From the NCBI GenBank assembly GCA_028281005.1, contig JANQKS010000043.1:1-64000 (forward strand): a stretch of DNA of 64,000 nucleotides, in the 5' to 3' direction. Source of the DNA: Pseudomonadales bacterium (GTDB lineage: Bacteria; Pseudomonadota; Gammaproteobacteria; Pseudomonadales; Azotimanducaceae). Shown one piece after another: positions 1 through 64,000 of this stretch. The position numbers and the translations under genes are program-made. Within the stretch, counting starts at the first letter, position 1. Each line of letters starts with the position of its first letter. The notes under the pieces were generated by a model. It was not told where the DNA came from, did no database searches, and saw nothing but the letters and a program-made list of their open reading frames with translations.

Positions 1-121
1 AATCGCCAATAACCGCGTTGTGTCCCTTGCTAATGTTACAACATGAGCTGCGGAACCCGCCTTGTTCTTGACGATTCTGGGCTCATCATAGTTCAACGAA
101 TCAACCAAACAGGACACTAGC

Positions 122-130
122 TGCTAGAAT
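122..130 (+). promoter_or_regulatory. Possible extended -10 promoter of dnaX
   Basis: TGCTAGAAT matches the extended -10 pattern TGnTATAAT at all but one position. It ends seven bases before the dnaX ATG, and no convincing -35 hexamer lies 16 to 18 bases upstream. If used, transcription would begin at or next to the start codon, which fits the absence of a Shine-Dalgarno sequence before dnaX. Inference from pattern only. Confidence 0.35.
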
Positions 131-136
131 AGCCCT

Positions 137-1768
137 ATGAGTTACGAAGTGTTAGCGCGAAAGCTGCGCCCCATGGGTTTTGATGCCTTAATTGGCCAAG
201 AGCACGTAGTGCGCGCGCTGCGGCATGCACTCGATCACGGGCGCCTGCATCATGCCTATTTGTTTACCGGCACGCGTGGCATCGGCAAAACCACCATTGC
301 TCGAATTGTCGCCAAGGCGTTGAACTGCGAAGAGGGTGTCAGCGCAACCCCGTGTGGCCGGTGTTCAGTGTGTTTGGAAATAAAAGAGAACCGCTTTGTG
401 GATCTCATCGAAGTAGACGCTGCTTCCCGCACAGGCGTTGATGACACCCGGGAGCTGCTGGAAAACGCCCAGTATCTGCCAACTCGTGGCCGCTACAAGG
501 TATACCTCATCGATGAGGTGCACATGCTTTCCACGGCAAGTTTTAACGCACTGCTAAAAACCCTAGAGGAACCACCCGAACACGTTAAATTTCTGTTGGC
601 CACCACGGACCCCAAGAAGGTGCCGGTGACAGTGCTGTCGCGTTGTTTGCAGTTCCAGCTAAAAAATTTGTCACGCGAGGCGATAGCCGGATATCTGGCG
701 AACGTGCTTGAAGAAGAAAGCGTAAATTATGAGACGGGCGCGCTGGACGTCATCGCCCGCAGCGCCGCAGGGAGTATGCGCGATGCGCTCAGCCTGACAG
801 ATCAAGCGATCGCGTACGGGCAGGGCAGTCTGCGAGCTGCTGAAGTGACCGACATGTTGGGGGTCGTCGGGCGCGATGAAGTGGCCACCCTATTGCAGGC
901 GTTGGCGCAAGGGTCAGCCAGCGACTTAATGCAAATCAGCGCGGAACTGGCGCAGCGCAGCGCAGACTTTGCTGACGTTTTGCGTGGCTTGATGGAAGCC
1001 TTGCACGAGTTATCGGTTCAAGCTGCGCTAGGGCGCGCAGACAGCAATTTCAGTGCTGAAGAACTGCAGTTGTACTATCAAATTGCCCTGCACGGATACC
1101 GCGACTTAGCCATTGCGCCGGATGAGCGAAGCGGTTTTGAAATGTCGCTATTGCGGATGTTGGCATTTGCGCCGGAGCCTAGCTCAGCTGTGCCGCCGCG
1201 GCCCGGTGGAGGCCAAGCGGGACCCAACGAACCAAAACAGCAAGCTGAACAAACTGAGCAAGCTGAGAAAAAACAGCAGCCCGCAGCCGAGGCATCCCAA
1301 CCGGACCGAGATGGTGCGCTCGTCAATACGCCGCCGGCCGCACCCATAGTCAACAAGGTCAAAATCGATCAACCCGCTGTTGCTGATAGTGAACTGTCAG
1401 AACGCTGGTTTGATTTAGTGGAACAGCTGGCGGTGGGCGGCGTCACGCGCATGATTGCGGAACATTCCACGTTGCAACAAATGCAGCTGCCCCGTGTATC
1501 GCTATTGCTCGACAAAGGCCATGACACATTGTTGAGTTCAAGCCAGGTCGAACACTTGGCTCGCGCGCTGCAGGAAGTGTTGGCCTGCGAAGTGAAGCTG
1601 GACATCGTGACCGGCACCCCGGCGGATGAAACACCGGCGTCGAGACGCGAGCGGGAAAGCCACGAGCGACAAGCACAAGCGGAACATGCCATTGCGGCTG
1701 ATGACAAAGTGAATCAGCTGCTGGCGGAGTTCGGCGGGCGCGTGGACGAAATCAGACCCTTATCATGA
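137..1768 (+). CDS. dnaX: DNA polymerase III subunit gamma/tau
   Basis: This is the AAA+ clamp-loader subunit that, with HolA and HolB, loads the beta clamp and links the polymerase cores. The N-terminus has the family's opening motif [13 protein letters not shown] Walker A GTRGIGKT lies at residues 45-52, four zinc-binding cysteines at 64, 73, 76 and 79, Walker B with DEVH at 126-129, and the SRC sensor/arginine-finger motif near 168-170. A low-complexity Pro/Gln/Glu linker around residues 355-405 separates the ATPase from a tau-like C-terminal domain. At 543 residues it is shorter than the E. coli protein (643). No clear ribosome binding site precedes the ATG. It heads the dnaX-ybaB-recR cluster. 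Confidence 0.97.
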
Positions 1769-1784
1769 ACCTAGAGGAATGTGT

Positions 1785-2102
1785 GTGAAAGGCATCGGCG
1801 ATCTCATGAAGCAAGCCCAGGAGATGCAAGGCAAACTCCAGGAGGCGCAAGCGCAGATGGCGGCCATCGAAGTGCACGGCGAAAGTGGTGCCGGCATGGT
1901 GAAAGTGACCATGAACTGTCGTCACGAAGTGAAGCGTGTCGAGGTGGACCCAAGCCTTTTGTCCGAGGACAAGGAGATTCTTGAGGATCTGTTGGCTGCG
2001 GCGTGTAACGACGCCGTGCGCCGGGTTGAGAAAACCCAGGCGGAAAAAATGGCTGAGTTGACCGGCGGCTTAGGTCTGCCGTTTGGAAACTTCCCGACCT
2101 AA
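1785..2102 (+). CDS. ybaB: YbaB/EbfC family nucleoid-associated protein
   Basis: A small DNA-binding protein of about 105 residues that in this family dimerises and binds DNA as a nucleoid-associated factor. The sequence has the family core: an N-terminal helix rich in Gln, Met and Lys ([16 protein letters not shown]), a [11 protein letters not shown] strand and a C-terminal helix ending in a GGLGLP segment. I prefer the GTG at 1785 because the GAGG at 1774-1777 is correctly spaced for it, while the ATG at 1779 is too close. It lies between dnaX and recR, the classic gene order, and its stop overlaps the recR start by one base. Confidence 0.95.
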
Positions 2103-2692
2103 TGTCCGCCATAGACAATCTCATTGAGGCGTTGCAAGTGTTGCCAGGCGTTGGGCCAAAAAGTGCTCAGCGCATGGCGCTACATCTATTGCTGCGTGAA
2201 CGCGAAGCCGGTGTGACGTTGGCCAACTCGTTACAGGTGGCCATGTCCGAGGTCCGCCAATGTGCGTTATGTCGTAATCTGACAGAGCACAAGATATGTT
2301 CGGTGTGCCGCGATCCGCGCCGCGATGCTACCCAATTGTGCGTGGTTGAATCACCCGCGGACATCCTTGCCATCGAGCAAGCGGGGGGATTTCGCGGCTA
2401 CTACTTTGTGCTGAACGGCCGCTTGTCACCGCTCGACGGTGTTGGACCGGAGCAGTTAGGTATGGATCAACTGTTAGATCGAATTGCTCAATTACAGCCA
2501 CAAGAACTCATCGTTGCTACCAATCCCACGGTGGAAGGCGAGGCGACGTCCCACTACATCGCACAATTGGTGCAGGGTAAGGTCGCAGAAATAAGTCGTA
2601 TCGCCCATGGCGTGCCGTTAGGTGGGGAGCTTGAATATACGGACGGCGGCACATTGGCGCATGCCTTACAGGGGCGTAGAAGTATTGCTTGA
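2102..2692 (+). CDS. recR: Recombination mediator protein RecR
   Basis: RecR works with RecF and RecO to load RecA at single-stranded gaps. The 196-residue protein shows an N-terminal helix-hairpin-helix ([17 protein letters not shown]), a four-cysteine zinc finger near residues 57-72 (CALC and CSVC), and a Toprim domain with [12 protein letters not shown] followed by LGMDQL and [15 protein letters not shown]. Length matches the family's usual 198 or so. Its start codon overlaps the ybaB stop (TAATG), indicating translational coupling, and its 3' end overlaps the beginning of rnd. Confidence 0.97.
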
Positions 2693-3812
2693 TTCCAAAC
2701 TACACCCCGGGGTTGTGTGGATCGATGACAACCTCTCCTTGGCAGACGCGGTTGCCGAATGGCCTCAGCACATTGCCTTGGATACGGAATTCATTCGCAC
2801 CAGTACCTATTTCCCCATGCCCGGGCTCTACCAGGTTGCGGCGGGGAGCCACGTCTATCTAATAGATCCAGTGCAGGTGAGCGAGTGGCAGCCGCTTATC
2901 GACTATCTTACCGACCCTGCAACCACCAAGATCATGCACGCCTGTTTGGAAGATCTGGAACTTCTACATCACCATTTGGGCATCAGTCCGAGCAATATAT
3001 TTGACACGCAGTACGCCAACGCTTTTTTGTCCGAAGACTTTAGCCTCAGCTATGCCGCATTGGTGGAACAGCGATTGGGTGTGGCGCTGGAAAAACATGA
3101 AACCCGCTCGAATTGGCTGCAGCGGCCGCTGTCGAACGAACAGATCCGATACGCGGTAGAGGATGTGACGTATCTTCTATCTCTCTATGAACAAATGTAT
3201 GCAGCTCTGCAGGAGCAGGGACGGCATCGCTGGTTTGTCGAAGACATGGCGGAGCGCAGCAGTTATGAGCCGCTGGATCCAGGGATCTATTACCGCAACG
3301 TCAAAAAAGCTTGGAAGCTACGTGGGCCGGAGTTGGCGGCATTGCGAGCGCTGTGTGCATGGCGGGAAGAAACCGCGCGCAGCGAAAACGTCCCGCGCAA
3401 TCGAGTCATTTGGGACGATCATCTGTATAACTTTGCCTGCATCAGCGAACTGAACGCCGGCCACGTACGCCGCGCACTTCCCAAGGGGGTTGCGCGTAAG
3501 TACGGCAACGCCCTGGTGGATCGTCATCGTCGCGGCCGGCAAGAGGGGGTGCCGGAATTGTTGCCGCGCCCGTTGAGTTCGCAACAAGGTGCCTTACTCA
3601 AGGCGTTGCGGGAGGTGGCCCGGCGCAAGGCCGCCAGTTTAGGGATTGCACCAGAACTTCTGGCGCGCAAGAAAGACCTCGAAACTTGTGTGCGTTACCA
3701 CGCGTATAAGGCAGATCTATCGCCGTACTACCTAAATTGGCGCGCAGATTTGGTGGCTGAACCTTTTACCTCAATCTTGCGCAATGGCGGTGAAAACAAT
3801 CATGCAGGATGA
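2685..3812 (+). CDS. rnd: Ribonuclease D
   Basis: A 3'-5' exoribonuclease of the DEDD family that trims tRNA precursors and other structured RNAs. Visible exonuclease motifs are LDTEF (Exo I), HACLEDLE (Exo II) and YAVEDVTYL (Exo III), followed by an HRDC domain with [16 protein letters not shown]. The TTG at 2685 is chosen because AGGGG at 2670-2674 gives normal spacing and yields 375 residues, like E. coli RNase D. An in-frame ATG at 2661 is the alternative. The start overlaps the end of recR, so the two are probably coupled. Confidence 0.93.
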
Positions 3813-4065
3813 CGCGCAGATTGAGGTGCAAGTCCTGCGTAGCACCAAACGTCCGGATACCTATCTCATTCTGCCGATTGCTGATCAGTTCGAAGACCTG
3901 CCGGAGGCGCTGCGGGCGCATTTCGGTGAAGCGAGAGCGTTTCTCACTTTTTGGCTCCATGAAGAGCGTTTTATGGCTCAGGCTGATCCCAAGCAGGTGT
4001 TGGCTGCGTTGCAGGACCAGGGGTTTTATCTGCAACTACCACCCCGAAAAGATGACGATGGCTGA
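3784..4065 (+). CDS. ycgL: YcgL domain-containing protein
   Basis: A 93-residue protein of the YcgL family, whose biochemical role is not established. The core matches the family: LRSTKRPDTYLIL near the N-terminus, a central acidic FEDLPEALRAHFG segment and the closing DQGFYLQLPP. The start is uncertain: the ATG at 3784 has no visible ribosome binding site, whereas an in-frame ATG at 3802 follows a GGTG. It overlaps rnd upstream and ycgN downstream. The rnd-ycgL-ycgN neighbourhood is conserved in gammaproteobacteria, so a shared RNA-related role is possible but unproven. Confidence 0.88.
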   Translation: MAVKTIMQDDAQIEVQVLRSTKRPDTYLILPIADQFEDLPEALRAHFGEARAFLTFWLHEERFMAQADPKQVLAALQDQGFYLQLPPRKDDDG

Positions 4066-4498
4066 GTTCTGGCGCGAAAAATTGTTGCATGAAATGTCCA
4101 GCGCGGAGTGGGAATCGTTGTGTGACGGATGTGCGCGCTGTTGCATGATCAAACTCCAAGATGAGGACACCGACCAGGTTCACTACACCGCCATGGTCTG
4201 TGACTTATTGGATGTGGAGGGATGTCGGTGTACGCGTTATCCCCAGCGGCACAAGTTGGTGCCCGACTGTGTGGTGCTGACACCTGAACGTGCCGCTGAA
4301 TTTCAATGGCTGCCGACCACATGCGCCTACCGGACGTTAGCGGAAGGCAGGTCACTGCAATGGTGGCATCCACTGGTCTCGGGGGACGCTGCAACCGTAC
4401 ATGAGGCGGGTATATCTGTACGTGACAGAGTATTACCGGCTGCCGCGGTTCACAGCGACGACCACCAGGCGATGATCGTCACCTGGGTCGAGCAGTAG
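4052..4498 (+). CDS. ycgN: YcgN family (UPF0260) cysteine-cluster protein
   Basis: This 148-residue protein belongs to the YkgJ-type family with a CxxCxxCC cluster, seen here as LCDGCARCC about 30 residues in. More cysteines follow in VEGCRCTRY, PDCVVL and TTCAYRTL, suggesting an iron-sulfur or zinc site. The function is unknown in the family. The open frame extends further upstream, but homology begins at the ATG at 4052 (or 4058), which overlaps the end of ycgL. The tail carries HEAGISVRDRVLPA, as in E. coli YcgN. Confidence 0.88.
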   Translation: MTMAEFWREKLLHEMSSAEWESLCDGCARCCMIKLQDEDTDQVHYTAMVCDLLDVEGCRCTRYPQRHKLVPDCVVLTPERAAEFQWLPTTCAYRTLAEGRSLQWWHPLVSGDAATVHEAGISVRDRVLPAAAVHSDDHQAMIVTWVEQ

Positions 4499-4502
4499 GG
4501 CT

Positions 4503-4847
4503 GTGATGGGTGCATACACCATTGCCTGGATGATTGTTGCCGCTGCGGCAGCAAGCGGTGCTGGTGTCCTATACTATTTGTTACGAAACTACGCTAACTC
4601 ACTGATTAGAAACTTGATTGTTGCGTTGTCTTTGGCTTTTTTTGTAGTGCCGGCGCCGCTGCCAAACTACCCGGAGCAACTTGCTCCGGCGTTTGTGGTG
4701 TGCATCTTTGAGGCGTTTTTCCAGATCGACGGCTCGCCGGCAGTGAGTCTGCGCATCCTCGGCATCAGCATGTTGTTGGCCGCCGTCTTGGTGATCGCGG
4801 CACACTTCGCCTTGCAGCGTTTTGCCCCTAAATCGGTACAGAAATAG
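4503..4847 (+). CDS. Small inner-membrane protein of unknown function
   Basis: I do not recognise a named family. The 114-residue product has three hydrophobic stretches: residues about 5-27, 35-52 and 86-106. The last is followed by a basic tail, so three transmembrane helices are likely. The N-terminus may be the GTG at 4503 or the ATG at 4506. It follows ycgN by four bases, so it is probably the last gene of the dnaX-to-ycgN run. Nothing in the sequence suggests an enzymatic activity. Confidence 0.7.
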   Translation: MMGAYTIAWMIVAAAAASGAGVLYYLLRNYANSLIRNLIVALSLAFFVVPAPLPNYPEQLAPAFVVCIFEAFFQIDGSPAVSLRILGISMLLAAVLVIAAHFALQRFAPKSVQK

Positions 4848-5066
4848 AGTTGCCGCTCAGTGCTCACTGTTCAACCTGGTGTGCAAATCTGCAGATGGTT
4901 TTGCTTGCACGGTATAGGTGGGCTCATTAAAGTAACCGGCTTTGCTCTCGCGGTTGCCGCCGTAACCCTAAGATTCTTATGCGATTTGTCGCCTAAGCGC
5001 GTGACACCGGCAAACGCCGCCACAGTGCGAAAATACAGCACACAGCTTTAACGGACAGTTAGATAT

Positions 5067-5915
5067 ATGATTTTTGAAAGCACCGACGAGTACATATCAA
5101 CAGACGAACTCAGCATGGCGGTGGACGCCGCGGTTAAACTCGAACGCCCCTTATTGATCAAGGGTGAACCCGGCACCGGTAAAACCATGTTGGCGGAGCA
5201 AGTGGCGGCTTCCCTCAACATGCCGCTGATCGAATGGCACATCAAATCTTCAACCAAGGCCATCAACGGCTTGTATGAATACGATGCGGTCTCACGTCTG
5301 CGCGACTCCCAGCTGGGTGACGAACGTGTTAAGGATATTCGCAACTACATTAAGAAAGGTAAGTTGTGGGAAGCGTTTGAATCCGACGAGCGCGTGGTGC
5401 TGTTGATAGACGAAATCGACAAGGCGGACATCGAGTTCCCAAACGATTTGCTGCAGGAAATCGACCGCATGGAATTTTTTGTCTACGAACTCAGCGAGAC
5501 GATAAAAGCCAAGCAGCGGCCGATTGTCATCATCACTTCTAATAATGAAAAAGAGCTGCCGGATGCGTTTCTACGTCGTTGCTTTTTTCACTACATCAAT
5601 TTCCCCGACCGGGAAACCATGCAGCAGATTGTTGAGGTCCATTTCCCGGCGATTAAACAGGACCTGGTCAAAGAAGCCATGGAAATCTTCTTCGACGTGC
5701 GTAAGGTACCCGGCCTGAAGAAGAAGCCATCCACATCGGAATTGATCGATTGGCTGAAGCTGCTGATGGCGGATGATATTCCAGATGAGATCCTGACTAA
5801 CCGGGACGCCAGCAAAGCCATACCACCGCTGTATGGCGCGCTGGTCAAAAACGAGCAAGACGTGCACTTGCTTGAGCGTTTGGCCTTCATGAATCGCCGA
5901 GATAGCCGAGGATAA
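5067..5915 (+). CDS. MoxR family AAA+ ATPase
   Basis: A 282-residue chaperone-like AAA+ ATPase. Walker A GEPGTGKT is at residues 33-40, Walker B VVLLIDEIDKAD at about 110-121, and a sensor-1 segment IITSNNEKELPDAFLRRC follows. MoxR proteins typically act with a von Willebrand factor A partner to insert cofactors or mature protein complexes. Such a partner follows three bases downstream, so the pair is almost certainly one operon. The client is not obvious here: no CO dehydrogenase or methanol dehydrogenase genes are nearby. The 219 bases upstream hold no convincing gene. Confidence 0.93.
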   Translation: MIFESTDEYISTDELSMAVDAAVKLERPLLIKGEPGTGKTMLAEQVAASLNMPLIEWHIKSSTKAINGLYEYDAVSRLRDSQLGDERVKDIRNYIKKGKLWEAFESDERVVLLIDEIDKADIEFPNDLLQEIDRMEFFVYELSETIKAKQRPIVIITSNNEKELPDAFLRRCFFHYINFPDRETMQQIVEVHFPAIKQDLVKEAMEIFFDVRKVPGLKKKPSTSELIDWLKLLMADDIPDEILTNRDASKAIPPLYGALVKNEQDVHLLERLAFMNRRDSRG

Positions 5916-5918
5916 ACC

Positions 5919-7088
5919 GTGCTCATCAACTTCTTTCTCACGCTAAGGAAGTACAAGGTTCCGGTCACCATACGTGAACTGATGGATTTGCTGGCGGGTC
6001 TCCAAACCCATCTGGTGTACGCCAATGTGGATGACTTTTACCTACTGGCGCGCACCGCCATGGTGAAAGACGAAAAAAACTACGACAAGTTCGACCGTGC
6101 TTTCGCCGCCTACTTCAAAGGCTTGGAAGATTTGCATGGGCTTCTCGAATCGCTCATTCCCGACGAATGGTTGCGGCGCGAATTCGAACAGTCGTTGACA
6201 CCGGAAGAGCTTGAGCAGATTGAGTCTCTAGGTGGACTAGAGAAGCTGATCGAAGCGTTCAAAGAAGCCAAAGAAGAAGCGGAAAAGGCCGAAGCAGAAC
6301 AAGGCAAAGAGGGCGAGGAAGGTGAAGAAGGCGACGCTGAGCGCGAAGGTAAAAACGGTCCCGGTGGCTTAGGCAAAGGCAAGAAGAAAAAGGCCAAGAA
6401 AGTCTGGGATGAGCGCCAGTACAAAAACCTGGACGACTCTGTTGAACTCGGCACGCGTAACATAAAAATGGCGCTCCGCCGCTTGCGTAAGTTTGCTCGT
6501 CAGGGTGCGGAAGAAGAGTTGGATATGGATAACACCATCCGTTCAACCGCGCACAATGGCGGCATGCTCGACATCAAGATGCGCCCGGAACGCCGCAATA
6601 CGGTTAAGGTACTGCTATTCCTGGATATTGGCGGTTCAATGGACGCGCACGTCAAAATCTGCGAAGAGTTGTTTTCCGCCACACGCACCGAGTTTAAACA
6701 CCTGGAGAGTTTTTACTTTCACAACTTCATTTATGAGTCGGTGTGGAAAGACAATCGCCGTCGGATGAGCGAACGTATTCCTACATTTGAAGTGCTGAAT
6801 AAGTACAGCCAAGACTACAAAGTGGTGTTTGTGGGTGACGCGACCATGGCGCCCTACGAGATTACACACGCCGGGGGTAGTGTGGAGCATTGGAACGAAG
6901 AGCCCGGTGCTGCTTGGATGGAACGTTTCACCAACTTGTACGATAAGCTGGTGTGGTTAAACCCGACGCCACAGGAGACATGGGAATACTCCACTTCCGT
7001 CACCATGACCCAAAATTTGGTGCAGGGGAACATGTATCCCTTGACTGTACGCGGGTTAGAAGAGGGTATGTCGGAGCTGTCCAAGTAG
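5919..7088 (+). CDS. CoxE-like VWA domain protein, MoxR partner
   Basis: A 389-residue protein starting at GTG 5919. An N-terminal helical region is followed by a strongly charged Glu/Lys linker (about residues 110-162) and a C-terminal von Willebrand A domain. The metal-ion (MIDAS) motif reads D-I-G-G-S at 236-240, replacing the usual DxSxS with glycine at the first serine. I recall this substitution as common in the CoxE-like family, but that needs an alignment. It probably forms a maturation module with the upstream MoxR ATPase. It appears cytoplasmic, with no signal peptide. Confidence 0.9.
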   Translation: MLINFFLTLRKYKVPVTIRELMDLLAGLQTHLVYANVDDFYLLARTAMVKDEKNYDKFDRAFAAYFKGLEDLHGLLESLIPDEWLRREFEQSLTPEELEQIESLGGLEKLIEAFKEAKEEAEKAEAEQGKEGEEGEEGDAEREGKNGPGGLGKGKKKKAKKVWDERQYKNLDDSVELGTRNIKMALRRLRKFARQGAEEELDMDNTIRSTAHNGGMLDIKMRPERRNTVKVLLFLDIGGSMDAHVKICEELFSATRTEFKHLESFYFHNFIYESVWKDNRRRMSERIPTFEVLNKYSQDYKVVFVGDATMAPYEITHAGGSVEHWNEEPGAAWMERFTNLYDKLVWLNPTPQETWEYSTSVTMTQNLVQGNMYPLTVRGLEEGMSELSK

Positions 7089-7128
7089 CGCCGCGGTAGT
7101 CTGCCGCACCTTTCGTTCGTCTGCAGTC

Positions 7129-10100
7129 ATGACCCAACAGCAACGCCGGTCGCGTAAACGCAGGCCGGCGCCTCTTCATACTGTTCCCGCCGAGGACATG
7201 CTGCGGCGCGATGTGTATCGCGCTCGCAAAGAGGCGGATGCCGCTAAGCGCAAACGTTTGGTGGAGGAGTCAATACAGTTGCGCGTGGCCCGACACACAG
7301 CCCTGCAACGCCTAGGCTTGGGGCTACAAGCGGACTTGCCCATCACCCAGCACGAAACGGAGCTCAAACGCCTGCTGCAAACTCATCAAGTTGTGGTAGT
7401 GGCAGGGGAAACCGGGTCCGGTAAAACCACTCAGCTGCCAAAATTATGTTTGCAACTGGGGTTGGGTGTGGGCGGCATGATTGGCCATACCCAGCCACGC
7501 CGGTTGGCTGCGCGAACCGTAGCCCGCCGCATCGCCGAAGAAACAGGTGCTAGCCTGGGTGAGGAGGTGGGTTTTGCCGTTCGTTTTTCTGACCAAGTCG
7601 GTACCGGGACGCTGCTTAAAGTCATGACCGATGGTCTGCTGCTCACCGAGGTGCGCAGCGACCGCTACCTAAATAGTTATGACGCGATCATTATTGATGA
7701 AGCCCACGAACGCAGTCTCAACATAGATTTTCTGTTGGGTTATCTCAAACGCCTATTACCCCGGCGCCCTGACCTTAAGGTGATTGTGACCAGTGCCACC
7801 ATCGATGTGGAGCGCTTTGCCAAGTTTTTCGGCGACGCCCCGATTGTCAGCGTGAGCGGCCGCACCTATCCGGTCTCTGTGCGGTACCAAGATGTACCGG
7901 AGGAAGAAGACACCCTTGCCGGAGTGGTGGCTGCGTTGGCGGAGATCGACAGCCAACCGTTACAAGGGGCGCGGGACGTGTTGGTGTTTTTCTCCGGCGA
8001 GCGGGAAATCTTTGAAGCCGCCAAACTGCTGCGGCGAGAATTTGCGGATCGCTTCGAAATTTTACCTTTGTATGCGCGCTTATCTTTTGCTGAACAAAAG
8101 AAAATTTTTGCCGCCTCCGGCGCGCGCCGCCGTGTGGTGCTGGCCACCAACGTGGCGGAAACCTCACTCACCGTGCCTAACATTGGTTACGTGATTGATC
8201 CTGGCTTTGCGCGCATCAATCGCTACAGCTACCGCTCAAAACTGCAACGTCTACCCATCGAACCTATCTCCCAAGCCAGCGCGGATCAGCGCAAAGGCCG
8301 CTGCGGCCGGATTGCGCCCGGGATCTGTTACCGACTTTATACCGAGCAGGATATGCAGGGCCGCCCGGAGTTTACCGATGCGGAAATCCATCGGGTCAAC
8401 CTGGCTTCGGTGGTGTTGCAAATGCAGGCATTTCGCCTGGGTGATATCCACACCTTTGATTTCATCGATCCGCCCGATCCGCGCGCCATCAAGGATGCCG
8501 TACGGTTACTGCAGGAACTGACCGCCCTCGAAGAGGGTCGCTTAACAGACACCGGGCGGATGATGGCGCGCATGCCCATAGATCCGCGCCTGGCGCGTAT
8601 GTTGTTGGAAGGCCACCAGCAAGGCGCCTTGCAAGAACTGTTGGTAGTGGTGGCGGCTTTGTCAGTACAGGACCCGCGTGAGCGGCCTATGCAGAAAACC
8701 CAGGCGGCAGACGAATCTCATGCTGGCTTCGCCCACGAACGCAGCGATTTTCTGAGTCTGTTGAACCTGTGGAACTACCTCGAAGAGCAGCGCCAAGATC
8801 TGACCCGGGCGCGGTTTGAGCGGTTATTGAAAAAACGCTTTATTAGCCGTCAGCGCTGGCGTGAATGGCGCGAGGTGCATCGTCAGTTGCTGCTCATATG
8901 CCGCGACTTAGGTTTGCGCGGCAATTCAGAGCCGGCCAGCTACCGGGCCATCCACGAGAGTATATTAAGCGGCAGCCTCAGCTTGGTGGCTCAACATGAT
9001 GAACGCGGTCAGTACCAAGGCGCGCGCAACTTAAAGCTGCGTATTTTTCCTGGTTCGAGTTTGGCAGGTCAAACCCCAAAGTGGATTGTGGCCGGAGAAA
9101 TTACGGAAACCAGCCGCATCTACGCGCGTCATGTAGCGGTGGTGGAAGCGGCCTGGGTCGAGCGACAAGCCCCGCATTTGATTAAGAGCCAATACAGCGA
9201 GCCGTTTTGGAGTGCCAAGCGAGGCGAAGTGCTGGCTTTTAAAAACATTAGCTTGTATGGCTTACGTCTGGCCGAGCGCCGCCAAGTGAGTTTTGCCAAC
9301 GTTGACGCTGCTGTGTGTAGAGACTTGTTTATTCGAGATGGATTGGTAGCTGGGCAAATGGCGGGCCCGCCCGAGTTTTTGCAACACAATTTGACCGAGG
9401 TTGCGCGTATCGAAGATCTTGAAGCCAAAGGTCGGCGCCGTGATCTACTGATCAGCGATGACGAACTATATGCTTTTTATGCCGAAGCCATACCAGCCCA
9501 CGTTGTCCGTGCCGCAGACTTGCACAAATGGGTGCGTTCAAGCCACGCTGCTCGCGTGCGCAGTCTGTTTCTGGATGAGGCGTTCCTCCTGCGTTCAAGC
9601 GACGGCCGGGTAGCGGAAGCCGATTTTCCCGCCGACCTGAATTTGCAAAATCTGCAACTACCCTTGAAATACAAGTTTGCTCCGGGAGAAGACGACGATG
9701 GCGTTACCGTCCAAGTACCGGTCGGGGTACTGGCCGGTGTTAGCGCGGAGGCGCTTGAGTGGCTCGTGCCTGGTCTGTTGCCGGGCGTGTTGGAGCAGTG
9801 GTTGCGCACTCTACCTAAACAGAAACGGCGCCTATTGGTGCCCCTGCCGGACAAGGTAGATGAATTCTGCCGCGAGTTGCTGAAACCACAGAGATACCGG
9901 CAAGGGCGAATGTTGGCGGCGCTGTCCAGTCTCATCGCCGACCGTTACAAACTAAACGTCACGGAAGTGGATTGGGACCGCTCGCGCATTGATGCGCATC
10001 TGTTAATGCGCATCGAAGTAGTTGACGAAAACGCACGGGTCTTGGCAGCAGGCAGAGATATCCGTGCCATCAAAAGACAGCTTGCGGACCAAGCATCAGG

Positions 10101-11049
10101 ACCCACAAACGCCGAAGTAACAGAAAGCTACACGCAGCAGGGGCTCAAACAGTTCCCGGATATAGAGCTTGCGCATCAGGAGGTTCTGGGTCGTTCCAAC
10201 GCACCGGTCATCAAATACCCTGGTCTGGTGGATCGCTCGGAACACGTCGACTTGGAATTGTTTGACAGCGAACGCGAGCGCGACGCGGCTCATCGCAGCG
10301 GCCTGCAGCGTTTGGCGTTGCTAAAACTCGGCAAGGTCAGCGGCTATTTCCGTAAGGAGTTGGATAAACATCCGCAGCTAGGCCTGCATTACGCAAGTCT
10401 TGGTAGCGCCCAGCAGCTAAAGGAAGAATTGTTGGGCAACATCGTTTGGTATTGCTTCTTTGAGTCAAACCCCTGGCCGCAAAATACACAACAATTTGAC
10501 GCATTGCTCGATTCCCATCGAGGTGAATTAGCAACGGTATTTAGTCAAACGGTGGAGGTCTTCGCCGAGATCATGGCACTGCGGTTTGCTTGTGTGACTG
10601 CGCTTGGCGAACTGGCCTCCAACGCGTACGAACCTTGCAAAACAGACATCACCGCTCAGTTAGACAGCCTCGTCCCGGCGGACGTATTGCGTAGCACACC
10701 AAGACGATTTCTGCCGTTGTTGCCACGCTACCTGACCGGCAGCTTACGCCGCATTCAAAATCTGCCAGGTCATGTGCCGAAAGACTTGAGGCAAATCAAG
10801 GAGATATCTCCGTTGCTACAGAGGCTTTCTAATATTTCAAAACAGGAATTAGCGGAGCAGCAACGCTGTGACGAACTGCGGTTTTATCTTGAAGAAGTGC
10901 GTTTAACGCTGTTCGCAGAGCAGGTGGCGCGGCAAAAGATAACCCCTCATCCTCTGGATACCGCGCATTTTGGACCAAAGTGGAAAGCCTCGTTGAAACG
11001 TGTAGACGGCGCGCTGTTGCGCGAAGAGCAGCGGGTGGGACTGGCGTAA
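7129..11049 (+). CDS. hrpA: ATP-dependent RNA helicase HrpA
   Basis: A DEAH-box RNA helicase of 1306 residues, close to the 1300 of E. coli HrpA, which processes mRNA and acts on stalled ribosomes. Motif I GETGSGKTT is at residues 93-101, the DEAH box at 190-193, SAT (motif III) follows in VTSATID, and motif VI reads QRKGRCGR. The helicase core is followed by the ratchet/OB region and the long C-terminal DUF3418 extension typical of HrpA, with the conserved FPDIELAHQEVLGR-like stretch about 1000 residues in. It stands as a single gene between the MoxR/VWA pair and the RiPP operon. Confidence 0.97.
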   Translation: MTQQQRRSRKRRPAPLHTVPAEDMLRRDVYRARKEADAAKRKRLVEESIQLRVARHTALQRLGLGLQADLPITQHETELKRLLQTHQVVVVAGETGSGKTTQLPKLCLQLGLGVGGMIGHTQPRRLAARTVARRIAEETGASLGEEVGFAVRFSDQVGTGTLLKVMTDGLLLTEVRSDRYLNSYDAIIIDEAHERSLNIDFLLGYLKRLLPRRPDLKVIVTSATIDVERFAKFFGDAPIVSVSGRTYPVSVRYQDVPEEEDTLAGVVAALAEIDSQPLQGARDVLVFFSGEREIFEAAKLLRREFADRFEILPLYARLSFAEQKKIFAASGARRRVVLATNVAETSLTVPNIGYVIDPGFARINRYSYRSKLQRLPIEPISQASADQRKGRCGRIAPGICYRLYTEQDMQGRPEFTDAEIHRVNLASVVLQMQAFRLGDIHTFDFIDPPDPRAIKDAVRLLQELTALEEGRLTDTGRMMARMPIDPRLARMLLEGHQQGALQELLVVVAALSVQDPRERPMQKTQAADESHAGFAHERSDFLSLLNLWNYLEEQRQDLTRARFERLLKKRFISRQRWREWREVHRQLLLICRDLGLRGNSEPASYRAIHESILSGSLSLVAQHDERGQYQGARNLKLRIFPGSSLAGQTPKWIVAGEITETSRIYARHVAVVEAAWVERQAPHLIKSQYSEPFWSAKRGEVLAFKNISLYGLRLAERRQVSFANVDAAVCRDLFIRDGLVAGQMAGPPEFLQHNLTEVARIEDLEAKGRRRDLLISDDELYAFYAEAIPAHVVRAADLHKWVRSSHAARVRSLFLDEAFLLRSSDGRVAEADFPADLNLQNLQLPLKYKFAPGEDDDGVTVQVPVGVLAGVSAEALEWLVPGLLPGVLEQWLRTLPKQKRRLLVPLPDKVDEFCRELLKPQRYRQGRMLAALSSLIADRYKLNVTEVDWDRSRIDAHLLMRIEVVDENARVLAAGRDIRAIKRQLADQASGPTNAEVTESYTQQGLKQFPDIELAHQEVLGRSNAPVIKYPGLVDRSEHVDLELFDSERERDAAHRSGLQRLALLKLGKVSGYFRKELDKHPQLGLHYASLGSAQQLKEELLGNIVWYCFFESNPWPQNTQQFDALLDSHRGELATVFSQTVEVFAEIMALRFACVTALGELASNAYEPCKTDITAQLDSLVPADVLRSTPRRFLPLLPRYLTGSLRRIQNLPGHVPKDLRQIKEISPLLQRLSNISKQELAEQQRCDELRFYLEEVRLTLFAEQVARQKITPHPLDTAHFGPKWKASLKRVDGALLREEQRVGLA

Positions 11050-11083
11050 CTATTGTTCTCGGTTAAGATGCGTGCACTGGGAG

Positions 11084-11110
11084 GGAACCTATTGGCATCC
11101 ACTCGGTCAT
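11084..11110 (+). promoter_or_regulatory. ECF-sigma-type promoter upstream of the RiPP operon
   Basis: GGAACC at 11084-11089 and GGTCAT at 11105-11110 are separated by 15 bases, close to the GGAAC-N16-GTC architecture of extracytoplasmic-function sigma promoters. The transcript would have a leader of roughly 70 bases before hvfA. Related bufferin-type operons are known to be ECF-controlled in some bacteria. No sigma or anti-sigma gene of that type lies in the window. Confidence 0.5.
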
Positions 11111-11189
11111 AACCCCCGAGCGCAGCAGTACGGCGTTCGACATATCGTCAGGCTGAGCGCCTGTAAAAAATTTACGTGGAGAAAATTTA

Positions 11190-11573
11190 ATGCTGGATAA
11201 AAAGATGAAACCCATCGCTGCGGCGGTAGGCACGGCGTTTGTTGCGTCCGTTGCTTCTGCGGGGGCTGCACAGGCTGATGACAATCTGTTTGTCGCCAAT
11301 GAACTAGAACGCGGTTACGAGTTGCTGGCTGAAGCCGAAGGCAAGTGCGGCGAAGGTAAATGCGGTGAAGGTAAATGTGGCGAAGGCGACAAGGACAAAG
11401 ACGCCGAAGGCAAATGTGGTGAAGGCAAGTGCGGTGAAGGAAAGTGTGGCGAAGGCGACAAGGACGCCGAAGGCAAGTGCGGTGAAGGCAAATGCGGCGA
11501 AGGCGACAAAGATGCAGAAGGCAAATGCGGTGAAGGCAAGTGTGGTGAAGGCAAGTGCGGAGGCGCTGCCTAA
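11190..11573 (+). CDS. hvfA: EGKCG-repeat RiPP precursor, HvfA/bufferin-like
   Basis: A 127-residue secreted precursor. An n-region with lysines and an alanine-rich hydrophobic segment end in an A-Q-A signal peptidase site after residue 29. The mature part has 11 copies of EGKCG (residues 50-124) in blocks of 3, 3, 2 and 3, separated by acidic EGDKDA-type spacers; every cysteine sits in a copy. In Haemophilus HvfA the MNIO enzyme converts EGKCG cysteines to oxazolone/thioamide copper ligands, so this is probably an exported copper-binding peptide. GGAG at 11178-11181 is a good ribosome binding site. Enzyme and partner genes follow immediately. Confidence 0.88.
   Translation: MLDKKMKPIAAAVGTAFVASVASAGAAQADDNLFVANELERGYELLAEAEGKCGEGKCGEGKCGEGDKDKDAEGKCGEGKCGEGKCGEGDKDAEGKCGEGKCGEGDKDAEGKCGEGKCGEGKCGGAA
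11337..11561 (+). repeat. Coding tandem repeats, 11 EGKCG units
   Basis: Fifteen-base units encoding EGKCG occur 11 times, interrupted by three acidic spacer units. Synonymous third-position differences between units (GGC/GGT, AAG/AAA, TGC/TGT) show they are maintained as coding repeats rather than recent identical duplications. Confidence 0.9.
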
Positions 11574-11585
11574 CAGCTGACTGCT

Positions 11586-12455
11586 ATGTCACCCACGGCG
11601 CTTAATTCTGTGCACGGCGTTGGTTTGGGACTGCGCAGAGGCATGCTGCCAATGCTTGCGGATCTCAAAGACAGCGATGTGGATTTCATGGAGATAGCGC
11701 CGGAAAACTGGATTGGGGTTGGCGGCCGGTTTGGCCGCCAATTCCATGACCTCACCGAACGTTTCCCCTTTGTGTGCCATGGTCTGTCACTGTCAATCGG
11801 CAGCCCGGCACCGTTGGATGTTGAGTTCCTAAAAAACGTCAAAACCTTTTTAGACGACTTCCATATTCCTATCTATACCGAACACCTGTCTTACTGCAGC
11901 GACGACAAAGGCCACCTTTATGATCTGATGCCGATGCCGTTTACCGAAGAAGCGGCGTCTTATGTCGCCGGCCGTGTCAAGCAAACCCAGGACATTCTGG
12001 ATCGGCCGATTGCGATGGAAAACATCAGCTACTATGCCGCTCCGGGACAAGAGCTTGAAGAAGCCTATTTCATCAACAAGGTGCTCGACGAAGCTGACTG
12101 CGGCCTGCTGTTAGACGTAAACAACGTTTTCGTCAACAGCATCAACCATCGTTATGACGCAGAAGAGTTTTTGCTTAGATTGGATCTGCAGCGTACCCAG
12201 TACATCCACATTGCGGGTCATTTTGTCGAAGCGGAAGATCTTCGAGTGGATACCCACGGCAGTGATGTGATTGAGCCTGTGTGGGATCTTTTGTTAACCA
12301 CGTTGCAACGCCTAGGGCCGTTGCCGGTATTGCTTGAACGCGACTTTAATTTCCCGCCGCTGTCAGAGCTGCTGGGCGAAGTGTCCAGGGCGCGCCAGCT
12401 GCAGCGCGCGGTCAGTCCCGTCAGCGGCAGCCGAGAACATGCCCAAAACGGGTGA
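11586..12455 (+). CDS. hvfB: MNIO (DUF692) multinuclear iron oxidase, HvfB/BufB-like
   Basis: A TIM-barrel enzyme of the DUF692/MNIO family that uses an iron cluster and oxygen to modify cysteines in RiPP precursors. The 289-residue sequence has the expected ligand-rich motifs: MEIAPENW (E40), CHGLSLS (H65), TEHLSY (H100), AMENISYY (E145), LLDVNN (D177), IHIAGH (H208, H212), a D-x-H pair at 222-224 and LLERDFN (E251). These are assignments by motif, not by structure. It lies 12 bases after the EGKCG-repeat precursor and overlaps its DUF2063 partner, so its substrate is very likely that precursor. Confidence 0.93.
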   Translation: MSPTALNSVHGVGLGLRRGMLPMLADLKDSDVDFMEIAPENWIGVGGRFGRQFHDLTERFPFVCHGLSLSIGSPAPLDVEFLKNVKTFLDDFHIPIYTEHLSYCSDDKGHLYDLMPMPFTEEAASYVAGRVKQTQDILDRPIAMENISYYAAPGQELEEAYFINKVLDEADCGLLLDVNNVFVNSINHRYDAEEFLLRLDLQRTQYIHIAGHFVEAEDLRVDTHGSDVIEPVWDLLLTTLQRLGPLPVLLERDFNFPPLSELLGEVSRARQLQRAVSPVSGSREHAQNG

Positions 12456-13248
12456 CAATTTACCGCGGTTTCGCTCGGTTCAGCTCGACTTCGCCGCTCA
12501 CATTCGCAACCCAGAGCTTAACCCGAAGCCGGCGGACATCGAAGCACGGCGTATGCAGGTCTACGTGGACCTGTTTTACAACAACATCAAAAACTTTATC
12601 GACAGCACTTTTCCGGTGGCGCGTAAAATTGTCGGAGAGCCACGTTGGCGAACCTTGGCGCGGGAATTTGTGCACACACACCCCAGCCAAACGCCTTACT
12701 TTCTGGAGATTTCTGAAGAGTTTCTGAGTTTTCTGCAACAACGCGGGCTTGAAGACTTGCCACCCTTTTTACTGGAACTGTGCCACTACGAGTGGGTTGA
12801 GTTGGCGTTGGATGTGGCCCCGGATCCGACCGAGGCCCCTAGCTATATTGAGACGGCGCGTCTTGACGCCACCGCTGCGGCGGCGACGGATGAAGACGCC
12901 GCCGTTGTGATCTCACCCTTGGTGCATGCCTTGGTGTATGAATATCCCGTACACAAAATATCCGAGCAGTACCAGCCGCTGCAGCCGCCCGAGGCGCCCA
13001 CCTATTTGTTGGTATATCGAACGCCGGCTCTAACGGTACGTTTCATGGAATCAAACCCGCTGACCCATCATCTGCTGGACTTGCTGCAGCGTATGGCGCC
13101 TGCGCAGGCATTTGCTCAAATTGGCAAAGATCTAGAGGAAGCAGGCCGGCCGGTCGCAGAAGGCGTCCTACAAAAGCAGGGCAAAGAGATTGTTAACCGT
13201 TTTCGTGAAGCGGGTATCATATACACTCTGGACAAGTTGGATGAGTAA
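12439..13248 (+). CDS. hvfC: DUF2063 RiPP partner protein, HvfC/BufC-like
   Basis: A 269-residue protein of the DUF2063 family, which presents the precursor peptide to the MNIO enzyme. The N-terminal helical domain has RFRSVQLDFAAHIRNP and the run ARRMQVYVDLFYNNI; the C-terminal domain starts near the SPLVHALVYEYPVHKIS segment. The open frame extends further upstream, but homology begins at ATG 12439, which overlaps hvfB by 17 bases, as expected for a coupled pair. Its 3' end overlaps or abuts mlaA. No DoxX-type hvfD follows, unlike the Haemophilus operon. Confidence 0.9.
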   Translation: MPKTGDNLPRFRSVQLDFAAHIRNPELNPKPADIEARRMQVYVDLFYNNIKNFIDSTFPVARKIVGEPRWRTLAREFVHTHPSQTPYFLEISEEFLSFLQQRGLEDLPPFLLELCHYEWVELALDVAPDPTEAPSYIETARLDATAAAATDEDAAVVISPLVHALVYEYPVHKISEQYQPLQPPEAPTYLLVYRTPALTVRFMESNPLTHHLLDLLQRMAPAQAFAQIGKDLEEAGRPVAEGVLQKQGKEIVNRFREAGIIYTLDKLDE

Positions 13249-13984
13249 ACTAATGAATCCCACCTGGCGAACTTCGTCGATCCATTGGGCGCTTGGCTTC
13301 GCCCTCGTTGTGACTTTGCTGCCGGCGGATGTTGTTGCCGAGCAGGATCCCTGGGAGGGTTTAAACCGCACAGTTTTTCAGTTTAACGAGTGGACAGACA
13401 GCAAGATACTGCGGCCCACAGCGAAGGCTTACGACAGATTTCTGCCGCGACCGGTCCGCAGCGGTGTGGGTAACGTGTTCGACAATGTGTTTACCCCGGC
13501 CACGGCAATTAATCAGTTATTGCAAGGTAAGCCAAAACGTTCCCTATCTGATGCGGGGCGGTTTTTGCTGAATACAACCCTAGGGCTGGGTGGATTGCTG
13601 GACGTAGCGTCCAAGGTTGGGATCCCGAAGCACGAAGAGGATTTTGGGCAGACGTTTGCGGTCTGGGGCGCAGGTACGGGTAACTACGTTGTGCTGCCTT
13701 TTTTAGGGCCATCAAATGTACGCGACAGCGTGGGCCTGGCTCTGAGTTCCCTCATCAATCCCATTCGTTTCATTTCACCTGTGGAAGATCGAGCAGCGGT
13801 CACCGCGCTTTACATATTGGATTTGCGAGCTGATTTGATTGGCGTTGATGAGTTGGTGAGCGGGGACAAATACCTGTTTCGGCGTGATACCTATCTGCAG
13901 CGGCGCGACTTTCTAATTAATGATGGCGTTGGCGACGAGGATCCGTTTGCCGATGACGGGTTTGATGATTTCGAGGACGAGTAG
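13241..13984 (+). CDS. mlaA: MlaA/VacJ family outer-membrane lipid asymmetry protein
   Basis: MlaA removes mislocalised phospholipids from the outer leaflet of the outer membrane and passes them to MlaC. Hallmarks are DPWEGLNRTVFQFNE, NVFDNVFTPATAINQLLQG, GRFLLNTTLGLGGLLDVAS and the EEDFGQTFAVWG-to-LPFLGPSNVRDSVG stretch. The N-terminus has a signal sequence ending near VVA|EQ with no lipobox cysteine, so this copy may not be lipidated, unlike E. coli MlaA. The tail is strongly acidic. Start may be ATG 13241 (overlapping hvfC by 8 bases) or ATG 13253. It is apparently co-transcribed with the RiPP genes. Confidence 0.9.
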   Translation: MSKLMNPTWRTSSIHWALGFALVVTLLPADVVAEQDPWEGLNRTVFQFNEWTDSKILRPTAKAYDRFLPRPVRSGVGNVFDNVFTPATAINQLLQGKPKRSLSDAGRFLLNTTLGLGGLLDVASKVGIPKHEEDFGQTFAVWGAGTGNYVVLPFLGPSNVRDSVGLALSSLINPIRFISPVEDRAAVTALYILDLRADLIGVDELVSGDKYLFRRDTYLQRRDFLINDGVGDEDPFADDGFDDFEDE

Positions 13985-14099
13985 GACGCCACGCACGACC
14001 GCACGACCACCTCGAACAATGTCATCCAGAGATAGGACTTGTACTCCAATCCCGACAAGCGTAGTGTGCCGTCCGCAAAAATACGGTAATGCTCCATAG

Positions 14100-15200
14100 A
14101 TGAGTTTATTGGTGCTGGATCCGGATACCGCCGCTGCGCAGGAACTGCACAGGCAGCTTCAGGACCTGGGTTTCAATCCCCTTACCATTGCTGAAATCAA
14201 AAGTGCGCAGCAGCTGTGTCAGGCTGGTGGCGTACAAGCCGTGTTGTCAGCATCGGTCACCACTTTAAACGACATGGGTGTGCTACCCGCCGGTACCGCG
14301 TCCATTTATGTCAGCCAACCCCCACTAGAGCTAGACGACGTGCTGCTGTGTTTGCAAGCCGGGGTGCAGGACTGCTGGCAACTACCCATGAGTGACGCAG
14401 AAATGCGCAGCCGCCTCGGGGCCGTACTGATGCGCATGGAACAGTGGGTTGCGGGTGCAAATGCTGAACTGCTTACGATGCGCACTGAGTTGGAACGCGA
14501 TCAACGCGCCGGTCAGTACATCCAGCTCGGTATGCTGCCGCCCAATCCCATGGGTATAGGTCACTTTCGGTTGCAGCACCGGGTCGAACCTTCGCTGATC
14601 TTAAGTGGGGATTTTGTTGACTATTTCCAGATCACCGACCGCCACTTTGCGTGTTATGTCGCTGATGTGGCAGGGCACGGTGCTTCCTCGGCCTTTGTGA
14701 CCGTATTGCTGAAAAATTTCTCCCGCCGTTTACGGCGAGAGTACCGTCTCTCCATGTTGCGCCAGCCGGGTGAGGTGCTCACTTGGATCAACAACGAACT
14801 GATAGATCAACAGATCGACAAACACGTTGCAATGTTCTTTGGGGTCGTTGATGTGCAAGACAGCCGCTTGTACTACGCCAACGCGGCGCATTTCCCGCCG
14901 GCGATGCTGGTCGGTGATGACGGTGTCATCAATCTAGAACAGAAGGGTAAACCGCTGGGTATTTTTGAAAACACCGAGTTTCAATCCCAGGCGGTAGACT
15001 TTCCCCGTGGCGCCCGTGTCGTGGTTTTTTCCGACGGTGTGCTCGATTTGATCCACGCGGACAGCCTCGAAGCCAAGGAACGCCAATTGTTAGAGACGGT
15101 GCGACAGTGTCAGGATATGGAGTCGCTGTGGGACTGCTTTGATACCACTAAGTTGGGTCAGGATGACATTAGTTGTCTCATGATCAGTCACGAGTACTAG
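14100..15200 (+). CDS. PP2C-type response regulator, HsbR-like
   Basis: A 366-residue protein: an N-terminal receiver-like domain (about 1-110), a helical linker, then a SpoIIE/PP2C phosphatase domain with metal-binding SGDFVDYF (D171), ADVAGHG (D189) and a later FSDGVLD. The receiver appears degenerate: where the phospho-acceptor Asp is expected there is AVLSAS, and the usual KP is QLP near residue 94. It resembles Pseudomonas HsbR, which dephosphorylates the STAS antagonist HsbA and controls an anti-sigma switch, but no C-terminal HATPase kinase domain is visible here. The STAS gene follows two bases later. Confidence 0.85.
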   Translation: MSLLVLDPDTAAAQELHRQLQDLGFNPLTIAEIKSAQQLCQAGGVQAVLSASVTTLNDMGVLPAGTASIYVSQPPLELDDVLLCLQAGVQDCWQLPMSDAEMRSRLGAVLMRMEQWVAGANAELLTMRTELERDQRAGQYIQLGMLPPNPMGIGHFRLQHRVEPSLILSGDFVDYFQITDRHFACYVADVAGHGASSAFVTVLLKNFSRRLRREYRLSMLRQPGEVLTWINNELIDQQIDKHVAMFFGVVDVQDSRLYYANAAHFPPAMLVGDDGVINLEQKGKPLGIFENTEFQSQAVDFPRGARVVVFSDGVLDLIHADSLEAKERQLLETVRQCQDMESLWDCFDTTKLGQDDISCLMISHEY

Positions 15201-15202
15201 GC

Positions 15203-15727
15203 ATGAGCGGTCGCATATTAGTAGGGGACCACGACGGCGTTTACGTCATTCGCTTTGAAGGTGACGTCCGTGTGACATTGTGTGGGTCGTTTGATCATTA
15301 CTTGGATGTCATGCTCGCCGACACAAACTTTGTCTCGGTGTTGGTGGATTTGTCAGACGCAATTGCGATCGACAGTACTTCCTTGGGTGTACTCGCCAAG
15401 CTAAGTATCGGCGTGCAACGCTGCAACAACCGCGTACCCGCGTTGGTGTGTAATGCGCCCGATATCCTGCGCATCTTGTTGAACATGGGGTTTGATGACG
15501 TGTTTGCCATCGTTGATGAAAACTACGAAGCGGAACAAAACCTTGCGGAGCTGCCTGTCTCAACTGATCTTGGGGAAGACGAAATGCGGCAGCGGGTCAT
15601 TGAGGCGCACAAAGTGCTGATGAACATGAACAGCCAAAATGCCGAGACCTTTAGAGATTTGGTGAGCGCTTTAGAAGCGGAAAGCGCGATGGCTGATACG
15701 TCGAGCTCCGCGCGTAACTCAGCCTAA
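15203..15727 (+). CDS. STAS-domain anti-sigma factor antagonist, HsbA-like
   Basis: A 174-residue protein with a STAS fold. The antagonist motif IDSTSLGVLAKL carries the probable phospho-serine S58 directly after D57. In Pseudomonas the HsbA phosphorylation state, set by the HsbR phosphatase/kinase, decides between binding the anti-sigma FlgM and activating a diguanylate cyclase; that specific role cannot be assumed here. The C-terminal 60 residues form a helical extension ending in a Ser/Ala-rich tail. ATG 15203 directly follows the phosphatase stop. Its 3' end overlaps the convergent terB-like gene by four bases. Confidence 0.85.
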   Translation: MSGRILVGDHDGVYVIRFEGDVRVTLCGSFDHYLDVMLADTNFVSVLVDLSDAIAIDSTSLGVLAKLSIGVQRCNNRVPALVCNAPDILRILLNMGFDDVFAIVDENYEAEQNLAELPVSTDLGEDEMRQRVIEAHKVLMNMNSQNAETFRDLVSALEAESAMADTSSSARNSA

Positions 15728-16212
15728 GCGTCGGGGTCGCGCTTGCGGACGCGGGTAGTGGTGTTACTGCCGACGCTTTCGCGGCGGGCAGCGAGTTTGG
15801 CCTCGATAAAGCGCTGGTGCGGTACGTACAGCAGGTCTGCGATACGTCGGATGGTATGTTCTTCAAAAACATCAATTTGTGCATCCGCCAAAGCGATCAT
15901 CCACATGGCTTTGAGCACTTCAAACTTTTCCTCCTGATCCAGTTGTCCGTTGATGGCCCGGGTGAAGGGGAACACACCAACGCTGGCATCGTGATTGGCG
16001 CGAGTGGCCGCGTGCAACTCGTCCACCCGTACCGCTGAGATACCAAACAGCTTCTGTAACAGCTGCCCCATGACCTCAAGTTCTGCGCTGGCAATGTCAT
16101 GGTCTGCCCAAACTACTTCAAACATCAAAACCGCCGCTGCCTGCGCGGGTTCGATTTGCTCCTCGCTGGCTTCGTTGCTGTTAAACAGCTCTTTTATGCG
16201 GTCAAACATCAT
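15724..16212 (-). CDS. TerB-family protein
   Basis: A 162-residue all-helical protein of the TerB/DjlA-N superfamily. It shows the two acidic helix motifs VVWADHDIASAELEVM and IALADAQIDVFEEHTI, characteristic of TerB-like metal-binding folds. No tellurite-resistance operon is present, so a role in tellurite resistance should not be inferred from the name. Its start overlaps the dusA stop by four bases (ATGA), showing that it is co-transcribed with dusA. It is convergent with the STAS gene. Confidence 0.82.
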   Translation of the reverse strand: MMFDRIKELFNSNEASEEQIEPAQAAAVLMFEVVWADHDIASAELEVMGQLLQKLFGISAVRVDELHAATRANHDASVGVFPFTRAINGQLDQEEKFEVLKAMWMIALADAQIDVFEEHTIRRIADLLYVPHQRFIEAKLAARRESVGSNTTTRVRKRDPDA

Positions 16213-17204
16213 GCCGCCTTGGAGAAAACTTGATCGATTGCATCCGCGACCAGGTTGATGTCGTTGTACTTAAGGCGCTTGTGATCACTTAACAGCTGTC
16301 GAAAACGCCGCGCGCCTGGCATGCCGTTGCAGCAGTGCAGTAGATGGCGGGTCATGGCGTGCAGCCGGGTGCCTTGCTGTAGCTGTTGCTCTACGTAAGT
16401 CAGATACTCGGTCAAGACATCCGCCGTGGAGACTGGGTGGGTAGAGTCGAACATAGTACGCTCGAGCTCCGCCAAAAACATGGGGCGATGATAAGCGGCG
16501 CGTCCGATCATAACGCCATCAGCCCACTCCAGGCGGTCACTGGCCTCTGCAGTATCCGTAATACCACCATTCACAATTATTTCCAGGTGCGGAAGCTGCT
16601 GTTTCAGATGGGCTGCGCGCCAGGGCTGCAACGGCGGAATGGAGCGATTCTGCGCAGGCGTTAAACCGCCCAGAATGGCCTTGCGCGTATGCACATAGAA
16701 GCGTCGGCAGCCGCTCTCCGCCAGGGTTTGGATAAACTCCAGCAGCGTTTCGTCACTGTCGTGATCGTCCACGCCCAGCCGGCACTTGACTGTCACCGGT
16801 ACGGTGCCGGTATCTAACATGGCCTTGATGCAATCTGCGACCAATTGCGGTTGTAACATCAAACAAGCACCAAAGGTGCCCTGTTGCACCCGCTCGGAAG
16901 GGCAGCCTACGTTGAGGTTCACTTCGTCATACCCTCGCGAGGCTGCAGCTTCGGTACACGCGGCCAGGTCGTTGGGATGGTTACCCCCCAACTGTAACGC
17001 CAGCGGGTGCTCCACATCGCTGTAGTCCAGTTGATGCCATTGCTGGCCATGCAACAGCGCGCCGGTGGTGACCATTTCAGTAAACAACAGCGCACGTGGG
17101 CTGTACAGACGGTGAAGCACTCGGCAGTGCCGGTCGGTCCAGGCCATCATCGGCGCGACGCACAGTAGTTTATTGTTTAGGTTGTCTCTGCTCGGCACTG
17201 TCAT
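16209..17204 (-). CDS. dusA: tRNA-dihydrouridine(20/20a) synthase DusA
   Basis: An FMN-dependent reductase making dihydrouridine at position 20/20a of tRNA. The 331-residue sequence has VAPMMAWTDRHCR at the FMN barrel entrance, LNVGCPSERVQQGTFGA with the catalytic cysteine, VKCRLGVDD, FYVHTRKA and NGGITD followed by ADGVMIGRAAY. These features, together with the shared length, point to DusA rather than DusB or DusC. It is divergent from lpxC and upstream of the overlapping TerB-like gene. Confidence 0.95.
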   Translation of the reverse strand: MTVPSRDNLNNKLLCVAPMMAWTDRHCRVLHRLYSPRALLFTEMVTTGALLHGQQWHQLDYSDVEHPLALQLGGNHPNDLAACTEAAASRGYDEVNLNVGCPSERVQQGTFGACLMLQPQLVADCIKAMLDTGTVPVTVKCRLGVDDHDSDETLLEFIQTLAESGCRRFYVHTRKAILGGLTPAQNRSIPPLQPWRAAHLKQQLPHLEIIVNGGITDTAEASDRLEWADGVMIGRAAYHRPMFLAELERTMFDSTHPVSTADVLTEYLTYVEQQLQQGTRLHAMTRHLLHCCNGMPGARRFRQLLSDHKRLKYNDINLVADAIDQVFSKAA

Positions 17205-17785
17205 TTAGTTGGATTTGGCGTTGTTCGTAGATAAACATGCCCGCGTTGATTTGGGTAGGCGCAATAGTGGCAGAGGCCGGGGTTGAAATAAATGTCCGGC
17301 TGGCATCAGGTTGTGGTGCAAAAGTAGGCAGCCGTTTTGATCGGCAAACCTTATCCGAAAATAAATATTCGGTGTTAAGCGGGCCAGACAAGGCAGATTG
17401 CCTCCATTTTTTGGCCGCATTTTGCGCGTGAGCGCCATCTCAGGACTGTTTTTGGACCGCTAACCTATTGAATTGACTGAAAAATGTGACCTGTAACGCT
17501 TTTGAAACATCTTGTTTCATATTTTTCCATTTTTGCCTTCATTTTTTCTTCATTTTTGTTCAAACAGTGCGTATAGTTCTGCGCCAAGTCATTGATAGAT
17601 AAATAGTTCAGTGTTTTACGGCTGGTTGGCCAGCCACCCCGAGTCAGCGGACCGAAGATTGTTGAATCCAAGGTCAGCATCGAGGAGCTTTAGTTTGGAG
17701 AGGCTCAAGTTTGCGGGGAAGCGGCCGACAAGCCACGTTGGAGAGGGGCACTGAACTGTTGAAGATCAGGAAGAGAACAACAAGT
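17205..17785. other. Long noncoding region between dusA and lpxC
   Basis: About 580 bases without a convincing gene. The half nearest lpxC is AT-rich with T-runs. I see a 17-base palindrome at 17503-17519, a weak hairpin CCGAA/TTCGG near 17355-17372, and a short AGGCA/TGCCT hairpin at 17391-17403 followed by six Ts that resembles a terminator on the plus strand. A possible -10 TATAGT is at 17572. The divergent promoters of dusA and lpxC must lie here; a small RNA is possible but not demonstrable. Confidence 0.6.
17503..17519. promoter_or_regulatory. Perfect palindrome, possible operator
   Basis: TGAAACA-TCT-TGTTTCA is a perfect 7-base inverted repeat with a 3-base centre, about 270 bases upstream of the lpxC start codon. 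It could be a dimeric regulator's operator or a short hairpin; no assignment to a known regulator is possible. Confidence 0.4.
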
Positions 17786-18706
17786 ATGCTGAGACAGAGA
17801 ACGATTCGTAAGCCGGTCCATGCCATTGGTATAGGGGTTCATTCCGGCGACAAGGTTCGCATGACACTACGCCCTGCCGGGGAAAATACGGGCATTTCTT
17901 TTGTCCGTACAGACGTGCCAGCCAGTGCGCCGATTCGCGCCACCGCGGAAAACGTATCAGACACCACCCTGTCCACCAGCCTCGGCATTGCTGAGGTGCA
18001 GGTGGCCACCGTTGAACATTTGATGTCTGCCCTGTGGGGTTTAGGCGTCGACAACCTCATCGTGGAACTGTCCAGCGAAGAGGTGCCGATCATGGATGGC
18101 AGCGCCGCACCGTTTGTTTATCTGATCAACACGGTGGGAATCGTTGAACAACGCGCCTTCAAACAGTTTATTCGCATCAAGCGCGAAATTACGGTCAACC
18201 AGGGCGACGCGGTGGCGACATTGTCGCCGTACCAAGGTTTTAAAGCAGCTTACACCTTTGTTGCCGACCACCCTGTGTACAACCGCTATCCGAAGATTGC
18301 CGCTTTGGATTTTGCCGACACGTCCTATGTCGACGAAGTCAGTCGCGCACGCTCATTTGGCCTCATTAAAGAACTTCCCCAGGCCCAAGCCATAAACAAA
18401 ATGTTAGGCTCCAGTCTGGAAAACGCTGTCGGCATCGACGACTTTGCCGTCATGAATGATGGTGGTCTGCGTTACGAAGATGAATTTGTCAAACACAAAT
18501 TGCTGGATGCCATCGGTGATTTGTATCTGCTTGGCAGACCTATTTTAGGGGCGTTCAACGGCTACAAGTCCGGCCATGCATTAAACAACAAACTGGCGCG
18601 AGCGCTGCTACGTTGTGAAGATGCCTGGGAGATGGTCACTTACCAAACCCCTTCGGAACAGGTTGGGCAACCGATCTTACAACCGGCTGCGGTGTCAGTT
18701 TCCTAA
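17786..18706 (+). CDS. lpxC: UDP-3-O-acyl-N-acetylglucosamine deacetylase LpxC
   Basis: A zinc-dependent deacetylase catalysing the committed step of lipid A synthesis. The 305-residue sequence opens with MLRQRTIRKPV, has GIGVHSGDKV, TVEHLMSAL (E77 and zinc ligand H78) and PIMDGSAAPF, and closes with the zinc-site segment KHKLLDAIGDLYLLG and GYKSGHALNN. I place the start at ATG 17786 because AGGAAGAG at 17768-17775 is well spaced and because the homology begins there; an open frame continues upstream. lpxC usually sits after ftsZ in the division cluster, so its solitary position behind a long leader is unusual. Confidence 0.96.
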   Translation: MLRQRTIRKPVHAIGIGVHSGDKVRMTLRPAGENTGISFVRTDVPASAPIRATAENVSDTTLSTSLGIAEVQVATVEHLMSALWGLGVDNLIVELSSEEVPIMDGSAAPFVYLINTVGIVEQRAFKQFIRIKREITVNQGDAVATLSPYQGFKAAYTFVADHPVYNRYPKIAALDFADTSYVDEVSRARSFGLIKELPQAQAINKMLGSSLENAVGIDDFAVMNDGGLRYEDEFVKHKLLDAIGDLYLLGRPILGAFNGYKSGHALNNKLARALLRCEDAWEMVTYQTPSEQVGQPILQPAAVSVS

Positions 18707-18743
18707 AACCGGCACCGTCGGGGCTCCCCCTTCGGGACTGACT

Positions 18744-20120
18744 CTAACGAGCATTAGCAAGGCCATCCTTATGGGTGGCCTCTTCGTACATGGTGGTTAG
18801 AAATCCACGAATAGCCTGTTCCGCTTGTTGCGCCGGCATCAAACGTTGCTCTTCCAATATTTTGGCCATTTCCTTCACTGACCTTTTCCCATCGATAAGC
18901 GACATAATGAAGGCGTGCACCCGTACGGTGGTAATCTGGGTCTGAAACGCTTGGCTGAGCGGCACCGGCTGCTTCACATCGATGATCCAATCCGGCAACC
19001 GCTGAGGTAATGTTCTAGTACCCTGCGCCGGTGCGTCGTCACGGACGGCGACCTGCGTGTAGGTCAATTCAAGGCGATGTTGGCGGCTCGCCGGTGATTG
19101 CAGGTAGGGGAGCTGTATATTTCGCTGGTCGACCACCTGAAATCCCTGTCTGTCGCTTAATGCAGCCAACTCTGTGGCAGTCAGGCGGTTTTCCGGCCGG
19201 GCGCCATCAAAGGCGACGGAGCCGTGTTGTAGCCAGATGCCGCCGGGTTTAAGCAGCCGATGCAGGATCTGCAGGCAACTGCTCACGGATGCGTCGATCA
19301 CATCTAACAACCAGGGCGTGACAACCACATCAAATGTACCCGCTGCAAATGGCGGGCTTAACGCATCGGCGCAGACAAATTTTAGATTTTCATTGCTAGG
19401 GCTGGGCGCACAGAGAGTGCGCTCGATGGCCACCTGGTCGTGATCCAGCGGCGCTAAGGGGAACTCGGTGAGTGTGAGCGCTTCTCCCCGGCTCACTCGG
19501 TGGCCAATCAGACACAGGAGTGGATTGCTGTCGAGCGCCCAAGTTTGCTGCGGTTGCAGTCCGGTATGTAAATCGTAAGCCAAGCGACCGGCACCGCAGC
19601 CGAGCAACAGTATCTCTTTGTCATCAAAGGGTGACGTGGTTGCCTCGCTCAGAGCGCTGATGAGGTGTGCGCACACTTGTCTGTTTTCTTCATCACCCCA
19701 GCACCAATCGCGATGAATGTTCTGCGCGTAGGAGAGCACGCCATGATGAGCGGGCAACCGTGTTTTTAGCGCCAGGTGGGTTTCGGTGGCCAGCGCGTCC
19801 CCCACCCGCAGTGGGGCCAGCAGCGCGTCTATCTCTTCGTAGTAGCGCGTGTAGGCCGCGTTAAGGTCTTGCAGGCGTCGCCTGGATAGGTCCGGCAGAT
19901 CTGCAGCCGGGGTAGCGGTGGCGGCGAGTTGTTGCTCAATGTCCGCCAATGCTGCGTTGTAACGATTGCGCCAGTCCAGAAGGGCGGCACCCGGTTCCGG
20001 CCATAAAAAAGGGATACCCTCCAGCGAGGGGAAGCTAATTTGCGCTTCCGCACTTACCAGACGACCGTCTGCTTGTTTGTTCAGCGGTGCTTCGCTGCGC
20101 GGGCACGCCAGTGCGGGCAT
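18744..20120 (-). CDS. Multidomain SAM methyltransferase, N2227/carnosine-methyltransferase-like
   Basis: A 458-residue protein in three parts. The first 45 residues resemble a Trm112-like short domain (CPRSEAPL, then SLEGIPFLWPEP) but lack its other cysteines. The middle has a SAM-binding motif ILLLGCGAGRLAYDLH near residue 170, with FDVVVTPWLLDVI and LLKPGGIWLQHGS, reminiscent of N2227/carnosine N-methyltransferases. The last 70 residues (FIMSLIDGKRSVKEMAKILE) resemble a PqqD-like winged helix that binds peptides. The substrate is unknown. GGAGG stands eight bases before the ATG. The gene is convergent with lpxC. Confidence 0.75.
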   Translation of the reverse strand: MPALACPRSEAPLNKQADGRLVSAEAQISFPSLEGIPFLWPEPGAALLDWRNRYNAALADIEQQLAATATPAADLPDLSRRRLQDLNAAYTRYYEEIDALLAPLRVGDALATETHLALKTRLPAHHGVLSYAQNIHRDWCWGDEENRQVCAHLISALSEATTSPFDDKEILLLGCGAGRLAYDLHTGLQPQQTWALDSNPLLCLIGHRVSRGEALTLTEFPLAPLDHDQVAIERTLCAPSPSNENLKFVCADALSPPFAAGTFDVVVTPWLLDVIDASVSSCLQILHRLLKPGGIWLQHGSVAFDGARPENRLTATELAALSDRQGFQVVDQRNIQLPYLQSPASRQHRLELTYTQVAVRDDAPAQGTRTLPQRLPDWIIDVKQPVPLSQAFQTQITTVRVHAFIMSLIDGKRSVKEMAKILEEQRLMPAQQAEQAIRGFLTTMYEEATHKDGLANAR

Positions 20121-20188
20121 GCGACAGACCTCCTAAGGCGGTATAAAGTGGTTTGAGCACTAGCCTATCTCAGGATTTGCCGGATTGG

Positions 20189-21790
20189 CTACACTGGAAA
20201 TTCGATGGTACCGTTTACGATAGGCTGGAACGCGGTCAAGCTGTCCTGCAGCGCCGCATTACCCAAGCTATGCCCGGGCAATATGTTGCCAAATTGACCG
20301 TTTTCACCGTGCAGAGCCAGATAATTCAGCACCACAGTTTCCGCCAACAGGTTGACGTTGTTGGCGGCAGGGGTGGCGGAGGTTTCCACGGAGCCGTCCG
20401 GGCGCATCCAGCCGATCTGCTGATGTCCGGGGTCAATGAGGCTTGCGCGCCCGCCGGGGTTGTAAACCAGGAAGAAGGTGGCGGCGGTAGATGAATTGTC
20501 ACTGCTCCACTCCCCTTTACCGCGGCCGTCGACGGTGTCGTCGATGGTTCCGTTGGAAGACAAAGAACCATCTGACATAACGTACAACATCAGTGGCTTT
20601 TGCATACGTGCGGCGTATTCGAGGCAGGCACCCATACACTGCCCGGCGCGGAAGTCTTTGACTTCACCTTCAGCGCGGCGTCCGCCGTGGTAGTCGTAAC
20701 CACCCATCTCGATGGTGCCGGCGCCCGCATAACCGTTGATCACCATTTTCATCACCGAGGCGGTTTTTAAGAATTCCCGCGCATCACGATCGCCGGCTTG
20801 CAGCTCAGCAGGTGTGAAAATGGGGTTAGCACCGGTGACAATTTCTTCATCAAGCAACGGATTCAACGTGCCCGGGTTGCCGAACCGGTCCGCTAGATCC
20901 GCGCTCTTCAGATAACCGCACTTTACTAAGCGCTCGACCACTTCTTCCGGGTGGACAACCGGATCGCCGCCGGTGTTAATGGCGTCCATCTTCTGCTCGC
21001 TGATGCGGTAAATGGATTCCATCACGGTCACCGCGTCCTGTTGACTGAGCACCGAGGTCAGGTCGCCCACATCCACCAAACCGGTGACATCGGACGGGCG
21101 GTCAATTTTTGTCGGCCGCAGGGCCAAATCGATCATCGAAGAGGGCGCCAGCGAATTACCGCCGGAGTCGGAGTTTTCCGATCCGATCAGGCTCAACAAC
21201 TCCCCTTTGGCGCCGGCGGCCGCAATGCCGTACATCGGATTATGCGGGTTGTTGCCGGTGTCGTTTTCCGAGCGCGCCGGAATCACCGCACCATTGACGT
21301 TAAGTGCCGTGGCCGGGGAAATGCGCGACATAATGCCGCGTAAAAAGGCGCTGTCGGAATGAAACGCCAGGCCCAGCGTCGTATCGACAAAGTCATTGGT
21401 TTGTGTGTCCGGGTTGACGATGGATGGCACCATGTCACCGGGCAGACCTTGACGTTCGTATCCCGCGGTGCTCAAGAAATCCAGTTGGCCGCCTTGGCCA
21501 CCGACCAGCACGTTGGAACCCGCCTGGTTGGAACCGCCCGCCAAGTCGAAGGCGAGGAACGGTATCTTATTATTGCCAAGTGCATTCAAACCGCACTGGG
21601 CAACCATGTCCAGTAGATCGTCAGCAAGCTCTGCCCTGACGCCGTTGGGCAGGGTCATGCTGGTGAGACCCAGCACGGTGCCGGTGCCCATAATGAAGCC
21701 TTGGCTCAAGAAATCTCTGCGGGTGCGCGGCCGTGGGTGGCCTGGGTGACAGATCGGGTCGTCGTACTTGCGTTTGCGTAGTTTAGGCAT
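20189..21790 (-). CDS. Tat-exported DUF1501-like protein
   Basis: A protein of about 533 residues with a twin-arginine signal (TRRDFLSQGF followed by a hydrophobic glycine-rich segment), so it is exported folded, probably with a cofactor or metal. The body has FLAFDLAGGSNQAGSNVLVG, GGYDYHGGRRAEGEVKD and LMLYVMSDGS. This arrangement resembles DUF1501/sulfatase-like proteins, in which Asp, His and Ser residues near DYHG and SDGS could bind metal. Function unknown. The ATG at 21790 is preferred over the GTG six bases upstream. It is the third gene of a minus-strand operon with two heme-motif proteins. Confidence 0.7.
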   Translation of the reverse strand: MPKLRKRKYDDPICHPGHPRPRTRRDFLSQGFIMGTGTVLGLTSMTLPNGVRAELADDLLDMVAQCGLNALGNNKIPFLAFDLAGGSNQAGSNVLVGGQGGQLDFLSTAGYERQGLPGDMVPSIVNPDTQTNDFVDTTLGLAFHSDSAFLRGIMSRISPATALNVNGAVIPARSENDTGNNPHNPMYGIAAAGAKGELLSLIGSENSDSGGNSLAPSSMIDLALRPTKIDRPSDVTGLVDVGDLTSVLSQQDAVTVMESIYRISEQKMDAINTGGDPVVHPEEVVERLVKCGYLKSADLADRFGNPGTLNPLLDEEIVTGANPIFTPAELQAGDRDAREFLKTASVMKMVINGYAGAGTIEMGGYDYHGGRRAEGEVKDFRAGQCMGACLEYAARMQKPLMLYVMSDGSLSSNGTIDDTVDGRGKGEWSSDNSSTAATFFLVYNPGGRASLIDPGHQQIGWMRPDGSVETSATPAANNVNLLAETVVLNYLALHGENGQFGNILPGHSLGNAALQDSLTAFQPIVNGTIEFPV

Positions 21791-21829
21791 GGTCACTCTT
21801 CTCTTAGATCAGGTCTCTTAAATCGGGGG

Positions 21830-24316
21830 TCACTGAACCAACATGGCGGCGCTGCCGAGCACCGCGGCGCATGAGGCTTTCACGACGCTTTCAACACGGT
21901 CCTCACAGCTGCCGCTGCAGGCGCTCAGATCGCTGATCAGCGTGTTCAGCTCGCCGCGCAGACTGGCCAGAGCCGGCTGGCTGCCGAGGTCGTTGCCGAC
22001 CATGTTGTCGATCAGCGGATCGACGATCTCAGCGGGTGTATCAAAGGCGCTGCCGATGGGAGCGGCGAAATCGAAGTCCGGGAAGTAGTTGCCGCGCGCC
22101 ACCGGGTCGTCAACCAGGACCGCGCAGTACTTGATGGCGAGCTGGGTGATACCCATCTGTTGGGAGGAGATGAAGCCTCCGATGCTGGTATCCACCGGCA
22201 TGGCCTGGTGCACCAGGTCATAGGTTTGTGCCACTTCGCTGTTGGCAACGGCAACACCGGTGAGGCGCGCCATGGTGGCATTCACTTCCGCGAAATCGCG
22301 TACGCCAAATTCCGGCGAGCGCGGCTGCGGCTGCGGCTCTGGCGGCGGTACCGGGTCGGCCTCTACAACCACGTTGGAGGCGCCGGCAAGTTGTTCAAAG
22401 GTGAGGAAAAATTCATCTAAGGTCGGGCCTTTTTCCAGCGGCAGGATCGTGCCGAGATCAGAGATGCGTTGTAGGCCGTCGACCGCGTATTCTGCATCGT
22501 TGATGTTGATGTCCACTTTGGCAAAAGCCTGACCGACGGCAACTTCGCGGCCGTTCAAGCCGATGCGGATACCCGCCATGGGTATGTCGCCCGGCGTTGC
22601 TGCGCCATCCAAGATGACAAAAAACGGCTCGTCAAACAGATAGCTGTAGTTGTCGAACTGGCTCACCTCGAATACCACGTAGGCATCATCGATACCGACG
22701 TGGTCGGTCACGTTGAACAGCAGGTAATACTTTTCACCCACACCCACTTCAAAGTTCTGGAACACTTGCTCTTGCGTCATTGCGCGGTTGTGTATCGCCA
22801 ACAGACGGATGGTACCGGCCCAGCGGTTTTCGTTGTCTACTTCGCTGGCCAGCGCAAAGGCGAACGTGTCGTCCCAGTCGTTAAACAAGCCGCCCGGGAT
22901 GGGATCGACGTCATCGGTGTAAGTGCCGTTGACGTAGATGCGGCGGCCGTTGACGGGGTCATACGTCACCACCACATGTTGCAGGGTCGCCTGCAAATCT
23001 TCATCCGCGTCAGCGGTAGACAATTGCGGCTCACCGTTTTGATCGGTTTGATCGGTACGTACGAAGGTATCGTAGTTGTACAACGTCTGGCCGAGCATGA
23101 AGTTACGTGTCGTAGAGCCACCGGAGTAGGTAACGATGCGGGCAGGGCCGTCTTGTACAACGTTGGCCGGTGCCACCCAGGCTTCGATGCTGTATTCGCC
23201 AGTGGCGTTAATCAGATCTCGCAACTTCGTGCTGGCGGTGGTCGATCCTTGTGCTTTGCCGTCCACAAAGGCAATACCCCATCCACCGACCCATTCGTAG
23301 TCGCCGCTTAACGTCAAGTTGAGCGAAGGTTCTATACCGGACGTGTCGTACGCGATGTTGCTGCCGCCGGTTTTGAATTCGTACAGCGCAACCACGTTGG
23401 TTTCATAACGGCCGCCGGCGGAGGAGACAATGCCGTCCACCAAGCTCAATGCCTTGGAGGTCACCAGGTCTTCGTCTACCTCAGTGGGTGCAACACCGTC
23501 AGACATGGCGGTGATGGCATCTTCCATCTCCGTGGCACTGAAATCACAGTCCACCTCACCCAGGTTTTCCCAGCAGTTGTGGAATTCTTCACCCAGGCGC
23601 ACTACAAAACGCGAGTTTTCCGGGGTTTCCAAATCGATCTTGGTCCAAGACGCAGGATAGGCCACGGCCGGATCTTCGCTGGCGAAGTAGGGCGTTTGCG
23701 GAATGGCCGCCGTATCCGTGTGGCAATCCACACAGTAGGCGCGTAATAGCGGATACACGGTTGATTCGAACAATGCGCTGTCCGCCGGGAAGTTTCTGCT
23801 GGCACCGGGGTCCTGCAGCGGCGGTGCTTCCAGCTCTACTTCTTTGCTGGCGCCGCCGAGCGCGTCACCGGCCCAGTTTTCGATGTAGGATTCGATGATG
23901 TCGCCGCAGGCGTCGTCACTTTCCAGCCAGCAGTTGTGGCCACCGCGCACGTTGGTGACCAACAGCGATGCACCCGGGTCAGCTAAGTCCACAACGGAGT
24001 TTGCTTCGCTGTAAGCCAAGTTGATGTCATCACTGCGTACAAAACGCGGATTTTGATCATCGGTGTGGCATGAACCGCAGCGGTTGTTGGGTGACAAGTT
24101 GTCCCATACATGCAACTTAAATGCTTGCACATCAGCCGTCGCCGGAGCGGGGCCGGTGTAGTTGCTGACGTCGGGGGCTGCCGTAACCGGGTTCTCCGAG
24201 GTACCGGCACCACTACCGCTGCCGCAAGCCTGCACTAGCAAACCGGTGCAAACAACGGCAATACCGCGTAGCACGGCAGGGGAAGTTTTCAGTTTTACTA
24301 AATTCAATAGGTTCAT
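21830..24316 (-). CDS. Lipoprotein with c-type heme motifs and a LamG domain
   Basis: An 828-residue lipoprotein: a hydrophobic signal ends in the lipobox LVQAC with Cys31. Two heme-binding motifs follow, CGSCH at 80-84 and CVDCH about 115 residues later, giving a diheme N-terminal module. A LamG/concanavalin-like domain lies at roughly 310-525, with ATGEYSIEAWVAPANV, HVVVTYDPVNGRRIYVNG and WAGTIRLLAIHNRAMT. A Pro-rich linker (PPPEPQPQPRSPEF) leads to a C-terminal domain with four cysteines. GGAGGG precedes the ATG. Heme plus a carbohydrate-binding-like fold on one lipoprotein suggests an outer-surface role. Function unknown. Confidence 0.75.
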   Translation of the reverse strand: MNLLNLVKLKTSPAVLRGIAVVCTGLLVQACGSGSGAGTSENPVTAAPDVSNYTGPAPATADVQAFKLHVWDNLSPNNRCGSCHTDDQNPRFVRSDDINLAYSEANSVVDLADPGASLLVTNVRGGHNCWLESDDACGDIIESYIENWAGDALGGASKEVELEAPPLQDPGASRNFPADSALFESTVYPLLRAYCVDCHTDTAAIPQTPYFASEDPAVAYPASWTKIDLETPENSRFVVRLGEEFHNCWENLGEVDCDFSATEMEDAITAMSDGVAPTEVDEDLVTSKALSLVDGIVSSAGGRYETNVVALYEFKTGGSNIAYDTSGIEPSLNLTLSGDYEWVGGWGIAFVDGKAQGSTTASTKLRDLINATGEYSIEAWVAPANVVQDGPARIVTYSGGSTTRNFMLGQTLYNYDTFVRTDQTDQNGEPQLSTADADEDLQATLQHVVVTYDPVNGRRIYVNGTYTDDVDPIPGGLFNDWDDTFAFALASEVDNENRWAGTIRLLAIHNRAMTQEQVFQNFEVGVGEKYYLLFNVTDHVGIDDAYVVFEVSQFDNYSYLFDEPFFVILDGAATPGDIPMAGIRIGLNGREVAVGQAFAKVDININDAEYAVDGLQRISDLGTILPLEKGPTLDEFFLTFEQLAGASNVVVEADPVPPPEPQPQPRSPEFGVRDFAEVNATMARLTGVAVANSEVAQTYDLVHQAMPVDTSIGGFISSQQMGITQLAIKYCAVLVDDPVARGNYFPDFDFAAPIGSAFDTPAEIVDPLIDNMVGNDLGSQPALASLRGELNTLISDLSACSGSCEDRVESVVKASCAAVLGSAAMLVQ

Positions 24317-24327
24317 CGTCTTCCCTC

Positions 24328-25566
24328 CTACTCGCCCATGCAGTACACGGCAGATTCGGCGAAGACTCTGCGCAGGCTGTAACCGTTGTTTTGGAACGAG
24401 CTGGTCATGGCGTCGATCTGTTGGTGATCGTCACCGTCTTGCGGTGGCCGCAGACACACATTTTCGAATACGTTGGTCACCTGGCAGCGCGCAAACGCTT
24501 GGCTATGGGCAAGTTCTTGGCCCATGCTTTTGGCGCCGTTGCCGAACCCATCCAGGCTATTGTCCCAGCCAAGCAGCTTGTTCGGGCCATCGCGCCAGTA
24601 GTTTTCCCAACTGTCATCAGGGGTGGCAAAACCGTGTTCAAAGTTCAACGCGTTGTTGAAGTACTTTTCTTCCACTCTGGTGCCGGTCACCGGATCGGTC
24701 TGACCGCTGGCGTTGTAGTTGATGCGGCCCGCTTGGCCATCAGGGTCGTTGACCACGTCATATTCGTAGTCGTAGTAGGCAAATGCCTGGGCCAGCGGAT
24801 CCATGCCGGAGTGGCAGCCGATACAAGAGTTCAAAAAGACTCTACTGTCACCGCCGGGGCTACGTGATACGTCCTGACGGATACGATCAGGGACACGGGT
24901 TATATCGCGCACCTGCTCCATATCCAGGCATAGGTGATTCCACATGGTGAAACGAAACATCGCGCGGTTGGTGCCGTCGATAAAAAAAGCCTTGGCCGCC
25001 GAGCGAGTGGTCATGATGCCCGCGGTGGCTTCGGTCGGTAATCCGGTCACGGCGGACTGAGTGGTGGCCTGCAGGTTGGCTTGCAGGTCCGTGCCCGCCG
25101 CTTCCAAGGCTTCGTAGTGATTGTTGTTGTCCAGCGAATAGCTGGGGATGCCGGAGCCGCTGCCGGTATAGAGGATGTCACCGGACAGCAGTAGACGAAA
25201 GTCAACGTCGTCCCTCACCATGCCGATTACCGTAGCGATATAGTCGTCTAACGGTACAAATACGCTGCGTTCGCGATTGGTCCAAGGGGCGGCGAAGTTT
25301 TTTAGCGTGACGCTGTAAAACTCCGGTGCGTCGGTGGCCGTTAACGCCGCCGCTAGGGCATCACCAGCATCTATGTCATCACGCATGTCGAGCAGCGTAG
25401 CCGGATCCGGCGGCACGCCCGCAATGCGGTCATGAATACGTTTCGCTTGATCGATCGAATCGGCAGACGCTGCGACAGGCGTCAACAGCCCCAACCACAT
25501 TGCTGCTACACAGAAGCGCCTACAAATCTGCCAAGCAACAGACTGGGGCCGTGTTGAAAACCACAT
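24328..25566 (-). CDS. Exported monoheme protein, DUF1588/DUF1585-like
   Basis: A 412-residue secreted protein with a signal peptide ending near ASADS. It has one c-type heme motif, SCIGCHSGMDPLAQAF, preceded by AGIMTTRSAAKAFFIDGTNR and RFTMWNHLCLDME. The C-x-x-CH-x-x-MDP arrangement and the preceding motif recall the DUF1588/DUF1585 modules of planctomycete-type cytochromes, but the similarity is loose. It is the first gene of the minus-strand operon; 11 bases separate it from the LamG lipoprotein gene. GAGGAAAT is the ribosome binding site. It diverges from the HzsA-related gene across a 277-base promoter region. Confidence 0.7.
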   Translation of the reverse strand: MWFSTRPQSVAWQICRRFCVAAMWLGLLTPVAASADSIDQAKRIHDRIAGVPPDPATLLDMRDDIDAGDALAAALTATDAPEFYSVTLKNFAAPWTNRERSVFVPLDDYIATVIGMVRDDVDFRLLLSGDILYTGSGSGIPSYSLDNNNHYEALEAAGTDLQANLQATTQSAVTGLPTEATAGIMTTRSAAKAFFIDGTNRAMFRFTMWNHLCLDMEQVRDITRVPDRIRQDVSRSPGGDSRVFLNSCIGCHSGMDPLAQAFAYYDYEYDVVNDPDGQAGRINYNASGQTDPVTGTRVEEKYFNNALNFEHGFATPDDSWENYWRDGPNKLLGWDNSLDGFGNGAKSMGQELAHSQAFARCQVTNVFENVCLRPPQDGDDHQQIDAMTSSFQNNGYSLRRVFAESAVYCMGE

Positions 25567-25843
25567 GCGTTATTTCCTCATTTGCTGCGTCAACCGCCTG
25601 GTTGCTCTTCAACAGCGTGACACTTTGCTCCATCACCCAGCCTTTCCCTATGGCGGGTTAGCCCCTTAAGGCAGCGTCCGACCACGCCAGGCGTGATCCA
25701 CACCCGTGTAGCATCGGTGAAAGCTCTAAGGAAAAACGAGAACCAGTGCTCCTTTTGCACTGCGCGATAAACGTGTGAACTGGTGCGCATCTGTAGTGTG
25801 TAGCCTTGTGAAAAAATAGTTTGGTCATTGTTTTGAGCTCGTA
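25567..25843. promoter_or_regulatory. Divergent promoter region of the redox island
   Basis: 277 bases without a gene between the monoheme gene (minus) and the HzsA-related gene (plus). An AGTGC/GCACT hairpin lies at about 25747-25763, flanked by ACCAGT and ACTGGT. I cannot assign clear -35/-10 pairs. The divergent arrangement implies joint control of both operons. Confidence 0.45.
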
Positions 25844-28585
25844 ATGACCATGGCCGAAAATTACAGCCGGTTTTCTCCCTTCTGGCGCGCAACTAGTTTG
25901 ACGTCTCGAGGTTTGTTTGCCGCACTTGTGGTCACAGTTTTAATTGGCTGCGGAAGTGGCAGCAGTTCAGGTAGTTCCTCGTCCGGTTTGGGCGACGGGC
26001 AAGATCCTGATCCCGTGGTGGTGGATTTCCCCATGGTGTATGTCAATCGGCCGTTGTTAACCGATGACGACGGCAATCTACTGACTACGGAGGTGCGGCG
26101 CGCTACCGATTTCTTCCCGGGTGCTCAATTGCATATCCGCGATAGAGCATCTCCTAGTGCGGCTGACCGGGTGTTGACCGAAGGCGTGTTTGAAGATGCA
26201 GAAGATGGTTCACCTCCACTATATGACGTCAAAGACTTAACGGTTTCGTTTGACGGTTTGCAGCTGGCTTTTGCCATGCGTGCCCCGGAAGATCCTGACT
26301 TGGACGAAGACGAGCAGCCTACCTGGAATATATGGCTGTATGACCTGGAGACGGACCAGCTGAGCCGCGTGATTGCATCAGATATTGTGGCGCAGGCAGG
26401 TCAAGACGTGGCGCCGGCGTTTTTGCCCGATGGCCGCATTGTGTTTTCTTCAACCCGCCAGCGTTTGGCCAAGGCGGTGTTGTTGGATGAAGGTAAGCCG
26501 CAGTTTTCAGCCCTAGACGAAGACCGGGATGAAGAAGCTCTGACTTTACACGTCATGCAGCCCGATGGTTCTGATATTCAACAGATTACCTACAATGCCA
26601 GCTCCGACCTTGACCCCGCGGTGTTGGCGGACGGCCGTGTGGTGTATTCCCGTTGGGACAATGTAGCGGGGCGTGACCGCATTAGCCTATACCGCGCAAA
26701 CCCTGACGGCACTGAACTCGAACTGTTGTATGGCGTTCACAGCCACGACACGGGGCCAAATGGTGAGCAAATCGAGTTTGTTGAGCCCATGGAGCTGCCC
26801 GATGGCCGTCTGTTGGTGATGATGCGCCCGCCGGGTAGTCAAAGCCGCATGGGTGCTCTGCCGGTAGCCATCGACTTCGCCAACTACGTTGAGCACGATC
26901 AACCCACCTTTGCCAATACCGGTTTGTTGGGTGACGCACAGGAGCTGCTGCTTACCGGTGACCTGACGCTGGATGAAGACGTGCCCCCGCGCCAAGGTCG
27001 ATATGCACATATTGCACCCTTGTTTGACGGCACCAGCCGGCTGGTAGTGGCGTGGAGCCAATGCCGTTTGGAAGATACGACCAGCGATCCCACCGACCCG
27101 GTGATCGTGCCGTGTACGGACGAAAACTTGGCCAATCCAAACATGATTGAAGCTGATCCCCTCTACGGCGTGTGGATGAACGACTTAGAAGAGGGTACGC
27201 AACAACCGATCGTGGTAGGTGAAGAAGGCCGCGCCATGTCAGAAGTGTTGGTGATGGAAAGCCGCGTCAACCCGCCGGTGATTCTCGACAAAACCCCCGG
27301 CATCGATTTCGATCCTGACCTGGTCAGCGAAGCGGTGGGTGTGCTGCACATCCGCAGCGTGTATGACTTCGACGGCACGGCAGTTGCGGACCTGGCAGCG
27401 TTGTCGGACCCGATGCTGACCACCGCACCCGATCGCCCGGCACGTTTTATACGTTTGGTGAAGTCGGTGTCTTTTCCGGATGATGACATTGTGGACCTAG
27501 ACGGTACCGCCTTCGGTCGCTCCCAGGCCCAGCTGATGCGAGAAATCATCGGTTACGCCCCGGTAGAGCCGGATGGTTCAGTGAAAGTGAAAGTGCCTGC
27601 CAACGTGGCGTTTTGGGTAGATGTGTTGGACGCTGATGGCCGCCGCATCACCGCTCGTCATAACAACTGGATGCAGGTTCGTCCTGGTGAAGAACTCAGT
27701 TGCAACGGCTGCCATACGCCGGACAGCGAGCTACCTCACGGGCGCCGCGATGCAGAAGCACCCAGCGCCAACCCGGGCGCACCGGTAGACGGGTCACCTT
27801 TCCCCAATACGGATCCTGCCCTCTTTGCCAATGCGGGTGAAACCATGGCAGAGGTTATTAGCCGCATCAATGGTATTGCCAAACCCAGCGTCAATCTGGC
27901 CTTTGTTGATCTGTGGACTGATGAAGATTTGCGCGTGGTGGATGAAGCTTTCAGCTACGACTATCGCGATTTGTCGTCGACCCCGCCGGTAGAAGGTGGC
28001 TGCGTCACCAATTGGGTTTCAAACTGCCGCGTTGCCGTGCATTACCCGGATCACATCCATCCGATCTGGTCGGTGGATCGACGGGAAATCAGCGAGGTGG
28101 ATGGTTCGTTGATTAGCGATGACACCTGCACGTCCTGCCACAGCAATGTCGACGACATGGGTATGCCCATGCAGCCGGTTGCGCAGCTTGATTTGTCGGA
28201 CGGCCCCAGCGCGGAAGAACCCGATCACCTAAAGAGCTACCGCGAGTTGTTGTTTAACGACAACGAGCAGGTGGTTTTGGACGGCGCTTTACAAGACCTG
28301 TTGGTCCAAGCGGTCGACGCAAACGGCAACTTGCTGTTTGAGGTCGATGAAGACGGCAATCTGGTGCTCGACGATATGGACAACCCCATACCGATACTTG
28401 TGCCGGTGATTGTCACACCTTCACTGAATGTGGCAGGTGCGCTGGCAAGTCCGCGTTTCTTTACGCTGTTTGCGCCCGGCGGTACCCATGTCGACCGTTT
28501 GAGTGAGGTGGAGTTGAAGCTGATCAGCGAGTGGATTGATGTCGGTGGCCAGTATTACAACGATCCCTTTGCTGTACCTGAATAA
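25844..28585 (+). CDS. HzsA-related diheme lipoprotein with a beta-propeller-like region
   Basis: A 913-residue lipoprotein: the signal sequence ends in VLIGC with Cys36, followed by a Ser/Gly tether. Residues about 130-350 contain repeated propeller-like units (LPDGRIVFSSTRQ, LADGRVVYSRWD, LPDGRLLVMMRP) typical of WD40/PD40 blades. Two c-type heme motifs follow: CNGCH at 620-624 and CTSCH at 762-766. This layout resembles proteins annotated as related to the hydrazine synthase alpha subunit (HzsA). The absence of hzsB/C and anammox context argues against hydrazine synthesis. Probably a surface or periplasmic redox protein; it heads the plus-strand envelope genes. Confidence 0.78.
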   Translation: MTMAENYSRFSPFWRATSLTSRGLFAALVVTVLIGCGSGSSSGSSSSGLGDGQDPDPVVVDFPMVYVNRPLLTDDDGNLLTTEVRRATDFFPGAQLHIRDRASPSAADRVLTEGVFEDAEDGSPPLYDVKDLTVSFDGLQLAFAMRAPEDPDLDEDEQPTWNIWLYDLETDQLSRVIASDIVAQAGQDVAPAFLPDGRIVFSSTRQRLAKAVLLDEGKPQFSALDEDRDEEALTLHVMQPDGSDIQQITYNASSDLDPAVLADGRVVYSRWDNVAGRDRISLYRANPDGTELELLYGVHSHDTGPNGEQIEFVEPMELPDGRLLVMMRPPGSQSRMGALPVAIDFANYVEHDQPTFANTGLLGDAQELLLTGDLTLDEDVPPRQGRYAHIAPLFDGTSRLVVAWSQCRLEDTTSDPTDPVIVPCTDENLANPNMIEADPLYGVWMNDLEEGTQQPIVVGEEGRAMSEVLVMESRVNPPVILDKTPGIDFDPDLVSEAVGVLHIRSVYDFDGTAVADLAALSDPMLTTAPDRPARFIRLVKSVSFPDDDIVDLDGTAFGRSQAQLMREIIGYAPVEPDGSVKVKVPANVAFWVDVLDADGRRITARHNNWMQVRPGEELSCNGCHTPDSELPHGRRDAEAPSANPGAPVDGSPFPNTDPALFANAGETMAEVISRINGIAKPSVNLAFVDLWTDEDLRVVDEAFSYDYRDLSSTPPVEGGCVTNWVSNCRVAVHYPDHIHPIWSVDRREISEVDGSLISDDTCTSCHSNVDDMGMPMQPVAQLDLSDGPSAEEPDHLKSYRELLFNDNEQVVLDGALQDLLVQAVDANGNLLFEVDEDGNLVLDDMDNPIPILVPVIVTPSLNVAGALASPRFFTLFAPGGTHVDRLSEVELKLISEWIDVGGQYYNDPFAVPE

Positions 28586-28620
28586 GTGACTAGCCCGCCG
28601 CAAAAAGGAAGTTCGGCCCT

Positions 28621-29403
28621 ATGAACAAATTGCACAAACATCATTTTCACATCGGCTGGTTTGCGCTGCTGCTGTTCTCGGCGGTTCTATCGCCAGTGGC
28701 TCACGGTTGGTCGTTGTTCGAAAAGTATCAGCCCCAGGTTGTGGTGTCAGACCCCTACCTGGAATTACATACCGGCCCCGGCCGTGGGTACCCGGTGTTT
28801 TATGTTGCCGGCCAAGGTGATCGTGTGACCCTGCTCAAGCGACGTACAGACTGGTTCAAAGTGGCGGTCAACCACCCACGGCAGAAAGAAGGCTGGGTGC
28901 ATCGCGAAGCCCTGTCCCACACGTTGGATCTGGACGGCAGCGTGGTCGACATGGGTGCCTTGGGTGTAGATGATTTCAGCGGTCGTCGCTGGGAGATGGG
29001 TTTTGCCGGCGGTGACTTTAACGGTGCCAGTGCGTTGTCCGGATATCTGGGTTATGCCATGACACCGAACATCACGCTTCAGCTTGAAGGTGGGCAAATC
29101 CTCGGTGATTACTCCGATGGTGTGATCGTGTCCGCAAATATCCTCATGTTCCCGTTTCCAAAGTGGCGTCTGTCACCTTATTTCACCATTGGCAGCGGCA
29201 TAATCACCACCAAGCCACATTCCACCGTGGTTGTGGCCGAAGACCGTGAAGATGAAATAGCTAATGCGGGGGTAGGGGCCAACCTCTACCTCAGTGATCG
29301 CTTCATGCTACGCATGGAATACAAGCGCCTAACGGCGCTGACAAGTCGGGATGACAACGAAGAGATAGATCAATGGAAAGCAGGTTTCAGCGTATTTTTC
29401 TAA
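28621..29403 (+). CDS. SH3b-domain outer-membrane beta-barrel protein
   Basis: A 260-residue exported protein. After a signal peptide (about residues 1-29) comes a bacterial SH3 domain, VVVSDPYLELHTGPGRGYPV to KEGWVHREAL, which commonly binds peptidoglycan or peptides. The remainder alternates polar and hydrophobic residues and ends in GFSVFF, the aromatic C-terminal signature of beta-barrel outer-membrane proteins. The ribosome binding site is AAAAAGGAAG. It overlaps the next barrel gene by 31 bases, so both are translated together. The function is unknown; it may tether the barrel to the cell wall. Confidence 0.78.
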   Translation: MNKLHKHHFHIGWFALLLFSAVLSPVAHGWSLFEKYQPQVVVSDPYLELHTGPGRGYPVFYVAGQGDRVTLLKRRTDWFKVAVNHPRQKEGWVHREALSHTLDLDGSVVDMGALGVDDFSGRRWEMGFAGGDFNGASALSGYLGYAMTPNITLQLEGGQILGDYSDGVIVSANILMFPFPKWRLSPYFTIGSGIITTKPHSTVVVAEDREDEIANAGVGANLYLSDRFMLRMEYKRLTALTSRDDNEEIDQWKAGFSVFF

Positions 29404-30032
29404 GCATCATCACCACTGGGCTGTTGCTCACCGTGGTGCCTTCCAGTTGGGCGGAACAAGCGGAACAGCTTGAGCTGGAACCGCTCTTGGTGCGTGAACC
29501 CGAGCGTCGACCGGTAGAGGTGGACGATCTGGACAGCGAAGACTTTGAGGTGGGTGTGTTTACCGGGATCATGAATGTTGAAGATTTCGGTTCCGACACG
29601 GTAACGGGTATACGCGCGGCCTACCATGTATCGGAAGACTTTTTTGTTGAAGCGGTGTACGGCAAAACCACTTTGGGCGAAACCAGCTTCGAGCGCTTAA
29701 GCGGTGGTTTACCGCTGCTCACCGATGAAGAACGGGATATGAGCTACTACAACGTCTCTGTGGGTTGGAACCTGTTCCCGGGTGAGTCATTTATTGGCGG
29801 GCGCTGGGCATTTAAAGGTGGCTTATACCTGATTGCCGGTGCCGGCAGCACAGAATTTGGCGGTGACGATCGTTTCACCATAAACGCGGGTGTGGGTTAT
29901 CGCCTCATCGCCACCGACTGGCTGGCGTTCCACGTTGACGTGCGTGATCACTACTTCGAGTCGGATCTACTCGGCACCATGGAAGGTAAACATAACATTG
30001 AGTTCAGCGGCGGCCTGACGGTGTTTTTCTAG
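29373..30032 (+). CDS. Outer-membrane beta-barrel protein
   Basis: A 219-residue protein with a signal peptide ending near SWAEQ, an acidic N-terminal stretch (residues about 30-55), and a barrel of amphipathic strands. Strands such as TVTGIRAAYHVSEDFFVEAVYG and FTINAGVGYRLIATDWLAFHVDV are typical of OmpA/OmpW-like 8-stranded barrels, and the protein ends in SGGLTVFF. It overlaps the SH3-barrel gene upstream and precedes the DUF4266 lipoprotein gene by 12 bases. No specific function can be assigned. Confidence 0.75.
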   Translation: MESRFQRIFLSIITTGLLLTVVPSSWAEQAEQLELEPLLVREPERRPVEVDDLDSEDFEVGVFTGIMNVEDFGSDTVTGIRAAYHVSEDFFVEAVYGKTTLGETSFERLSGGLPLLTDEERDMSYYNVSVGWNLFPGESFIGGRWAFKGGLYLIAGAGSTEFGGDDRFTINAGVGYRLIATDWLAFHVDVRDHYFESDLLGTMEGKHNIEFSGGLTVFF

Positions 30033-30044
30033 GAGACAAAAGCG

Positions 30045-30308
30045 GTGCTAGACGTAATGCGAAAGATGCTTAAAACCTTGTGTGTGATGGTGCCTGTGGT
30101 GTTGTTCGGCAGTGGCTGTAGCACCTTCGGTGACGGGCTTGAAATTAAGCCCTGGGTCAGCCCCTTTGAGCGCAACAATTTGGCCGATCCGATCATGAGT
30201 TTCAGCCGCGACCCGATCGCGGCGTCTTACCTACACCATGTTTACCAGGCCCGTGAAGGCGCCCGCGGTGCCGAAGGCGGTTCCGGTGGGGGCTGCGGTT
30301 GTAACTAG
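30045..30308 (+). CDS. DUF4266 small lipoprotein
   Basis: An 87-residue lipoprotein starting at GTG 30045, with AGGAGAC upstream. The signal sequence ends in the lipobox LFGSGC. The mature part carries the DUF4266 motif WVSPFERNNLADPIMSF and ends in a glycine/cysteine tail GGGCGCN. DUF4266 genes are, to my recollection, regularly found next to DUF3570 genes, and one follows here. Their function is not established; the terminal C-G-C could bind metal or form a disulfide. Confidence 0.85.
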   Translation: MLDVMRKMLKTLCVMVPVVLFGSGCSTFGDGLEIKPWVSPFERNNLADPIMSFSRDPIAASYLHHVYQAREGARGAEGGSGGGCGCN

Positions 30309-30352
30309 TCCAGCAGCGCGGAGCGGCCACTGGGATAACGCTGGAATCAAGG

Positions 30353-31516
30353 ATGAGTAGTTTGGCAGTGTTGGAGAAAAATCTGATCAAGTTTTGGGTC
30401 TGTGCGTTGTTCTGTTTGTGCGCCAGCGGCGCGGTTGCGGCTGTGCTGCCTGAAGACCGCTCGGACATCATGTACCACGGCTATGAAGGTGGCGGTTTGG
30501 AAGTCACCGGGCCGTCGGTGTTGGTGCGCAAAGGCTACAAAGACAAAGTATCGGTGTGGGCCAATTACTACGTTGATATGATTACCAGCGCTTCCATCGA
30601 CGTGGTTTCGCGTGCCAGCGAATACACAGAAGAGCGCAAAGAAAAGAGCGTTGGTTTTGACTACTTACACGGCAAAACCTTCATGGGTTTTTCCTACACC
30701 AATTCCGAAGAGTCGGACTATTCGGCCAACTCGTTTCGTTTCGGCATCAGCCAGGACTTTTTTGGTGACCTGACCACACTCGGAATAAGTTATGCCGTGG
30801 GTTCGGACACCGTGCGCCGTAATGGGGATGACAACTTTGAAGAAGACGCGGATCGCCAAATTTACCGTGTCGACTGGTCCCAGGTCGTCACCAAAAACTT
30901 AATCCTGGGGTTTAATTACGAAGGTGTGACCGACGAAGGTTTCCTTAACAACCCCTACCGTTCGGTGCGCTTTTTAGATCCGAACGAAGCCCTTGGTTAT
31001 GGCTACGAACCGGAAATCTACCCGCGCACACGCACAAGTTCCGCCCAAGCGGTACGCGCGATGTACTTCTTGCCTTATAGGGCGGCGTTGAAACTTGAAT
31101 ACCGCAACTACTCCGACACGTGGGGGATTGATGCGTTTAACGCGGAAGTGGGGTACGTACATCCGATCGATGAAACCGGCATCACCGTAGAATTGAAATA
31201 CCGCTATTACGATCAGACCGCGGCAGATTTCTACAACGACCTATTCCCGCGCTCCAATGCGCAGAACTTCATGGCGCGCGACAAAGAGATGTCGTCTTTT
31301 CAGACCCATACATTGGGTGCCGGTGTCACCTACGAGTTTGAGACCAATTGGTTACCCGGGTTTAAGCGTGGCTCGCTGAACTTGTTTATGGATTACATCA
31401 AGTTTGAGTACGACGATTTCCGCAATGTGCTGGCGACCGGCCAGGCGCCGGGTCAGGAACCGCTGTATTCGTTCGACGCTTGGGTCACTCGATTTTTTGT
31501 GTCTTTCTACTATTAA
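30353..31516 (+). CDS. DUF3570 outer-membrane barrel-like protein
   Basis: A 387-residue exported protein with a signal peptide ending near GAVAAV. The DUF3570 core begins at DRSDIMYHGYEGGGLEVTGPSV and continues with VWANYYVDMITSASIDVVS. The remainder consists of tyrosine-rich amphipathic strands and ends in TRFFVSFYY, which resembles a beta-barrel terminus. It directly follows the DUF4266 lipoprotein gene. Probably the largest outer-membrane partner of that lipoprotein. Function unknown. It is convergent with the DUF4124 gene. Confidence 0.83.
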   Translation: MSSLAVLEKNLIKFWVCALFCLCASGAVAAVLPEDRSDIMYHGYEGGGLEVTGPSVLVRKGYKDKVSVWANYYVDMITSASIDVVSRASEYTEERKEKSVGFDYLHGKTFMGFSYTNSEESDYSANSFRFGISQDFFGDLTTLGISYAVGSDTVRRNGDDNFEEDADRQIYRVDWSQVVTKNLILGFNYEGVTDEGFLNNPYRSVRFLDPNEALGYGYEPEIYPRTRTSSAQAVRAMYFLPYRAALKLEYRNYSDTWGIDAFNAEVGYVHPIDETGITVELKYRYYDQTAADFYNDLFPRSNAQNFMARDKEMSSFQTHTLGAGVTYEFETNWLPGFKRGSLNLFMDYIKFEYDDFRNVLATGQAPGQEPLYSFDAWVTRFFVSFYY

Positions 31517-31544
31517 CAGTCAGCCCGTATCAGCAGTTAGCCTG

Positions 31545-32012
31545 CTATTCCTCACACCAGAAGTCGACGCGTTGTTGACGTCTTTCCAACAGGTCCCGGG
31601 GTGTGCGGTGATGTTCACCAGCCACCATCTCTAAATCGGCGTGGGCGATGGCGCAGCGCTGGCGGCGTAGCCACAGGGACTGCATTTCGGACTGTTTTTT
31701 TGCATGGACCTCAGCTGGGCTCGGGCGCCTGGCGACTTCGCGTTCGGCCAGCATACGTTCGGCGTTGCGCTCTGCTTCTTGTAACAACTCGCGTCGACGC
31801 ACCTCGCCGGTGTCGGCCGGATTTGCAATGTGTTGTTGCAGGGTGATTTTTTCAGCGGTGTACTGCTCGGGTGCGGTGTCACTGAAGCGAACCTTACCGT
31901 CGGGGCCGGTCCAGCGATACACCTCGGCGCTCCAAGCGGGTAGGGCGGCAAGCAATGGCAGGATCAGGCCCGCCAACCGCCTTGCCGTGATAGTTCTGAC
32001 ACGTTGCCACAT
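31545..32012 (-). CDS. DUF4124 domain-containing exported protein
   Basis: A 155-residue protein with a signal peptide ending at about PAWSAEV and then the DUF4124 motif VYRWTGPDGKVRFSDTAPE. The rest is a charged, helical, probably coiled-coil region, ending in a pair of cysteine-bearing segments (RQRCAIAH and DFWCEE) that may form a disulfide. DUF4124 proteins are periplasmic with no settled function. It lies alone on the minus strand between the envelope island and the nqr operon. Confidence 0.8.
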   Translation of the reverse strand: MWQRVRTITARRLAGLILPLLAALPAWSAEVYRWTGPDGKVRFSDTAPEQYTAEKITLQQHIANPADTGEVRRRELLQEAERNAERMLAEREVARRPSPAEVHAKKQSEMQSLWLRRQRCAIAHADLEMVAGEHHRTPRDLLERRQQRVDFWCEE

Positions 32013-32092
32013 GGGTTCACCATAACCGGATGCGCAGACACTGACCAGGCGCGATTTTTAGGGTCTCTAACGGCCCAAAAATCTATTCCTGT

Positions 32093-32122
32093 CTGGCATT
32101 GGACGGGGCATGTCATTATAAT
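32093..32122 (+). promoter_or_regulatory. Candidate sigma-70 promoter of the nqr operon
   Basis: A consensus -10 TATAAT at 32117-32122 follows CTGGCA (4 of 6 to the -35 consensus) at 32093-32098 with an 18-base spacer. The start point would be near 32129, giving a leader of about 65 bases that contains a GCGCG/CGCGC inverted repeat. Confidence 0.5.
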
Positions 32123-32192
32123 TCGCGCGGCCTCGCGCAGGGCTCTGTTCTATCAGAACCCCGCCGGTCTAGCCCACATGAAATGAGTACGC

Positions 32193-33536
32193 ATGATTAA
32201 AATTAGGAAAGGATTAGATTTGCCGATTGCGGGCAAGCCTGATCAGTCGATTGGTGAGGCACGTACCGTCCGCAGTGTTGCAATTTTGGGTGATGATTAC
32301 CCCGGCATGAAACCCACCATGGCGGTAGCGGAGGGTGATGCCGTTGCCAAAGGCCAGCTGCTGTTCTCCTGTAAAAAAACCCCGGGTGTGGTGTACACCT
32401 CACCTGTGGCGGGTACCGTCGCCGCGGTAAATCGCGGGGCTAAGAGGGCTTTGCGCAGCGTCGTCATTGATGTCGCCGAGGGTGAAGAGCTGCAGTTTAC
32501 CGCTCACGGCCCGGACGCCCTCGGTGGCTTGTCGCGCGAGGCGGTGGTGGAACAGCTGCTTAACAGTGGCGCCTGGACCGGGATTCGCACCCGGCCCTTT
32601 TCCCGCGTCCCAGACCCAACCACCGCACCGCATTCCATCTTTGTCACCGCCATGGATTCAAGCCCTCTGGCGGCTGATGCCAGCGTCATCATTCCCGAAT
32701 ATGCCAATGAGTTTTCCGCCGGTTTGGACGTTCTCACCAAGCTCACGGATGGTCCGGTCCATGTATGTCACGAACAAGGCAAGTTTTTGCCTACCGGCAA
32801 TGCGGACAACATCACCACCCATGAATTTACCGGGCCCCACCCGGCGGGTTTGGCGGGTACACACATCCACTTTATTGACCCCGTCAGCCCAAGCAAAACG
32901 GTGTGGTACGTAAACTATCAGGATGTGATCGCCATCGGTCACTTGTTCCTAACCGGTTCGATTTTTGCCGAACGCGTGGTGGCGTTGGCGGGTCCCGGAG
33001 CGGTGCAGCCCCGCCTGGTGAAAACAGTAGTGGGGGCAAACCTGGACGAGCTGACGGCCGGTGAGTTGCAAGAAGCGCCACAGCGTGTGATTTCAGGCTC
33101 GGTATTGGCTGGACACACCGCTGAAGGTGCTTTGGCCTACCTCGGGCGTTACCACTTGCAGGTATCTGTCTTGCCGGAAGACAGTGAACGCCGCTTGTTC
33201 GGCTATTTGTCCCCGGGTTCAGATCGGCACTCTGTTTTCCCAGCGTTTCTGTCGAAATGGCTCGGTGAAAAGAACGTGTCCTTTAGCACCACCACCAACG
33301 GCAGCACGCGTGCGATGGTGCCTATCGGCACCTATGACGCCGTGATGCCGATGGACATTCTAGCCACTCAACTGCTACGCAGCCTGTTGGTGGGAGACTT
33401 AGAGACGGCGGTCAACTTGGGATGTCTGGAGCTAGACGAAGAAGACATCGCGCTATGCACGTACGCCTGCCCAGGCAAATATGAGTATGGTCCGGTATTG
33501 CGTAATGTCCTTTCACAGATCGAGAAGGAGGGTTAG
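32193..33536 (+). CDS. nqrA: Na+-translocating NADH:quinone reductase subunit A
   Basis: The peripheral cytoplasmic subunit of the sodium-pumping NADH dehydrogenase, implicated in quinone binding. The 447-residue sequence opens with the typical MIKIRKGLDLPIAGKP and has VVYTSPVAGTVAAVNRGAKRAL, THIHFIDPVS, FLTGSIFAERVVALAGP and the closing CTYACPGKYEYGPVLRNVL. Length matches the family. It is the first gene of a complete nqrABCDEF operon; nqrB follows after three bases. Confidence 0.97.
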   Translation: MIKIRKGLDLPIAGKPDQSIGEARTVRSVAILGDDYPGMKPTMAVAEGDAVAKGQLLFSCKKTPGVVYTSPVAGTVAAVNRGAKRALRSVVIDVAEGEELQFTAHGPDALGGLSREAVVEQLLNSGAWTGIRTRPFSRVPDPTTAPHSIFVTAMDSSPLAADASVIIPEYANEFSAGLDVLTKLTDGPVHVCHEQGKFLPTGNADNITTHEFTGPHPAGLAGTHIHFIDPVSPSKTVWYVNYQDVIAIGHLFLTGSIFAERVVALAGPGAVQPRLVKTVVGANLDELTAGELQEAPQRVISGSVLAGHTAEGALAYLGRYHLQVSVLPEDSERRLFGYLSPGSDRHSVFPAFLSKWLGEKNVSFSTTTNGSTRAMVPIGTYDAVMPMDILATQLLRSLLVGDLETAVNLGCLELDEEDIALCTYACPGKYEYGPVLRNVLSQIEKEG

Positions 33537-33539
33537 GTC

Positions 33540-34727
33540 GTGAAATTCTTAAGAACTTTCATGGACAACATCGCTCCGCACTTTGAAAAAGACGGCAAAT
33601 TTGCCGCTCTATTTCCTGCTTACGAGGCCATAGACACGGCGTTGTACACGCCCGGCCATGTCACCCGCGGTGCGTCCCACGTGCGTGACGGGTTGGACTT
33701 AAAGCGCATCATGATGACGGTGTGGTTGTGTGCGTGGATACCTGCATTGGTGGGCAGTTACTTTGTCGGTTTACAAGCCAACGAAGCCATGCAAGCGGCA
33801 GGCATTACTGCCATCGAAGGTTGGCGCGGCTGGTTTTTGAACCCGCTGCTCAGCTTTGACCCGAACAGCGTGGTCGATTGTTTGATCCACGGCTTAGGTT
33901 ATTTCATCCCGCTTTATATTGCCGTGTTTGCCGGCGGTATTTTATTTGAAATCTGGTTTGCATCGGTGCGCGGGCACGAGGTGAACGAAGGTTTTTTTGT
34001 CACCTCCATACTGTTCACGCTGACGTTGCCCGCTGGCATCCCGCTGTGGATGGCGGTCGTTGGCATTGTCTTTGGTGTGGTCATCGGCAAGGAAGTGTTT
34101 GGCGGGACCGGTAAAAACTTCCTCAACCCGGCACTCACCGGCCGCGCGTTTTTGTATTTTGCATACCCGGCCGCCATGTCCGGGGATGCCGTCTGGATTG
34201 CGGTAGATGGTGTTACGCAGGCGACCCCGCTGGGGAACGCAGCGCTTGGTTTGGACTATGGCGTGGACATGATGTCAGCGTTTATCGGATATATGCCGGG
34301 CACCATCGGCGGCGAGTCGATCCTTGCCATCGGCATTGCTGCGGTCATTTTGATCGCCACCCGTATTGCATCCTGGCGAGTCATGCTGGGCTGTGTGATC
34401 GGTTTGGTGGTTACTGTTGGCCTGTTCAATATGATTGATTCTACCAATCCGATGTTCGCCATGAGCCCACTGTGGCACATCATGTTAGGCGGTTTCGCCT
34501 TCGGTGCGGTGTTTATGGCCACCGATCCGGTGTCTGCCGCCCACACGGATACCGGCCGGCTGATTTACGGAATATTGATTGGTTGTATGTGTGCGCTGAT
34601 CAGGGTGGTTAATCCGGCATTCCCCGAAGGGATGATGTTGGCGATCCTGTTCGGCAATCTGTTTGCCCCGCTCATAGATAACGTGGTGGTGCAATCTAAT
34701 ATCAAACGGAGGCTTGCCCGTGGCTAG
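33540..34727 (+). CDS. nqrB: Na+-translocating NADH:quinone reductase subunit B
   Basis: An integral membrane subunit carrying covalent FMN, riboflavin and part of the sodium path. The 395-residue protein starts at GTG 33540, has about ten hydrophobic segments, GKNFLNPALTGRAFLYFAYP, and the flavinylation site DGVTQATPLG, in which the Thr of the S/T-x-A-T motif receives FMN. VFMATDPVSA and FAPLIDNVVVQSNIKRR are conserved towards the end. It overlaps the nqrC start by eight bases. Confidence 0.97.
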   Translation: MKFLRTFMDNIAPHFEKDGKFAALFPAYEAIDTALYTPGHVTRGASHVRDGLDLKRIMMTVWLCAWIPALVGSYFVGLQANEAMQAAGITAIEGWRGWFLNPLLSFDPNSVVDCLIHGLGYFIPLYIAVFAGGILFEIWFASVRGHEVNEGFFVTSILFTLTLPAGIPLWMAVVGIVFGVVIGKEVFGGTGKNFLNPALTGRAFLYFAYPAAMSGDAVWIAVDGVTQATPLGNAALGLDYGVDMMSAFIGYMPGTIGGESILAIGIAAVILIATRIASWRVMLGCVIGLVVTVGLFNMIDSTNPMFAMSPLWHIMLGGFAFGAVFMATDPVSAAHTDTGRLIYGILIGCMCALIRVVNPAFPEGMMLAILFGNLFAPLIDNVVVQSNIKRRLARG

Positions 34728-35517
34728 TTTTGACAAAGACAGTCTCAGCAACACCTTCATAGTCGCCGTAGGCATCTGCTTGGTGTGCTCGGTGATTGTG
34801 TCGGGTATTGCGGTCGCGCTAAAACCCCAACAACAACTCAATCGCGAACTCGATCAAAAGCAGAATATCCTGCGCGCCGCAGGTATGTTGCCTGCCGACA
34901 GTAATGTGGATGCGCAAGGGCGCACGGTGGATGAGCTGTTTGCCGAGTTTGAAGTGCGCGTGGTGGATCTGACAACCGGCGAGTACTTAGACGACATTGA
35001 TCCGTCCACCTTTGATCCGATCAAAGCCGCGCGCGCACCGGAAACTTCAATGGCGCTCTCGGCGGAACAGGACATCGCTACTTTACGGCGTCGTGAAAAC
35101 GCCTCTGAGGTGTACATCATGCGCGGCGAGCAAGGCATCGAAAAGCTGGTGCTGCCGGTGCGCGGTTATGGCCTGTGGGGCACCATGTTCGGCTATTTGG
35201 CGTTGGATGCGGACCTGCAAACCATCTCCGGTCTGGGTTATTACAACCATAAAGAAACCCCCGGATTGGGCGGAGAAGTAGACAACCCTCGCTGGAAAGC
35301 AGCTTGGGCCGGTGTGCAATTGTTTGACAGTGCCGGACAACCGGACGTGCGTTTGGTAAAACGGCGCAGTGAAGCGTCGTTGCCTGCGGCGAATTATGAG
35401 GTAGACGCCTTGTCCGGCGCCACGTTCACGACCCGCGGTGTGCAAAACATGGTCAATTTTTGGACGGGTGAACTGGGTTTTGGCCCGTTTATACAACGTT
35501 TAAAGCCTAGCGCCTAA
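34720..35517 (+). CDS. nqrC: Na+-translocating NADH:quinone reductase subunit C
   Basis: A single-span subunit with a periplasmic FMN domain. The start is GTG 34720, supported by GGAG at 34708-34711. The 265-residue protein has one N-terminal transmembrane helix (about residues 13-32) and the flavinylation motif DALSGATFTTRGV near the C-terminus. GYGLWGTMFGYLAL and HKETPGLGGEVDNPRWKA are family signatures. Covalent FMN needs an ApbE-type transferase, which is not encoded next to this operon. Confidence 0.96.
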   Translation: MASFDKDSLSNTFIVAVGICLVCSVIVSGIAVALKPQQQLNRELDQKQNILRAAGMLPADSNVDAQGRTVDELFAEFEVRVVDLTTGEYLDDIDPSTFDPIKAARAPETSMALSAEQDIATLRRRENASEVYIMRGEQGIEKLVLPVRGYGLWGTMFGYLALDADLQTISGLGYYNHKETPGLGGEVDNPRWKAAWAGVQLFDSAGQPDVRLVKRRSEASLPAANYEVDALSGATFTTRGVQNMVNFWTGELGFGPFIQRLKPSA

Positions 35518-35577
35518 GGCGTGTAAGGGCGAAAGGAAAGTAAAAGTAGGGTAAAGAAGGGAAAAGAAGGGACAGAT

Positions 35578-36240
35578 ATGGCCAGTAACAAAGAGGTCTT
35601 AGTCGATCCGATTTTCAACAACAACCCGATTGCCTTGCAGGTGTTGGGTATATGTTCCGCCTTGGCGGTGACCATCAGTATGTCGCAGACGTTGGTGATG
35701 TGCGCAGCGGTGATTTTTGTCTGCACCATGTCCAACGTCGCGGTGTCTTTGGTACGCAACCGTGTACCCACCAACATTCGTATCATTGTGCAAATGACCA
35801 TCATCGCGTCCTTGGTGATTGTGGTGGATCAGGTACTACAAGCGGTGGCTTATGATATTTCCAAGAGCCTGTCGGTGTTTGTGGGTCTGATTATCACCAA
35901 CTGTATCGTCATGGGTCGGGCGGAAGCCTTCGCCATGCAAAACGGTCCTTACCTGTCGGCGCTGGACGGTTTTGGCAACGCGCTAGGCTATAGCGTGATT
36001 CTCGTAGGCGTGGCGCTGATACGCGAGCCATTAGGCGCCGGCACCCTGATGGGTTTTGAAATTTTCCCAACCGTGAGCAACGGCGGCTGGTACCACGCCA
36101 ACGGTATGTTCCTGCTGTCACCCAGTGCATTTTTCATCATCGGCCTGTTTATATGGGCGATTCGCGCTTGGAAGAAAGACCAGGTCGAAGAACCGGAGTA
36201 TGAAATTGCTCCCAACGCGCAGTATCAGGAGGCCATGTAA
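35578..36240 (+). CDS. nqrD: Na+-translocating NADH:quinone reductase subunit D
   Basis: A six-helix membrane subunit that, with NqrE, holds an iron centre. The 220-residue sequence has [18 protein letters not shown], a conserved central cysteine in [16 protein letters not shown], and [18 protein letters not shown]. Cys in the NCIVMGR motif is the expected metal ligand, paired with the equivalent in NqrE. The 60-base gap after nqrC is purine-rich and includes AAGGGA near the start codon. Confidence 0.97.
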
Positions 36241-36242
36241 GC

Positions 36243-36851
36243 ATGGAACATTTCCTCGGCATCTTCATACGCGCGGTATTTATTGAAAATATGGCGCTGA
36301 CCTTCTTCTTGGGGATGTGCACCTTTATCGCCATTTCCAAGAAGATTTCCACCGCCATCGGTTTGGGTATCGCCGTGGTGGTGGTGCTGGCCATCACCGT
36401 GCCGGTGAACAACCTGATTTACAACAACCTGCTGCGTGAAGGCGCGTTGGCCTGGGCCGGGTTCCCGGAAGTGGATTTGAGTTTCCTGGGGCTGCTGTCC
36501 TACATCGGCGTGATTGCCGCCATGGTGCAGATTCTAGAGATGGTGCTGGATAAGTATGTGCCGGTCCTCTACAACGCGCTCGGTGTGTTTCTACCGTTGA
36601 TCACAGTGAACTGCGCCATCTTGGGTGCGTCGTTGTTGATGATCGAACAGGATCAGACCTTTGCTGAAAGTGCCGTTTTTGGTTTAGGCGCCGGCGTTGG
36701 CTGGGCGTTGGCCATCACGGCGTTGGCCGGGGTGCGCGAGAAACTTAAGTACAGTGATGTGCCCGATGGCCTGCGCGGCCTGGGGATTACCTTCATTTCC
36801 GTAGGCTTGTTAAGTCTGTGTTTCATGTCCTTTGGCGGCATCGATATTTGA
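36243..36851 (+). CDS. nqrE: Na+-translocating NADH:quinone reductase subunit E
   Basis: A 202-residue membrane subunit, homologous to NqrD in inverted topology. Recognisable motifs are [18 protein letters not shown] with one metal-ligand cysteine, [26 protein letters not shown] with the second, and [23 protein letters not shown]. It follows nqrD by two bases and its end precedes nqrF by 13 bases. Confidence 0.97.
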
Positions 36852-36864
36852 TTTAGGGAATAGC

Positions 36865-38094
36865 ATGTTAGACACCACGGTATTGCTTGGCGTTGTTATG
36901 TTCACCGGTACGGTGCTGTTTCTGGTGGCGGTCATCTTGTTTGCGCGCTCCAGACTGGTGAGTACAGGTGACGTCACCATCGAGATTAATGATGATCCGG
37001 ACAAAGCCATCCAGGTGCCCGCCGGCGGCAAGCTGCTTGGCACCCTGGCGGCGAAAGGTATTTTTCTGGCCAGCGCCTGTGGCGGTGGTGGCACCTGTGC
37101 GCAATGCCGCTGCCGTGTGGTGGAAGGCGGCGGTAGTATCCTGTCCACGGAAGAAGGCCATTTCACCCGCGGTGAAATACGTGACAACTGGCGCTTAAGC
37201 TGCCAGGTGGCGGTGAAGCAGGATCTCAAAATAGAGATACCGGAAGACGCCATCGGCGTGCAGCGTTGGGAGTGTGAGGTCATGAGCAACCCCAACGTCG
37301 CAACCTTTATCAAAGAGCTGAATCTGAAGCTGCCGGAAGGCGAAGAGGTCGACTTCAAGGCAGGCGGCTATGTACAGCTGGAAATCCCGCCGTACGAAAT
37401 GCAGTACAAGGAAATCGACGTAGAAGAGGAATACCACGACGATTGGGACCGGTTCAACGTGTGGGACAACTTCAGCAAGGTGGATGAAGAAACCATCCGC
37501 GCTTACTCCATGGCCAACTATCCGGAAGAGAAGGGCATCTTAAAGTTCAACATTCGCGTCGCCAGCCCACCGCCGGGGATGGATGTACCGGCGGGTAAAA
37601 TGTCTTCTTATGTCTTTAATCTGAAGCCGGGCGATAAGCTCACCGTGTTTGGCCCCTATGGGGAATTTTTTGTCAAAGACACCCCGGCGGAAAAGATATG
37701 GATCGGCGGTGGAGCCGGCATGGCGCCTTTACGCTCGCAGATCTTTGATGAGTTGCGCCGCCGCGGACGCACCACCAAGATGAGTTATTGGTACGGCGCG
37801 CGATCATTACGCGAGATGTTTTATGTCGAAGAGTTTGATCAACTGGCGCAAGAGTTCGACAACTTTGATTGGCATGTCGCGTTGTCGGATCCGTTGCCGG
37901 AAGACAACTTTGACGGCCATATTGGGTTTATCCATCAAGTTGTGTTCGACAACTACTTAAAAGATCACCCCGCGCCGGAAGACTGCGAATACTATTTGTG
38001 CGGGCCTCCGCCAATGACCGCCGCGGTGTTACAGATGCTTGATGACCTGGGTGTGGAGCCGGAAAATATTCACCTGGATGACTTCGGCGGCTAA
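36865..38094 (+). CDS. nqrF: Na+-translocating NADH:quinone reductase subunit F
   Basis: The NADH-oxidising subunit of about 409 residues. One N-terminal transmembrane helix precedes a 2Fe-2S ferredoxin domain ([13 protein letters not shown], with the fourth cysteine in LSCQVAV), followed by an FAD domain ([11 protein letters not shown]) and a NAD-binding domain ([21 protein letters not shown]). The start is ATG 36865 because homologous NqrF proteins begin at the membrane helix; the frame is open further upstream. It ends the operon: no nqrM or apbE follows. Confidence 0.97.
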
Positions 38095-38106
38095 CAGCTC
38101 ACTTAT

Positions 38107-39657
38107 TTAGCCCGCGCGGGTAAACTCCGCGCGGGTGAGATTGCTACCCTGGGGTGTAGGGTCGAGCGGGTAAATTGGCCGGCGCACCTTTTCGAACTGC
38201 ACTTCGCTGTAGTCGGAAGTACATACACCCAAACCTGCACATTCGATGGTGTCTTTGACCAGCTCGCGGAAACCCACGCGGTAGTGGATGCGGCTTTTTA
38301 GCATAATGTAGCGCCGATGGTTGGGTTCCATCCCCAAACAGCGGAAACACTCTGGGTCATAAGGTTCGATGTGTCTGGATATGATGGCGATGTCGATGTC
38401 ATTAGGCAGCGCCAATACGGCACTTGGCCCCATGTTGATGCCTAATCCCCGTGCCATTTCCACGCGTGCCTTAAAGCGACCGTTGCTCAAGAGCTTAACC
38501 TCACCGGTGAGCGTCAACGGTTGGCTTTGTTGCTGCAAAGCCGGCATGTCTAGCTTTCCACCCAGCTGCACGGTCACTTCCGCACCAATCCCGGCGGCCA
38601 TCATGTGCGTCACAACATCCGGGTCGTAGAAACCAAATACCGCAACATCGTGCAGATCCGCGGCCAACACCGCCGCCAACACCTCTGTGGTGTCCATGGT
38701 GCCGCCCGAAGCGGTGTTGTCATAGTGATCGAGAATGAGAACCGGACCGGAGGCGCCGTCGCCTTGGTGCTCCGCGGCGTTTTTAGCACGTGCCATAGAG
38801 TCAGCCAAAGGCTCAACTTGATAAACGAAATGTTCGCGATCCTGCCAGGCCTGGTCGAGCAACTCGTTGGTATAGCCTCGGGCTAGGTCGGCGTTGTTAT
38901 CGGTAATGGTCACCACCGACAAACCAGCGTCATGGATGTCGGCATGCGGAAACCCGGTAAATAGGCTAACCGCCAGACAATTGCTCTGTTCCAGTTGCTT
39001 GACCCGTTCTTGGAGGGCTTGGTTGGGAAAATCATCGGTACCCTGGCGCATTACATGGGGCAACATCGGTGCATTTCCCCAAGTCATGGTGGGTGTTACT
39101 TCACCGGCCAGCATCTTAAAGAAAACGTTAGCGGCACGACGGGCGGTGCCATCCATGTCGATGTGTGGATAGGTGTGGTAACCGCACAGCACATCGCAAT
39201 TGGCCACCATGTCTTCGGTCAGGTTGGCGTGCATATCCAGCGACACGGCGATCGGCAGTTGTGGAAACGCGGTACGTAGACGCTTGAGCAGTTCTCCTTC
39301 GCCGTCGTCGTAGCTTTTAGTTGCCATGGCGCCATGCAGATCGAGCAGCAAAGCGTCCACTTCACCGGCCAACTCGACAATGGCAGCGCACATCGTCTCG
39401 TAAGCATCGTCTTCTACCCGTCCACTGGGGGGCGCGTTTGCGGCAATCCCCATGACAATGTCGGCGTTGTGAGATTCGGCGACCTCGATGTAACCGCCCA
39501 AGCAAGAAGCGGTATTGCGGTAGACATTGAGCGCCGCTTCACCCTGTAGGGGTGCGTCGCGCCCGCCGCTAAAACGATCTAAATCGGTCACCACCGGTGA
39601 AAAGGTATTGGTCTCATGGCTCATCATGGCAATACCTATGCGGATTCGCTCAGTCAT
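38107..39657 (-). CDS. M81 family metallopeptidase, MlrC-like
   Basis: A 516-residue protein of the M81 (microcystinase MlrC) family. The N-terminus has IGIAMMSHETNTFSPV. Likely zinc-site segments are LLDLHGAMATKSYDDGEGEL and SLDMHANLTEDM, with HTYPHIDM shortly after; LDHYDNTASGGTMDTTEVL and the closing MGPSAVLAL are also conserved. Members cleave small peptides or amides; the natural substrate here is unknown. Its ATG overlaps the stop of the GrdB-like selenoprotein gene (ATGA), so the two are translationally coupled. Confidence 0.88.
   Translation of the reverse strand: MTERIRIGIAMMSHETNTFSPVVTDLDRFSGGRDAPLQGEAALNVYRNTASCLGGYIEVAESHNADIVMGIAANAPPSGRVEDDAYETMCAAIVELAGEVDALLLDLHGAMATKSYDDGEGELLKRLRTAFPQLPIAVSLDMHANLTEDMVANCDVLCGYHTYPHIDMDGTARRAANVFFKMLAGEVTPTMTWGNAPMLPHVMRQGTDDFPNQALQERVKQLEQSNCLAVSLFTGFPHADIHDAGLSVVTITDNNADLARGYTNELLDQAWQDREHFVYQVEPLADSMARAKNAAEHQGDGASGPVLILDHYDNTASGGTMDTTEVLAAVLAADLHDVAVFGFYDPDVVTHMMAAGIGAEVTVQLGGKLDMPALQQQSQPLTLTGEVKLLSNGRFKARVEMARGLGINMGPSAVLALPNDIDIAIISRHIEPYDPECFRCLGMEPNHRRYIMLKSRIHYRVGFRELVKDTIECAGLGVCTSDYSEVQFEKVRRPIYPLDPTPQGSNLTRAEFTRAG
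38111..38135. terminator. Hairpin between convergent nqrF and M81 genes
   Basis: CCCGCGCGG at 38111-38119 and CCGCGCGGG at 38127-38135 form a perfect 9-base GC-only stem with a 7-base loop. It overlaps the last codons of the M81 gene and lies 17 bases after the nqrF stop. There is no strong U-run on either side, so it may be a bidirectional attenuator or end-protecting structure rather than a classic terminator. Confidence 0.5.
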
Positions 39658-40607
39658 GCGCTTTCTTCTAGGAATACACAGGTGGTACAGGGCCCCATGG
39701 CTGCGTCTGCATCTGCTTCGTTCTGGTACTGGGGTGTGTCGAAGCGCTCCACGCGGTCGTCTTCATGCGCGTTGGCGTCGTCATTTGAATCCGCGTTGTG
39801 TTCACTCTGTGCAGGTTTAGGACGCATGACGCTGTCTTTCCAGACATCGTCCGTCCGCCACTCGTAAGTTAGATCAACAATGGTGCCGGGCGCTTGAATG
39901 TTTGCCAGTGCTTGTAAAGTGTCTTGCAAAACAGCCATTTGGTTGTCTGTATCCAATGGTTTGCCAGCGGTGTGCCCCAAGGGATAATCCAAATACACGG
40001 CCCGCGGCGGATTAACGGCAGCGGTGATAGACCGTGCGCTGGACATGCTGATGGTGGGGATGCCGCGGCTTTCAATCTCTCGTGCGATCAGTCCAACGGA
40101 CTGGTGGCAGACGGGTCAGACCGGCACCAACAACACGACGTCGACTTCGTCTTGGGTGACCCGCTGCGCCAGGGCCGGGGCCAGAATGTCACGTACCTTA
40201 CGGCTCGAGTAGATGCCTCCCATAAAGGTATAAGCATTGGGTGGCAGACTACCTATCAAGCCCTCGCGCTGGCCGCGGCGCAAGGTTTCTAGCGGAAAGA
40301 CGACGTTAGGATCGCGGCGTGCGTCGGTCAGATCGTAAGCAAAGTGGGTGGCCCGCAGCGTGTCGTTGGCGGTATCACTGGCAATTTCCCGGTAGCTGAA
40401 GTCGTCTTTAAAGTGGAACGCAATCTGTCCGTGTGCATAAATACCGCCGGATGCAATGAGGCCAACCTTACATTGGGCGAGCGGTTTGGTGAGAGGCGTA
40501 AAAGCGGGTGCGTCTGCATTGTGCACCCATTGATAGGGTGGATACCCTAACGCGCTGTATTGCGCCTCGGTGCGTTGAATGTAATCCACCGGCGGCCGAT
40601 CACCCAT
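39654..40607 (-). CDS. GrdB-like selenoprotein with in-frame UGA read as Sec164
   Basis: Related to the glycine/sarcosine/betaine/D-proline reductase selenoprotein B family. A single frame of 317 residues is interrupted only by TGA at 40118-40116. Read as selenocysteine it gives LVPV-U-PVCHQSVGLIARE, a U-x-x-C redox motif where this family has Sec or Cys. A SECIS-like hairpin follows immediately. Upstream, LIASGGIYAHGQIAFHF and TLRRGQREGLIG, and downstream, AREIESRGIPTISMSSAR, are parts of one continuous domain. The start ATG 40607 has GGGAG upstream. The tail ends with GPCTTC. A standard caller would split it into two hypothetical genes. selA/selB/selC must lie outside the window. Confidence 0.8.
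40089..40118 (-). promoter_or_regulatory. Bacterial SECIS element after the UGA codon
   Basis: On the minus strand the UGA (40118-40116) is followed by 12 bases, then CAGUCC (40103-40098), loop GUU (40097-40095) and GGACUG (40094-40089): a perfect 6-base stem. The loop starts 18 bases after the UGA, in the usual range for bacterial SECIS hairpins, and begins with G-U, as in the SelB-binding loop of E. coli fdhF. The hairpin is inside the coding sequence, as expected in bacteria. Confidence 0.75.
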
Positions 40608-40705
40608 CGGTGCTCTCCCATTGCTGTTCTCGGTAACGGACGTTAGCAACGCCAGCCGATGCTGACAACTTGTGCGCCTGGCCGCTTCGATGCAGACTCT
40701 GGGGT

Positions 40706-41536
40706 ATGTCGGATACTCCCCAAAGCCGCAGAATCTCTCTCGCCTCCGGTGTGTTACCGGAGTTTGACGCGCTCACGGTTGCGCGGTCTGCAGTCGCCGC
40801 GGGGTATACGGATGCGGGTTTGATGGTACGCGCAGACGAATGGGATCGCGGGGCGGAAGCAGAACTGCTTGATATCCGTGCCCAGCACGGTCTGGGTTAT
40901 CTTGACGTAGAAGTGTTGTGGATCCCTGCGGGCGGCGCGCTGGATGACAGCCATCAGTTTATTGTTGAAGTGGGCGGTCGATTACACGCCGATCATTTAC
41001 TGGTGGTGAGTGACGAAGCGGACGCAGAGCGATTGGCGCCCGCGTTAACCCAGATCACCGCATGGTGTGAACCGTTTAAACTTAAACCCATGTTGGAGTT
41101 TTTACGCATCACCCAGGTGACGAGCCTAACGCAAGCCCAAGACCTGCTGGCTGCATGCCGGGAGCAGAACTTCGGCATTCTGCTGGACAGCTTACACCTT
41201 GCGCGCAGTGGGGAGCTGCAACAGCTGCCCGCGTTGGATGCCACGCAGCATCCCTACATACAGCTGTGCGATGGGAATTTGCATTGCTCGGATGATCCGG
41301 GTCAGCTATTGGAAGATGCCATCGATCTGCGCAGCGCACCCGGGCAGGGTGCGCTGCCGCTGGCGCCTTTGTTAGAGGCGCTGCCGGCAAACACGCCGCT
41401 CAGTTTAGAAGTACGTTCACGCACGTTGCGCGAATCCTACCCTGATCCACTACAACGGGCGGCAACAGTATTAACCCACACCCAACAATTTCTCACGGAG
41501 CTAGAGCATGAGCGACACGCAGCCTCTATTGTATGA
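40706..41536 (+). CDS. Sugar phosphate isomerase/epimerase-like TIM-barrel protein
   Basis: A 276-residue protein of the xylose isomerase-like/AP-endonuclease-2 TIM-barrel superfamily. Typical strand ends are SLASGVLPEFDAL, LDVEVLWIP, KPMLEFLRITQV, FGILLDSLHLARSG, YIQLCDGNL and LSLEVRSRTL. Glu, Asp and His residues in these would form a metal site. The substrate is unknown. The frame is open further upstream, but ATG 40706 fits the homology. It diverges from the selenoprotein operon and overlaps the following crotonase gene by 29 bases. Confidence 0.78.
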   Translation: MSDTPQSRRISLASGVLPEFDALTVARSAVAAGYTDAGLMVRADEWDRGAEAELLDIRAQHGLGYLDVEVLWIPAGGALDDSHQFIVEVGGRLHADHLLVVSDEADAERLAPALTQITAWCEPFKLKPMLEFLRITQVTSLTQAQDLLAACREQNFGILLDSLHLARSGELQQLPALDATQHPYIQLCDGNLHCSDDPGQLLEDAIDLRSAPGQGALPLAPLLEALPANTPLSLEVRSRTLRESYPDPLQRAATVLTHTQQFLTELEHERHAASIV

Positions 41537-42296
41537 AGAAGCCGATCACGTAGGCGTCATCACCTTGAACCGACCCGAGGCGATGAATTCCCTCACCTAC
41601 CAGCTATACGCTGACCTGGAAGATACCGTGCGCAACAGCAAAGCTCGGGTGTTGGTCATTACCGCGACCGGCCGTGCGTTCTGTGCGGGGGATGACGTTA
41701 AACAAATTCTCGGTAGTTCCGCACCGGCACCCAAAGAGTTTCGCGAGCGCAGTAAGGCGACCGGAGGACTGACGCCCGCTGCTGACGCCTTGTTGTACAC
41801 CGACATCCCGGTGATCGCAGCCGTCAACGGCCCGGCAGTGGGGTGGGGGATGGAGCTTGCCTTGATGGCAGATATTCGCATTGCCTCGCAAAACGCTAAG
41901 TTTGGCGAACTGTTTGTGATTCGCGGCCTGTGTTGTGACGCACCGGGCCTAGGTCGCTTGGCTGCCCTGGTGGGTCGGGAGCGCGCGGCTGAAATGCTGT
42001 TTACCGGCGAGGTCATTGATGCCGCTGCCGCCGAACGGATAGGGCTGGTCAGTCGGTGCGTCCCGCATGAACAGTTGCTGCCCGAGGCCATGGCGTTGGC
42101 GGCGAAAATTGCAAAAAACCCGCCGTTAGCGGTGCAGGCACTCAAAGCCGGCTTGCGCCGCACGGTGGAACCCGATTGGCGGGATACCGGCAAATGGGCC
42201 ATTGAGCAGATTACCTATCTGCGCGGCACAGAAGACTCCAAAGAAGGGGTCGCCGCGTTTTTGGAAAAACGCGAGCCTGTGTATCAGGGGCGCTAG
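41508..42296 (+). CDS. Enoyl-CoA hydratase/isomerase family protein
   Basis: A 262-residue crotonase-fold protein. The oxyanion-hole segment ATGRAFCAGDDVKQ and the second glycine-rich segment VNGPAVGWGMELALMADIRIAS bind the acyl-CoA thioester. The acid/base region reads FGELFVIRGLCCDAPGLGRL, with the first catalytic Glu position filled and the second replaced, so hydratase activity is not certain. It overlaps the TIM-barrel gene and ends in a short tandem duplication. It begins a series of acyl-CoA genes extending to the window end. Confidence 0.88.
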   Translation: MSDTQPLLYEEADHVGVITLNRPEAMNSLTYQLYADLEDTVRNSKARVLVITATGRAFCAGDDVKQILGSSAPAPKEFRERSKATGGLTPAADALLYTDIPVIAAVNGPAVGWGMELALMADIRIASQNAKFGELFVIRGLCCDAPGLGRLAALVGRERAAEMLFTGEVIDAAAAERIGLVSRCVPHEQLLPEAMALAAKIAKNPPLAVQALKAGLRRTVEPDWRDTGKWAIEQITYLRGTEDSKEGVAAFLEKREPVYQGR

Positions 42297-42320
42297 CTTG
42301 ATATCAGGGGCGCCAGCTTG
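42281..42320 (+). repeat. 20-base tandem duplication at a stop codon
   Basis: The last bases of the crotonase gene, 42281-42300, are repeated immediately at 42301-42320 with two mismatches. One mismatch changes the stop TAG in the first copy to CAG in the second. Confidence 0.75.
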
Positions 42321-42325
42321 GCCGG

Positions 42326-42739
42326 TCAGCTAGTCCAGCCGGGTCCGTCTTTATTGGCCAGTTCTCCATCGACGTAGAGATCTACTTTATTGGTGTAAAA
42401 GGAGGCATACCCGCGTAGCGGCTCACATTCGTCGTAAGGATCCATATAAGCCCAAATTGCATCCGTAACAGGGCCGTCTTCAGTATGCACCGACCAATAA
42501 CTTGCATGGCCTTTGAACGGACAGTAGGTGTCTGTGTCGGTGGCGCTGATCAAGGCTTGGTTTACATCCTCCAGCGGCATGTACCACACAGGCCGGTGTT
42601 TGGTTTCTTCCACTAATACCGAGCGTTGGCTACGGGCAATTTCAGTGTTGCCGATACGTACCACCACTTCGCTGTCCTGGGGCAGGATGGAGACGGCGTA
42701 GTTTGGGTGTTGCTCAAAGCCTGGGGCTGGATTGGCCAT
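42326..42739 (-). CDS. DUF427 domain-containing protein
   Basis: A 137-residue DUF427 protein, with the family features VVVRIGNTEIARS, VWYMPLEDV, TYCPFKGHASYW and AIWAYMDPYDE. Such proteins are small beta-rich folds of unknown function, often beside lipid or CoA enzymes. ATG 42739 is preferred; GGGAG lies upstream of it, and the longer frame overlaps the divergent promoter. It diverges from the NAD-dependent epimerase gene. Confidence 0.85.
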   Translation of the reverse strand: MANPAPGFEQHPNYAVSILPQDSEVVVRIGNTEIARSQRSVLVEETKHRPVWYMPLEDVNQALISATDTDTYCPFKGHASYWSVHTEDGPVTDAIWAYMDPYDECEPLRGYASFYTNKVDLYVDGELANKDGPGWTS

Positions 42740-42795
42740 GTAATTCTCCCTACCATGTTTTGCTGTTCTACACGATATCGCGAGGCATAGCGCAA

Positions 42796-43884
42796 GTGGA
42801 AGCATTAGTTATTGGCGGCACCGGGCCTACTGGCCACTACATCGTCAACGGTTTGTTGGCGCGAGGTTTTGAAGTTGCCATCTTGCACACCGGGCGCCAC
42901 GAGGTAGACGAAATCCCAGCCCAAGTAGAACACATCCACACCAACCCGTTTGATCAAACGCTGCTTGCCGAAGCCATACGCGGACGTCATTGGGACCTGA
43001 CCATTGCCACCTACGGGCGCTTGCGCAGAGTGGCGGAAGTGATGGTTGGCCATACCCAACGGTTTATGTCTGTGGGTGGCGGGCCCGCCTATCGGGGCTA
43101 TATGAATGCGGAAGCGTTGTGGCCAACGGGCATGGTGGTGCCCACCGCTGAGGATGCGCCGAAGACCCGTAACGAAGCTGAAGACGGCAAAGGTTTTCGA
43201 GTGTTGAAAAGTGAAGAAGCGGTATTTGCCTTGCATGCGGACGCGACCCACTTCAGGTACCCGTACATCTACGGCAAGTATCAGATTGCCCCTCGCGAGT
43301 GGCCCATCGTCAAACGCATTTTGGATGGACGCCCACACATCATTCTGCCGGAGGATGGCCTAACCCTGAACCATTATGGCGGTGCCGCCAATATGGCCCA
43401 TGCGGTCTTGCTGGCGGTGGATCATGAGAGAACCTCACGAGGGCAAATTTACAACTGCGGCGATGCGAAGATTCTCACGTTGCGGCAGGTGGTTGAGGTG
43501 TGTAGCCAAGCCTTGGGGCATGTTTGGGACATCGTCTCCATGCCTTACTCCTTGGCCGTCTCTGCCCGGCCATTAATGGGCCAGCCCTGGGCTACCCATC
43601 GGGTTTTTGACCTGGCCAAAATCAAAACTGAGTTGGGTTATACGGACATCGTTGACCCTTTAGACGGCGTGGCAGAGGCAGCCCGTTATTATGCTGAACA
43701 TGGTGTGGACGAACGGGGTGCGGCCACGCTACAGGACCCCTACGACTATGCGGCGGAAGATCAATTGGTCCACGCGTGGCGCCAAGCCATGGCCAGTATC
43801 CCGGACAATTTGTTCAATGCCGAACCCGGCTACACCAGCTCCTACAGCGGTCCGGGGGGTAGCCAACGTAAAGCCGCGTGGTAG
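42796..43884 (+). CDS. NAD-dependent epimerase/dehydratase family protein
   Basis: A 362-residue extended SDR. The Rossmann motif GGTGPTGHYIV is at the very N-terminus, after GTG 42796 with GAGG 10 bases upstream. FMSVGGGPAYRGY follows, and FRYPYIYGKYQIAPREWPIVKR corresponds to the substrate/active-site region, although a standard YxxxK is not obvious. Later segments NHYGGAANMAHAVLLAV and FDLAKIKTELGYTD resemble those of nucleotide-sugar or isoflavone reductase-like family members. The substrate is unknown. MaoC and acyl-CoA dehydrogenase genes follow. Confidence 0.82.
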   Translation: MEALVIGGTGPTGHYIVNGLLARGFEVAILHTGRHEVDEIPAQVEHIHTNPFDQTLLAEAIRGRHWDLTIATYGRLRRVAEVMVGHTQRFMSVGGGPAYRGYMNAEALWPTGMVVPTAEDAPKTRNEAEDGKGFRVLKSEEAVFALHADATHFRYPYIYGKYQIAPREWPIVKRILDGRPHIILPEDGLTLNHYGGAANMAHAVLLAVDHERTSRGQIYNCGDAKILTLRQVVEVCSQALGHVWDIVSMPYSLAVSARPLMGQPWATHRVFDLAKIKTELGYTDIVDPLDGVAEAARYYAEHGVDERGAATLQDPYDYAAEDQLVHAWRQAMASIPDNLFNAEPGYTSSYSGPGGSQRKAAW

Positions 43885-43977
43885 CTGCAGCAACAAGCGG
43901 GCACACTACCACCGGGTACACAATGCGAGCGTGTACACAAAAAGCCGCACACACTTAACAAACAGGAGGCACCTCTT

Positions 43978-44496
43978 ATGGTGGCAGAAGCAAAGCCAGT
44001 TGGAGAACAGCGTTATCGAGAAAGTTACGGACGCTACTTAGAAGACTTTAAAGTAGGGGACGTTTATGAACACCGTCCCGGCCGCAGCGTAACTGAAACC
44101 GACAATACCTGGTTTACCTTGCTGACCATGAACCAGCATCCGCTGCATTTTGATCGCGAATATGGGGCCAAAAGTGAGTTTGGCCAGGTGTTGGTGAATT
44201 CCTGTTTAACCATTTCCGTGGTCACTGGCATGTCAGTGTCGGACATCTCGCAAAAAACCGTAGCGAATCTCGGCTGGGACAAGGTACGTCTCACCGGCCC
44301 GGTGTTTGTAGGCGATACGCTCTACGCCGAATCCAAAGTGTTGGAAATTCGTGCTTCCAAGTCCCGGCCCAATCAGGGCATTGTGACTGTAGAGACCGTG
44401 GGCAAAAAACAAGACGGCAGCCAGGTGATCAGTTTTGAGCGCGCCATGCTGATCCCCAAACGTGGCCATGCGGTGGACGACGAGTTGGATTACTAA
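43978..44496 (+). CDS. MaoC family dehydratase
   Basis: A 172-residue hot-dog-fold hydratase acting on enoyl-CoA-type thioesters. LEDFKVGDVYEHRPGRSVTE is the usual N-terminus, and NQHPLHFDREYGAKSEFGQVLVNS contains the hydratase-2 motif with catalytic Asp and His. The sequence resembles mesaconyl-CoA hydratase-type MaoC proteins. AGGAGG precedes the ATG. The acyl-CoA dehydrogenase gene follows three bases later, so both are likely in one degradation step series. Confidence 0.88.
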   Translation: MVAEAKPVGEQRYRESYGRYLEDFKVGDVYEHRPGRSVTETDNTWFTLLTMNQHPLHFDREYGAKSEFGQVLVNSCLTISVVTGMSVSDISQKTVANLGWDKVRLTGPVFVGDTLYAESKVLEIRASKSRPNQGIVTVETVGKKQDGSQVISFERAMLIPKRGHAVDDELDY

Positions 44497-44499
44497 ATC

Positions 44500-45636
44500 G
44501 TGCAAGACGAGCAGATTATTCTCGACAGCGTTGAGCGTTTCCTCGACAGACACGTGCGCCCTGTGGCCAAAGCGCTGGAATTGGCGGATGCCTATCCCCA
44601 TGAGGTAGTCAGTGAGATGCAGCGTCTGGGTCTGTTCGGCGCCACCATCGGTGAGCAGTACGGCGGTATGGGTTTACCGGCTTCCACTTATGCCAAAATT
44701 GTGGAACAAGTGTCCGCCGTATGGATGTCTGTATCGGGCATCTTCAATTCCCACCTCATCATGTGTGCAGCGATCGAGCGTTTTGGCACGGAAGACCTAA
44801 AACAACAATTTTTGCCACGCATGGCGCGCGGTGAATTGCGTGGCGGGATTGCGCTGACAGAGCCTGATTGCGGCACTGACTTACAGGCAATCCGCACCCG
44901 TGCCGACAAAGACGGCGACAGTTATGTCATCAACGGCACCAAACAATGGATCACCAATTCGGTACAAGGCAATGTCCTCGCCGTGTTGGTGAAAAGTGAT
45001 GTCAACACCACCCCGGCGCACAAAGGCATGAGTCTCCTGGTGGTGGAGAAAAGTGCAGGTTATAAGGCCCATAAGCTCGCCAAACTAGGGTACCGCGGCG
45101 TGGATACCGGTGAGGTGTTGTTTGAAGATGTACGCGTCCCGGCGAGCCACTTAGTGGGAGCGCAAGAAGGCCGCGGCTTGCAGCAAATTTTGTCCGGATT
45201 GGCGTTGGGGCGTATTAATGTTGCCGCCCGCGGCGTCGGGGTAGCGGATGCAGCATTAAAAGCGAGCCTCAACTACGCCCAAATCCGCAAGACATTTGGC
45301 CAACCCATCGCCCAGCACCAGGCCATACAACTCAAACTGGCGGACATGGCTACGCAAGTAGAAGCTGCCCGCTTGCTGACCCAGCGCGCGGCGGCAGCTT
45401 ATGACAGCGGTGAGCGGTGTGACTTGGAGGCGGGCATGGCAAAACTATTTGCTACCGAGACGGCGATGCACAATGCCAACGAAGCGCTGCGTATACACGG
45501 TGCTTATGGATATGCGCCGGAAAATGAAGTTGAACGCTACTATCGGGATGCACCGCTGCTGGTTGTTGGGGAGGGGACCAATGAGTTGCAGCGGCTCATT
45601 ATCGCGCGCCAGCTGTTGGAGCGATATCCGGCATAA
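44500..45636 (+). CDS. Acyl-CoA dehydrogenase
   Basis: A 378-residue FAD enzyme introducing an alpha,beta double bond into acyl-CoAs. It has IALTEPDCGTDL and INGTKQWITN, the family FAD-contacting segments, and RKTFGQPIAQHQAIQ. The catalytic base is expected in LLVVGEGTNELQRLIIARQ. Start GTG 44500 lies three bases after the MaoC stop. The substrate is not predictable; the length and motifs fit short/medium-chain or branched-chain members. Confidence 0.92.
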   Translation: MQDEQIILDSVERFLDRHVRPVAKALELADAYPHEVVSEMQRLGLFGATIGEQYGGMGLPASTYAKIVEQVSAVWMSVSGIFNSHLIMCAAIERFGTEDLKQQFLPRMARGELRGGIALTEPDCGTDLQAIRTRADKDGDSYVINGTKQWITNSVQGNVLAVLVKSDVNTTPAHKGMSLLVVEKSAGYKAHKLAKLGYRGVDTGEVLFEDVRVPASHLVGAQEGRGLQQILSGLALGRINVAARGVGVADAALKASLNYAQIRKTFGQPIAQHQAIQLKLADMATQVEAARLLTQRAAAAYDSGERCDLEAGMAKLFATETAMHNANEALRIHGAYGYAPENEVERYYRDAPLLVVGEGTNELQRLIIARQLLERYPA

Positions 45637-45678
45637 GGCGCCGTGGTGGCTTATTTCCGGGATTTAGAGTGTGCTGAG

Positions 45679-45864
45679 CTAAACCGCGTGTGAGAGCTGT
45701 TGTGCCAGCGCTTCGTCGATCACTTGTTGGGCGTGTTCGATACAGGTGCCGCAGTTGGTAGCTGCACCGAGGTGCGCTTGGATGGTGGCGAGATCATCTG
45801 CGCCATTCGCGACCGCGTCTCTTATTTCCTGATCAGAAACTGCCTTGCAGATACATACGTACAT
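45679..45864 (-). CDS. bfd: Bacterioferritin-associated ferredoxin
   Basis: A 61-residue 2Fe-2S protein that binds bacterioferritin and reduces its stored ferric iron for release. The four cluster cysteines are visible as MYVCICKAV and NCGTCIEHA. ATG 45864 is chosen because the family starts MYVCIC; an upstream extension adds only six residues. It is divergent from bfr, and a Fur-like box overlaps its promoter, fitting induction under iron starvation. Confidence 0.93.
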   Translation of the reverse strand: MYVCICKAVSDQEIRDAVANGADDLATIQAHLGAATNCGTCIEHAQQVIDEALAQQLSHAV

Positions 45865-45894
45865 GAGTGGTATGGATATCAACGGGTTGCCGTT

Positions 45895-45931
45895 ATTGTA
45901 ACCCTCTTATCTCTAAATGCAAATCGTTCTC
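45895..45931 (-). promoter_or_regulatory. bfd promoter with overlapping Fur-like box
   Basis: On the minus strand, -10 TACAAT (45900-45895) and a weak -35 TTGCAT (45922-45917) are spaced by 16 bases. The plus-strand sequence AAATGCAAATCGTTCTC at 45915-45931 resembles the Fur-box form AAATGATAATCATTCTC at all but three positions and covers the -35, so Fe-Fur would block bfd transcription. Confidence 0.6.
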
Positions 45932-45950
45932 GGTACTATTTTGGCTGTTA

Positions 45951-45980
45951 TTGACGTTGCCCGTTGAGATTAATTATTGT
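45951..45980 (+). promoter_or_regulatory. Candidate sigma-70 promoter of bfr
   Basis: TTGACG at 45951-45956 (5 of 6) and TATTGT at 45975-45980 (4 of 6) are separated by 18 bases, in an AT-rich stretch 87 bases before the bfr ATG. Confidence 0.5.
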
Positions 45981-46066
45981 TATAAATCAATAAGTTAGAT
46001 AGTTTTTCCCTTGCGTACTGAACGTCGCTGAGGCAATATGCGCCGAAGTTAAATTAAGGAAGATCG

Positions 46067-46546
46067 ATGCAATCGTTGGATCCCAGAGTCATTGAACAGC
46101 TCAACCAGATTCTGAAGAATGAATTGACTGCCATTAACCAGTATTTTTTGCACGCCAAGATGCTGGGAGACTGGGGCCTGAAGGCGCTCGCAGACCATGA
46201 ATATCATGAGTCGATTGATGAGATGAAACACGCAGATGAGCTCATCGAACGTATTCTGTTCCTGGAAGGTCTGCCAAATTTACAAGACCTCGGCAAACTC
46301 ATGATTGGCCAGGACGTACCGCAAATCTTAGAAGCGGACCTGGGTATGGAGATGACCGCCATGAGTGATCTACGTGAAACCATCGCCATCTGTGAGGAAG
46401 CCGGTGACTATGTTACACGGGATTTGGTCCGCAAGATCCTGGATTCCGAAGAAGAACACGTTGATTGGCTGGAGACGCAAAAGGGTCTGATTGAAAAAAT
46501 GGGCCTGGAAAACTACATCCAGTCACAAAGTGCCGGCGAAGGTTAA
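46067..46546 (+). CDS. bfr: Bacterioferritin
   Basis: A 159-residue subunit of the 24-mer iron-storage cage. Ferroxidase ligands are visible at E19, E52 and H55, with later Glu/His residues in [10 protein letters not shown]; the heme-bridging methionine is M53 in IDEMKHAD. The sequence [19 protein letters not shown] and [14 protein letters not shown] match E. coli Bfr closely. AAGGAAG precedes the ATG. It is divergent from bfd, and its 3' end overlaps the convergent mobA by four bases. Confidence 0.97.
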
Positions 46547-47160
46547 TCTGTTAAGTCTTCAGGACGGTTGATATTGCGAAACGCGCCAGGGGCGGCAAAC
46601 GCCGCCTGAGCCGCCTGTATCTCCGCCAGCCAAGCAAACACCGCCACCCCACCTCCCGTTAGGTACGCCAGCAAATTTGCGGTCACGCTGCGGTGCAGCA
46701 GCAAGTGCAGATGTTGTTGGCGCTCGCCATCATGCGCAACTAACGCGTAAGCGCGGGTGTGTTTGGCGCTTTGTTGCATGGTTGGATACCAGTCCGCCGG
46801 TAAACCGGGTGTGTCACCCGGGCTCACCAGTAACCAGCGTTGTGAGGAGTGGTCAGCCATCGCTTGTAGACCAGCCAACACGCCGACCAGCGGTCCGGGT
46901 TGCATGGAGTACCGCTTAAGAAGCTGATGGTCTTCAACCACAGGCGCGCGTTGTGCGTAGGTGGAGATGTTGCGATTGGCGCTGATGAGTTTTGGCATCT
47001 CCTCGGGTACGCTGGCCAGGACATGTTCGAGCATGGTGTGTTCTCGCCAATACAGGAGCGGTTTGTCTACGCCTCCCATCCGTGCGCCTTTGCCACCGCA
47101 CAATACCAACAGCGTGGTGTTGTGCGGCGTCGGCGTCACCCAAGGATCTTGTGGCGGCAT
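46543..47160 (-). CDS. mobA: Molybdenum cofactor guanylyltransferase MobA
   Basis: Attaches GMP to molybdopterin to make the bis-MGD cofactor. The 205-residue sequence has the nucleotidyltransferase motif [16 protein letters not shown] near the N-terminus, [27 protein letters not shown] with the metal-binding Asp, and ends with INRPEDL. Molybdoenzymes are not encoded in the window. It is convergent with bfr. Confidence 0.93.
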
Positions 47161-47216
47161 CTTTGTGACGCTGTGTTAACGCTCGGTTCTATACGCTGGG
47201 TTCAAAAACGCTCGGT

Positions 47217-48353
47217 TCAATCGCTCAGCGTTTGGCCCAAGCGTTCCACGGCATCCGCGTAGTCTTGCATAAAGTCGTACACTACCGTGCGCGCACCCAC
47301 CGAAGCGTTCATCAAACCCACACCTTGGCCCACCCAATAAGTGGCCAAATTGCGTGCCCCAGGGTCACCGGCTTCAGCCAGTTTATCGATTTTACGCAGC
47401 GCCGGCTCACTGACCAAACTCTGTAGCGGCATGGGCAACGGTGATGGTGCTTCAGCAGCCTGCCAGGCATCGGTCCAGGAAGAGCGCAGTTGGCGAGTGT
47501 ATTTACCGGTACGGCTTTTCGAGCGCACCGTCTGGCGCGAGTTGGCGGCCAACATTTTTTCTTTCACCGCGGGATTGGTTTCCGCTTCTGAAGTGGTCAA
47601 CCACACCGAGCCGGTCCATGCGCCGTGGGCACCCATGGCCATACAGGCTGCCATTTGCCGGCCGGTGACGATACCGCCGGCGGCCAGCACGGAAACATTG
47701 GGATAGTCTTTGATGGCGTCCAGCACCTCGGGGACCAGCACCAAGGTGGAAATTTCGCCACAGTGTCCACCCGCTTCCGTGCCTGAAACAATCAGCACAT
47801 CCACGCCGGATTCACAGTGTTTAATGGCGTGTTCTTTGGCACCGGTCAACGCGCCGACACAGACGCCGGCGCTTTTGGCGCGCTCCAGCATAAAATGTGG
47901 CGGTACGCCGAGGGCGTTGACGATCATCTGGATGGGGTGTGCAAAGGCCACGTCCAACACGGCGCTGGCACCGGATTCGCGCATGTTATCGCCATAACCC
48001 GAGCGTGGCCGCTGCCACAAATCACTGGTATCGATCCCCGCCTGGGCGAGGATCGATTCCACATAGGCTTTGTGCTCCGGGGGGATACGCGCTTCGATAT
48101 CTTCCGGCGTGAGATTGCTGGATTCTTTGGCGTCGATGCTGTTCGGCACAATGATGTCGACACCGTAGGGTTTGCCGTCAATGTGCTCATCGATCCAGTT
48201 CAGTTCTATTTCCAGGCTTTCCGGCGTGTGGCCGGCAGCCCCGAGTACACCCATCCCGCCGGCCTTGCTGACTTCAACAATTACGTCTCTGCAGTGGCTG
48301 AAAGCAAATAGCGGAAATTCAATACCAAGTTGTTCGCAGAGCGGTGACATCAT
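47217..48353 (-). CDS. Nitronate monooxygenase/NPD-type FMN oxidoreductase
   Basis: A TIM-barrel flavoenzyme of about 378 residues. FMN-binding segments are AGGMGVLGAAGHTPESLE, VGALTGAKEHAIKH, IVSGTEAGGHCGEIS and VLAAGGIVTGRQMAACMAMGAHGAWTG. Members oxidise nitronates or act as enoyl reductase-like enzymes, so the substrate is open. The frame allows a start at 48386, but ATG 48353 follows AAGG and begins MMSPLCEQLGIEFPLF as homologues do. It lies among fatty-acid metabolism genes. Confidence 0.87.
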   Translation of the reverse strand: MMSPLCEQLGIEFPLFAFSHCRDVIVEVSKAGGMGVLGAAGHTPESLEIELNWIDEHIDGKPYGVDIIVPNSIDAKESSNLTPEDIEARIPPEHKAYVESILAQAGIDTSDLWQRPRSGYGDNMRESGASAVLDVAFAHPIQMIVNALGVPPHFMLERAKSAGVCVGALTGAKEHAIKHCESGVDVLIVSGTEAGGHCGEISTLVLVPEVLDAIKDYPNVSVLAAGGIVTGRQMAACMAMGAHGAWTGSVWLTTSEAETNPAVKEKMLAANSRQTVRSKSRTGKYTRQLRSSWTDAWQAAEAPSPLPMPLQSLVSEPALRKIDKLAEAGDPGARNLATYWVGQGVGLMNASVGARTVVYDFMQDYADAVERLGQTLSD

Positions 48354-48501
48354 CGCTTGACCCTTACCTTCGTTGGAAACCGTCAATTATGCCCGAAGGT
48401 TTGGGCTGATCCTTATTTAATATTGTGTGTCCGGTGCGAAAGCCGCAAACTGCGCGGGTTTTGTTTAACTTTTCTATGTTTGTCGCGAGAGGGAATCCCG
48501 T

Positions 48502-49299
48502 TTGAGCTTTCTTAAATCCGAACGTCACGGCCACGTGCTGGTGTTGACCATGTCCAGTCCTGAAACACGAAATGCACTAACCGGTGACGATCAGTTTGAT
48601 GATTTTGAACAGACCTGTCAGGCCATTAACGATGACATGTCCGTCCGCGCTGTGGTGCTAACTGGAGAGGGCAGTGCGTTCTGTGCGGGTGGCAATGTCA
48701 AAGACATGCGCGACCGCACCGGCTTGTTTTCTGGTGATCCCTTTGATCAAGCGGATGCCTATCGGCGCGGTATTCAACGCATTCCTCGCGCCATTTATGC
48801 ACTGAATGTACCGACCATTGCCGCGGTTAACGGTCCCGCGGTGGGTGCCGGCTGTGACCTCGCCACCATGTGTGACATTCGCATCGGCAGCACCAAGGCG
48901 ATGTTTGCCGAGAGTTTTGTCAAACTGGGCATCATCCCGGGTGATGGCGGCGCCTGGTTTTTACCCCGTGCAGTGGGTTATTCGAACGCCTGCAAAATGG
49001 CGTTCAGCGGCGAACCGGTGCGTGCCGAAGAGGCGTTACAGATGGGTTTGATGTCGGAGATGGTTGAACCTGAAACTTTGCTGGAGCGGGCCGTTGAGCT
49101 GGCGCAGAGCATAGCGGCAAACCCGCCGCATGCGGTGCGCTTGACCAAGCAGCTGATGCGCGCCAGCGAAAAGTCATCCCTTGACGAACTGCTGGATAAG
49201 TCAGCGGCTTTCCAAGCGGTTTGTCACGCGGAGCCGGATCACGCTGAAGCAGTTGCTGCGTTTTTTGAAAAGCGCAGTGGCAACTATCGCGAGTCTTGA
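48502..49299 (+). CDS. Enoyl-CoA hydratase/isomerase family protein
   Basis: A 265-residue crotonase. The oxyanion-hole motifs are GEGSAFCAGGNVKDMRD and VNGPAVGAGCDLATMCDIRIGS; the catalytic region is FAESFVKLGIIPGDGGAWFLP, with Glu in the first position and Asp in the second, as in many enoyl-CoA hydratases and isomerases. The start is TTG 48502, supported by GAGGG at 48488-48492. It is the second of three crotonase paralogues here. A serine hydrolase gene follows. Confidence 0.9.
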   Translation: MSFLKSERHGHVLVLTMSSPETRNALTGDDQFDDFEQTCQAINDDMSVRAVVLTGEGSAFCAGGNVKDMRDRTGLFSGDPFDQADAYRRGIQRIPRAIYALNVPTIAAVNGPAVGAGCDLATMCDIRIGSTKAMFAESFVKLGIIPGDGGAWFLPRAVGYSNACKMAFSGEPVRAEEALQMGLMSEMVEPETLLERAVELAQSIAANPPHAVRLTKQLMRASEKSSLDELLDKSAAFQAVCHAEPDHAEAVAAFFEKRSGNYRES

Positions 49300-49334
49300 G
49301 AACATAAATCGCAACCAGGAGAGGGAGCATACAC

Positions 49335-50651
49335 TTGAAGAGACACTCTACTTTAGTTTTGGCATTGGGATCGGTTTTGCTGCTGGCAGCCGCCTTACCC
49401 GCCAGTGGTCCGAGAGCATGGGCCAACGATCTGCCCCAGGTAAAACCCGAACGGCAGGGGTTTTCTACTCAACGACTGCAGCGTATTACCGATGTCACTC
49501 AGCAATACGTGGACGACGGCAAGTTGGCCGGGGTCATCACCATGGTGGCGCGCAACGGCAAAATTGTGCATTTCGAAGCGGTGGGTAATCGCGGCGCCGA
49601 GGACGCCTCCCCGCTACGCAAGGACGATTTATTCCGCATTTACTCGATGACCAAGCCGATCACCGCCGCCGCCGCCATGCAGTTGTACGAGCAGGGCCGC
49701 TTTCATCTAAACGATCCGGTGTCGAAGTTTGTACCAGAGCTCAAAAACGTTAAGGTGTTGAACGCAGACGGCGAATTGGCCGACCTCGAACGGCAAATGA
49801 CCATGCAACAGTTGCTCACCCACACCACCGGTTTGTCCTACGGATTTAATCCCCAAGGGGATCCGGTCGATCAGCACTACGTAGATGCAAAACTATGGGA
49901 ATCCAAAGATTTAGACGATTTTGCTAAGAAGCTAGGTGAGATACCGTTAAAATTCCAACCGGGTGCACAATGGCATTATTCGGTGGCGGTCGACGTGACG
50001 GGTTTGGTGGTGCAGCGGATCAGTGGGCAGTCTTTTGATGCCTACCTGGACGAGCACATCTTCCAGCCCCTGCAGATGATCGACACCTCGTTTGCGGTGC
50101 CCGAGGATAAGCTTGACCGGTTCCTGCCGAATCACTACATCGACCCGGAAACCAAGGTGCTGACGCAAACAGAACCCCAGGGCAACAGTGCCATGCAGGA
50201 CTATCAAAACGTCACGCTGTTCTCCGGCGGTGGCGGTCTGGTATCCAGCACCATGGACTACATGCGTTTTGCCGAAGCCATGCGTAACGGCGGCGCATTA
50301 GACGGTGCCCGTATTTTGGGTCCGAAAACGGTGGATTACATGGCCACCAACCACTTGCCGGCGAGTATCAACAGCGGTGGTACCGGCGAGGCACCCATTC
50401 TCGGCACCCAGCTGAACGGTTTTGGCTTTGGTCTGGGCTTCGGTCTGGTGACCGACCCTGCCGCCGGCGGGGTGATGGGCAGCGCCGGGGAGTACAACTG
50501 GGGCGGCGCCGCCGGTACCGTGTTCTGGATCGATCCGGTGGAAGAGGTCACCGTGGTGGGCATGATCCAGTTGATGGGATCACCGTATCCGTTCCGCTCG
50601 GACTTGAAGGTTGCCACCTATCAGGCGCTGGTGGACAGCTACGCCGATTAG
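49335..50651 (+). CDS. Exported beta-lactamase-like serine hydrolase
   Basis: A 438-residue protein of the class C beta-lactamase/esterase VIII superfamily. A signal peptide ends near AWAND. The catalytic S-x-x-K is SMTK at residues 104-107 (FRIYSMTKPITAAAAM), and the Tyr motif is in QWHYSVAVDVTG. Further segments LLTHTTGLSYGF and GGGGLVSSTMDYMRFA are typical. It is more probably an esterase or peptidase than an antibiotic resistance enzyme. Start TTG 49335 has GGAG upstream. Confidence 0.87.
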   Translation: MKRHSTLVLALGSVLLLAAALPASGPRAWANDLPQVKPERQGFSTQRLQRITDVTQQYVDDGKLAGVITMVARNGKIVHFEAVGNRGAEDASPLRKDDLFRIYSMTKPITAAAAMQLYEQGRFHLNDPVSKFVPELKNVKVLNADGELADLERQMTMQQLLTHTTGLSYGFNPQGDPVDQHYVDAKLWESKDLDDFAKKLGEIPLKFQPGAQWHYSVAVDVTGLVVQRISGQSFDAYLDEHIFQPLQMIDTSFAVPEDKLDRFLPNHYIDPETKVLTQTEPQGNSAMQDYQNVTLFSGGGGLVSSTMDYMRFAEAMRNGGALDGARILGPKTVDYMATNHLPASINSGGTGEAPILGTQLNGFGFGLGFGLVTDPAAGGVMGSAGEYNWGGAAGTVFWIDPVEEVTVVGMIQLMGSPYPFRSDLKVATYQALVDSYAD

Positions 50652-50669
50652 CCGCCAGGCCGGCTAACC

Positions 50670-51446
50670 TTAGCGAATGCCCTGACCGTCGTCGATTTTC
50701 ACGTAGGTCCCAGTGACTGCAGTGGAGGCTGGGGAGACGAAGTACAGTAGCGTGCTGTCCATTTCTGCCGGATCGCAGATGCGCTTGCGCGGGAACGCTT
50801 TGGTGATGTCTCCCATGCGCTCCAGCATGCCGTCCATCATTTCGGACGCAAAAGCGCCTGGGGCGATGGCATTGACGTTGATGTTGAAGCGCGCCCATTC
50901 CACAGCTAGCGCTTCGGTCATGCGAACAATGCCGGCCTTGGTGATGGAATACAGCGCGGCACCCTGTCCCGAATAGGTGAACGCACCGACGGACGATATA
51001 TTCACCATACGTCCGGGTAGTTCCGCGGCGATTAAGCGGCGGGCCACTTCACAGGACAACACGTAAGGGCCGCGCAGATTGGTATCGAAGACGTCATCAA
51101 TCAGCTCATTACTCATCTTGTGCGCGCGTTGGGCATCGGGGATGCCGGCGTTGTTGACCAAAATGGTGACGGTGCCCAAGGCTGCTTCGGCTTGCTCTAC
51201 ACAGGCAAGAATGGAGTCGTTGTCGCGCATGTCCAATGCAATGGGTTCAACCGTGGCGCCGGCGCTGCGTAACTCAGCAGCAAGTTCTTCCAAGCGTTCC
51301 ACCCGACGCCCGGTAATGGCTACCTTGGCCCCGCAGGCGGCCAAAACCTGTGCGAAGCGTTTCCCCAAACCGGACGTTGTGCCGGTGACTAAGGCCACTT
51401 GGCCGCTGAGGTCTTGGTTGAGGTTGGGTAGTGGATAATCTGTCAT
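50670..51446 (-). CDS. SDR family oxidoreductase
   Basis: A 258-residue classical short-chain dehydrogenase. The cofactor motif TGTTSGLGKRF is followed by TILVNNAG (N-N-A-G), VNISSVGAF with the catalytic Ser and YSITKAGIVRMTEALA with Tyr and Lys. The residue pattern after the second strand (ITGRRVERLEEL) favours NADPH. ATG 51446 is preferred to the upstream TTG. It is convergent with the serine hydrolase gene and divergent from the PhyH gene. The substrate may be a hydroxyacyl or ketoacyl intermediate. Confidence 0.9.
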   Translation of the reverse strand: MTDYPLPNLNQDLSGQVALVTGTTSGLGKRFAQVLAACGAKVAITGRRVERLEELAAELRSAGATVEPIALDMRDNDSILACVEQAEAALGTVTILVNNAGIPDAQRAHKMSNELIDDVFDTNLRGPYVLSCEVARRLIAAELPGRMVNISSVGAFTYSGQGAALYSITKAGIVRMTEALAVEWARFNINVNAIAPGAFASEMMDGMLERMGDITKAFPRKRICDPAEMDSTLLYFVSPASTAVTGTYVKIDDGQGIR

Positions 51447-51535
51447 GTTACACCTGTTCAAAAATGTCCAAAGCTGGCAGTGTAACAGTTCGTTCGCGGA
51501 AAGCAGTGCTAAGAAGAGCTAAGAAGAGAGTCGCC

Positions 51536-52291
51536 ATGCGTCTGTCATCACAACAACAAGAGCAGTACATCGAGCAGGGGTACCTGGTGTTGCCGGGACT
51601 CATCGAAGAAGCCGCGCTCAAGCGTTACAACGACCGCTTTGAAAGCTTAGTGCGCGGTGAACAGGCTTTGCCGCCTGGGATGAAGTTGATGCAAGACGTG
51701 ATGGTGGTCAAAGGCGCGGTGCAACCGGCCTCGGAGTTACATGCGGTCAACAAACTCTTGTGCTTTGAAGAAGATGAAGTGTTGTTTGATTTTGCCCAGC
51801 ATCCTGGGTTAATGAGCGCGGTGCGCAGCCTCATCGGCGAAGAGATCTACAGCCTGTCTTCGAACATCTTTAACAAGCCGCCGGGGGTAGACGGCAAACA
51901 CCCGATGCATCAAGACCTGCGCTATTTCAAAATTGGCCCGGCGGATAAAATTGTCGGTGTGTGGACCGCCATGTTTCCAGCCACCCGGGAGTCCGGCTGT
52001 TTGGCGGTTATTCCCGGTTCCCATACACGGGGCATGCTTGAACACGAAAGTCCCGATTGGGAGTTTGTGAACCACGGCTTTTTTGGCATCGAAGACCTGG
52101 ACTTGTCCCAGCGTCAACATGTCGAACTGCAGCCGGGGGATACTTTGTTGTTTCATCCGTTGCTGATTCACGGCTCGGGCACCAACACCAGCGACCACTT
52201 TCGGCGTGCCATTTCAATCCATTGCGCGTCCGCCGAGTGCGCTGGCGAAGGTGATTGGAAATCTAACCGCTTCACCCGGCGCTTACCCTAA
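51536..52291 (+). CDS. Phytanoyl-CoA dioxygenase (PhyH) family protein
   Basis: A 251-residue Fe(II)/2-oxoglutarate-dependent oxygenase. The facial triad is visible as H-Q-D in KHPMHQDLRYFK and the distal His in FHPLLIHGSGTNTSDHFRRAIS, whose Arg binds 2-oxoglutarate. ATG 51536 is used because homology begins at RLSSQQQEQYIEQGYLVLP; the frame is open 35 codons further. The APC permease starts directly at the next base after the stop. Its substrate could be a branched acyl compound or a small metabolite. Confidence 0.87.
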   Translation: MRLSSQQQEQYIEQGYLVLPGLIEEAALKRYNDRFESLVRGEQALPPGMKLMQDVMVVKGAVQPASELHAVNKLLCFEEDEVLFDFAQHPGLMSAVRSLIGEEIYSLSSNIFNKPPGVDGKHPMHQDLRYFKIGPADKIVGVWTAMFPATRESGCLAVIPGSHTRGMLEHESPDWEFVNHGFFGIEDLDLSQRQHVELQPGDTLLFHPLLIHGSGTNTSDHFRRAISIHCASAECAGEGDWKSNRFTRRLP

Positions 52292-53635
52292 GTGGCGGCA
52301 GATTCGTCGCCGTCTACAGAGGCCGGCGGCGGCAAAACATTCACTCCAAATACGGCGATCAGCATTGTCATCGCTAACATGATAGGCACCGGTGTGTTTA
52401 CCAGTTTGGGCTTTCAGTTACTCGACATACAGTCTGCGCCGGTGATATTGCTGTTGTGGGTGGTGGGCGGCGTGTTGGCGTTGTGTGGGGCGCTGTGTTA
52501 CGCGGAACTGGGGGCCGCGTTACCCAGATCCGGTGGGGAATACAACTTTCTGGGGCAGATCTACCATCCGGCCGCGGGTTTTATCTCCGGTTGGATATCC
52601 ACCACCATTGGCTTTGCCGGACCAACCGCGCTAGCTGCCATCACCTCCGCAACCTACTTAAACGCGGTGTATGGCCAAGTACCAGTGGTGGGGGCAGCCG
52701 CTACCTTAGTGTTGGTGGTGGGTTTGGTGCACCTTGGCAGCCGGCGGGGTAGCGCACGTTTCCAGCTGCTGTTTACCGGTATGAAAGTGCTGTTGATCGT
52801 TTTGTTTATTGCCGCTGCCTGGTGGCAAGTTGAGCAATTGCAGCAGGTGCGCTGGACACCCGTGGCGGATGATTTGGCGTTACTTGGAGGCGGTGCCTTT
52901 GCAATCGCCTTGATATACGTGAACTATGCCTACACTGGGTGGAACGCGGCGACCTACCTGGTGGGTGAAGTGGAAGGCGCCGGGCGCCACCTACCGCGCA
53001 TCTTGTTAGTTGGCACCGCGGTGGTCATGGGTTTGTATGTGCTGTTGCACATCATGTTTTTAAGCGTTGCGCCGATGCAGGAGATGCAAGGTAAACTGGA
53101 AATAGGTTACGTGGTGGCAAGTTTTGCCTTCGGCGAAGCCGGCTCGCGTCTGGTGGGCTTGATGTTGGCGGTGTTGCTGGTCAGTACGGTGAGCGCCATG
53201 GTCATAGCCGGCCCGCGTGCGTTGCAAGTGATCGGCCAAGACTTTCATGCGCTGCGCATGCTCGCCCGCGAAAACCGCCATGGCATCCCTTCGGTTGCAA
53301 TTGCCTTTCAAACTCTCATCACTCTGATCCTTGTGCTCACTTCCACGTTTGACGCGATCTTGGTTTTTGCCAGTTTTACCCTTGCGTTAAATACCTTGTT
53401 AACGGTGTTAGGCGTGTGGGTATTGCGCCAGAAACAACCGGACTTACCGCGCGCGTTCAGCGTACCCTGGTACCCATGGCCAGTGATCATCTATGTCGGC
53501 ATTACTCTGTGGACGTTAGTGTTTGTGCTCTATGAGCGGCCGGTGGAAGCCCTGGTTGGTGCGGGCTTAGTGGTGGCGGGCTGGTTGTTCTACCTCGTCT
53601 CAAAAGATAGGGTAGGCGCGCCTGAAAAAAACTGA
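52292..53635 (+). CDS. APC family amino acid permease
   Basis: A 447-residue transporter with 12 predicted membrane segments. The first helix has IANMIGTGVFTSLGFQLL, the substrate-binding glycine-rich motif of the APC superfamily, and the second ALCGALCYAELGAALPRSGGEYNF. The substrate, perhaps an amino acid or polyamine, is unknown. GTG 52292 abuts the PhyH stop codon, so the two genes are co-translated; the PhyH enzyme may act on the imported compound. Confidence 0.9.
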   Translation: MAADSSPSTEAGGGKTFTPNTAISIVIANMIGTGVFTSLGFQLLDIQSAPVILLLWVVGGVLALCGALCYAELGAALPRSGGEYNFLGQIYHPAAGFISGWISTTIGFAGPTALAAITSATYLNAVYGQVPVVGAAATLVLVVGLVHLGSRRGSARFQLLFTGMKVLLIVLFIAAAWWQVEQLQQVRWTPVADDLALLGGGAFAIALIYVNYAYTGWNAATYLVGEVEGAGRHLPRILLVGTAVVMGLYVLLHIMFLSVAPMQEMQGKLEIGYVVASFAFGEAGSRLVGLMLAVLLVSTVSAMVIAGPRALQVIGQDFHALRMLARENRHGIPSVAIAFQTLITLILVLTSTFDAILVFASFTLALNTLLTVLGVWVLRQKQPDLPRAFSVPWYPWPVIIYVGITLWTLVFVLYERPVEALVGAGLVVAGWLFYLVSKDRVGAPEKN

Positions 53636-53644
53636 GGAATACCC

Positions 53645-54472
53645 ATGTCAGATCACCTTATCGAAACCTTTGCTGATGGCATTGCCACCCTGACCATGAA
53701 CCGGCCGGCGGCGCGCAACGCCATGACGGGCGACATGATGGGTGCCATGCAAGAGGCTCTACCGCGCCTGGCGGCAGATGCCAACGTGCGCTGTGTGGTG
53801 CTGACCGGCGCGGGGGGAGCGTTCTGTGCCGGTGGTGATGTCAAAGGTTTTGCGTCCCAAGCCGGCGACGGCGACGCGGCAAAAAGTGCTGACACACAAC
53901 CACGGGGTTTTGATTTGGAAGGGCGTGCCCACGGCCTGCGCCAAGGCATGGAACTGTCCCGCATCCTGCACGAAATGCCCAAACCCACGCTGGCGGCCAT
54001 TCCCGGCCCTGCGGCAGGCGCCGGTTTGTCGCTGGCCTTGGCTTGCGACCTGCGTATCGCCTTGGACACGGCCAAACTCACCACGGCGTTTTCCAAGGTA
54101 GGGTTGTCGGGTGACTACGGCGGGTCATTTTTCTTACCGTACCTGGTGGGACAAGCCATGGCGCGCGAACTGTATTTCACCGCGCGTGTGCTGTCGGGCG
54201 CCGAGGCGCGCGACATTGGTTTGGTGAATAGAGTGGCGGATGCCGACAGCTATGAGGCGGCGGTGGCTGAATTTGCCGCAGAGCTTGCCGCTTTACCGAC
54301 CGTGGCAGTGGGGTATATGAAGAAGAACCTCAACTCAGCCTACGGTGGTTCGTTAAGTGATACGTTTGACCGCGAAGCGCTGTATATGACCCGTTGTTTC
54401 ATGACCGAAGATCACAAAGGTGCTGCGGTTGCCTTTGTCGAAAAACGCGCGCCGCAATTTAACGGGCGTTAA
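53645..54472 (+). CDS. Enoyl-CoA hydratase/isomerase family protein
   Basis: A 275-residue crotonase, the third in the window. The oxyanion-hole motif is GAGGAFCAGGDVKGFASQ and the second IPGPAAGAGLSLALACDLRIAL; the catalytic region FSKVGLSGDYGGSFFLPYLVG keeps Asp but has Ser in place of the first Glu, so it may be an isomerase-type member. The C-terminus is AFVEKRAPQFNGR. GAGGAA precedes the ATG. It lies between two transporter genes. Confidence 0.9.
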   Translation: MSDHLIETFADGIATLTMNRPAARNAMTGDMMGAMQEALPRLAADANVRCVVLTGAGGAFCAGGDVKGFASQAGDGDAAKSADTQPRGFDLEGRAHGLRQGMELSRILHEMPKPTLAAIPGPAAGAGLSLALACDLRIALDTAKLTTAFSKVGLSGDYGGSFFLPYLVGQAMARELYFTARVLSGAEARDIGLVNRVADADSYEAAVAEFAAELAALPTVAVGYMKKNLNSAYGGSLSDTFDREALYMTRCFMTEDHKGAAVAFVEKRAPQFNGR

Positions 54473-54478
54473 TCTGCT

Positions 54479-55825
54479 GTGGCGGCCGCTCCACAGAGCT
54501 GGAATAGCCGTTTTGGCTTCCTCATGGCGTCAGTGGGATTTGCCGTTGGTTTGGGGAACATTTGGCGTTTCCCCTATGTGACCGGCGAAAATGGCGGCTC
54601 TGCCTTTGTCCTAGTCTACCTGGTATGCGCCTTTGGCATCGGCGTGCCGATACTGATGGCGGAAATCATGTTGGGCCGTCGCGGCCGCATGACGCCGCCG
54701 AGTTCAATTGCCGCGGTGGCGGTTGAGGGTGGCCTGAGCCGCGGCTGGGCTGGCGTTGGCTATCTCAATCTGCTCACCGCATTCAGCATTTTGATCGCCT
54801 ATGGGGTGGTTGCGGGCTGGGTGCTGTATTACCTGTTTCAAACCGTCTCCGGCAGCATGGTCGACATCACCGCAGCGGCTTCTGCGGCGCAGTTTGATGC
54901 CTTGTTACAAGACGTGCCGACCATGCTTTTGTGGACCTTAGTGGCGTTGCTGATCGCCGGAAGCATTATCTACGGCGGTGTGGAAAAAGGCATTGAGCGT
55001 GCGGTCAAATTACTGATGCCGTTGTTGTTTGCCTTGTTGGCGCTGTTGGTGGGCTTTAACGTGGTGGTGGGTGGTATGCCTGCCACGCTGGAATATCTGT
55101 TTAGTCCCGACTTCTCCAAAATCAGTCCCGGCATGGTGCTGGCCGCCGTGGGCCAAGCGTTTTTCAGTATCGGCGTCGCCATGGCGGGGATGATGATGTT
55201 TGGTGCTTATCTACCGAAAAACATCTCCATCGGACAAAGCGCGGTGACCATAGTTATTGTCGACACCTTGGTTGCGCTGATGGCCGGTTTGGTCATTTTT
55301 CCGATGGTCTTCCACAATGGTCTGGACCCCGCGGGTGGTACCGGTTTGATTTTTCAAACGCTTCCGTTGGCCTTTGCGCAGATGCCGGGCGGCCAGGTGA
55401 TCGGCGTGTTGTTCTTTTTGTTACTGTCAGTGGCTGCGATCACCTCCGTGGTGGGGTTATGTGAGCCGCTCGGCGCCTGGTTGGCGGAACGTTTTCAATG
55501 GGGTCGGCACACGGCGTCCGTGGTGCTCATCGCGGTGGCTTCGCTGTTCGGGTTGGTCAGCGTGCTCAGTTACAACCACTGGGCTGAGGTAATGATATTT
55601 GGGCGTTCGTTAAACACGATGATGGATTTTGTGCCGAACCAGATCTTTTTGCCGCTGGGTGGATTACTGATTGCGTTATTTGTGGCCTGGTTTGTCAGCA
55701 GCGCGGACGCGGCCGAAGAGTTGGACCTGCAATCAACCAGGACTTTTCAGCTATGGCGTCAATTAATGCGTTACGTGGTGGTGCCCGCTGTGGCGGTCAT
55801 CTTGGTTACCGGCGTGGCGGAATAG
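54479..55825 (+). CDS. Sodium-dependent transporter, NSS/SNF family
   Basis: A 448-residue neurotransmitter:sodium symporter homologue (LeuT-type) with 11-12 helices. The first helix carries the sodium/substrate motif GFAVGLGNIWRFPYVTGENGGSAF and then GVPILMAEIMLGRRGR. Start is GTG 54479, seven bases after the crotonase stop. It may import an amino acid or similar solute in exchange for the sodium gradient, which fits the NQR sodium pump encoded upstream. The gene ends in a short tandem repeat. Confidence 0.93.
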   Translation: MAAAPQSWNSRFGFLMASVGFAVGLGNIWRFPYVTGENGGSAFVLVYLVCAFGIGVPILMAEIMLGRRGRMTPPSSIAAVAVEGGLSRGWAGVGYLNLLTAFSILIAYGVVAGWVLYYLFQTVSGSMVDITAAASAAQFDALLQDVPTMLLWTLVALLIAGSIIYGGVEKGIERAVKLLMPLLFALLALLVGFNVVVGGMPATLEYLFSPDFSKISPGMVLAAVGQAFFSIGVAMAGMMMFGAYLPKNISIGQSAVTIVIVDTLVALMAGLVIFPMVFHNGLDPAGGTGLIFQTLPLAFAQMPGGQVIGVLFFLLLSVAAITSVVGLCEPLGAWLAERFQWGRHTASVVLIAVASLFGLVSVLSYNHWAEVMIFGRSLNTMMDFVPNQIFLPLGGLLIALFVAWFVSSADAAEELDLQSTRTFQLWRQLMRYVVVPAVAVILVTGVAE

Positions 55826-55846
55826 TGGCGGAATAGGGGCCGAATA
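55814..55846 (+). repeat. Three 11-base tandem units at a stop codon
   Basis: GTGGCGGAATA is repeated exactly at 55814-55824 and 55825-55835, and a third degenerate copy GGGGCCGAATA follows. The TAG stop of the symporter gene lies at the junction of the first two units. Confidence 0.7.
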
Positions 55847-55850
55847 AACA

Positions 55851-56681
55851 GTGCAACTAAGTTATCGCGGCAGCGTAAATCAGTGGGAGTGTGACGAAAA
55901 TGATCACCTCAACGTTCGTTTTTATATGGAAAAACACTGGCAAACACTGTGCGGCTGGTTGCAGATTGCGAAGAAGCAAGCGGTGCCAGAGATATCCGCA
56001 CATCTAGTCCATCAGCATTTACGCTTTTTGCAGGAATCCCGGTTGGCCGCGCCAATCTCGGGTTATGCCGGGGTGGTGAGCGCAGCCGGCGACCATGTCG
56101 ATGTGTTAACCGAGTTGCGCCACTCATTTACCGATGACGTGTTGTGTACCTGTGTACACCAGTTGCAAGGTTTGTCGCTGCCGGTGACAGATGAACTGCC
56201 GGAGTATGCCGCCGCTCGTGGCGTGCCGGCTCAAGACTTGGCTTACGCCACATTGTCCGTGGACGAGGCAGCGCAGTACGGCTTTCAACCGATTGGCATG
56301 GGTGTGGCGCAGGCAGCGGAATGTCGGCAGGGCGGGGAGTTACTGGTGCATAACTACATGGGCCGCATCTCCGATTCTATGCCTCACCTATGGGGTGAGC
56401 TGGGTGAGCAGGAGGGTGGGGCGGTGCTGGAGTATCGTCTGCGTTTTCACCAGCCGCTGCGCCGCAATGAGCCTTTTGTGTTGATGTCGGGTATCGCCGA
56501 GGTGGGTGTTAAGGTGCAGCGCTTTGCCCACCTGCTCTACGCCGCCGAAAGTGGAGTGTTGTGTGTGTCCGCACAAGCTGCCGGTGTCCGCATGGACTTG
56601 CAGGCGCGCCGCGCCATGAGTTTAAGTGAAGAAGGGCAAGCGCGGTTACGCGAACGAATGTTACAACCGCTGGTCGAATAA
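55851..56681 (+). CDS. Hot-dog acyl-CoA thioesterase-like protein
   Basis: A 276-residue protein with a 4-hydroxybenzoyl-CoA-thioesterase-like N-terminal hot-dog domain: WECDENDHLNVRFYMEKHW, with the catalytic Asp position filled. A second hot-dog-like region is plausible, starting near VHNYMGRISDSMPHLWGEL, so the protein may be a double hot-dog. It precedes an acyl-CoA synthetase gene; together they would interconvert free acids and CoA esters. The substrate is unknown. Confidence 0.78.
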   Translation: MQLSYRGSVNQWECDENDHLNVRFYMEKHWQTLCGWLQIAKKQAVPEISAHLVHQHLRFLQESRLAAPISGYAGVVSAAGDHVDVLTELRHSFTDDVLCTCVHQLQGLSLPVTDELPEYAAARGVPAQDLAYATLSVDEAAQYGFQPIGMGVAQAAECRQGGELLVHNYMGRISDSMPHLWGELGEQEGGAVLEYRLRFHQPLRRNEPFVLMSGIAEVGVKVQRFAHLLYAAESGVLCVSAQAAGVRMDLQARRAMSLSEEGQARLRERMLQPLVE

Positions 56682-56723
56682 CCCGCTGTTGCAAATCAGC
56701 TATCCAAGTATCGAGGAAACTCC

Positions 56724-58379
56724 GTGAGTATTTACGACACTGACCTGGATCAGAATGAGGCAAATTATGCGCCCCTGTCGCCCATTTCTTTTCTACGTCG
56801 TGCGGCGCAGATTTATCCCCATCGCAGTGCTGTCGTCTACGCCGAACGAAATCTGAGTTGGCTTGCCGTGTGGCAACGTTGTGTGGCGGTAGCGGCTGCG
56901 CTGCGCACCCGCGGCGTCGGTCAAGGTGACACCGTCGCGGTATTAAGCGCCAATTTGCCGGAAATGTTTGAAGCACACTTTGCGGTACCCATGGCAGGCG
57001 CGGTGCTAAACGCCATTAACATGCGGCTGGATGCGGCGACCATCAGTTTCATCCTGCAGCATGGCGAGGCAAAGGTCTTTTTCGTCGACAAAGAGTTTGG
57101 CGCGGTCGCCGAGCAAGCCCTGGCGGAGGCGGATGCAGACATATTGTTGGTGCACATCGACGACCTGACCTGTGAGACGGGTAAATTAATAGGCCAGCTC
57201 AGTTACGAAGACTTGGTGCGTGAGGGCGCAGCGGCGCAACCGCAGCGGGACATTAGCGTGCCCGTAGATGCACGAGACTACTTACCCGCCGATGAGTGGG
57301 ATGCCATTGCGTTGAACTACACCTCCGGGACCACCGGTAATCCTAAGGGCGTCGTGTACCACCACCGTGGGGCGTACCTTAACGCGATCTCTAACGCACT
57401 CACCTGGCACATGGGTGAACACCCGGTGTATTTGTGGACGCTGCCGATGTTCCATTGCAACGGCTGGTGTTTCCCCTGGACTTTAGCGGTTAACGCCGGC
57501 ACCAGCGTGTGTTTGCGCCAAGTGCGCGACGATCAGGTGTACGCCTCGATTGCCGAGCATAAAGTGACACATTTCTGCGGCGCGCCGGTTGTGCTAAATA
57601 TGCTGCTGGTGGCAGATCAAGCATTAAAAGACCTGGTTCAGCACGAGGTGAAAGTCATGACAGCCGGCGCAGCCCCGCCGGCGGCGATTATTGGCGGCAT
57701 GCAAGAGATGGGCATTGATGTGACCCACGTGTATGGCTTGACTGAAACCTACGGCCCCGTGACCTTATGTGCCTGGCAAAACGACCTTTGGGGTGCGCTG
57801 GATGCGGATGAGCAGGCCACCCTAAAGGCCCGCCAGGGGGTTGGCGGACAGATGCTGGAAGGTCTCATTGTTGCCGACCCGGATACCTTGCAGCCCGTCC
57901 CACGCGACGGCGAAACCATTGGCGAAATTATGATGCGCGGCAACAATGTTATGAAAGGGTATTTGAAGAACCCAAATGCCTCCGCGGAATCATTTGCCGG
58001 GGGTTGGTTTCACTCGGGTGATCTTGCCGTCTGGCATGCTGACGGCTACATACAGATTAAAGACCGCTCCAAAGACATCATCATCTCCGGTGGTGAGAAC
58101 ATTTCCAGCATCGAAATTGAAGATCTGCTGTTTAAACACCCGGCAATCATGGAGGCTGCTGTGGTGGCCAAGAATGATACAAAGTGGGGCGAAACCCCCT
58201 GTGCCTTTGTCAGCTTGAAACCTAACCAAGCGCTCACCGCCGAAGAGGTCGTGCAGTACTGCAAAGACAATTTGGCCGGTTTTAAAGTGCCGAAGTACAT
58301 CGTTTTTGCGCCCCTGCCGAAAACATCTACCGGTAAAGTGCAGAAGTTTGTGCTGCGTGAACAAGCGGAGCAAATCTAA
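56724..58379 (+). CDS. AMP-dependent acyl-CoA synthetase
   Basis: A 551-residue ANL-superfamily ligase that activates a carboxylic acid to its CoA ester through an acyl-AMP. The P-loop is NYTSGTTGNPKGVVYHHRG, followed by VYGLTETYGPVTL, GWFHSGDLAVWHADGYI and IKDRSKDIIISGGENISSIEIE; the terminal catalytic lysine is in PKTSTGKVQKFVLR. Resembles medium-chain fatty-acid ligases. Start GTG 56724 with GAGGAAA upstream. Its stop overlaps the TVP38 gene start by one base. Confidence 0.94.
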   Translation: MSIYDTDLDQNEANYAPLSPISFLRRAAQIYPHRSAVVYAERNLSWLAVWQRCVAVAAALRTRGVGQGDTVAVLSANLPEMFEAHFAVPMAGAVLNAINMRLDAATISFILQHGEAKVFFVDKEFGAVAEQALAEADADILLVHIDDLTCETGKLIGQLSYEDLVREGAAAQPQRDISVPVDARDYLPADEWDAIALNYTSGTTGNPKGVVYHHRGAYLNAISNALTWHMGEHPVYLWTLPMFHCNGWCFPWTLAVNAGTSVCLRQVRDDQVYASIAEHKVTHFCGAPVVLNMLLVADQALKDLVQHEVKVMTAGAAPPAAIIGGMQEMGIDVTHVYGLTETYGPVTLCAWQNDLWGALDADEQATLKARQGVGGQMLEGLIVADPDTLQPVPRDGETIGEIMMRGNNVMKGYLKNPNASAESFAGGWFHSGDLAVWHADGYIQIKDRSKDIIISGGENISSIEIEDLLFKHPAIMEAAVVAKNDTKWGETPCAFVSLKPNQALTAEEVVQYCKDNLAGFKVPKYIVFAPLPKTSTGKVQKFVLREQAEQI

Positions 58380-59068
58380 TGCCTAAACCCGTGATATTGG
58401 TGATTGTTTTGGTGGTGTTGCTGGTCGGCGCCTATTTCCTACCGATCACAGATTGGATCAGTGCCGCGTTTGCCTGGATAGACGCTAACCGCACCATTTC
58501 GTGGTTGGTGTTTATCGTGATGTATGTGGGCGCAACGGTGTTGATGATTCCCGGCAGTCTCCTCACGTTAGCGGCGGGATTTTTATTTGGCTTGGGGTAT
58601 GGCTTTGTCATGGTCTCGTTTGCCAGTGTCACCGGAGCCAGCCTGGCGTTTCTCATCGGTCGGTTTTTTGCCCGCGACTGGGTGGCCGGGCGCCTGCAGA
58701 GCTTACCTAAGTTCGCGGCGTTGGATGCTGCGGTGGGTGAACGTGGCGCGTTGATCGTATTTCTAACCCGGCTCTCGCCTGTATTTCCGTTTAACCTCCT
58801 AAACTACGCGTTCGGCTTAACCGCCGTGCCATTCTGGACCTACGTGGCGCTGTCCTGGATTGGCATGATGCCCGCGACGTTGTTGTACGTTTACCTCGGC
58901 TCCATCGCTTCTGATCTGACCAGCCTGTTGGCGGGTGAAGTGGCGGAGTCGCCGTTAGGAAATTGGCCGCTGTACGTCGGCCTGATAGCGACCTTGGTGC
59001 TCACCGTCGTGGTGTCACGCATAGCAACCCGTACCTTAAGCGAAAAACTGGATGAGGCGGCCACATGA
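58379..59068 (+). CDS. TVP38/TMEM64 (DedA-like) membrane protein
   Basis: A 229-residue inner-membrane protein with about six hydrophobic segments. The SNARE-associated/DedA core is LMIPGSLLTLAAGFLFG, SVTGASLAFLIGRFFARDWV and FLTRLSPVFPFNLLNYAFGLT. Members are implicated in lipid scrambling or transport. Its start overlaps the acyl-CoA synthetase stop, and its stop overlaps the FAD-oxidoreductase start (ATGA). TVP38-plus-MerA-like pairs recur in bacteria, but the shared function is unknown. Confidence 0.9.
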   Translation: MPKPVILVIVLVVLLVGAYFLPITDWISAAFAWIDANRTISWLVFIVMYVGATVLMIPGSLLTLAAGFLFGLGYGFVMVSFASVTGASLAFLIGRFFARDWVAGRLQSLPKFAALDAAVGERGALIVFLTRLSPVFPFNLLNYAFGLTAVPFWTYVALSWIGMMPATLLYVYLGSIASDLTSLLAGEVAESPLGNWPLYVGLIATLVLTVVVSRIATRTLSEKLDEAAT

Positions 59069-60525
59069 ACGACCCTACTTACTATCCCGGGATTGAGTTC
59101 GATCGCCAAGCCTCCGGCTTACTGGCGCCGGAAGACCACGTAAATCCCACGCCTCAGGCACGCTACCATCTGGTGATTATCGGCGCAGGACCGGCGGGGC
59201 TTATCTCTGCCATAGGTGCGGCGGGGTTAGGCGCGAAGGTGGCCTTGGTAGAGAAGACACGCATGGGCGGAGACTGCCTTAACGTCGGCTGTGTCCCCTC
59301 AAAATCCCTGTTAGAGTACACCGGCTCTACACAACAGCCCGGTTTTGACACCGCTTTCAGCTGGCTGCGGGAGGTGCGCGCGGGGATTGCCCCGCACGAT
59401 TCGGTCGCGCGGTACAGTGAAGCAGGTGTGGATGTGTTTCTGGGAGAAGCTCAGTTTGAGGCTTCTGGCCAGGTTCGGGTGGGTGATGTGTTGTTGAATG
59501 CCCGACGCGTTGCGGTCTGCACTGGGGCCACCGCGGACATCCCGCCGATACCGGGGCTGCGTGAGTGTCAGCCGCTGACTAACGAAACCGTGTTTGATCT
59601 TACCGAAGCGCCGACCTCCTTGGCCATTCTGGGTGCAGGGGCGATTGGCTGTGAGCTCGCCTTGGTGTTTGCCCGTTTGGGTGTGACGGTGCACCTGTTT
59701 GAACTCGCGCCTAGAGTATTACCCTTGGAAATTGAGGAAGCCAGCACGGCTGTGGCTGCGGCGCTTGAAGCCGCGGGTGTCCAATTACACGTGGGCGAAG
59801 GGGTCAGTCAGGTGAGCCAAAGGCCTGACGCAGACGTTGAAGTTGAGGCGGGTGGCACAAGCTATCGTACCCAGCGGGTATTGGTGGCCTTGGGGCGTCG
59901 TCCGAACACCGCGGCGTTGGGCCTTGACCGCGTGGGTGTAGAGGTGAACGCGCGGGGGTTTATCAAAACAAATGCCAAGCTGCGCAGCAGTAACCCTAGT
60001 ATTTACGCGGCCGGTGATTGCACTGCGGCGTTGCAGTTTACCCACCACGCAGACGCCCAGGCGCGGGCTCTGGTGCAGAATACCCTGTTTGCACCGACCG
60101 CCAGTGTTGACGGGCTTGTCATCCCGCACTGCACTTACACCAAACCGGAAGTGGCCTCGGTGGGTGAAAACCCGACGCAGCTTGCTGCTCGGGGAGAGGC
60201 GTTTGACGAGTACCGCTTTGACTTTGCGGAACTTGATCGGGGACGCGCGGAGATTGATGGCGCGGGTTTTGCGGTAATCTGGACGAAGCGTGGCGGTGAT
60301 CAAATATTGGGTGCGACCATTGTTGGCCACGATGCCGGTGAGCAGATAGCCCCCGTTTGTATTCTGATGAGCAATGGGCTGGGTTTAGGTGCTGCGGGCA
60401 AAGCGCTGTATTCCTATCCAACACGCAGTGAATACCTCAAGCGTTTGGCCGATGCATACAACCGCACACGGTTGACGCCGACGGTGGCTAAGTTGTTTAA
60501 AACCTGGCTTGGTTTTACTGCCTAA
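59065..60525 (+). CDS. MerA-like FAD-dependent disulfide oxidoreductase
   Basis: A 486-residue class I pyridine nucleotide-disulfide reductase. The FAD motif IIGAGPAGLISAIGAAG is followed by the redox pair C71-x4-C76 in GDCLNVGCVPSK; an NAD(P)-binding motif ILGAGAIGCELALVFARLG and IYAAGDCTAAL follow. In the dimerisation domain the dihydrolipoamide dehydrogenase His is replaced: YSYPTRSEYLK has Tyr, as in MerA-type enzymes. There is no N-terminal HMA domain and no C-terminal vicinal Cys pair, so mercury reduction is unlikely. It overlaps the TVP38 gene by four bases. Confidence 0.88.
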   Translation: MNDPTYYPGIEFDRQASGLLAPEDHVNPTPQARYHLVIIGAGPAGLISAIGAAGLGAKVALVEKTRMGGDCLNVGCVPSKSLLEYTGSTQQPGFDTAFSWLREVRAGIAPHDSVARYSEAGVDVFLGEAQFEASGQVRVGDVLLNARRVAVCTGATADIPPIPGLRECQPLTNETVFDLTEAPTSLAILGAGAIGCELALVFARLGVTVHLFELAPRVLPLEIEEASTAVAAALEAAGVQLHVGEGVSQVSQRPDADVEVEAGGTSYRTQRVLVALGRRPNTAALGLDRVGVEVNARGFIKTNAKLRSSNPSIYAAGDCTAALQFTHHADAQARALVQNTLFAPTASVDGLVIPHCTYTKPEVASVGENPTQLAARGEAFDEYRFDFAELDRGRAEIDGAGFAVIWTKRGGDQILGATIVGHDAGEQIAPVCILMSNGLGLGAAGKALYSYPTRSEYLKRLADAYNRTRLTPTVAKLFKTWLGFTA

Positions 60526-60562
60526 GCTACTCTGTAGCGTTGTCGTGAGAGGTAGATTAAAC

Positions 60563-61042
60563 ATGCTGCAGGGGTTTGGCAGGCGCCAGTTTATAGGCCT
60601 GATGGTGTTGTGTGGGTTAACTGCGTGTGGTCAGAGTCCTGAGCCCCAGGCGATACCGTTTAAACCCACGGCAAGTATCCATGACTTTATGGTATGGGGC
60701 TTAGAACCAGCGGCGGATGTGATCTGGGGTAACGCGGGTTACATCATCACCCATGACGGTGAACAAGATTTACAGCCCACCACCCAGGAGGGGTGGGACC
60801 ATGTGCGTAACGCAGCCACCACCGTGGCGGAAGCGGGCAATCTGTTGATGATGCCCGGTTATGCGGCTGACCCGGGTGACTGGGTGGAATACTCCGCAGG
60901 TTTAGTCATGGCAGGCATACGCGCACGTGACGCCGCTCAGGCCAAAGATGCTGATGCGCTGTTCCAAGCCGGCGCAAATTTGTACAGTGTCTGCTTGGCG
61001 TGTCACAACCGCTACATCATCCAAGTACAACAAGGCATTTAG
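60563..61042 (+). CDS. Small monoheme cytochrome c-like lipoprotein
   Basis: A 159-residue lipoprotein with signal and lipobox LTAC, preceded by RRQF; a Tat-type signal is also conceivable. The only heme motif is C-terminal, VCLACHNRYI, like a cytochrome c'-type four-helix bundle. ATG 60563 is selected since the lipoprotein signal begins there and GAGAGG lies upstream; the frame extends back into the oxidoreductase gene. It is expected in the periplasm or at the inner face of the outer membrane. The adjacent membrane His-rich protein may be a partner. Confidence 0.75.
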   Translation: MLQGFGRRQFIGLMVLCGLTACGQSPEPQAIPFKPTASIHDFMVWGLEPAADVIWGNAGYIITHDGEQDLQPTTQEGWDHVRNAATTVAEAGNLLMMPGYAADPGDWVEYSAGLVMAGIRARDAAQAKDADALFQAGANLYSVCLACHNRYIIQVQQGI

Positions 61043-61052
61043 TCCGACGATT

Positions 61053-61661
61053 ATGGAAAACGTTAACGCATCACCACGTACCATTTTTGCCACCTTAAGC
61101 GCCAGCATCGTGGTGGCGTTGGTTGCCCTGGTCTTGTTCATCCTGCCCGCTGAGTACGGTGTCGATCCGTTAGGAGCGGGGGACGTACTGGGCATCAAGG
61201 GTATGTCGGGCTACACGGTGAGCGCGTTGTCCATTGAAGAGCAATCCTTCAAGGAAGACTACGTGGAGTTTCCTCTGGGTCCGTTTGAATCGATCGAGTA
61301 CAAATACCATATGGATGCGGGCCAAGCCATGGTCTACAGCTGGCAGGCGGAAGGGGAAGTGGTTTTCGATTTCCACAGTCATGAAGAACACCATGACGAA
61401 CATGATCTGCATGAAGCAGGGCACGCTGAACACGCACATGATGAAGATCATGAAGAAGAACACGAAGAAGATTCGATCAGTTTCTCTGTGGGTCGCGCCG
61501 CCGCCCAGCATGGTACCTACGTAGCACCCTACAGCGGCCTGCATGGCTGGTTTTGGGAGAACCGAGGTCAGCAGGAAGTAACCGTGAAAGTCACCACCCG
61601 CGGTTTTTTCGAGTCTTCCACCACCTTCTCCCGCAGTGGTGAATACACCCGCGAACTCTGA
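61053..61661 (+). CDS. Membrane-anchored protein with His-rich segment
   Basis: A 202-residue protein of no family that I can name with confidence. One transmembrane helix (about residues 10-33, IFATLSASIVVALVALVLFIL) is followed by a mostly polar soluble part. Residues about 108-141 form an extremely His/Glu/Asp-rich stretch with 11 histidines, likely to bind divalent metals. ATG 61053 fits the membrane anchor; the longer frame overlaps the cytochrome gene. The C-terminal part (SGLHGWFWENRG) is a small beta-rich domain. It follows the monoheme lipoprotein by 10 bases. Confidence 0.7.
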   Translation: MENVNASPRTIFATLSASIVVALVALVLFILPAEYGVDPLGAGDVLGIKGMSGYTVSALSIEEQSFKEDYVEFPLGPFESIEYKYHMDAGQAMVYSWQAEGEVVFDFHSHEEHHDEHDLHEAGHAEHAHDEDHEEEHEEDSISFSVGRAAAQHGTYVAPYSGLHGWFWENRGQQEVTVKVTTRGFFESSTTFSRSGEYTREL

Positions 61662-61700
61662 TAAGTTGAGTCCCGGCACACCTACGGTGTAAGGGGAATC

Positions 61701-63017
61701 ATGTCTGAAAGTTACGCCCACCTACGCGACCGGGCCGATGCTTCCAAAGGCTGGAAGTCGTCCCGCCGTTTACGCATCCCGGTAGACCCGGATCTGGATC
61801 CTTATGAGCTACCGCTGGAAGACATCAACGTGGCTAATCCGGAGCTGTTTCGCCATCAGTTAGTTTATCCCTATTTCAAACGCCTGCGGGATGAAGCGCC
61901 GGTACACTATTGCGCCGACAGTCAGTATGGCCCTTATTGGTCGATTACCCGGTACCACGACATCATGGACGTGGACAGTAACCATCAGGTGTTTTCCTCG
62001 TCTTATCAATTTGGTGGCGTTACCATTACCGGCACACCCAGTTCTAGCAATGAGATTCCTAATTTCATTTCCATGGACCCGCCAGAGCATGATGTGCAGC
62101 GTAAGGCCGTGGCTCCGGGACTGGCACCAAAGCGTCTGGCGGAGCTGGAACAGCTGATACGCGCCCGGGCGATTGAGATTGTGGCCGATCTACCGGTCAA
62201 TGAAACTTTTGACTGGGTGCCAAATGTGTCAGTTGAGCTCACCGGCCGCATGCTGGCTACGGTGCTTGGTGTACCCCAGGAAGACCGGCATAGGTTGATT
62301 AAATGGTCCAATGCCATCAGCAATGCAGACGATCCGGAATTTGCCTCATCCGCTGCAGCGTTTTACCAGGCCTTAGCGGAGATCGGTGAGTACTTTCAAG
62401 CGGTGTGGGCGGAGCGGCAGGCGGCTGAAGAGCCGGGTGACGATCTCATATCCATGTTGGCCTGGGGAGAACAAACCAAGGACATGGACGCCAAGCAATT
62501 GCTGGGCAATATGATCCTGCTCATGGTGGGCGGCAACGACACCACGCGCAATTCCATCAGCGGCGGATTGTTGGCGCTGAATCAATTCCCCGAGGAATAT
62601 GCCAAGCTGCGTGACAATCCCCAGATGATCCCCACCCTGGTGCCGGAGATCATTCGCTGGCAAACACCGCTCATCCACATGCGCCGCACGGCCGTGCAAG
62701 ATTTTGAGATGCACGGCCAGCAGATCCGCAAAGGCGACATGGTCATCATGTGGTATTTATCTGGCAATCGCGATGAGCGCGCCATCGCCAACCCGGATCA
62801 ATTTGTCATTGATCGGCAGCGTCCGCGGGAACACTTATCTTTTGGCTTTGGATTACATCGTTGCCTCGGCAATCGGCTGGCAGAAATGCAGTTGCGTGTG
62901 TTATGGGAGGAATTGTTGGCGCGATATCCACATATCGAAGTGGTGGCTGACCCGGTCAGGGCCAGCTCCACGGTCTTTCACGCCATACAATCGATGCCGG
63001 TACGTATTGCTGCCTGA
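61701..63017 (+). CDS. Cytochrome P450, CYP153-like alkane/fatty-acid hydroxylase
   Basis: A 438-residue soluble P450. Features match the CYP153 group: FISMDPPEHDVQRKAVAP near the B/C region, I-helix VGGNDTTRNSISGG, EIIRWQTPLIHMRRTA (ExxR motif), and heme loop FGFGLHRCLGNRLAEMQL. CYP153 enzymes hydroxylate alkanes or fatty acids at the chain end, using a ferredoxin and reductase. Neither redox partner gene is adjacent. It sits beside acyl-CoA synthetase, crotonase and thiolase genes, in line with terminal oxidation and beta-oxidation. Confidence 0.9.
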   Translation: MSESYAHLRDRADASKGWKSSRRLRIPVDPDLDPYELPLEDINVANPELFRHQLVYPYFKRLRDEAPVHYCADSQYGPYWSITRYHDIMDVDSNHQVFSSSYQFGGVTITGTPSSSNEIPNFISMDPPEHDVQRKAVAPGLAPKRLAELEQLIRARAIEIVADLPVNETFDWVPNVSVELTGRMLATVLGVPQEDRHRLIKWSNAISNADDPEFASSAAAFYQALAEIGEYFQAVWAERQAAEEPGDDLISMLAWGEQTKDMDAKQLLGNMILLMVGGNDTTRNSISGGLLALNQFPEEYAKLRDNPQMIPTLVPEIIRWQTPLIHMRRTAVQDFEMHGQQIRKGDMVIMWYLSGNRDERAIANPDQFVIDRQRPREHLSFGFGLHRCLGNRLAEMQLRVLWEELLARYPHIEVVADPVRASSTVFHAIQSMPVRIAA

Positions 63018-63020
63018 ACC

Positions 63021-64000
63021 CTAGGCCACACGCTCCACCAGGGTGCCGGTGCCCAAACCACCGCCGCAGCACATAGAAATTAAGCCGTAGCTGCCGCCGG
63101 TGCGCTGCAGCTCATGCACGGCCTTGGTAATCAGGAAACAGCCGGTGGCGCCCAACGGATGGCCTAAGGAAATAGCACCACCGTTCGGATTCACCTTGTC
63201 CATGTCGGCGCCGACGGTTTTTGCCCAGGCCAGCACCACTGAAGCAAACGCTTCATTCACTTCAAAGACATCAATGTCGTCTATGCTCAAGCCGGTATCC
63301 TTGAGGAGCTTTTCAGTGGCCGGGATAGGCCCTTCTAACATCAGGACCGGGTCACAGCCGACCAGAGCGGAAGCTTTGATGCGGGCCAGTGGCTTAAGCC
63401 CCAGCTCTGCAGCTTTGTCGGCGGTCATCATCAGTACCACAGCGGCGCCGTCAGCAATTTGCGATGACGTGCCGGCGGTGTGTACACCATCTTCCCGCGC
63501 CACAGGTTTTAATTCGGCCAAAGCTTCGAGACTGGTATCCCGCGGAATTTCATCATTGGTGACAACTACGGTGTCGCCGGTTTTTTGAAAATCATCATCC
63601 ATCACCGGGCTCTCTACGGCAATGATCTGCGAGTCAAAATATCCATTAGCAATGGCGTTGGCTGCACGCTGTTGTGATTGCAAGCCAAACGCATCGGTGT
63701 CTTGGCGAGTGATCTGATATTTCTCCGCCACCCGTTCCGAACCTTCAAACTGGCTGGTGAACTCGTGGTGGGCAAAGTAGCTGGAGGAGATCGGTTTGCC
63801 CATTTTCGGGTCTTTGCCGACCGCATCAGAGCCAATCGGCAGGCGGGTCATGTTTTCCACGCCGCAAGCCATGACCACATCCGCATGACCCGCGGCGAGG
63901 ATGCTGTGTGCCAGGGTGGTGGCTTCTTGGGAGGACCCGCACTGCGAGTCAATTGTAATGCACGGGGTTGACTCGGCACCGCCGTGGGCCAGCCAAGCGG
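63021..64000 (-). CDS. Acetyl-CoA acetyltransferase (thiolase), 5' end outside the window
   Basis: The C-terminal two thirds or so of a thiolase. The active-site Cys is in DSQCGSSQEATTLAHSILAAG, near the window edge. GHADVVMACGVENMTRLP, EVNEAFASVVLAWAK and GGAISLGHPLGATGCFLITKAV with the catalytic His, followed by MCCGGGLGTGTLVERVA with the second Cys, are all intact. It cleaves 3-ketoacyl-CoA in beta-oxidation or makes acetoacetyl-CoA. The frame continues to the last base, so only the N-terminus is missing. It is convergent with the CYP153-like gene. Confidence 0.92.
   Translation of the reverse strand, partial: AWLAHGGAESTPCITIDSQCGSSQEATTLAHSILAAGHADVVMACGVENMTRLPIGSDAVGKDPKMGKPISSSYFAHHEFTSQFEGSERVAEKYQITRQDTDAFGLQSQQRAANAIANGYFDSQIIAVESPVMDDDFQKTGDTVVVTNDEIPRDTSLEALAELKPVAREDGVHTAGTSSQIADGAAVVLMMTADKAAELGLKPLARIKASALVGCDPVLMLEGPIPATEKLLKDTGLSIDDIDVFEVNEAFASVVLAWAKTVGADMDKVNPNGGAISLGHPLGATGCFLITKAVHELQRTGGSYGLISMCCGGGLGTGTLVERVA

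Follow-up and report, generated by a model that had tools for sequence, protein, structure and literature searches.

The window analyzed here, a 64,000-nucleotide stretch of DNA from a Pseudomonadales bacterium (the host), carries on its minus strand a predicted selenoprotein gene of the PrdB/GrdB type, which is directly followed by an MlrC-like hydrolase gene (Table 1). The selenoprotein frame opens with ATG, comprises 317 codons, and closes with a TGA stop, and its sole internal stop is the TGA at codon 164, in the context LVPV-TGA-PVCHQ. The six-frame list of open reading frames (ORFs) shows the halves before and after codon 164 as separate ORFs. An earlier note on this DNA had taken these two ORFs for parts of one continuous frame broken only by TGA, and direct reading of the minus strand confirmed that they are halves of a single frame.

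Table 1. Features of the predicted selenoprotein locus, with positions counted from the first base of the window
Feature	Position	Strand	Basis or remark
PrdB/GrdB-like selenoprotein gene (predicted)	39654..40607	-	317 residues, with Sec predicted at TGA codon 164
In-frame UGA codon, predicted selenocysteine 164	40116..40118	-	TGA in 80/80 relatives (best 80 of at least 585)
Cys167 codon, second Cys of U-P-V-C (UxxC)	40107..40109	-	Invariant in two alignments (13-row; 52-row structure set)
SECIS-like hairpin, 11 pairs, starting 6 bases after the UGA	40083..40109	-	Covariation across relatives
C-terminal CxxC (CTTC), which may serve the active site as a dithiol relay	39678..39689	-	Sequence (Cys307 and Cys310)
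GGGAG, likely ribosome-binding site	40615..40619	-	Read from sequence; 7 bases 5' of the ATG
MlrC-like M81 hydrolase gene	38107..39657	-	Its start and the selenoprotein stop share 4 bases (ATGA)

Of 369 genomes searched within the host's class, 8 gave matches, the host's own among them. The earlier note had expected Sec or Cys at residue 164 in homologues, and this is what the alignment of 13 members displays: the codon is TGA in nine and TGC (Cys) in four, the Cys forms being the more distant. Two plasmid-borne alphaproteobacterial relatives also have Cys and are annotated as "glycine/sarcosine/betaine reductase selenoprotein B family protein." Further relatives were sought with conserved peptides that follow the Sec residue in three Sec members, a query that excludes codon 164 itself. 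At least 585 relatives were confirmed and the best 80 retained; 79 of these 80 entered the full-length sets, L097 being omitted because its start is cut off. The codon aligned to 164 is TGA in all 80 genome loci, a figure that describes close relatives, since it comes from the best 80 of at least 585, and the Cys forms lie further out. In loci found with a query taken from behind the TGA, such uniformity is not what chance, decay, or sequencing error would produce. Among the matches listed, the relatives include Gammaproteobacteria, Myxococcota, Acidimicrobiia, Acidobacteria, Chloroflexi, Spirochaeta, Alphaproteobacteria, and others, and almost all sequences derive from metagenome-assembled genomes.

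The host genome holds five copies of the gene (contigs C15, C13, C94, C53, and C110), and the aligned codon is TGA in every one. The four further PrdB-like genes are located at C13:69119-69991, C94:4932-5708, C53:1029-1760, and C110:37723-38346, and two of them belong to a distinct, longer subfamily with the motifs UPLC and UPNC and lengths of 396 and 380 residues. Members of this longer subfamily in two other gammaproteobacterial genomes (L039:4860-8272 and L043:7635-12530) have selA no more than about 2.5 kb away, a proximity that, in such distant relatives, fits a link to selenocysteine.

The earlier note had proposed searching the host genome for selA, selB, selC, and selD, and all four are present in this assembly of 5.1 Mb (135 contigs, 98.67% complete). 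Contig C47 encodes both selA (537.2 bits; cut-off, 267.9) and selB (452.6 bits; cut-off, 242.25), while selC, the gene for tRNA-Sec, scores 71.7 bits (cut-off, 47) and selD 276.8 bits (cut-off, 125). Across a comparison set made up of two genomes from among the 80 loci, eight genomes of the host's class (its own included), and a control plasmid, selB exceeded the cut-off in 7/7 tested genomes carrying the Sec form of the family and in 0/3 genomes in which only the Cys form was found. Scans for tRNA-Sec and for the PrdA/GrdE family covered the genomes of 48 of the best 80 loci (of at least 585) together with one control plasmid. Leaving the plasmid aside, tRNA-Sec was above the cut-off in 42 of the 48 genomes, 40 of them at 62 bits or more and two at 48 to 51 bits, and was not found above it in the other 6.

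The predicted SECIS-like hairpin presents an apical loop (40095-40097, minus strand), 18 bases past the UGA, whose first two bases are an invariant G-U. Its pairing, of columns 10-12 and 14-21 with columns 25-32 and 34-36, was tested on 85 sequences aligned gap-free from the UGA onward, in all of which loop bases G22 and U23 are unchanged. The structure alignment (A6), in which Cys167 is invariant, contains 39 of the 79 full-length relatives (from the best 80 of at least 585) and 13 other rows. Paired cells make up 92.3% of the hairpin, versus 22.8 to 35.6% when the partner strand is slid by 1 to 3 columns. Cells changed on both sides number 40, against a shuffle mean of 12.3 and with 0 of 500 shuffles as high, the covariation score is 0.198 versus 0.122 in shuffles, and the covarying column pairs are 15-31, 18-28, and 19-27. 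Two of the five pair measures did not rise above the shuffles (pairs changed on both sides, 3 versus 3.0; further pair types, 7 versus 8.0). As the relatedness of the rows may inflate the contrast with shuffles and coding constraint may maintain part of the pairing, the argument for the hairpin rests on the contrast with the slid versions and on the two-sided changes. In the four Cys forms, the structure pairs at 65.9%, versus 64.3% in shuffles and 29.5 to 52.3% in slid versions. Folded as a single sequence, the window hairpin was no better than shuffles (z of -0.04 and -0.31), and a scan of the window at Rfam gathering thresholds returned no match. A G in the apical loop is a published criterion for bacterial SECIS elements (PMC1088965), and the conserved hairpin just 3' of the UGA has a small apical loop with such a G. 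These results support the reading of UGA 164 as selenocysteine by means of SelB, tRNA-Sec, and the SECIS hairpin. The hidden selenoprotein with Sec164 that the earlier note had suspected is thus upheld by the selA, selB, selC, and selD genes of the host and by the TGA shared by the retained relatives, and the gene is very probably a true selenoprotein.

The description of the product as GrdB-like holds in part. The joined protein matches the Pfam GRDB family (PF07355) at 44.1 bits, above the cut-off of 22, as GrdB of glycine, sarcosine, and betaine reductases does, but the nearest NCBIfam model is PrdB (TIGR04483; 178 bits, below the equivalog cut-off of 300) and not GrdB (TIGR01917; 52.7 bits against a cut-off of 602.2). 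Three GrdB-type NCBIfam models score 57 to 60 bits. These and GrdB itself (the GrdB models including TIGR01917/01918) are matched over their C-terminal half only, at 53 to 60 bits and under their curated cut-offs. The PrdA/GrdE family (PF09338) has no match in the 98.67% complete host genome, although the Enterococcus control plasmid matched. Counted by set, it was found in none of the 4 genomes of one set and in 1 of 48 relatives' genomes (loci from the best 80 of at least 585) in another, one genome being common to both sets. The exception is an Entotheonella genome (G414, with locus L115), which probably has a true glycine reductase because one of its PF09338 matches has a GrdA about 2 kb away. 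The GrdA profile also found nothing in the host genome while matching two other records, so no glycine-reductase partner was found for a gene that the earlier note had placed outside a glycine-reductase operon. An orthologous PrdB or GrdB was rejected on the missed model cut-offs and the partners not found. The absence of matches to the partner family supports an enzyme that would work without a pyruvoyl-bearing PrdA or GrdE.

An AlphaFold2 model of the protein, with Sec164 modeled as Cys, has a mean pLDDT of 94.4 and places residue 164 between a strand (157-161) and a helix (165-180). Foldseek found no solved structure in the PDB at an E value of 0.001 or better, and sequence searches of solved structures gave only matches at E values of 0.04 or worse. 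Weak Foldseek rows, for example, an atypical asparaginase, were not taken as evidence. The mechanism is accordingly proposed without a structural template. A CxxC motif is present within the last 30 residues of 64 of 79 relatives (from the best 80 of at least 585), as it is in the window protein, and was not found in the remaining 15, one of which ends at a contig end.

In the scheme described for D-proline and glycine reductases, selenocysteine attacks a substrate carbon, a Cys thiol cleaves the selenoether to yield a selenenylsulfide, and a carbonyl (pyruvoyl) adduct activates the amine (PMC10298544). An amine route is unlikely for the window protein because PrdA/GrdE was not found. For fluoroacetate reductase, a GrdB-like protein is proposed to act with a partner lacking a pyruvoyl group (PMC10838667). 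This proposed FarB/FarE system of Cloacibacillus porcorum resembles our case in that a GrdB-like Sec protein would attack its substrate without a partner pyruvoyl; it differs in its GrdE-like partner FarE and its operon, and FarB is reported to be without the conserved CxxC (PMC10838667). The improbable amine route and the fluoroacetate case together lead us to favor a stand-alone selenoreductase with a CxxC relay.

We hypothesize that the ribosome, with SelB, tRNA-Sec, and the hairpin, inserts selenocysteine at UGA 164 to produce a single full-length selenoprotein, a PrdB/GrdB-superfamily enzyme that would act without the pyruvoyl partner PrdA/GrdE. Sec164, between the beta strand and the helix, would attack a small electrophilic substrate, presumably one that needs no Schiff-base activation. 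Cys167 would resolve the intermediate as a selenenylsulfide, which the C-terminal CxxC tail or an external dithiol would then re-reduce. The neighboring MlrC hydrolase may supply or process the substrate, and only in some lineages. Under this Sec164/Cys167/CxxC scheme, a stand-alone thiol-dependent reductase becomes the most likely function. We consider it likely, from the sequence comparisons, that the gene encodes a full-length Sec164 selenoprotein of the PrdB/GrdB superfamily which serves as such a reductase without a PrdA/GrdE-type partner.

A comparison of 81 loci (the best 80 relatives of at least 585 and the window) revealed no operon conserved across phyla. The commonest neighbor cluster there is enoyl-CoA hydratase (23/81 loci), in a ranking that excludes both halves of the gene itself and one cluster lying mostly antisense to the gene. 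NqrF is a neighbor in 18 of the best 80 loci (of at least 585) and MaoC in 13, all of them gammaproteobacterial by title except L064, whose title says Proteobacteria. The window itself has, on the plus strand at 33540-38094, ORFs resembling an operon for the Na+-translocating NADH:quinone reductase (Nqr).

That no such conserved operon was found would suit a selenoprotein of general thiol-disulfide or peroxide-detoxifying function, as opposed to a bond-cleaving enzyme for a specific metabolite, as would the UxxC motif and the C-terminal CxxC of 64 of the 79 relatives. This role is nevertheless rather unlikely: the family likeness is to subunits that cleave bonds reductively, no thioredoxin-fold family appears in the Pfam or NCBIfam results, and the five copies in one host genome suggest different substrates.

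The MlrC-like gene raises the alternative that the two products serve one pathway, in which the selenoprotein might, for example, reduce the product released by the hydrolase. The 4-base ATGA overlap in the window speaks for such a coupling, and an MlrC gene also lies directly 3' in L045 and L048 (in the latter cut by the contig end) and, as a fragment, in L053. These amount to only 3 of 80 loci (best 80 of at least 585), although 71 of the 80 hold at least 1,500 bases downstream, and no MlrC-like gene was found at an E value of 1e-3 in the stretches flanking the four other host copies or eight other members, so that a shared pathway appears doubtful. The fragment in L053 (6426-6695) retains just about 90 residues of the MlrC-like gene directly 3' of the selenoprotein gene, which suggests that this lineage lost the hydrolase.

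It is very improbable that the protein is PrdB proper, that is, the D-proline reductase subunit which, with PrdA as its pyruvoyl partner, performs Stickland-type D-proline reduction, even though TIGR04483 is the best NCBIfam match and published surveys call such genes proline reductase PrdB (PMC1088965; PMC2398784). The window protein and PrdB belong to the same superfamily, share UxxC with an in-frame TGA in the PrdB genes compared, and are 36.7% identical over the matched part in the case of Enterococcus raffinosus PrdB. However, besides the missed 300-bit cut-off, the PrdBs of Enterococcus, Terrisporobacter, and Ligilactobacillus adjoin an annotated prdA, have 241 residues and U-GTC, and are without a C-terminal CxxC tail, whereas the window protein has 317 residues, U-PVC, and the tail, and its host has no match to PF09338, unlike the prdA-bearing control plasmid. 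A 39-row tree (20 of the 79 full-length relatives from the best 80 of at least 585 and 19 other rows, midpoint-rooted for drawing) places the window protein with its genome relatives on a branch separate from these three PrdBs. The PrdB branch of the tree also holds an annotated prdB with U-GTC from a Peptoclostridium acidaminophilum plasmid (L132:4935-5648) that has no prdA within its 10.6-kb stretch. The host genome, moreover, encodes two COX1-family oxidases, which point to aerobic respiration, make an aerobic life style plausible, and suit respiration better than Stickland fermentation. Finally, there is next to no chance of a decaying or truncated gene, with the UGA a plain stop or mutated Cys codon that leaves two fragments, for although the single-sequence fold is unexceptional and some relatives have Cys at the codon, TGA in 80/80 relatives (best 80 of at least 585) from several phyla, which ruled out a pseudogene or sequencing error, the full Sec machinery of the host, and the pairing conserved 3' of the UGA all contradict it.

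The earlier note had regarded a selenoprotein of this kind as unusual, a view that neither the published record nor the spread of its relatives over several phyla supports. Reports of UxxC selenoproteins named proline reductase PrdB in marine metagenomes date back to 2005, with 42 genes in one survey (PMC1088965) and 235 in another (PMC2398784), and these proteins rank among the commoner selenoproteins there; elsewhere, proline reductase accounts for 6.4% of 4,324 selenoprotein genes (PMC9402790). Like the window protein, the PrdBs of the Sargasso Sea and GOS surveys are Sec-containing UxxC proteins of marine bacteria, and they are metagenome sequences named after PrdB (PMC1088965; PMC2398784). 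Likened by these descriptions, they and the window's gene very probably form the same group, and since marine UxxC PrdB selenoproteins are already published, the gene belongs to a known kind of selenoprotein. An account of the window's branch as PrdA-less and equipped with a CxxC tail was not found in searches of open-access papers.

The window's group of selenium enzymes is widespread in bacteria, and the surveys, which describe PrdB-type genes as D-proline reductases, find them to be relatively abundant among marine selenoproteins (PMC1088965; PMC2398784). Judged from its anatomy, with no PrdA found, a CxxC tail of its own, and a separate branch, the window's lineage probably does something other than D-proline reduction, so that many bacteria may carry a selenium-dependent activity under a wrong name. 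It is quite possible, as a tentative reading, that this Sec lineage of many phyla represents a single-subunit selenoreductase, equipped with a CxxC relay of its own and independent of a pyruvoyl partner, that acts on a metabolite new to the superfamily, with the five host copies serving different substrates. For annotation, the locus illustrates how a UGA-encoded selenocysteine makes a real enzyme appear as two hypothetical proteins. If the single-subunit selenoreductase is real, the label "proline reductase" would be wrong for most marine members.
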